Positions 1 to 21,606 of a stretch of DNA of 21,606 nucleotides are shown piece by piece. The number at the start of each line of letters is the position of its first letter. Positions within the stretch are counted from its first letter, which is position 1. The DNA comes from a virus. The notes under the pieces were generated by a model, which was given only the letters and a program-made list of their open reading frames with translations, did no database searches and was not told the origin of the DNA. The translations under genes were made by a program, and so were the position numbers. The DNA is taken from IMG/VR virus record IMGVR_UViG_3300045922_000910, positions 1 to 21,606 of that record. One strand, given 5' to 3'.

Positions 1-572
1 TACCCGGGGCCGTCATTGGCGGGTGCTGGGCGGGTGCTCACTTGGGGGGCTATCTCGCCCAGCAGGTGGAGGTCTGCGGCTATGTAGTGCTTGGCCTGCT
101 CGGGCGGGCAGTCATAGAACAGGCTGTTGTAGGTGAGCACATCCACGGTAACGGCATCGTGGCGGGTGTCGCTGTCCGTGGCGGTGCGGATGAGGGGGCC
201 GTGGTGCGTACCCGCCCAGCCATGCAGGTGGTGGTGCAGCTGCTGGAGCAGGCGCAGGCGTTGCAGGGCATCGGCTTGGTGCTCGCTGCCGTTGTAGGTG
301 CTGGCCAGTGACCACTGCACCACGTGCAGGCGTATGCTGGCCTCGCCACGTTGCGCGGGGTGGGCAATGTTGGTCCAGTTGATGGCCGCAAACTCCACAA
401 ACACGGCGGGGAAGTCAAAGCTCTCGCGCTGCTCTAGGAACTCGGGCTGGGCGTTGTAGAGGTCTATCCACTTGATAATGGGCAGGTCGTTCCCTCCCCC
501 AGCCCCTCCCTCGGGGAGGGGAGCTAAAGCGGCCAGGCGGGCGGCGAGTTCGGTGTAAACAGTGGCTAACAT
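1..572 (-). CDS. gp37-like (DUF1834-type) phage protein, probable tail terminator; partial, 3' end beyond the window
   Basis: The frame is open from an ATG at 572 to the left edge (190 codons, no stop), so the C-terminus is missing. The protein starts MLATVYTELAARL and contains FPAVFVEFAAINW (about residues 54-66). It then has a beta-rich stretch (IRLHVVQWS) and a histidine-rich helix. Small Mu gp37-type proteins have this kind of make-up: an N-terminal helix, an 'F-P-A-V-F-V-E' strand, then a sandwich. They lie in the head-tail connector/tail terminator region, just after gpG and gp36 as here. The family call is inference from context and pattern. Residues about 17-28 (PLPEGGAGGG) are encoded by a copy of the GC-rich dispersed repeat and are probably a disordered insertion. 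Conservation of frame across the insertion suggests the gene is still functional. Confidence 0.6.
   Translation of the reverse strand, partial: MLATVYTELAARLAALAPLPEGGAGGGNDLPIIKWIDLYNAQPEFLEQRESFDFPAVFVEFAAINWTNIAHPAQRGEASIRLHVVQWSLASTYNGSEHQADALQRLRLLQQLHHHLHGWAGTHHGPLIRTATDSDTRHDAVTVDVLTYNSLFYDCPPEQAKHYIAADLHLLGEIAPQVSTRPAPANDGPG
491..523. repeat. GC-rich dispersed repeat inside the gp37-like gene
   Basis: A short hairpin-forming unit (CCCCTCCC-TC-GGGGAGGGG core with a CCCCCAG shoulder) belongs to the same family as the copies at 599-706, 1083-1117, 2590-2735, 5874-5900, 13485-13539, 16017-16073, 19767-19806 and 20127-20163. It is read in frame as a Gly/Pro-rich peptide near the N-terminus of the gp37-like protein. 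Confidence 0.7.
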
Positions 573-598
573 GGGTAAGGGATTTGGTGTTGTGATTG

Positions 599-706
599 GC
601 CTCACCGATAAGCCCCACCCCAAACCCCTTCCGCCTGAGGCGGAGAGGGGAACACCCCTCTTCGGGCTGTGTTCGCTGAGGCGGAAGAGGGGCAGGGGGT
701 GAGGCC
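599..706. repeat. Composite GC-rich repeat, nested palindrome, in the gpG/gp37 gap
   Basis: The 150-bp gap between the gp37-like start (572) and the gpG stop (723) is mostly this repeat. The outer arms are CCTCACC at the left and GGTGAGG at the right. Between them are two family units (AGCCCCACCCC...GCGGAGAGGGG and a CTGAGGCGGAAGAGGGGC unit). The whole block could fold into a long stem. It could work as a transcript end or an mRNA-stability element between the two genes. It has no U-tract, so an intrinsic terminator is not supported. I see nothing else in this gap. Confidence 0.65.
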
Positions 707-722
707 AAAAGGCGGCGCTGCA

Positions 723-1292
723 TTATTTAAATATATCGGTTTCAAGACGTTTCAAAGCGGTATGGAGCTGCATTTGAATGCGGCGGTTGAGCAGGTTGGA
801 GTTGCCCATGAACTGGCGCTTGGGCAGCACCATGCGCACGGTACGGGTGTGGCCCTGGCGGGTGTGTGCGGCCACAGTTTCTGTGCGGCCACTACGGCGG
901 CGGGAGAAGCTGCGCACACTGTGAGCCCGGACGGCCTGGCTCATGGTGGCATTCACCCCCTCATTGTGGGCACGTGCATAGGGCACATCGTTGGCTACCA
1001 CCACGCGTCCCCAGTTGGCCTCCTGTATGCGGATACCCCGCTTGAGCCTGCCGGATTGCACCAGCAGCTGGCGGCGACCAGAAGCCCCCCTCCGGCTCCC
1101 CCCACCGGGGGGAGAGCTGCGCCGGGCAGGCCAGCGTTCAAATCCCGTATCCTGCCAGCCTTGGCGTTGGAAGCGGTCTTTGAAGAAGTTGACGGCAGTC
1201 ACACCCGCCACTTTGGGGAAGTCGCGCCCCAGCCTGCGCATGCCTTGCAAGCCACGCCCAAAGTAGGGTACTTCAAATCGCTGTGCTTTCAT
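723..1292 (-). CDS. Phage virion morphogenesis protein, Mu gpG-like
   Basis: The protein has 189 aa and starts MKAQRFEVPYFGRGLQG. Features of the gpG/virion-morphogenesis family are visible: a basic helical N-terminus, LLVQSGRLKRGI (about 76-87), VPYARAHNEG (about 103-112), and a C-terminal KRQFMGNSNLL (about 158-168). In Mu this family acts in joining head and tail. It lies downstream of the portal/gpF gene in the same direction, as in Mu. Residues about 55-74 (RSSPPGGGSRRGAS) are encoded by a dispersed-repeat copy inserted just before the conserved LLVQSG motif. The family often has a variable loop there, so the insertion is likely tolerated. Confidence 0.85.
   Translation of the reverse strand: MKAQRFEVPYFGRGLQGMRRLGRDFPKVAGVTAVNFFKDRFQRQGWQDTGFERWPARRSSPPGGGSRRGASGRRQLLVQSGRLKRGIRIQEANWGRVVVANDVPYARAHNEGVNATMSQAVRAHSVRSFSRRRSGRTETVAAHTRQGHTRTVRMVLPKRQFMGNSNLLNRRIQMQLHTALKRLETDIFK
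1083..1117. repeat. GC-rich dispersed repeat inside the gpG-like gene
   Basis: A GCCCCCCTCC...CCACCGGGGGG palindromic unit of the GC-rich family sits inside the coding sequence. It is translated as a Ser/Pro/Gly/Arg-rich loop upstream of the LLVQSG motif. Confidence 0.65.
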
Positions 1293-1317
1293 GTGAACTT
1301 TGTATGCGTATTCTGCG

Positions 1318-1325
1318 TATATTTG
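1318..1325 (+). promoter_or_regulatory. Candidate -7 promoter box TATATTTG, plus strand
   Basis: This is an exact match to the Bacteroidota -7 consensus TAnnTTTG, in the gap between portal (stop 1394) and gpG (start 1292). The nearest TTTG upstream is at 1299-1302, only 15 bp away, which is shorter than the usual 19-21. The -33 element is therefore weak or missing. The 11-mer GCGTATATTTG also occurs in the strong promoter read on the minus strand at 16794-16804. No plus-strand protein gene follows; the possible product is the RNA listed next. Confidence 0.35.
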
Positions 1326-1330
1326 TACTC

Positions 1331-1403
1331 TAAGCCTTCGGAGGGAAATCGCGAACGGGAAACCTAGTAATTGATGCGCCTGTCTTGAAGGCTTTATTTT
1401 TTG
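1331..1403 (+). ncRNA. Possible small RNA, antisense to the portal-gpG leader, ending in hairpin and T-run
   Basis: About 6 nt below the TATATTTG box lies AAGCCTTC (1332-1339). Its exact inverse, GAAGGCTT, is at 1387-1394 and is followed by TATTTTTT. A transcript from about 1331 could form an 8-bp closing stem round a 47-nt loop and end at the T-run. It would be antisense to the intergenic part of the minus-strand mRNA and to the last codons of portal. The stem is short and the loop long, so it is not a classic intrinsic terminator. This is a hypothesis from sequence only. Confidence 0.25.
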
Positions 1404-3973
1404 AGTAGGACTCCTTTTCTGATTTCAGATATTTTTTGCTCAAGCACGGGATACCAAGTTGCGATTTCCCCTTCGGTCACAACCACCGCGTAGGTGCCCT
1501 CATTGTAGTTTTTCAAGTATAGGGTTTTAGGTTTGATATCTCTATCAAACCACACTTCATCTGGCTGTGCCAGTATCTGGTTCACCAGTGGAGCCATCGC
1601 CCAGCGGTTTTCGGCGGGCTTGGCGTTGTCGAAGTGGTCTATCAAATGTCGGCGTTCGGCCTTTATCCAGGTCTGCTGGTAGCTGGGGAAGTAGAGGTCT
1701 TGGCTGTTGCGCCCCTGCGCCACGGCCTGCACCGCCCACCACTGGCGGAACGCGTCCTTGCTGTTGTTGCCCAGTGCGGGCTTGGGCAGGCTACTGCGGT
1801 CTAGCTGCGCCCAGTCGTCCAGGCCATACTTGCGCCAGCCCGTCCTCCCTATGTCATAATTCTGGAGTACGCGGGTGCGGGCAGCGTTGAAGATCTGGTT
1901 CTCCTGCCCAAAGTTGAAGCGGAAGTCGGGCTTCACGGCCTGGTTCACCAGCGCGGAGTCTAGCTTAATATCTTCCCGCCCTGGCAGGGCGGCCACCTGA
2001 ATCACCTCGCAGCGGCAGTTCCAGCCATTGGGGGGGTAGATGGTACTCCACACGGGGTCGTCTGCACGTGCCGTGAGTCCATTGAGGGCGGCATGTTCAC
2101 TGCGGGTGCGGTCGTCCAGCACGGCCCGGTACTGGAGGTCAAACAAGTCCTTGTCTGCCTGCTGGCGGAACCAGTTGGCGGCGTTCTGGCTGGCGGCTAT
2201 GGTGTGGTTATACTCCGCCTGTAGCCAGTTCCTGCGCTGCACCTCGAAGCCTGCGGCCTCTACCCGGGCTTTGAAGTCGGCGAAGTCGCGGCTTTGCCCT
2301 GCCAGTGCCTTCAGCTCCAGTGCCTGCTCATAGGTGCTGGCCGCGCTGAAGTAGTAGATGTTGGCATGGAAGGCCGCGATTCGCTGATTATCTGGGCTGT
2401 CATAGTCCGGCTCCACATTGTAGCCACGTTCAAAGCCCTGTTGCAGCGTCTGGGCATAGTACAGGAAAAAGTCAGCGGGTATATCTAGTGCCTTGTCCTG
2501 CCACAGCCTATCCATCAGGGCCTGCCACTTGTCTGCAAAAGCGCCTTCATCTGGCAGCGCGGCCATCAGGTGGTGGCCACAGCAGGGGTGCCCCATCGCG
2601 CCTAAGGCGGACACAGCCCCCAGCCCCTCCCCGCTAGGGGAGGGGGGCTGCTTTCCCGGCGCTGCCCGTAGCCCTCCGTGGTGGTGCCCCCCGCCCAGCT
2701 CCTCTCCGCCAGCGGCGGAAGGGGGCGTATGCGCCGCAAAGGCTGCGCCCTGTTGCTTGATCCCCTTGATCTTGGTGCCATAGGTCTGCTCTAGGTACTG
2801 CGCATCCAGCTCAAAGCCCATGTCTGCGATGGTCTTGTCTATCTGTATCTGCGCCTGTAGGTCTACGGTGTCGGCAAATTGGGTGTAGATGAACTCGTAG
2901 CCATCCAGGTCATAGCCCAGGGCTTGCAAGCGCCACCAGAGGTGCCAGTTCACAAAGTCCTGTATATACCGCAGGTCTGCCCGCAGGTAGTCATCCGCCA
3001 GGCGCTCATGCACCTGGCTTTGGCTGAGGGAGGCGCCCTCGTCTGTGAGCATGGTGACGCCAAGGATGAGCTTGGAGATGCGCTTTTGGCGGAGGGTGAT
3101 GTTTTCGAGGAACACCTTACTGGCATCCGTGGCCTCGCTTTCCATGATGCTGACCTCTGTGCCCTCGGGGAAGCGTGCCCAGCTGGCGTTTCGGAACTGC
3201 TCCAGAAACTGGTCTATGCGCGCCAGCTCCTTGCTGTCGCGCTCGCTGGTGGTGGCGTGGATGAGGGGCACGCCAAAGAGGGCGGTGTACTCGTCCCAGG
3301 CCTCGGTAGCGGCGCGCATCCACACGATTTCGGGTAGGGCTTTTTCGAGCAGCCCGGCGTCTGCCTGCTCGCCAATGGGGATGGCCCACACATCCCAGGG
3401 GGGCTTGGTGTAGTCTATGCCCTGTTGGTCGCCCGGTGTGCGCAGGAGCAGGTGTTTTTGGGGCAACACGTGCTGGCGGGGCAGCGGGCGCAGCTCGGCT
3501 ATCTCGCCGTCCTCGTCGAGCCCGGTAATCTCCAGCAGGGTGTAGCCATAGAGGCGGGCATCCAGCGCGGCCTGCACCAGTTGGTAGAACCAGGGCGTGT
3601 TGAACAGGCGGGTGCGCTCTTCGTCCACCTCTGCGGTATCGCGCTTGCGCACCACGAAGGCCTCGCCCAGCACGCGGATGCGGCGGGTGTTGCACACGCT
3701 GGCCAGGTGGGCATCCAGCATGATGTTGGCATAGAGGTTCTGGAGCAGGTCGTTGCGGGGTCTGTCGGGGTCGCGAAACAGGCGCAGGGCGCGTTTGAAG
3801 GCGGTCAGCTCCGCACTGGCCCAGGCTTCGTTCCGCAGGCGGATGCTGCGCATCATGCTGTCGGGCGGCCGTTGCTTTGGGGGCATGGCCGCCGCTTGTG
3901 GGGCGGGTGTTTGCGCCTGAGGTGTTCGCCCCCCGTTCTGGGGACGTAGTAGGGACAGCAGGAAATCTCTCAT
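1394..3973 (-). CDS. Portal (DUF935, Mu gp29-like) fused to gpF head-morphogenesis protein with C-terminal PBECR-type nuclease-like domain
   Basis: The ORF has 859 aa. Residues about 40-410 look like a DUF935 portal: LARIDQFLEQFRNASWARFPEG and the helical part after it (about 290-350), then YEFIYTQF. The portal is the dodecameric DNA gate of the capsid. Residues about 411-470 are low-complexity Gly/Pro/His linker encoded by dispersed repeats. Residues about 475-660 are Mu gpF-like, with DDRTRSEHAALNG (620-632) and NGWNCRCEV (649-657). Residues about 740-859 match the layout of the phage-encoded Barnase/EndoU/ColicinE5/RelE-like (PBECR) toxin domains often found at the C-terminus of gpF proteins: RHLIDHF, PDEVWFD, TLYLKNYN, VVV and a final TWYPV...IRKG. 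Portal and gpF are separate genes in Mu (29 and 30). The fusion point coincides with the repeat insertion. Portal and gpF calls are firm; the nuclease domain is a good guess. Confidence 0.87.
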   Translation of the reverse strand: MRDFLLSLLRPQNGGRTPQAQTPAPQAAAMPPKQRPPDSMMRSIRLRNEAWASAELTAFKRALRLFRDPDRPRNDLLQNLYANIMLDAHLASVCNTRRIRVLGEAFVVRKRDTAEVDEERTRLFNTPWFYQLVQAALDARLYGYTLLEITGLDEDGEIAELRPLPRQHVLPQKHLLLRTPGDQQGIDYTKPPWDVWAIPIGEQADAGLLEKALPEIVWMRAATEAWDEYTALFGVPLIHATTSERDSKELARIDQFLEQFRNASWARFPEGTEVSIMESEATDASKVFLENITLRQKRISKLILGVTMLTDEGASLSQSQVHERLADDYLRADLRYIQDFVNWHLWWRLQALGYDLDGYEFIYTQFADTVDLQAQIQIDKTIADMGFELDAQYLEQTYGTKIKGIKQQGAAFAAHTPPSAAGGEELGGGHHHGGLRAAPGKQPPSPSGEGLGAVSALGAMGHPCCGHHLMAALPDEGAFADKWQALMDRLWQDKALDIPADFFLYYAQTLQQGFERGYNVEPDYDSPDNQRIAAFHANIYYFSAASTYEQALELKALAGQSRDFADFKARVEAAGFEVQRRNWLQAEYNHTIAASQNAANWFRQQADKDLFDLQYRAVLDDRTRSEHAALNGLTARADDPVWSTIYPPNGWNCRCEVIQVAALPGREDIKLDSALVNQAVKPDFRFNFGQENQIFNAARTRVLQNYDIGRTGWRKYGLDDWAQLDRSSLPKPALGNNSKDAFRQWWAVQAVAQGRNSQDLYFPSYQQTWIKAERRHLIDHFDNAKPAENRWAMAPLVNQILAQPDEVWFDRDIKPKTLYLKNYNEGTYAVVVTEGEIATWYPVLEQKISEIRKGVLLKK
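2590..2735. repeat. GC-rich dispersed repeat block inside the portal-gpF fusion
   Basis: Bases 2590-2634 are the same as 16017-16061 except for one mismatch (45 bp, same plus-strand orientation). The second copy is intergenic, which shows this linker is repeat DNA and not protein-derived sequence. The hairpin core is CCCCTCCCCGC-TAGGGGAGGGG. A second unit (CTCTCCGCCAGCGGCGGAAGGGG) lies at about 2701-2725. On the minus strand the block codes for the linker between the portal and gpF domains. Confidence 0.85.
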
Positions 3974-4006
3974 TGTGCGGCGATTTAAAGGGCTTCGAAG
4001 GCTATA

Positions 4007-4474
4007 TTAGAGTCTGGCCTGGGTACGGGCATTCTGCCCGGCGTTGAATCCTGTGTGGTCTTGGCCATCGGGCAGGGTAGGTAGGTCTGGCAGCAGCTCG
4101 CCCTTGGCCACCTGTTTGAGCCACGTGATGGCGGCATCGTAGCGGTCCATGCGCAGCTGCGGAATGGCCCGGGGGCTGATGCGGCTGTGCAGGTGGTAGA
4201 GCGTGATGTCTATACAGTACAGCTTGATGAGTGGGTGGCGGTCTGTGGCCGTGGCGGCAAAGAGGGTGGCCACATCGTAGCGGCTGTTCAGGTAGCTGCT
4301 CATCTCGGCTATGGCGGAGAGCACCGCCTCGTGCAGCACGGGGGCATCTGCCAGCCTGGCCACCGGAAGGTCGGGGCGCTCCCCCACGCTGAGGGGTGCC
4401 ATGCCGGGGGGCAGTATCTGTGCCAGTTGGTCGTCTTTGATGACTTGGCGAAAGTCGGGTATGGTGAGGAACAT
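4007..4474 (-). CDS. Mu gp36-like protein (DUF1320 type), head-tail connector
   Basis: The protein has 155 aa. It starts MFLTIPDFRQVI and continues with a helical core: EAVLSAIAEMSSYLNSRYD (about 49-67), then HPLIKLYCIDITLYHLHSR (about 80-98) and YDAAITWLKQVAKGELLPDLP (about 113-133). This order, ending in a 'W-L-x-x-V-A-K-G' helix, is typical of the DUF1320/gp36 family, thought to sit at the portal-tail interface. The C-terminus (DGQDHTGFNAGQNARTQARL) looks disordered. The start codon lies directly beside a tandem aatggag-type repeat (4478-4508). It precedes portal by 33 bp on the same strand. Confidence 0.75.
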   Translation of the reverse strand: MFLTIPDFRQVIKDDQLAQILPPGMAPLSVGERPDLPVARLADAPVLHEAVLSAIAEMSSYLNSRYDVATLFAATATDRHPLIKLYCIDITLYHLHSRISPRAIPQLRMDRYDAAITWLKQVAKGELLPDLPTLPDGQDHTGFNAGQNARTQARL

Positions 4475-4477
4475 GTT

Positions 4478-4508
4478 GAATGGAGAATGTAGAATGTAGA
4501 ATGGAGAG
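4478..4508. repeat. AT-rich 7-bp tandem repeat (GAATGGA/GAATGTA units)
   Basis: About four and a half units of a 7-bp repeat (GAATGGA, GAATGTA, GAATGTA, GAATGGA) fill most of the 43-bp gap between the gp36-like start (4474) and the gpW-like stop (4518). Related blocks are at 7279-7309, 4827-4911, 7718-7750, 8133-8164 and 11482-11536. Such units are common between genes in Bacteroidota genomes. Confidence 0.7.
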
Positions 4509-4517
4509 GGGGGTGCG

Positions 4518-4823
4518 CTAGGGGCGGTTGGCGGTGATGTGGAGGGTGAAGTCGGGGGAGATGTCTAGGGCAAGGGGTTCGAGGCCGTCGGCGCGGAGCT
4601 GTGTGCGGATGTCCTGCCGCAGGGCGATGACCTCGCGCGGGCGCATGCTGGCGCGCAGCTGGCGGTGGATGGCCAGGCCCGCCAGTGGCGATTCGCGCCA
4701 GCTGCCTTTGTCGGTAAGCAGCAGTAGTTGGATGTGCTGCTCATCGCTCAGGTCTGCCACAAAGTCGCCATCGCGCAGCGTGGGCGTCAGGTTGTCGTCT
4801 AGGAGGATGTCTGTAGCGGCCAT
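4518..4823 (-). CDS. Baseplate wedge protein, gpW / T4 gp25-like
   Basis: The protein has 101 aa. It carries the layout of the small gp25/gpW/Mu gp46 lysozyme-like baseplate family: a short N-terminal strand followed by FVADLSDEQHIQLLLLTDKGSWRESPLAGLAIHRQL. The 'Q-x-I-x-x-L-L-x-T-x-x-G-x-x-x-x-x-P' pattern is the family hallmark, followed by an ALRQDIRTQLRADGLEP helix. These proteins link baseplate wedge and sheath. It lies directly downstream of the hub gene, as expected for baseplate partners. Its start abuts an AT-rich repeat (from 4827). Confidence 0.75.
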   Translation of the reverse strand: MAATDILLDDNLTPTLRDGDFVADLSDEQHIQLLLLTDKGSWRESPLAGLAIHRQLRASMRPREVIALRQDIRTQLRADGLEPLALDISPDFTLHITANRP

Positions 4824-4826
4824 GTG

Positions 4827-4911
4827 ATTAAATGGATAATGTAAAGTGTATAATGGATAATGAATGACGTTCGTGATTGTCCGTTATCCGTTATCCATTC
4901 GCCATTGGTTA
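4827..4911. repeat. AT-rich palindromic repeat (aatggataat / attatccatt type)
   Basis: The whole 85-bp gap between the gpW-like start and the hub stop is repeat. The left arm has AATGGATAATG-type units. The right arm has their inverse (CCGTTATCCATTC). The right end (GGTTAATT) supplies the TAA stop of the hub gene at 4909-4911. The two arms could form a stem in the joint mRNA. The units are close relatives of those flanking the four-helix-bundle gene. Confidence 0.65.
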
Positions 4912-5859
4912 ATTGGCTTTAGGTCCTAGCTTGATGCGTTGTCGGTAGCCGTTCACGCCAAAGGTGCGCTCCACCTCGTCTACCAGGTAGTTGCCCTCGC
5001 GCTCGGGGTAGGCGTTGTCGCGCAGGCGCACGATGTCGCCGTGGTTGATGTAGGGCAGGCCAAAGAGTTCGAGGTCTCCGGCATAGCCGTCATAGTGCAG
5101 CTTGTCCATAGTGGCGGCAGCTTGTTGCCTCAGGGTGCTTTCGGGCAGGTCGTAGAAGTGCAGGGTGTGCTCCTCGCCGTCGGGGTCGCCCAGCTGTATC
5201 TCCAGCTTGGTATTGTTGGGGTAGAGGCTGATGGCGCGTATCTTGAGCCGCCTGTCCGCTTTGATACGGTACTCCAGGTTGCTGCTGATGATGTTGTGCT
5301 GGAAGTCCAGCAAGTGCGGGCGGGTGTTTTGCAGGCTGGGCACATAAGCCAGTCCCACGTAGAGGGTGCCGTTGCGGAAGAAGCTGGGGAGGCCAAAGTC
5401 GGCATAGAGCACCTCGAGTATCTGCGCGGGGGTGGCTTGGTTGACGCTGAAGCGACCAAGCGGGATGTCTGGCACTTGCAGGGGGATGCCCTGGGGCAGC
5501 ATGGCCTCCAGCAGCTGGCGCACCGTGGTATGGCGGAATGCCAGGTTGAAGCGTTGCTGCTTGAGCAGATACATATTGTCCTCAGCCTCATACTGCATGG
5601 GGATGCCGGGCTTCACAGCGGTGATGTAGCCCTCGAACACGGTGCGCAGGTGGCCATCATAGCCCAGCTGTATACGGCAGGGGTCGCCCCGGCGCACGGC
5701 CTGCTGTAGGTTCTGCCGGCGCAGGCGCAGGTTGCGGGGCAGCGACAGGGCAAGCGTATCCGTGCGCTGCTTCCAGCCGGAGGTGATGGTCAGCTCCTGG
5801 CAGAAGGCAAACGGCTTTAGGCGTTCGCCCAGGGTGATATGACTGGAGAGGACAAACAT
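4909..5859 (-). CDS. Baseplate hub, late-control gpD / Mu gp44-like
   Basis: The protein is 316 aa from the ATG at 5859. A GTG at 5868 in the same frame would add three residues; I prefer the ATG. It has the hub-family layout: TITSGWKQRTDTLALSLP (beta, about 22-39), RGDPCRIQLGYDG and VFEGYITAVKPG (about 55-85). Then come a helix (TTVRQLLEAMLPQGIPL) and a QATPAQILEVLYADFGLPSFFRNGTLYVG segment typical of gpD/gp44 proteins. It ends GNYLVDEVERTFGVNGYRQRIKLG, the usual 'V-x-x-V-x-x-x-F-x-x-x-G-x-R-x-x-I-x-L-G' hub tail. Hubs bind the spike and sit at the base of the tail tube. It lies between the gpW-like gene and the tail fibre. In Mu it would be with the tape measure, so its place in the minus block is unusual. 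Confidence 0.82.
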   Translation of the reverse strand: MFVLSSHITLGERLKPFAFCQELTITSGWKQRTDTLALSLPRNLRLRRQNLQQAVRRGDPCRIQLGYDGHLRTVFEGYITAVKPGIPMQYEAEDNMYLLKQQRFNLAFRHTTVRQLLEAMLPQGIPLQVPDIPLGRFSVNQATPAQILEVLYADFGLPSFFRNGTLYVGLAYVPSLQNTRPHLLDFQHNIISSNLEYRIKADRRLKIRAISLYPNNTKLEIQLGDPDGEEHTLHFYDLPESTLRQQAAATMDKLHYDGYAGDLELFGLPYINHGDIVRLRDNAYPEREGNYLVDEVERTFGVNGYRQRIKLGPKAN

Positions 5860-5873
5860 GGTAGGCACCCAGA

Positions 5874-5900
5874 ACCCCCACCCCTTGAGGGGGTGGGGCC
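5874..5900. repeat. GC-rich palindrome between fibre and hub genes
   Basis: CCCCCACCCC-TTGA-GGGGGTGGGG is a near-perfect hairpin in the gap of about 60 bp between the fibre stop (5920) and the hub start. It resembles the GC-rich repeat family. It has no T-run, so it is not called a terminator. Confidence 0.55.
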
Positions 5901-5919
5901 TGCTGGGCTGGAGGTGCTG

Positions 5920-7272
5920 CTAGAAGCTCATGCCACCGGTTTGGAACCACATGTTCTGCGTGGCATCGTAGGTTAGGTCTATGAAGTCGCCTTCTGCGCC
6001 GGAGAGCACCGCTTGGGCATCATTGCGCAGGCGCAGGGGCACCGCACCAGCGGGGATGGTGGGGGCTGCGGCATCGTCCTGGTCCACCAGCACCAGGTTG
6101 TCATTGCCCACACCGGGGTGCAGGCGCAGGCGCACCGTGCCCACGTTCACAGGCACGCCTCGCAGCGCGCAGAAGTACTGGTCGCCGCTGTTGGGGCCGG
6201 GCACCCGCAGCTCCAGCACCTGGATGTCCTTCTGGGCTTTGCGCACAAACGGGCGGTCTGCGTCTATCACTTGGTCGTCATACGCAAGGCCTTGGTCGGT
6301 GTACGCCGTGCTAAACACGCTGAGGTCCACGGCACCGGCGGCATCTATGCCGCCAGGGTTTACATAGCCGGTGAGGTCAATGGACACCTGGGTTACGGTG
6401 CCACCTTCTTGAGAATTGATCATGGTGTAATTGTTATTGAAAGGGTGATAAATGCTGATTAAGGCCGCCTCGATGCTTGCGCCAGAGGGCTGACCGTTGA
6501 GGGTCTGGCCACCGGGGGTCTCCAGCGAGATAGGGTGGGTGCCCGCCACGCGGAGGATTTCCAGCTTGCCCGCCTGTATGACATCGGGCAGGGTGATGGT
6601 GATGGGGGCGGTGGTGGTATCTACGCGCAGCAGGGTGTCCGTGGGCAGGGCGGTGTAGTCTGAGATGAGGACGCCATGGGGCTGGGGGGCCTCCAGCGGC
6701 ATCCAGGAGAGGGCGTCCACTTCAGCCGCCCAAGTGGCGTTAGTAGACACAAAGGGGGTGGTGCGGGCGGGGTTGACGCGCCAGATGCGGCCATTGCGCA
6801 CCACCACTTGGTTGGCACTGTAGAGGTCGCCATCCACCCAGTCGGGGATGAAGGGGGCATCGCTGGGGCTGAGCTCCACCCACAGGGCGGGGTTGGTATC
6901 GGGGGCGTTGCCGGTGTTGCCATTGGCCAGGCTGCGGTAGAGGCGCAGGTTGTAGCTCACGTCATCGTCCAGGGCATAGGTGGCGGCGTTGTCCCAGGTG
7001 GGGAAGGCTGCGGGCACAGGCGTGGGTACCGCCACCCACAGGGCGGGGTTCCAGGGGCCCGTGGCCTGGGTGGTGGCCTGGTAGATCTGGCCCTGGTGGA
7101 TGACGGCCGTGCCGGCGGGGTAGGTCTTGGTGGGGTCATAGGTGGCCAGGCCGGGCGGCAGGGCTTGCAGCAGCTGGTACAGCTCTATGAGGTTGGTGTC
7201 GCCCTCTGCGTGGGAGAGCGGTGCGCCCTTGGTGGTGAAGCCGGGCGCGGCAAGCGTTCGGAGGATGGGCAT
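5920..7272 (-). CDS. Tail fibre / receptor-binding protein with three carbohydrate-binding-like repeats
   Basis: The protein has 450 aa. The N-terminus (GFTTKGAPLSHAEGDTNLIELYQLL, about 11-35) is the attachment motif common at the start of Bacteroidota phage fibres ('TKGxxLTxxEhDxN'). Residues about 45-185 hold three repeats of the CBM5/12-like pattern, each with an aromatic 'Y/W...Y-x-x-x-x-x-V-x-x-x-G-x-x-Y/W' strand pair and an ALWV-type end (45-80, 93-133, 145-185). The remainder is beta-rich, ending in a knob-like SGAEGDFIDLTYDATQNMWFQ. A role in binding a surface glycan is inferred. The C-terminal half is not assigned to a family. A 7-bp tandem repeat touches the start codon (from 7279). 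Confidence 0.72.
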   Translation of the reverse strand: MPILRTLAAPGFTTKGAPLSHAEGDTNLIELYQLLQALPPGLATYDPTKTYPAGTAVIHQGQIYQATTQATGPWNPALWVAVPTPVPAAFPTWDNAATYALDDDVSYNLRLYRSLANGNTGNAPDTNPALWVELSPSDAPFIPDWVDGDLYSANQVVVRNGRIWRVNPARTTPFVSTNATWAAEVDALSWMPLEAPQPHGVLISDYTALPTDTLLRVDTTTAPITITLPDVIQAGKLEILRVAGTHPISLETPGGQTLNGQPSGASIEAALISIYHPFNNNYTMINSQEGGTVTQVSIDLTGYVNPGGIDAAGAVDLSVFSTAYTDQGLAYDDQVIDADRPFVRKAQKDIQVLELRVPGPNSGDQYFCALRGVPVNVGTVRLRLHPGVGNDNLVLVDQDDAAAPTIPAGAVPLRLRNDAQAVLSGAEGDFIDLTYDATQNMWFQTGGMSF

Positions 7273-7278
7273 GTTTCA

Positions 7279-7309
7279 GAATGGAGAATGGAGAATGGAG
7301 AATGGAGAA
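7279..7309. repeat. AT-rich 7-bp tandem repeat (GAATGGA x4)
   Basis: Four perfect GAATGGA units plus a part unit fill the 44-bp gap between fibre start (7272) and the stop of the BppU-like gene (7317). On the plus strand they would read as 'MENGEWRMENGEW', a known false translation in Bacteroidota, so no plus-strand gene is called here. Confidence 0.8.
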
Positions 7310-7316
7310 CCGACGC

Positions 7317-7715
7317 TTACTCGGCTGTGGCGGCGGGATTGTCGGCTACGATGCCCAGCGTGCCGCGGAATACCTCGCGGCGGCCAAGGGTGAAGTCGGC
7401 GTCTACAAAGTCGGCATGTACTACGTAGTTGAGTTGCCCCACCGGCATGAGGCTGCTGTCTGCCCGTGTGACGAACACGTGCAGGCGGTTGAGCTGCTGG
7501 CTGTCCAGCGCCAGTGTGCCCTCTCCCGCATCGGTGTCTGGCGTGAGGGCGTAGGTCTTGACAGGGGTGGTGCCCACAAACAGGAAGGCTTTGACCTGCG
7601 TCACCACCGGGGTGGGCGTGTTGGGCCCCAACAGGGCGGGGGTGTGGGGGTCGCGCATCAGCTCGATGGCTACCTTCTCGTCTTCGTTGCGGTAGAGGGT
7701 GATGGGCTTTAGCAT
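7317..7715 (-). CDS. Ig-like / BppU-like baseplate or fibre-associated protein
   Basis: The protein has 132 aa, mostly beta-strand. It starts MLKPITLYRNEDEKVAIEL and has VKAFLFVGTTPVKTYAL (about 42-58), then QLNRLHVFVTRADSSLMPVGQLNYVVHADFVDADF (about 74-108) and a final RREVFRGTLGIV. This matches the layout of the BppU-N-like domain of phage upper-baseplate proteins: 'D-x-x-x-x-x-V-x-I-x-R...G-x-Y-x-x-x-x-x-x' ending in 'G'. The family call is weak; the position beside the fibre gene supports a fibre or baseplate role. Its start (7715) is 3 bp from the left inverted repeat of the four-helix-bundle element. Confidence 0.5.
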   Translation of the reverse strand: MLKPITLYRNEDEKVAIELMRDPHTPALLGPNTPTPVVTQVKAFLFVGTTPVKTYALTPDTDAGEGTLALDSQQLNRLHVFVTRADSSLMPVGQLNYVVHADFVDADFTLGRREVFRGTLGIVADNPAATAE

Positions 7716-7717
7716 AT

Positions 7718-7750
7718 AATTATAAATGATGAGTTGTGAATTATGAATGG
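7718..7750. repeat. Left inverted repeat of the four-helix-bundle element
   Basis: AATTATAAATGATGAGTTGT is the first part of a 32-33 bp AT-rich block. Compared with the reverse complement of 8133-8164 it matches at 26 of 32 positions. It starts 3 bp before the minus-strand BppU-like start codon and ends 15 bp before the plus-strand ATG at 7766. Confidence 0.7.
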
Positions 7751-7753
7751 AGT

Positions 7754-7760
7754 TAACTTG
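7754..7760 (+). promoter_or_regulatory. Weak -7 box TAACTTG ahead of the four-helix-bundle gene
   Basis: TAACTTG resembles TAnnTTTG with one T missing. It ends 5 nt before the ATG at 7766, the same spacing seen at the other three boxes. The nearest upstream TTG (7734-7736) is 17 bp away, inside the left inverted repeat. If used, this would give the gene its own plus-strand promoter, against the surrounding minus-strand block. Confidence 0.3.
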
Positions 7761-7765
7761 GTAAG

Positions 7766-8116
7766 ATGAAAGAGAATATTATCCGAGACAAGTCTTTTGC
7801 GTTTGCCGTTCGGGTGGTCAACTTGTACAAGCACCTGACGACAGAACAGAAAGAGTATGTGATGAGCAAGCAGGTTTTGCGTAGCGGAACAGCCATAGGA
7901 GCAATGGTGCGCGAGAGCCAACATGCGGAGAGCCGTGCAGACTTTGTCCATAAGCTGGCCATTGCACAGAAGGAAGCAAATGAGACGGCATACTGGTTGG
8001 AGTTGCTACAGGCCTCAGCATACTTGGCCGACCTAGCATTTGAATCGCTGACGGCAGACTGCACGGAGCTGCAAAAGCTGCTGGCCAGCATACTGATTAG
8101 CAGCAAGCAGAAATAG
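7766..8116 (+). CDS. Four-helix-bundle protein (TIGR02436 / S23-type)
   Basis: The protein has 116 aa. It contains the TIGR02436 signature: VLRSGTAIGAMVRESQHAES (about 38-57), then FVHKLAIAQKEANETAYWLELL (about 60-81). Four amphipathic helices are visible. Relatives occur in 23S rRNA intervening sequences and, as Avd, in diversity-generating retroelements; the stand-alone form is very common in Bacteroidota and its role is unknown. The gene is on the opposite strand to its neighbours. It is visibly poorer in G+C than the surrounding phage genes and is flanked by 32-bp imperfect inverted repeats (7718-7750, 8133-8164). I read the whole (about 7716-8164, 450 bp) as a small inserted element. No reverse transcriptase or rRNA is present in the window, so an Avd role is unlikely. 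Confidence 0.88.
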   Translation: MKENIIRDKSFAFAVRVVNLYKHLTTEQKEYVMSKQVLRSGTAIGAMVRESQHAESRADFVHKLAIAQKEANETAYWLELLQASAYLADLAFESLTADCTELQKLLASILISSKQK

Positions 8117-8132
8117 TTTATGGTGTTGGGGT

Positions 8133-8164
8133 AATTCATCATTTACAATTCACCATTCATAATT
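8133..8164. repeat. Right inverted repeat of the four-helix-bundle element
   Basis: AATTCATCATTTACAATTCA begins a 32-bp block that is the inverse of the left copy at 26 of 32 positions. It overlaps the 3' end of the large terminase gene: the TGA stop (8157-8159 on the minus strand) is made by the repeat. The terminase C-terminus is therefore partly set by this repeat. Confidence 0.7.
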
Positions 8165-9737
8165 GGTTGCGGCGGGTGCGCAATTGGATGTGTCCGGGTG
8201 CTTCGTTCCAGGAGGGCTGGGCTTCCAGCAGCCACACCGCGCCTTCTGTGGCATCTGGCGCATCGTCGTTCAGGTTAGCGCCGCGCTCAAAGCCCATAAA
8301 CTGGTTCTTGAGCGTGATGAAATCGGGCTTGCCTTTCAGCTTCTCGTTCCAGCAGAAGCGGCCAGCCTCGAAGATGGGTGTCAGGTTCTCTATGCGCTGT
8401 GCCTTGTTAGGTTTCTTGCGCTTGTCATAGCGCATGCGCAGGTGGAAGCCGTAACGGACAGACTGTTCGGCTATCTCGCGGCGGAACATCTCGTCTATGA
8501 ACTGCTGCTCCATCCACAGCTCCAGCACGGCATCCTTGGCGCGGTAGCGGGTCTCTAGCTCATAGAGCCAGGCGATGACGGCAGCCACGGAGCAGCGGCG
8601 CACAAACACATCCAGCCCGTGGAAGTGGCTGGCGGTCTTACCCACGACCACAATGGCCTTGTAGTCGCTAGTGGCCGTGTCCTTAAAGGAGGGGTCAAAG
8701 TAGGCGACGATGCGGTCATACTGCCGGTAGGGCAGTGGGGTGGTGTACTGCCACCAGTCGTGTTTGAAGATGGTGCCCTCGCGGGCATAGGTGTGAAAGA
8801 ACTCCTGCATGGCCGCATAATGCCCCGCCGTGTTAATCTTGGTTATGATTTCCTCGCGGGTGTAGCGCTCCTTCCAGGCGGGTTCGCCGTGGGGATATGC
8901 CATGCGGCCCTTGCTGTCTTGCAGGGCATAGACCTTGCTGTGGTAGAGGCCCTCGCGTTTGGGGTCGCCTTCCTCTACATCCCCCACCACATGCGCCAGG
9001 ATGCTATGCGGGTGGATGCGGTTGCCCAGGCACCACATGCGCGCGGCGCGAGTATCGAGGGCGAAGTAGGCATCTTCGAAGAGCCATTTAACGGCCTTTT
9101 TGACCCGGCGCAGGTTCTCCACCATAGCGGCGGTATCCAGGTCGTCGCCTATGAGCAGGTTCGGGCGGTTGGCACCTGCGCGCAGGCCGCGCGGGCTTTG
9201 GCCCAGCCCGAGGGCGGCGAAGAGGATGCTGCCTTTAGCAACGAAATGGCCCTCTTGCCAGGTGCCGCGCTGGTAGTAGTCACCCCAGTCGTGGATGAAG
9301 AGGTGGTTGCTGGTGAGCTGCTCGGCCAGGTCTGCCAGCAGGAAGGCGGCTTTGTCATAGGTGCTGCTCACGAGCAGGCAGCCGCTGAGCTGGCCGCGCA
9401 CCAGCAGCCAGAGCGGGGCAATGGTGCTGCCGTGGATGGACTTGGCATGTTCCCGTGGCCACTCGGCCACCCCCAAGAACCGCGGGTCGCTGGCGGCCGC
9501 CTCAAAGAACTGCACCTGAAACTGGGCACAAGGCGCTTTGCAGAGCTGCGGAAAATAGGTCTGGGCAAAGAAGCGGTAGTCGGCCAGCGCCCGCTCCTTG
9601 CGAGCGGCCTGGTCGCCGGGCTTGTCTTGGAACAACTGTTCCTGTGTGGCCACGGCCGTAGCCTCGCAGGCCATCTGCCAGCGTTCCAGTGCCTTGCGGC
9701 TGCGGGGGCTGATATATGCGGGGCTGCGGGGTTTCAT
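8157..9737 (-). CDS. Terminase large subunit, Mu gp28-like
   Basis: The protein has 526 aa: an N-terminal ATPase with a C-terminal nuclease. Walker A is the variant EWPREHAKS (92-100) and Walker B is LLIGDDLD (194-201). The nuclease is marked by YFDPSFKD (346-353) with D348, and by NDDAPDATEG (490-499) with acidic D491/D492/D495. It packages phage DNA into the head through the portal. Its start (9737) is 2 bp after the small-terminase stop (9740-9742), so the two are co-transcribed. The last codons and stop lie in the AT-rich repeat at 8133-8164, so the original C-terminus may have differed by a few residues. Confidence 0.92.
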   Translation of the reverse strand: MKPRSPAYISPRSRKALERWQMACEATAVATQEQLFQDKPGDQAARKERALADYRFFAQTYFPQLCKAPCAQFQVQFFEAAASDPRFLGVAEWPREHAKSIHGSTIAPLWLLVRGQLSGCLLVSSTYDKAAFLLADLAEQLTSNHLFIHDWGDYYQRGTWQEGHFVAKGSILFAALGLGQSPRGLRAGANRPNLLIGDDLDTAAMVENLRRVKKAVKWLFEDAYFALDTRAARMWCLGNRIHPHSILAHVVGDVEEGDPKREGLYHSKVYALQDSKGRMAYPHGEPAWKERYTREEIITKINTAGHYAAMQEFFHTYAREGTIFKHDWWQYTTPLPYRQYDRIVAYFDPSFKDTATSDYKAIVVVGKTASHFHGLDVFVRRCSVAAVIAWLYELETRYRAKDAVLELWMEQQFIDEMFRREIAEQSVRYGFHLRMRYDKRKKPNKAQRIENLTPIFEAGRFCWNEKLKGKPDFITLKNQFMGFERGANLNDDAPDATEGAVWLLEAQPSWNEAPGHIQLRTRRNQL

Positions 9738-9739
9738 CG

Positions 9740-10213
9740 TTACGCTTCCAGTTCTTGTGCTTTGCGTTTGACAAAGCCGTCCAGCATATCGGTCACCTGC
9801 TCAGCTGCATCGGGGTGATGGGCGCGGATGTAGCTATTGAGTTCGAGGCAGAAGTCCACGTATTGGCTGAGCGTCATGCCAGCGTTCAGGTCTTTGATGC
9901 TGGCCAGGATTTTGCGGCGCGCATCGGCTTCTTTGGCGTTGGCGAAACGGGCACCCGGCTCGCGGGCTTGTATGGTGGCCTCCAGCTCCTCCAGCTCGGC
10001 CAGCATGCGTTCCGCCAGCATGCGCGGGGCGCTGGCGATGCGCTTGCGCACCTGCTCCAGTCCCATCTCCTCCACCCAACTACCGACGGCGCGCTCGCTG
10101 TAGCCCACCAGTTCGGCTATGTCCTTGCGGGTGCGGCCAGCAAGGAAGAGTTCGCGGGTGAGCATTTGCGCGGCTTTGCGGGCTAAGCGGGGGGCTGGTT
10201 TGGCTGCCTTCAT
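9740..10213 (-). CDS. Terminase small subunit with helix-turn-helix, Mu gp27-like
   Basis: The protein is 157 aa from the ATG at 10213. The reading frame extends to 10405, but the added 64 residues overlap the divergent promoter region and the start of the protease gene, so I reject the longer start. Residues about 27-52 (TRKDIAELVGYSERAVGSWVEEMGLE) form a helix-turn-helix for DNA binding. The middle is helical with ARRKILASIKDLNAGMTLSQYVDF, a pattern seen in Mu gp27-type proteins. It should recognise phage DNA for packaging. A promoter-like pair (TTTG, 22 bp, CATTTTTG) lies just upstream. Confidence 0.82.
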   Translation of the reverse strand: MKAAKPAPRLARKAAQMLTRELFLAGRTRKDIAELVGYSERAVGSWVEEMGLEQVRKRIASAPRMLAERMLAELEELEATIQAREPGARFANAKEADARRKILASIKDLNAGMTLSQYVDFCLELNSYIRAHHPDAAEQVTDMLDGFVKRKAQELEA

Positions 10214-10218
10214 CCTGA

Positions 10219-10252
10219 CAAAAATGCGGTAGATTTGCGGCGGTGGGCCAAA
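10219..10252 (-). promoter_or_regulatory. Candidate promoter of the minus-strand block
   Basis: Read on the minus strand: -33 TTTG (plus-strand CAAA at 10249-10252), 22 bp, then CATTTTTG (10226-10219), which is one base off TAnnTTTG. It ends 5 nt before the small-terminase ATG (10213). Architecture and spacing closely match the plus-strand promoter at 10321-10353. Confidence 0.5.
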
Positions 10253-10320
10253 CGCATTTACAGAAATGGGGCAAGGGGTGTCAATTTTGTGCGTTTTCAG
10301 CCCACAGGTTGTTCTGCCAG

Positions 10321-10353
10321 TTTGGCAGGGTAGGGCAAGCCCCCGCATCTTTG
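10321..10353 (+). promoter_or_regulatory. Candidate promoter of the plus-strand block
   Basis: TTTG (10321-10324), 21 bp, then CATCTTTG (10346-10353), one base off TAnnTTTG. The box ends 4 nt before the protease ATG (10358), so the transcript would begin at or next to the start codon. Two other boxes lie in the same divergent region: exact TAGATTTG at 10230-10237 and CAATTTTG at about 10282; neither has a proper -33. Confidence 0.5.
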
Positions 10354-10357
10354 CCCC

Positions 10358-11470
10358 ATGCCACACCGCACGGGCCTCTATCTCAACGCTGCCAGCACCG
10401 GCCAAGCGGCCGAGCTATACCTCTATGGCCACGTAGACCGCTGGGGCGAGATCAACCTGAAGCGGGTGCTGGAGGCGCTGGCGCAGCTATCACCCGACAC
10501 CACGCTGCATGTGCGCATCAATAGCAACGGTGGCGATGTCTTTGAAGGCACGGCCATCCTGAATGCGCTGCAACGCCACAAGGGCACGGTGCACACGTAT
10601 GTAGATGGCATAGCGGCCAGTATGGCCAGTGTGCTGTTCCAGGCGGGTGCTACGCGGACGATGGCGGAGAATGCCATGCTGATGGTGCACAACCCGTGGA
10701 CGTATGCAGAGGGCGATGCTGCTACGATGCGCAAGGCAGCCGAAGTGCTAGACAAGGTGCGCACCAACCTGCTGACCACCTACAGCAAACGCAGCGGCAA
10801 GCCTGTGGATGAACTAGGGGCCCTGCTGGATGCCGAGACGTGGCTGACTGCACAGGAGGCGGTAGCGATGCAACTGGCCGATAGCGTGAGCGAGAGCGTG
10901 CTGGCGGTGCAGCCCGATGCACTGGCCGCTGCGGCCAATGCGCTGGGGCTGCGCATAGCGGCCTATAGCCCCAAGCCGGCGGCCGAACCCAAACCCGAAA
11001 CCCAAATCCATACGGAAATGAATATGAGCCTACTTGCGGCAAACCTCGGTTTGCCGGAAACGGCCGGCGAAGCCGAAGTGCTGGCCGCTGCCGCCAACCT
11101 GAAAGCGGAGCGCGACCGCTTGGCTGCCGCGCACAAAGCAGCCGAGGATGCCGCCGCGCGTGCGCGGGTGGACAGCCTGATAGCGGCGGCTATAGCGGAC
11201 AAGAAGATACTGCCCGCTGCCAAGGCGCAGTGGGCGCAGCTGGCGGAGAAGGACTATGCCAGCACGGAGGCCATCCTGGACGGTATGCCCAAAGCGGGTA
11301 GCCTAGGCGGACACGTGCAGCCTGTGGCCGAAAAAGGCGATGAGGGCGAAGACCGCAGCGACTGGAGCTTCCGCGACTGGGCCAAGCGCGACCCCAAGGG
11401 CCTGATGCAACTGAAGCAAGACAACCCCACGCGCTACTATGCCCTGCTGAAGGCGAACACCAAGCACTAG
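10358..11470 (+). CDS. Capsid protease (ClpP fold) fused to scaffold, Mu gpI-like
   Basis: The protein has 370 aa. Residues about 15-185 are an S14/ClpP-type protease: INSNGGDVFEGTAI (54-67), catalytic Ser88 in GIAASMAS and His111 in MVHNPW. The acidic residue is about D158-E160 in DAETWLTAQEA. Residues about 205-220 are a Pro/Glu linker. Residues about 221-330 are a charged helical scaffold-like region, with ETAGEAEVLAAAANLKAERDRLAAAHKAAEDAAARARVDSLI. The C-terminal part ends FRDWAKRDPKGLMQLKQDNPTRYYALLKANTKH. In Mu the I gene also yields the Z scaffold from an internal start; here Met221 (11018) and Met223 (11024) are well placed for that. It cleaves capsid and scaffold during head maturation and precedes the capsid gene as expected. 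Confidence 0.9.
   Translation: MPHRTGLYLNAASTGQAAELYLYGHVDRWGEINLKRVLEALAQLSPDTTLHVRINSNGGDVFEGTAILNALQRHKGTVHTYVDGIAASMASVLFQAGATRTMAENAMLMVHNPWTYAEGDAATMRKAAEVLDKVRTNLLTTYSKRSGKPVDELGALLDAETWLTAQEAVAMQLADSVSESVLAVQPDALAAAANALGLRIAAYSPKPAAEPKPETQIHTEMNMSLLAANLGLPETAGEAEVLAAAANLKAERDRLAAAHKAAEDAAARARVDSLIAAAIADKKILPAAKAQWAQLAEKDYASTEAILDGMPKAGSLGGHVQPVAEKGDEGEDRSDWSFRDWAKRDPKGLMQLKQDNPTRYYALLKANTKH
11018..11470 (+). CDS. Possible separate scaffold from an internal start, in frame with the protease
   Basis: ATG at 11018 (or 11024) falls exactly where the Pro/Glu linker ends and the helical scaffold part begins, giving a product of about 148-150 aa. ACGGAAATGAATATG carries a GGA purine run just upstream. 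By analogy with Mu I/Z and lambda C/Nu3, a second, shorter product is likely. Not provable from sequence. Confidence 0.35.
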   Translation: MNMSLLAANLGLPETAGEAEVLAAAANLKAERDRLAAAHKAAEDAAARARVDSLIAAAIADKKILPAAKAQWAQLAEKDYASTEAILDGMPKAGSLGGHVQPVAEKGDEGEDRSDWSFRDWAKRDPKGLMQLKQDNPTRYYALLKANTKH

Positions 11471-11481
11471 CCCCCACATCC

Positions 11482-11536
11482 TCAATTGCCAATGCTGAAT
11501 GGTAATCCGCCATTCATAATTCATAATCCATAATTC
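11482..11536. repeat. AT-rich repeat before the capsid gene
   Basis: TGAATGGTAATCCGCCATTC and the CATAATTCATAATCCATAATT that follows fill the 76-bp gap between protease and capsid. The TGAATGG / CCATTCA parts are inverted and could form a hairpin. It is the same family as the units flanking the four-helix-bundle gene. It might set the ratio of protease to capsid mRNA. Confidence 0.65.
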
Positions 11537-11546
11537 AACGAAAGAC

Positions 11547-12422
11547 ATGGCCGGAGTATTCAAAGAACTGTACAGCGACCAGATCAAGGAGGCGTTCTAC
11601 GCTGACGGCAGCTGGCTGAATGAGCTGACGAACTACGATGCGTTTGTAGAGAACGACGTGCTGAACCTGCCGGTGGCAGGAGCCGGGCCCACCACGGTGG
11701 TGGACAACACGAGCTGGCCGATGACGCCTGCCCAGCGCACGGATGTGAACAAGGCGCGCACCCTGCTGACACTGGACACCACGCCCACCCACCTGACCAA
11801 TGTGGATGAGCTGGAGACGGCCTATGACAAGGCAGAGAGCATCCTGCGGCAACACACGGCCACGCTGCGCGACCAAGCGGCCTTGCGCGGTAGCTACAAC
11901 CTGCTGCCCGCAGCGGATGGTGCGCAGACCCCGGTGGTGCAGACGACGGGCGCGCTGAACACCTTCCGCGCGGTTACGCGGGCCGACATCATCAAGCTGG
12001 CGAGCCGCTTTGACCAAGCCAACATGCCGCGCCAAGGGCGCACGCTGCTACTAGACAGCGTGGCGATGGAGGAGATCCTGCGCGAGGACATCACGCTGTT
12101 CAACCAGATCAGTGCGGCGGTGAACGGCACGCTGGCCAGCAGCATCTATGGCTTCAAGCCCTACATCTACAACAGCGGCCACCTGTACACGAGCAGCAAC
12201 GTGCCCGATACCCTAGGCGGTGCCTACAATGCGGGCGACAAGTGGGTGCGCGCCATCGCGTTCATCAACAGCGAGGTATTCCGGGCCATGGGCAGTGTGG
12301 TGGTGCGGGCCGAAGATCGCTGGGCCGACTACCGTGGCTGGCTAATAGGCGCACAACTGCGCTTCCTGGCGGGCACCATAGCCGACCGTGGCGTGGGTGT
12401 GCTGATTACGGCAACCAGCTAG
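11547..12422 (+). CDS. Major capsid protein
   Basis: The protein has 291 aa. It lies directly after the protease/scaffold. It reads as a capsid protein: VFKELYSDQIKEAFYADGSWLNEL (about 4-27), then VDELETAYDKAESILRQHTATLRDQAAL (about 87-114), ADIIKLASRFDQANMPRQGRTLLLDS (about 145-170) and GFKPYIYNSGHLY, a hydrophobic core pattern seen in Bacteroidota Mu-like capsids. It forms the head shell, probably HK97 fold, and is a likely substrate of the neighbouring protease. The HK97 fold is expected but not shown. Confidence 0.8.
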   Translation: MAGVFKELYSDQIKEAFYADGSWLNELTNYDAFVENDVLNLPVAGAGPTTVVDNTSWPMTPAQRTDVNKARTLLTLDTTPTHLTNVDELETAYDKAESILRQHTATLRDQAALRGSYNLLPAADGAQTPVVQTTGALNTFRAVTRADIIKLASRFDQANMPRQGRTLLLDSVAMEEILREDITLFNQISAAVNGTLASSIYGFKPYIYNSGHLYTSSNVPDTLGGAYNAGDKWVRAIAFINSEVFRAMGSVVVRAEDRWADYRGWLIGAQLRFLAGTIADRGVGVLITATS

Positions 12423-12430
12423 CGAGAGAC

Positions 12431-12985
12431 ATGAGTAGCCGACGCACCATATACCTCATAGCCGGGCACGATCTGCAACGCGACCTGGGCGCAGTGGCCT
12501 ACGATGGCACGCGCGAGGCGGTGCTGACGGCTGAGTTGCGCGACCTGGTGGCACAGCAGCTGAATAAGTGTGCGCGGTGTGGCGGCAGCACGGAGACCGA
12601 CAACGATAGTCTGGATCTGGCCCGCACCATTCAGGCCATCAATGGGCAGGCCAGGCCTACGGACTTTGTGCTGGATATCCACTTCAACCACAACCACCCC
12701 ACCGCCACAGGCACAGAGGTGTTCCACTTTGTGGGCACCAGTGCCCTGAACATAGCCCGCGCCCGCACGCTGAGCAAGGCGGTGGCCGGGGCGCTGGGCC
12801 TTCCTGACCGCGGCGCAAAGCCCGACACCCAAACCGCAGTGGGTAGCCTGGGCATCCTGCGGTTCACGCCCTGCCCGGCGCTGCTGCTGGAGGTGTGCTT
12901 CCTAAACGCGGGCGACCTGACGCGCTACCGTGCCCGGAAGCTCGCGGTGGCCACCGCCATATCCGATTTTTTGAAGAACCTATAA
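12431..12985 (+). CDS. N-acetylmuramoyl-L-alanine amidase (Amidase_3), endolysin
   Basis: The protein is 184 aa from the ATG at 12431, 8 bp after the capsid stop. An open frame extends upstream to 12242 inside the capsid gene, but that part is the capsid gene in another frame. Amidase_3 residues are visible: H13 in AGHD, E29 in TREAVL, H84 in LDIHFNHNH and catalytic E154 in LLLEVCFLN. It cuts the amide bond between muramic acid and stem peptide. No signal peptide is seen, so release needs the holin encoded next. A lysis gene this close after capsid is unlike most Mu-like phages. Confidence 0.88.
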   Translation: MSSRRTIYLIAGHDLQRDLGAVAYDGTREAVLTAELRDLVAQQLNKCARCGGSTETDNDSLDLARTIQAINGQARPTDFVLDIHFNHNHPTATGTEVFHFVGTSALNIARARTLSKAVAGALGLPDRGAKPDTQTAVGSLGILRFTPCPALLLEVCFLNAGDLTRYRARKLAVATAISDFLKNL

Positions 12986-12992
12986 ACGCGCC

Positions 12993-14066
12993 ATGCACGC
13001 CCTTGTATCCGAACTCTTGAACGAACTGCGCATCCTGCTGGGCATGAACCTGCGCACTCCCTGGTACGCCCTGTGTGCCATGCTGGGACTGACCACCGCC
13101 GGGGTGCTGGAGTTTACGGACACGTACCTGTGGAGCCCGCCCATCACGCTGCTGCTGGTGTTCCTGACCATCATGGCCGATAGTGTCACGGGCATGCTCT
13201 ATGCGTACCGCCAGAAGCGATGGGAGTCACGCAAGGCGTTCCGGGGGCTGTTCAAAGCAGTGGCCTACCTGGGCCTGCTGATACTGGCCCACAACTATGG
13301 CCGTGCGGAGCCCTCGCTCAGCTGGCTGCCCACAGGCATACTGGTGCCCATGGTGCTGTTCCTGGTGCTCAGCCTGGTCAAGAACCTGAGCCTGCTGGGC
13401 TGGCTACCGCCTAAGCTGGCAGCCATGCTCTATGAGCGGATAGATGCGTATAAGAATCCGGCGAGTGATGCGCCTGAACAGAAGCCTCACCCCCAGCCCC
13501 TCTCCAAAGGAGAGGGGGGCAAGCAGCGGGGGGGTGAGGTAACTATACTGCTATTGCTGCTATGTGCGGGGCTGCTGTTGAGCAGCTGTAGCACAGAGCG
13601 GGCCTGCACACGCAAATACCCCTGTGTACCCACCACAGTGGAGCGCGTGGTGGCGGTGCGCGACACGACGATACTGACCCCAGCGGCAGAAGTGCGCACC
13701 GTGCTGCTGCCGTGGGCTGGCGCGCCGGTGCCTGATTATCATGTGGGGAAACCCGGCGAGCCACCTGCACCCTCTATCCATGAGGGGCAGGCTCGTCCGG
13801 GGGCCTTGCAGATCGTGACCGATACGACAGGGCAGGCCGCGCTGTCCTGGCACTACGATACCCAAGGCCGCCTGCACATACAATGTAAGTGCAACGCCAT
13901 ACCGCAGACGATAGCGGGCGCGATACGCCGCGAAACGGAGACGCGCACGGTGGTGCAGACCGAACGGGTCTATGGCTTCTGGTGGTGGAGCGGTGTGGTG
14001 TGGTGGAGTAGCCTGTTTCTGGTTGTGGTGATTAACCTGATTTTAAGACGATTTAAACCCCTATAA
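12993..14066 (+). CDS. Holin fused to u-spanin-like lipoprotein (two-part lysis protein)
   Basis: The ORF has 357 aa. Residues 1-155 look like a phage holin (PF05105-type): hydrophobic segments at about 23-42, 50-71 and 87-102, and again at 113-135, with an ESRKAFRGLFKAVAYLGLL stretch. Residues about 165-181 (PHPQPLSKGEGGKQRGG) are repeat-derived. From about 183 a classic lipoprotein signal follows: TILLLLLCAGLLLSSC with Cys199 as the lipid site (lipobox L-S-S-C). The mature part is 159 aa, periplasmic-looking, and ends in a membrane segment (about 333-351, VVWWSSLFLVVVINLI) with a basic tail (LRRFKPL). OM lipoprotein plus C-terminal membrane anchor is the layout of u-spanins (phage T1 gp11). 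No good separate start is visible before the signal. Holin is well supported; the spanin is strong by topology only. Processing of an internal lipoprotein signal is inference. Confidence 0.75.
   Translation: MHALVSELLNELRILLGMNLRTPWYALCAMLGLTTAGVLEFTDTYLWSPPITLLLVFLTIMADSVTGMLYAYRQKRWESRKAFRGLFKAVAYLGLLILAHNYGRAEPSLSWLPTGILVPMVLFLVLSLVKNLSLLGWLPPKLAAMLYERIDAYKNPASDAPEQKPHPQPLSKGEGGKQRGGEVTILLLLLCAGLLLSSCSTERACTRKYPCVPTTVERVVAVRDTTILTPAAEVRTVLLPWAGAPVPDYHVGKPGEPPAPSIHEGQARPGALQIVTDTTGQAALSWHYDTQGRLHIQCKCNAIPQTIAGAIRRETETRTVVQTERVYGFWWWSGVVWWSSLFLVVVINLILRRFKPL
13485..13539. repeat. GC-rich repeat between holin and u-spanin parts
   Basis: CCTCACCCCC at the left and GGGGGTGAGG at the right form arms round the hairpin AGCCCCTCTCC-AAA-GGAGAGGGG. 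It is read in frame as PHPQPLSKGEGG, a peptide often seen in Bacteroidota proteins where this repeat has jumped in. The unit is about 55 bp. It sits exactly at the border between the two functional parts. Confidence 0.8.
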
Positions 14067-14069
14067 AAA

Positions 14070-14342
14070 ATGACAGCAGAGCACAAAAAGATAGCGCAAG
14101 ATGCGTTCCTCCATGACCACCGCGACGAGGTGTATATCGTGGCCAACCGTGGCTACATGGACTATGGCATAGCGCTGCAAGTGGCCGGCAAGGCAGAACT
14201 GGTTACGACGATACGTCGCCAAGCGCTACAGGCTGATGATGCACAGGCCACCAAAGCCGAGCTGAAGGCCAAAGCCGAAGCCGAGAAGAAGGCCAAAGCC
14301 AAAGCAACCGAACCCGAACCCGAAACCCCCAACGCTGAATAA
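14070..14342 (+). CDS. Small protein of unknown function with charged Ala/Lys/Glu tail
   Basis: The protein has 90 aa and belongs to no family I recognise. The first about 55 residues could be a compact helical/beta domain, including DEVYIVANRGYMDYGIALQVAGK. The rest (AELKAKAEAEKKAKAKATEPEPETPNAE) is a low-complexity charged helix. It starts 3 bp after the holin-spanin stop and ends 2 bp before the sheath start, so it is surely co-translated with them. A head-tail joining or sheath-related role is possible from position only. Confidence 0.7.
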   Translation: MTAEHKKIAQDAFLHDHRDEVYIVANRGYMDYGIALQVAGKAELVTTIRRQALQADDAQATKAELKAKAEAEKKAKAKATEPEPETPNAE

Positions 14343-14344
14343 CC

Positions 14345-15580
14345 ATGGCACTGAACGACGTTACGATCATCAAACAAGGGGGTGGCCTAGGCCGGCGCAA
14401 CCCCAGCGAGGACATGGTGAGCGGGCTCCTCGTGCATGGGTGGGCCACGCCGAGCCTGCCCCTGGGTGCCATTGCCACGCTGTTTAGTGTGCGCGATGCG
14501 GAGGGGCTGGGGCTGACCCGCGCCTATGATGCCGCAAATGAGGGTCTGGTGCATTACCACATCCGCGAGTTCTTCCGGATGAACCCGAACGGGGAGCTGC
14601 ACCTGATGCTGGTGCCAACGACGGTGACGGACTGGAGCCTGCTGGTGGACAAAGACCAGCAGTACGCCGCCAAGCTGCTGCGCACGGCCAACGGGCGCAT
14701 CCGCCAACTGGGGGTGGCGTTCAACCTCTATCAAAATTACACGCCCGTGCTGAGCGGTGGGCTGGATGCCCAGCTGCCGGCGGTTATCAGCAAAGCGCAA
14801 GCCCTGGCAGACAGTGAGTTTGTGCAGAAGCGGCCAGTGGACATTGTGATAGAAGGGCGCAGCTACAACGGCACGGCCAGCGCCGCAGCGAACCTGCGTG
14901 CGCTGGATGCCGCCAACGTGAGTGTGGTCATCGCGCAAGACCGCAGCCCGGGGAGTCCGTTCGGCGATGGCCTGTCGCCAGGCCACGCCGCACTGGGCAC
15001 GGTGCTGGGCACCATCAGCGCGGCACAGGTGCAGCAGAACATCGGGGCGCTGGCACTGTTCAACCTCACGGGCAACGGCGCGTTCCTGGCGGCAGGCCTG
15101 AGCAGCGGGCAAGCCCTGGCGAGCTATAGCGAAACCGACCTGGGCACGCTGAAGGACAAAGGCTACCTCTTTGCCCTGCCCTACGCCGGCTATGCGGGGC
15201 ACTACTGGTGCGACAGCGCCACCTGCACAGAGGCGGCCAGCGACTTCGCCTACATCGAGAATAACCGCACCATGCACAAAGCCAGCCGCCTGGCCTATAG
15301 GGCGCTGCTGCCGCTGCTGATGAGCAACGTGCCGGTGGATGCCGACACGGGCAACCTGGACAAGAACTGGGTGGCCTGGGCCGAGGCCTTGGGCTTGGAG
15401 GCGCTGAGCCAGATGTACCGCGATGGGGAGCTGAGTGCCCTGCCCGATGTGTACATAGACCCGGCGCAGAACGTGCTGGCCACGTCTATGATAGATGTGC
15501 GCTTTGCTATCACACCGCTGGGTGTGGCGCGGCAAATTACGGGCTACATTCGGTTCAACAACCCTTTTAACAACGCATAA
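14345..15580 (+). CDS. Contractile tail sheath protein (DUF2586 type)
   Basis: The protein has 411 aa. It carries the DUF2586/Mu gpL-like sheath pattern: N-terminal MALNDVTIIKQGGGLGRR. Near the C-terminal half come GYLFALPYAGYAGHYWCDSATCTEAASDFAYIENNRTMHKASRLAYRALLP (about 280-330) and a final VARQITGYIRFNNPF (IRF strand that links neighbouring subunits). The sheath forms the contracting outer tube and shows this is a myophage. The tube gene follows 2 bp later. Confidence 0.88.
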   Translation: MALNDVTIIKQGGGLGRRNPSEDMVSGLLVHGWATPSLPLGAIATLFSVRDAEGLGLTRAYDAANEGLVHYHIREFFRMNPNGELHLMLVPTTVTDWSLLVDKDQQYAAKLLRTANGRIRQLGVAFNLYQNYTPVLSGGLDAQLPAVISKAQALADSEFVQKRPVDIVIEGRSYNGTASAAANLRALDAANVSVVIAQDRSPGSPFGDGLSPGHAALGTVLGTISAAQVQQNIGALALFNLTGNGAFLAAGLSSGQALASYSETDLGTLKDKGYLFALPYAGYAGHYWCDSATCTEAASDFAYIENNRTMHKASRLAYRALLPLLMSNVPVDADTGNLDKNWVAWAEALGLEALSQMYRDGELSALPDVYIDPAQNVLATSMIDVRFAITPLGVARQITGYIRFNNPFNNA

Positions 15581-15582
15581 TC

Positions 15583-16011
15583 ATGGATAGTCCTGTACCC
15601 ACCATCAATGGCCGCGCCTACGACTGGGCCAGCATAGACGTGGTGCTCTTTGGCAAAAAAATCTGGGGCATCACGGAAATCAGCTACGAAGAGCAGAAGG
15701 AGCTGGCGCTGAACTATGGCGCAGGCAACAAGCCCGTGAGCTATGGCGATGGGCAAAAGACCTTCAGCGGTGCCATGACCATAGAGGAGCAAGAGGCGAT
15801 ATGGATAGAGCAGAACCTGCCGCCCGGCGCGAGCATGACGGACATCCCGCCCTTTGCGGTGATCCTCAGCTTTGCCCCTGCGGGCAAGCCCATCGTGACG
15901 CGCCGCCTGCTGGGCTGCCGCATCAGCCAAGTGAGCCGCACCCATAGCCAGGGCGAGAGCAACAGCATGGTGGAACTGACGCTGGTGATCGCGGACATCT
16001 GGTACCGATAA
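15583..16011 (+). CDS. Tail tube protein
   Basis: The protein has 142 aa. It is beta-rich: TINGRAYDWASIDVVLFGKKIWGITEISYEEQ (about 7-38), YGAGNKPVSYGDGQKTFSGAMTIEEQE (about 45-71), and a C-terminal strand pair MVELTLVIADIWY. The 'G-x-x-x-x-x-G-x-x-x-x-x-G-x-x-x-x' gapped glycines and the pairing with the sheath gene fit the Mu gpM-type tube. It polymerises into the DNA channel inside the sheath. Confidence 0.82.
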   Translation: MDSPVPTINGRAYDWASIDVVLFGKKIWGITEISYEEQKELALNYGAGNKPVSYGDGQKTFSGAMTIEEQEAIWIEQNLPPGASMTDIPPFAVILSFAPAGKPIVTRRLLGCRISQVSRTHSQGESNSMVELTLVIADIWYR

Positions 16012-16016
16012 GCCAA

Positions 16017-16073
16017 GCCCCATCGCGCCTAAGGCGGACACAGCCCCTAGCCCCTCCCCGCAAGGAGAGGGGG
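16017..16073. repeat. GC-rich dispersed repeat after the tube gene
   Basis: Nearly the same as 2590-2634 for 45 bp (one mismatch), then a hairpin CCCCTCCCCGC-AAGGAGAGGGGG. It fills most of the 95-bp gap between tube and tail-chaperone genes. It may slow transcription or protect upstream mRNA, raising tube and sheath over later genes. Confidence 0.85.
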
Positions 16074-16106
16074 ATACATCACAAAATATCATAACCCCCC
16101 AATACA

Positions 16107-16466
16107 ATGAAAGAGCACGTAAAGAAGACAGAGCCCGTAGCGCACGCCGCCCCGGAGCTGCTGCCCGGCGAGCTGAGCGCCACAGATGTGAACAAGCTGA
16201 AAGCGCAGCATGGACAGATTTACCGGATAGAGACGGCGCACAACGGCGAGCGGCTGGTGGGCTACTTCAAGAAGCCGGACCGGAAGATACTGGGGCTGGC
16301 CAGCAAGTACAGCGCGGAGCCGGTGAAGGTGGGCGAGGTGCTGTTTGGCAACTGCCGGGTGGCGGGCGACCCACGCCAGGAGACGGTGGATGAGCACTTC
16401 CTGGCCTGCTGTGTGGAGCTGAACGGTATCGTCAAGCTAGCGGAGAGTAGCCTGGTGGAGTGCTAG
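16107..16466 (+). CDS. Tail assembly chaperone (first product)
   Basis: The protein has 119 aa. Position between tube and tape measure is diagnostic for tail chaperones. Sequence is fairly typical: LSATDVNKLKAQHGQIYRIE (about 25-44), VGYFKKPDRKILGLASKYSAEPVKVGEVLFGNCRVAGD (about 51-88), EHFLACCVELNGIVK. It should bind the tape measure and help tube assembly. A second ORF overlaps its 3' end in the -1 frame. Confidence 0.72.
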   Translation: MKEHVKKTEPVAHAAPELLPGELSATDVNKLKAQHGQIYRIETAHNGERLVGYFKKPDRKILGLASKYSAEPVKVGEVLFGNCRVAGDPRQETVDEHFLACCVELNGIVKLAESSLVEC

Positions 16467-16633
16467 CGGCTGCCGCCATCCGCAAGGACGACTGGATAGC
16501 GCAAGTGGATGCCCTGATACTGACAGAGGCGCATGTGCTGCCGGAACGCCTGACGGATGAGGAATGGGCAGCCTGCTACCAGCGCATATGCTGGGTGCTG
16601 GAACAGCGGGCGGCTGCGATGCGTAAACGCTAG
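16460..16633 (+). CDS. Small tail-chaperone partner ORF, GTG start overlapping the previous stop
   Basis: 57 codons in the -1 frame with respect to the chaperone. GTG at 16460 overlaps GAG-TGC-TAG at the end of the upstream gene, so translational coupling or a -1 frameshift would both make it. It reads WIAQVDALILTEAHVLPERL (about 12-31) then TDEEWAACYQRICWVLEQ. The 'L-P-x-x-L-[TS]-D-E-E-W-A' pattern resembles the frameshift extension of tail chaperones. No homopolymeric slippery site is visible (frameshift window 16451-16466), so re-initiation at GTG is preferred. It is too short to be found by length filters. Confidence 0.6.
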   Translation: MLAAAAIRKDDWIAQVDALILTEAHVLPERLTDEEWAACYQRICWVLEQRAAAMRKR

Positions 16634-16788
16634 GCCTTAGGGGGAGCGTCTGAGGGGTCATCTGGCTCGCCCCACACCCACTTCCACAGGTCGCGAGGTT
16701 GCTGGCGCACGGGCGTGCGCCAGAAGAGCCACAGCATGAACCCCAGCCCACAGCCAGCCACTAGTAGAAACTCTTGAAACTCTGTCAT
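16630..16788 (-). CDS. Small single-pass membrane protein, opposite strand
   Basis: 52 aa, beginning MTEFQEFLLVAGCGLGFMLW. A hydrophobic segment at about 7-23 (FLLVAGCGLGFMLWLFW) is followed by a soluble tail with basic then acidic residues (RTPVRQQPRDLWKWVWGEPDDPSDAPPKA). It belongs to no family I recognise. The case for a real gene is its own promoter: TTTG, 21 bp, TATATTTG, ending 5 nt before the ATG. Its stop shares CTAG with the stop of the 57-codon ORF. It is the only minus-strand gene in the plus block. It could be a moron, for example a superinfection-exclusion protein, but that is a guess. Confidence 0.55.
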   Translation of the reverse strand: MTEFQEFLLVAGCGLGFMLWLFWRTPVRQQPRDLWKWVWGEPDDPSDAPPKA

Positions 16789-16793
16789 ATACC

Positions 16794-16826
16794 CAAATAT
16801 ACGCATATCTATGGAGCAAAAGCAAA
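16794..16826 (-). promoter_or_regulatory. Strong Bacteroidota-type promoter, minus strand
   Basis: Read on the minus strand: TTTG (plus CAAA 16823-16826), 21 bp, TATATTTG (plus CAAATATA 16794-16801). Both boxes and the spacing are exact matches to the consensus. It overlaps the first five codons of the tape measure gene on the other strand, so the two transcription units face in opposite directions and could interfere. The GCGTATATTTG part is also found at 1315-1325. Confidence 0.7.
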
Positions 16827-18961
16827 CGCAATGGATACTGCTGCTCAGTGACAAAGTGAGTGGCCCCTTGCAGCAGTTGCAAGGGTATGCGGGCAAGGCG
16901 GTGATGGCTATGGCGGGGCTGCAAAGCAAGCTGGAAGGTGTGGGCAAGACGGCCATGGCGCTGAACCACCTAGGGCATGCCATGCAGACGACCGGGCACG
17001 CCATCAGTGGGGCGATGCGGCCGCTGGTGGAGCTGGACAGTGCCATGCAAGAGGTGCAGATGATAACCGGGCTGAGCGGCGATGCCCTGAAGGCGCTCGA
17101 GGGCCGCGCCATTGGGCTGAGCAAGACCTTTGGGGGCCCGGCCAGTGCGCAAGCGGCGGTGTTTACCGGAGTGCTGAGCGATTTGGGGCCACAGGTGGCC
17201 GCGAACCAGGATGCGCTGAGCCATATGGCGGACAGCATCAACAAACTGGGGCTGACGATGAAAGGCGATGTGGTGGGTGCGCAAAAGGCGCTGACCACAG
17301 CCGTGAACGTGTTTGGTGACAGCACGTGGGACAGTGCCAAGCAAGCAGAGTACATGACGCGGGTGGCCAATGTGATGGCCGCAGGGCAGAAGGAAGGGAA
17401 CGTGACGGTGAGTGAGCTGGCCGAGACGATGAACAAGAGTGCAGGTGCCGCACGTGCAGCAGGACTGAGCATAGAGGAGCTGGTGGCGGTGAGCGAGACG
17501 CTGGGTAAACTGAACATCAAAGGCGCAGAGGGCGGCACGGCAGTGCGTAATGTGTTGCTGAAGACGCTGAGCGAAAAGCTGATAAGCAAGGATGCGCTGG
17601 AGTCGCTGCAAGCGGCAGGCGTGGACATGAAAAAGGTGCAGGATACCACGCTGCCACTTATAGATAGGCTCAATGAATTGAAAAAGGTGGGAAAAGACAT
17701 GGGCACCCTGGGGCTGGTGTTTGGCACCGAGAATGTGAACGCCGCTGCCCAGCTGCTGAACAGTACGGAGCTGATACAACAGTTCCAGGATGCGGTAACG
17801 GGCACTACCGAGCTGGAACGGCAAAGTGCGGCGGTGCAGGAGAGTATCGCCAAAAAGATGGGGCGTGTGCAGGCCCAGCTACAGGCGTTGCAGCTAAGTG
17901 TGCTGAGCGCCACAGGCGAGTGGGGTGCGTACCTGGCCATGTTAGGGCAGCTGCTGCCCAGCATAGGCATGGCGCTGCCTGCGCTAGGCATGCTGAGCAA
18001 AGGGCTGGTGCTGGTGACCACGCGGGGCCTGATACCTATGGCGCGGATGCTGCTGTATGGCAAGACGGCCATGGTCACCCTGGTGGTGCAGGGGGTGCAA
18101 CGGCTGGTGGTGGCCCTGGGCGCTATGGCGGCGGGGCTGCTGACCAACCTGCGGCGGCTGCCGATGCTGATCACCCAACTGGGGGCCACCACCACGGCTA
18201 CGACCCTGGCCACAGGGGCCACGCGCGGGCTGACCAACGCCTTCCGTGCGCTGAACCTGACCAACCCGTGGGGCTGGCTGATAACGGGTATCGGGCTTGT
18301 CATCACCTTCCGCAAGGAGCTGGCGGAGGCGGGTGAGAAGATGATGAACTACTTTGGCGTATCGAGCGACAGGCAGAACAAGCAGCGCATCCGCACCTTT
18401 GCCCAGCAGACGTCCCAGGCGATGACGGAGCTGGGCCTTAGCGACACAGACCGCAAGCTGTTCAAAGACCGCTTGCTGAACTACAAGGACAGTAGCGGCA
18501 TCCGACTGGACGGCAAGAGCTATGTGGCCTTTGCCGAGTCTACTATTGCCACAATGCAAAAAGCGCAGGCCACGGCCATAGACCAACTGAGCAGTGAGCA
18601 GCTAAAGCAACTGGCAGAAATAGCCAAGTCTACGGATGTGGCTAAGTCTACGCGAGACCTGGCCGACAGCCTGCTGCGCAAACGCGCGGCGCACGACACG
18701 CGGCAGGAGCTGGCAGGCCTGGGCGGCTTGGCCGGCGCAGGGGGGCCCGACCCCGCCAGCGACCTGAAAGGCCACATAGCAGGCGTGGCCAGCCACAGCG
18801 GGGTGCGTCACATCACCATCAACATACACGATGGGCTGGTGAAGGAACTGAACGTGATTACCCAGCACCTGAACGAGGGCGTGGCCAAGGTGCGCACCGA
18901 AATGGAGCGGGTGTTTACCACCATTGTGCGCGACACGGAAGTAAACCTAGCGAGCAACTGA
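16811..18961 (+). CDS. Tail tape measure protein (TP901 core)
   Basis: The protein has 716 aa. Residues about 60-250 carry the TP901/PhageMin_Tail core: LDSAMQEVQMITGLSGDALKALE, then FTGVLSDLGPQVAANQDALSHMADSINKLGLTMKG, then YMTRVANVMAAGQKEGNVTVSELAETMNKSAGAARAAGLSIEELVAVSETL. A hydrophobic, helix-rich stretch follows (about 375-515). It ends in a basic/acidic coiled part (HLNEGVAKVRTEMERVF). It sets tail length and helps DNA entry. It is in the expected place after the chaperones. With the tail length roughly set by 716 residues, the tail should be about 100 nm (rule of thumb, inference). Confidence 0.92.
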   Translation: MEQKQTQWILLLSDKVSGPLQQLQGYAGKAVMAMAGLQSKLEGVGKTAMALNHLGHAMQTTGHAISGAMRPLVELDSAMQEVQMITGLSGDALKALEGRAIGLSKTFGGPASAQAAVFTGVLSDLGPQVAANQDALSHMADSINKLGLTMKGDVVGAQKALTTAVNVFGDSTWDSAKQAEYMTRVANVMAAGQKEGNVTVSELAETMNKSAGAARAAGLSIEELVAVSETLGKLNIKGAEGGTAVRNVLLKTLSEKLISKDALESLQAAGVDMKKVQDTTLPLIDRLNELKKVGKDMGTLGLVFGTENVNAAAQLLNSTELIQQFQDAVTGTTELERQSAAVQESIAKKMGRVQAQLQALQLSVLSATGEWGAYLAMLGQLLPSIGMALPALGMLSKGLVLVTTRGLIPMARMLLYGKTAMVTLVVQGVQRLVVALGAMAAGLLTNLRRLPMLITQLGATTTATTLATGATRGLTNAFRALNLTNPWGWLITGIGLVITFRKELAEAGEKMMNYFGVSSDRQNKQRIRTFAQQTSQAMTELGLSDTDRKLFKDRLLNYKDSSGIRLDGKSYVAFAESTIATMQKAQATAIDQLSSEQLKQLAEIAKSTDVAKSTRDLADSLLRKRAAHDTRQELAGLGGLAGAGGPDPASDLKGHIAGVASHSGVRHITINIHDGLVKELNVITQHLNEGVAKVRTEMERVFTTIVRDTEVNLASN

Positions 18962-18962
18962 T

Positions 18963-19766
18963 ATGGCCAACTATAACATAGCCATCCCCTTTCTGCTGGA
19001 GCAGGTGTTCGGCGCCACGGCACGCATACCGCGCTACCGCCGCCTGCGGCAACTGCTGGCGGGCGAGGATGCGGAACAGGAGATGCCCACGCCTGGCTAT
19101 GCGGTGCAGGAAGTGGATGAGGTGGATGTGGTGGAGCTGAGCGCACTGGGCACGCCTATCCTAGAGCCCGTGACGCTGGTGATACCGGGCAAGGACAGTG
19201 CCTACATGGCCACGGATGGCACGGGCTACCGGCTGGCGCTGCCGCCCGCCACGATGATAGACTTCAGTCGCGCCAAGCGCATCGTAGAAACCGAGGTGCA
19301 GGGGCGCGACGGCAGTGTGAAGGAGCTGATAGGCATGAGCGACTGGCTGCTGCGCATACGCGGGGTGATCGTGGGTGATGGCTATGGCTATCCCTATGCG
19401 TACATCAGCCGCCTGCGCGATTTCTTTGAGTACGGCGGCGTGGTGCGGGTGGAGGCCCGCATCTGCGAGGAGCTGGGCATACGCGATGCGGTGCTGATGA
19501 ACCTGGACCTGCCGCGGCAAGAGGGCTTTGTGAACATGCAGCCCTTTACCATTGAATTGACGGCAGACCTGGCCGTGGAGCTGGAGCTGCGCGAGGACGA
19601 AGCCCAGCAGCAGCCCGTCATAGTCCCCGGCACCACGCCAGACCAGCAACTGGCGGCGGCCACCGCGCAGGCCACCGCGCCCAAAACCGTGCTACAGACC
19701 ACAGAGACGGCCACCCAACGGGTGATTACCTATGCGGATGGCAGTGTAGACATTATTCCGCTATAG
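18963..19766 (+). CDS. DUF6046-like tail/baseplate protein
   Basis: The protein has 267 aa. I recognise the Bacteroidota phage pattern: VTLVIPGKDSA (about 70-80), RIVETEVQGRDGSVKELIGMSDWLLRIRGVIVG (about 106-138) and YPYAYISRLRDFFEYGGVVRVEARICEELGIRDAVLMN (about 143-180). 'E-T-x-V-x-G-R-x-G-x-V-K-E' with 'I-x-G' resembles the DUF6046 family. The last 50 residues are a Gln/Ala/Thr-rich tail ending RVITYADGSVDIIPL. It comes just after the tape measure (ATG 1 bp beyond the stop), where Mu has its DNA-circularisation/hub-linked protein, so a tube-tip or hub-linked role is likely. Confidence 0.65.
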   Translation: MANYNIAIPFLLEQVFGATARIPRYRRLRQLLAGEDAEQEMPTPGYAVQEVDEVDVVELSALGTPILEPVTLVIPGKDSAYMATDGTGYRLALPPATMIDFSRAKRIVETEVQGRDGSVKELIGMSDWLLRIRGVIVGDGYGYPYAYISRLRDFFEYGGVVRVEARICEELGIRDAVLMNLDLPRQEGFVNMQPFTIELTADLAVELELREDEAQQQPVIVPGTTPDQQLAAATAQATAPKTVLQTTETATQRVITYADGSVDIIPL

Positions 19767-19806
19767 CCCCACCCCTAACCCCTCTGCGCCAGAGGCGGAA
19801 GGGGAA
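19767..19806. repeat. GC-rich dispersed repeat between DUF6046-like and LysM-like genes
   Basis: GCCCCACCCCTAACCCCTCT and a GCGCCAGAGGCGGAAGGGGA arm begin right after the stop codon and fill most of the 57-bp gap. The first 18 bases are the same as at 20127-20144. Confidence 0.75.
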
Positions 19807-19823
19807 AAGAAAGACAATATATC

Positions 19824-20126
19824 ATGATACAGCAGATAACGATAGAACACGGCCAGAACCTACTGGATGCCGCCATGCAAGCGTATGGCAGCCCGGACGG
19901 GCTGTTCTGGCTGATAGCCGACAACCCGGCCCTGCAAACAGCGGGCGTGGATACCTACCTGACCGCGGGGCAGGTGCTGGTGTATCGGGTGCAGCCTGCC
20001 AACCCTGTGCAGGCGCAGTACCTGCTGCGTGGCACGGTGGTGAACACGGGCGACCTACCCGCCGCGCTGTGCCCCGACGACTACTTTGAGCCTGGCTATA
20101 CCATCTGTGGCTATTTCACTGCATAA
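19824..20126 (+). CDS. LysM-like tail protein (gpX/gp53 type)
   Basis: The protein has 100 aa. It starts MIQQITIEHGQNLLDAAMQAYGS (about 1-23). It then has GLFWLIADNPAL (about 26-37) and LTAGQVLVYRV (about 46-56), in the order of a degenerate LysM: strand, helix, helix with N-P, strand after 'L-x-x-G-Q-x-L'. Small proteins of this sort occur in the baseplate hub region of contractile tails and bind hub or glycan. It is placed right after the DUF6046-like gene. Confidence 0.68.
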   Translation: MIQQITIEHGQNLLDAAMQAYGSPDGLFWLIADNPALQTAGVDTYLTAGQVLVYRVQPANPVQAQYLLRGTVVNTGDLPAALCPDDYFEPGYTICGYFTA

Positions 20127-20163
20127 GCCCCACCCCTAACCCCTCCCCGCAAGGAGAGGGGAA
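20127..20163. repeat. GC-rich dispersed repeat after the LysM-like gene
   Basis: GCCCCACCCCTAACCCCTCC followed by CCGCAAGGAGAGGGG, the simplest full unit of the family, sits in the gap before the collar fibre. It begins immediately after the stop codon, like the copy at 19767. Confidence 0.8.
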
Positions 20164-20187
20164 TAAACCACAAAAACCTATAGTACC

Positions 20188-21057
20188 ATGAGAGAACTGA
20201 TAGCCAACCTGCCCGGCGGGCGACCCTTCCGCAACGATGACCTGCTAATGCTGCAAGCTCAGCATAACGAGATGTGGGCACTAGCACTGGCGGACTATGT
20301 GGCCACCATAGGCGGCCAGCCGCATGGCTTTGTGCTGAGTGGCTGCCAGCTGACGGGCGCGGGCCCTACGTTTAACCTCAGCGCGGGGCTGGTTTATTTG
20401 GGTGGCCGCCTGTGTAAGGTGGCGGCGGCGACCAATGTGAGCACGAACTGGTTCCTGGTGATGCAGGCGGACGACACGGTGGACCTCCGCAGCTATCGCG
20501 ATAGCCTGCACAAGCCCTGCGCGGCAGACTACACGGCCGTGGTGAGCCCGACCGCCACGGCTGGGCAGCCACGCATCGCGCTCAATGCTATCCGCAGGCT
20601 GTATGACCTGCACCGCTTCCCGCTGGGTGTGATTCAAATGTGGTGGGGAGGAGCCTTACCCCACGGCGTGCAACTATGCGATGGCACCAATGGAACGCCC
20701 GACTTGCGTAGCCGCATGCCCATTGGCCATGACCCAGGGAGTATCAATAGCCCACACCACTGGCAACTGGGGTTGACGGGTGGTCAACGCGAGGTACCCC
20801 TGACTGTGGCACATATACCCGCACATAGGCACTTCATGAATCGTAGCGGGGGAGGCTTTGCGCCTGGTGGCGTTACTATCGGTGGTTTCACAGACTATGG
20901 CGGGGTACCGGATACTGCGGCGCAGCAGCCTAACCCTGGCTCCCCTGGAGACCCTAACAGTGGTACTGGCACAGCTACCACTTTTGTTGGCGGTGGGCAA
21001 CCGCACAACAACATGCCACCCTATGTCACTGTTGGCTTTGTCATGCGAACAGTATAG
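20188..21057 (+). CDS. Tail fibre with tail-collar domain
   Basis: The protein has 289 aa. Residues about 144-182 are a tail-collar (PF07484) domain: PLGVIQMWWGG then VQLCDGTNGTPDLRSRMPIG. The N-terminal part has TFNLSAGLVYLGGRLCKVAAATNVS (about 61-85), like the attachment domain of short fibres. The C-terminal part is Gly/Pro-rich, with QREVPLTVAHIPAHRHF (about 200-216), and ends in GQPHNNMPPYVTVGFVMRT. From about 20,700 the codon use shifts to more T-ending codons (GGT, ACT), which may mean a receptor-binding end acquired by exchange. Probably adsorption. Confidence 0.82.
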   Translation: MRELIANLPGGRPFRNDDLLMLQAQHNEMWALALADYVATIGGQPHGFVLSGCQLTGAGPTFNLSAGLVYLGGRLCKVAAATNVSTNWFLVMQADDTVDLRSYRDSLHKPCAADYTAVVSPTATAGQPRIALNAIRRLYDLHRFPLGVIQMWWGGALPHGVQLCDGTNGTPDLRSRMPIGHDPGSINSPHHWQLGLTGGQREVPLTVAHIPAHRHFMNRSGGGFAPGGVTIGGFTDYGGVPDTAAQQPNPGSPGDPNSGTGTATTFVGGGQPHNNMPPYVTVGFVMRTV

Positions 21058-21059
21058 CC

Positions 21060-21596
21060 ATGACATTCGACTTCAGTATATCGCAATTTGTATACCGCTA
21101 CCTGCCGCCGCCGCTGCGCAGGCCGCTGCTGCGGGCATGGCTGTCTGTGCTGCTGTACCCCCTGACGGCGGTGCAGCAGGCGTTTGCGGACACGCGTGTG
21201 CGCCTGACGCGGCAGGTGCGCTACAATGGGCAGACCATCGTGCTGGAGCGCTGCCTGAACCTCGACATCTACGGCCTGTGGCTATCTGACGTGGGGTACC
21301 AGCCCAGCAACCCCATCTACATCCAGACGACCAACCTGGTACTGAGTGTGCTTTACACCTACCTAGGTGTGGGGGAGGAGGAGCCGTCCGAACTGTTCGT
21401 AGATAGCTGGGCACTGGCCGGCAGCAACCCGCCCGAGCCGCCTGTGCTCTACGGCAGCAGCGAGGTGGCCAGCGGGGGCGCGCACTTCCTGGTGTATCAC
21501 CCCGCCACGCTGACGCCTGACGACATCCAACGCCTCGAATACAATTTGAACAAGTATCGAATCGCCTCTAAAACCTATTTGCGTATCCCCTATTAA
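21060..21596 (+). CDS. Baseplate-end protein of unknown exact function, common in Bacteroidota phages
   Basis: The protein has 178 aa. The first 75 residues (ISQFVYRYLPPPLRRPLLRAWLSVLLYPLTAVQQAFADTRVRLTRQ, then VRYNGQTIVLERCLNLDIYG) have the 'LPxxLRxP...WLxxLLxPL...F...R...GQxxxLExxLN' layout. That layout is common among proteins near the end of Bacteroidota baseplate operons, perhaps related to Mu gp48. The C-terminal part (GGAHFLVYHPATLTPDDIQRLEYNLNKYRIASKTYLRIPY) is a small beta/helix unit often found in the same proteins. The gene follows the fibre by 2 bp. Function not known. Confidence 0.6.
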   Translation: MTFDFSISQFVYRYLPPPLRRPLLRAWLSVLLYPLTAVQQAFADTRVRLTRQVRYNGQTIVLERCLNLDIYGLWLSDVGYQPSNPIYIQTTNLVLSVLYTYLGVGEEEPSELFVDSWALAGSNPPEPPVLYGSSEVASGGAHFLVYHPATLTPDDIQRLEYNLNKYRIASKTYLRIPY

Positions 21597-21606
21597 GGTG
21601 CCGCAC

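Follow-up and report, generated by a model that had tools for sequence, protein, structure and literature searches.

A holin/u-spanin fusion in Mu-like phage DNA, most likely derived from overlapping genes by the insertion of a palindromic repeat

The window, i.e., the whole 21.6-kb IMG/VR fragment analyzed here, carries at positions 12993–14066 (+ strand) a single open frame of 357 codons without any interruption, in which a holin is followed by an internal lipoprotein signal and a u-spanin part. Judged from sequence comparison, this fused ORF is real, common to two phages (the same frame is present in the viral contig L001 at 419–1513), derived and made through a palindromic repeat. The explanation which we prefer, at a probability of about 0.58, is a derived in-frame fusion caused by the insertion of a repeat of net 3n+2 bases, whereby an internal cut by signal peptidase II (LspA) at Cys199 would free the holin and the u-spanin. 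Formulated as a lysis polyprotein, with one start giving a holin and an LspA-cut outer-membrane u-spanin in 1:1 proportion and with its birth from a repeat in a two-frame overlap, it has about an even chance. The fusion is what is new here, while the lysis parts themselves are of known kinds; the cleavage and the lysis function are predicted.

The window has a Mu-like phage gene set, comprising a Mu-type portal joined to MuF, a terminase, a ClpP-type protease, a DUF2586 sheath and a tape measure. The terminase has relatives in transposable phages of Bacteroidota (among them Flavobacterium phage fF4, Winogradskyella phage Peternella_1, Porphyromonas phages and Bacteroides phage p00) and in prophages of many Bacteroidota genomes. 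The lysis cassette opens with an endolysin gene at 12434–12985 (+) coding for an N-acetylmuramoyl-L-alanine amidase (Amidase_3, PF01520, E 1.2e-16; PHROG 435 endolysin), as an earlier, sequence-only reading of this DNA had it, and the fused ORF begins seven bases downstream. Two further features of the neighborhood were observed. The portal and MuF form one 859-aa ORF (1397–3973, − strand) with two repeat copies at the junction (2590–2724) and a PBECR2 nuclease domain at its C-terminus (E 3.4e-8); in several relatives portal and MuF are separate genes, and in L010 the fused ORF contains another linker. A gene for a 23S rRNA intervening-sequence (four-helix) protein at 7766–8116 (+; PF05635, E 1.9e-26) adjoins the terminase gene, which is on the opposite strand, and simple 'GAATGGAGAATG' repeats are located near it.

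The holin part (12993–13457, +; residues 1–155) has four predicted membrane helices, corresponding to the hydrophobic stretches 24–42, 51–69, 82–100 and 111–129 in the hydropathy plot. Residues 52–152 matched Phage_holin_4_1 (PF05105) with 46 bits against a cut-off of 22.2 (E 6.5e-12), and the same part matched PHROG 199 'holin', which bears out the earlier assignment of the first 155 residues. It was 42–46% identical to the separate holins of L183 and L184, two loci that the holin profile detected in two Bacteroidota genomes. By the positive-inside rule, both the basic loop 73–88 and the basic C-terminal tail of the holin part are probably cytoplasmic. AlphaFold2 modeling of the ORF on two sequences gave a mean pLDDT of 40, with predicted helices that fit the topology, including a long C-terminal helix.

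The lipoprotein signal has its core at residues 183–198 (13539–13586, +), the hydrophobic stretch being 183–201 with a mean hydropathy of 2.19, and carries the lipobox L-S-S-C with Cys199 as the predicted lipid site; it lies where the sequence-only reading had placed it, and the lipobox is conserved in L001. While a u-spanin signal is normally N-terminal, this one is internal and stands behind the holin, and therefore the ORF was filed as a fusion containing a u-spanin part and not as an ordinary u-spanin. The mature part from Cys199 (13587–14063, +; residues 199–357) comprises 159 residues and ends in one transmembrane helix at 333–351 (13989–14045, +; placed by hydropathy and a low-confidence model), which is followed by the basic tail RRFKPL. 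Cys199 is followed by Ser in the window and by Thr in L001; that this residue is not Asp agrees with outer-membrane sorting of the predicted lipoprotein, the sorting rule on this residue having been established in other Gram-negative bacteria.

In 216 loci, a survey of all ORFs that combine a lipobox with one C-terminal helix yielded 55 unique u-spanin-like proteins with a median mature length of 150, and many of their genes adjoin amidase or holin genes. The lipobox cysteine was located at residue 15–53 (in one protein at 88) in all of them except the window type and L001. Full-length alignment scores of the window mature part with the separate proteins of L191, L138, L183 and L184 were reached by none of 500 shuffles each, and after removal of the last 35 residues by 0, 0, 8 and 1 of 500 shuffles, respectively. 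A broad u-spanin profile did not discriminate, the window part giving E 2.6e-4 as against 2.1e-4 for an anchor-keeping shuffle, and the scores of L183 and L184 with this profile are circular, since both were in it. The 'u-spanin' identity of the C-terminal part, which had been proposed from its topology, is well supported at the sequence level, because separate lipoproteins from Bacteroidota lysis loci are homologous to it and share the same topology. A second u-spanin-like ORF was not found in the 21.6-kb window. The mature part contains four cysteines, all of them retained in L001; at least one further mature-part cysteine was also present in 45 of the 55 u-spanin-like proteins of these Bacteroidota loci, while no periplasmic cysteine occurred in any of 58 earlier u-spanins (PMC6139136). 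In hankyphage-type loci (L019:8292–8867, L020:123–689 and L016:9410–9967, all on the − strand) the u-spanin-like gene is either unannotated or annotated with a late start, and it covers, in a different frame, the greater part of the 3' half of the gene upstream, which codes for a one-helix coiled-coil protein.

The border between the two parts is, as noticed earlier, a copy of a dispersed repeat: a 55-bp palindromic element at 13485–13539, translated in frame as a linker (about residues 165–182), with perfect 10-nt arms at 13485–13494 and 13530–13539 and with runs of six and seven G. The RNA hairpin predicted at 13478–13546 has a folding energy of −42 kcal/mol (z −5.4), while in the L001 copy the 3' arm is lost and the stability is gone (z −0.7). 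The hairpin lies inside the coding sequence, between the two lysis parts, and might set the amount of the second part that is made. Related copies are mostly intergenic, lying near 684, 16051 and 20140 in the window and also on the L001 contig, and two are inside the portal-MuF ORF. With inverted arms at its ends and several dispersed, mostly imperfect copies, the repeat has these features of the MITE/REP type. In the genomes holding L183 and L184, scattered copies of the exact junction repeat were not found.

In L183 and L184, amidase, holin and u-spanin are three genes, and in the larger region of the latter locus (L209) they are preceded by the protease and capsid genes, arranged as in the window. 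The u-spanin start in both precedes the holin stop, in the +1 frame of the holin (overlaps of 29 and 8 nt, respectively), and in L183 the u-spanin ATG falls within those holin codons that specify Asp-Ala. The window and L001 both have these Asp-Ala codons together with the +1 ATG (at 13468 and 891, respectively), behind which RLNR is encoded, as is typical of a lipoprotein n-region. The window ATG, with the place and frame of the L183 start, is probably a relict u-spanin start (13468–13542, +): its frame begins with MRLNRS, enters the repeat, which starts 17 bases after the start of ATG13468, and stops at TAA 13540–13542; in L001 the ATG-started frame is out of phase. Among trial removals of 50–62 bases from the repeat start, only 50, 53, 56, 59 and 62 bases rejoined the ATG and u-spanin frames in both phages, and a 3n+2 removal at the repeat restored a textbook lipoprotein signal in the window as well as in L001. 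A single event, a net insertion of 3n+2 bases, thus accounts for the lost u-spanin start as well as for the connection to the holin frame. Most likely, the ancestral u-spanin gene had its start, in the +1 frame, within the 3' end of the holin gene, and the palindromic repeat landed in this overlap just behind the first u-spanin codons, severing the u-spanin from its own start codon and bringing the holin frame into that of the u-spanin. A repeat-free, empty-site sequence, from which the exact insert length and any target duplication could be read, was not found. The sequence-only reading had been correct on the holin, the topology and the border repeat, but it missed this derived origin and the old u-spanin start, which is still visible. 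Of the pair of observations which, according to that reading, would together speak against a fusion, separate genes were found in relatives (L183 and L184), while the window has neither a stop nor a frameshift and L001 keeps the fused frame.

The window phage and L001 share the single frame with 92% identity in the holin and 78% over the whole ORF; every gap in their alignment is a whole codon, also that located between repeat and hydrophobic core, and both the LSSC lipobox and the C-terminal anchor are intact in the two sequences. The mature u-spanin part had a dN/dS of 0.27. The dS values were 1.04 for the amidase, 1.28 for the mature u-spanin and 1.20 for the sheath, but 0.13 for the holin from residue 23 on, the near-identical block (window 12993–13520 vs L001:419–945) consisting of the holin and the first part of the repeat. 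Low dS in this block and high dS on both sides indicate that it was recently exchanged, with the right edge in the repeat, and therefore the purifying selection on the u-spanin may in large part be older than the fusion. In simulated neutral drift over dS 0.13, both copies stayed free of stops with P about 0.12, so that selection on the fused state is suggested but unproven. L001 has no usable separate u-spanin start: over 44 codons, the sole in-frame candidate is a TTG located five codons ahead of the cysteine. With no start for a separate signal peptide there, conventional synthesis must begin at the holin.

The preferred explanation is thus supported by the holin domain, the lipobox, the internal signal, the anchor and the homology of the mature part; by the frame of L001, the relatives with separate genes, the relict ATG, the signal restored by 3n+2 removal and the dN/dS of 0.27; and by the lack of a usable u-spanin start in L001, together with a survey of viral lytic proteins according to which Bacteroidetes phages use unimolecular spanins exclusively (PMC12596118). 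Against it count the exchanged block with its dS of 0.13, by which selection perhaps acted before the fusion, and the P of about 0.12 for stop-free drift. These last values are also what gives some weight to the possible, but unlikely, case that the repeat put the u-spanin out of action and that the frame is open by chance, as an insertion would leave it in about one third of cases. The fused block is young enough for this, and, the window record being a fragment, lysis might proceed by holin and amidase or with another spanin encoded beyond the 21.6 kb. However, a silenced gene does not fit well with the same frame in L001, indels of whole codons, a lipobox and anchor intact in both phages and a dN/dS of 0.27, nor does the window offer a second u-spanin-like ORF as a replacement. 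Slightly less probable still is a separate synthesis of the u-spanin, whether or not the fused chain is made: ribosomes starting at ATG13468 might slip by −1 on the G-rich repeat, or there might be internal initiation at TTG or reinitiation. The retention of this ATG with its n-region codons in both phages, the six- and seven-G runs with a strong hairpin and an in-frame TTG 11 codons before Cys199 in the window would all suit it, but L001 lacks both the seven-G run and the stable hairpin, its TTG is too close to the cysteine for a signal, and the retained ATG is explicable by the recent block exchange.

A chain that stays uncut, with the core as a fifth holin-side helix of a six-helix membrane protein whose periplasmic domain has a non-spanin role, is improbable: the stretch 183–201 is hydrophobic enough to serve as an anchor, but the LSSC lipobox is fully retained in L001 and the homologous separate proteins carry it at the N-terminus, which places the cysteine under a family-wide constraint. 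Least credible of all is an assembly or sequencing error joining two separate genes, for which the G runs located exactly at the border might speak. Such a slip is unlikely because L001 has the same single frame despite a different and less G-rich junction; besides, neither phage has this ATG in the u-spanin frame, and from ATG13468 the window frame leads to a stop. A simple sequencing error and a missed stop were both rejected on account of the identical frame in L001.

If the fused chain is made and processed as preferred above, its cytoplasmic holin C-terminus would let the hydrophobic core 183–198 enter the membrane in the orientation of an ordinary signal sequence, for which the repeat would supply the basic n-region. 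Lgt would then lipidate Cys199 and LspA would cut before it, freeing the holin with a tail, while the lipoprotein would move to the outer membrane and its C-terminal helix would stay in the inner membrane. After the amidase has cleared the wall, the spanin would fuse both membranes. In an uncut chain, both ends of the periplasmic part would be fixed in the inner membrane, so that it could probably not reach the outer membrane. In such a system, holin timing and outer-membrane disruption would be tied in one chain, the host lipoprotein pathway would be the step separating two lysis proteins, and Lgt and LspA would have to accept a signal located inside a multi-pass protein. A case of LspA cutting at such a signal was not found in the literature searched. 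The cytochrome b/c1 precursor of Bradyrhizobium is an example of a membrane and an exported protein being cut from one bacterial chain by signal peptidase.

The fusion seems to be rare. About 53 Phage_holin_4_1 places were found in roughly 1,130 sampled Bacteroidota genomes (two loci were unparsed, and the holin of L183/L199 was read by eye, the script having picked the u-spanin), and no internal lipobox was present in the holin ORFs parsed from them. Neither these places nor the 55 u-spanin-like ORFs included another holin/u-spanin fusion besides the window and L001. Searches of viral contigs for close kin with the holin, u-spanin, full ORF and amidase as queries returned only L001 and L003/L010, the sequence of the latter ending within the amidase, while among named phages there was no match to the full fused ORF or to the L183 holin. 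A holin-spanin single chain was likewise absent from the literature searched, of which the coverage is incomplete, in line with the sequence-only reading that knew of none.

The window ORF can be compared with several known systems. Its residues 1–155 cover nearly the whole Phage_holin_4_1 model (PF05105, PHROG 199), but in contrast to the other holin ORFs parsed it has a lipoprotein part attached. With the u-spanin prototype, gp11 of phage T1 (PMC6139136), it shares the lipobox, a periplasmic part of about 150 residues, a single C-terminal membrane helix with a basic tail and the location in a lysis cassette, while the four mature-part cysteines set it apart from the 58 earlier u-spanins of the same study. 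The separate u-spanin-like genes of Bacteroidota Mu-like loci (L183, L184, L191 and L138) have a homologous mature part and the same topology, and in L183 and L184 the lysis neighbors are also identical in kind and order; in contrast to the window, these genes have their own start codon, overlap the upstream gene in another frame and have a repeat-free junction. Palindromic repeats in frame within genes are known from Rickettsia (PMC10969869), and the window repeat resembles them in being dispersed, palindromic and translated in frame inside a protein, although it is shorter (about 55 bp vs about 150 bp) and joins two once-separate overlapping genes. It thereby provides a clear path from overlapping genes to a fusion by way of a small repeat, and the relict start codon can still be read.
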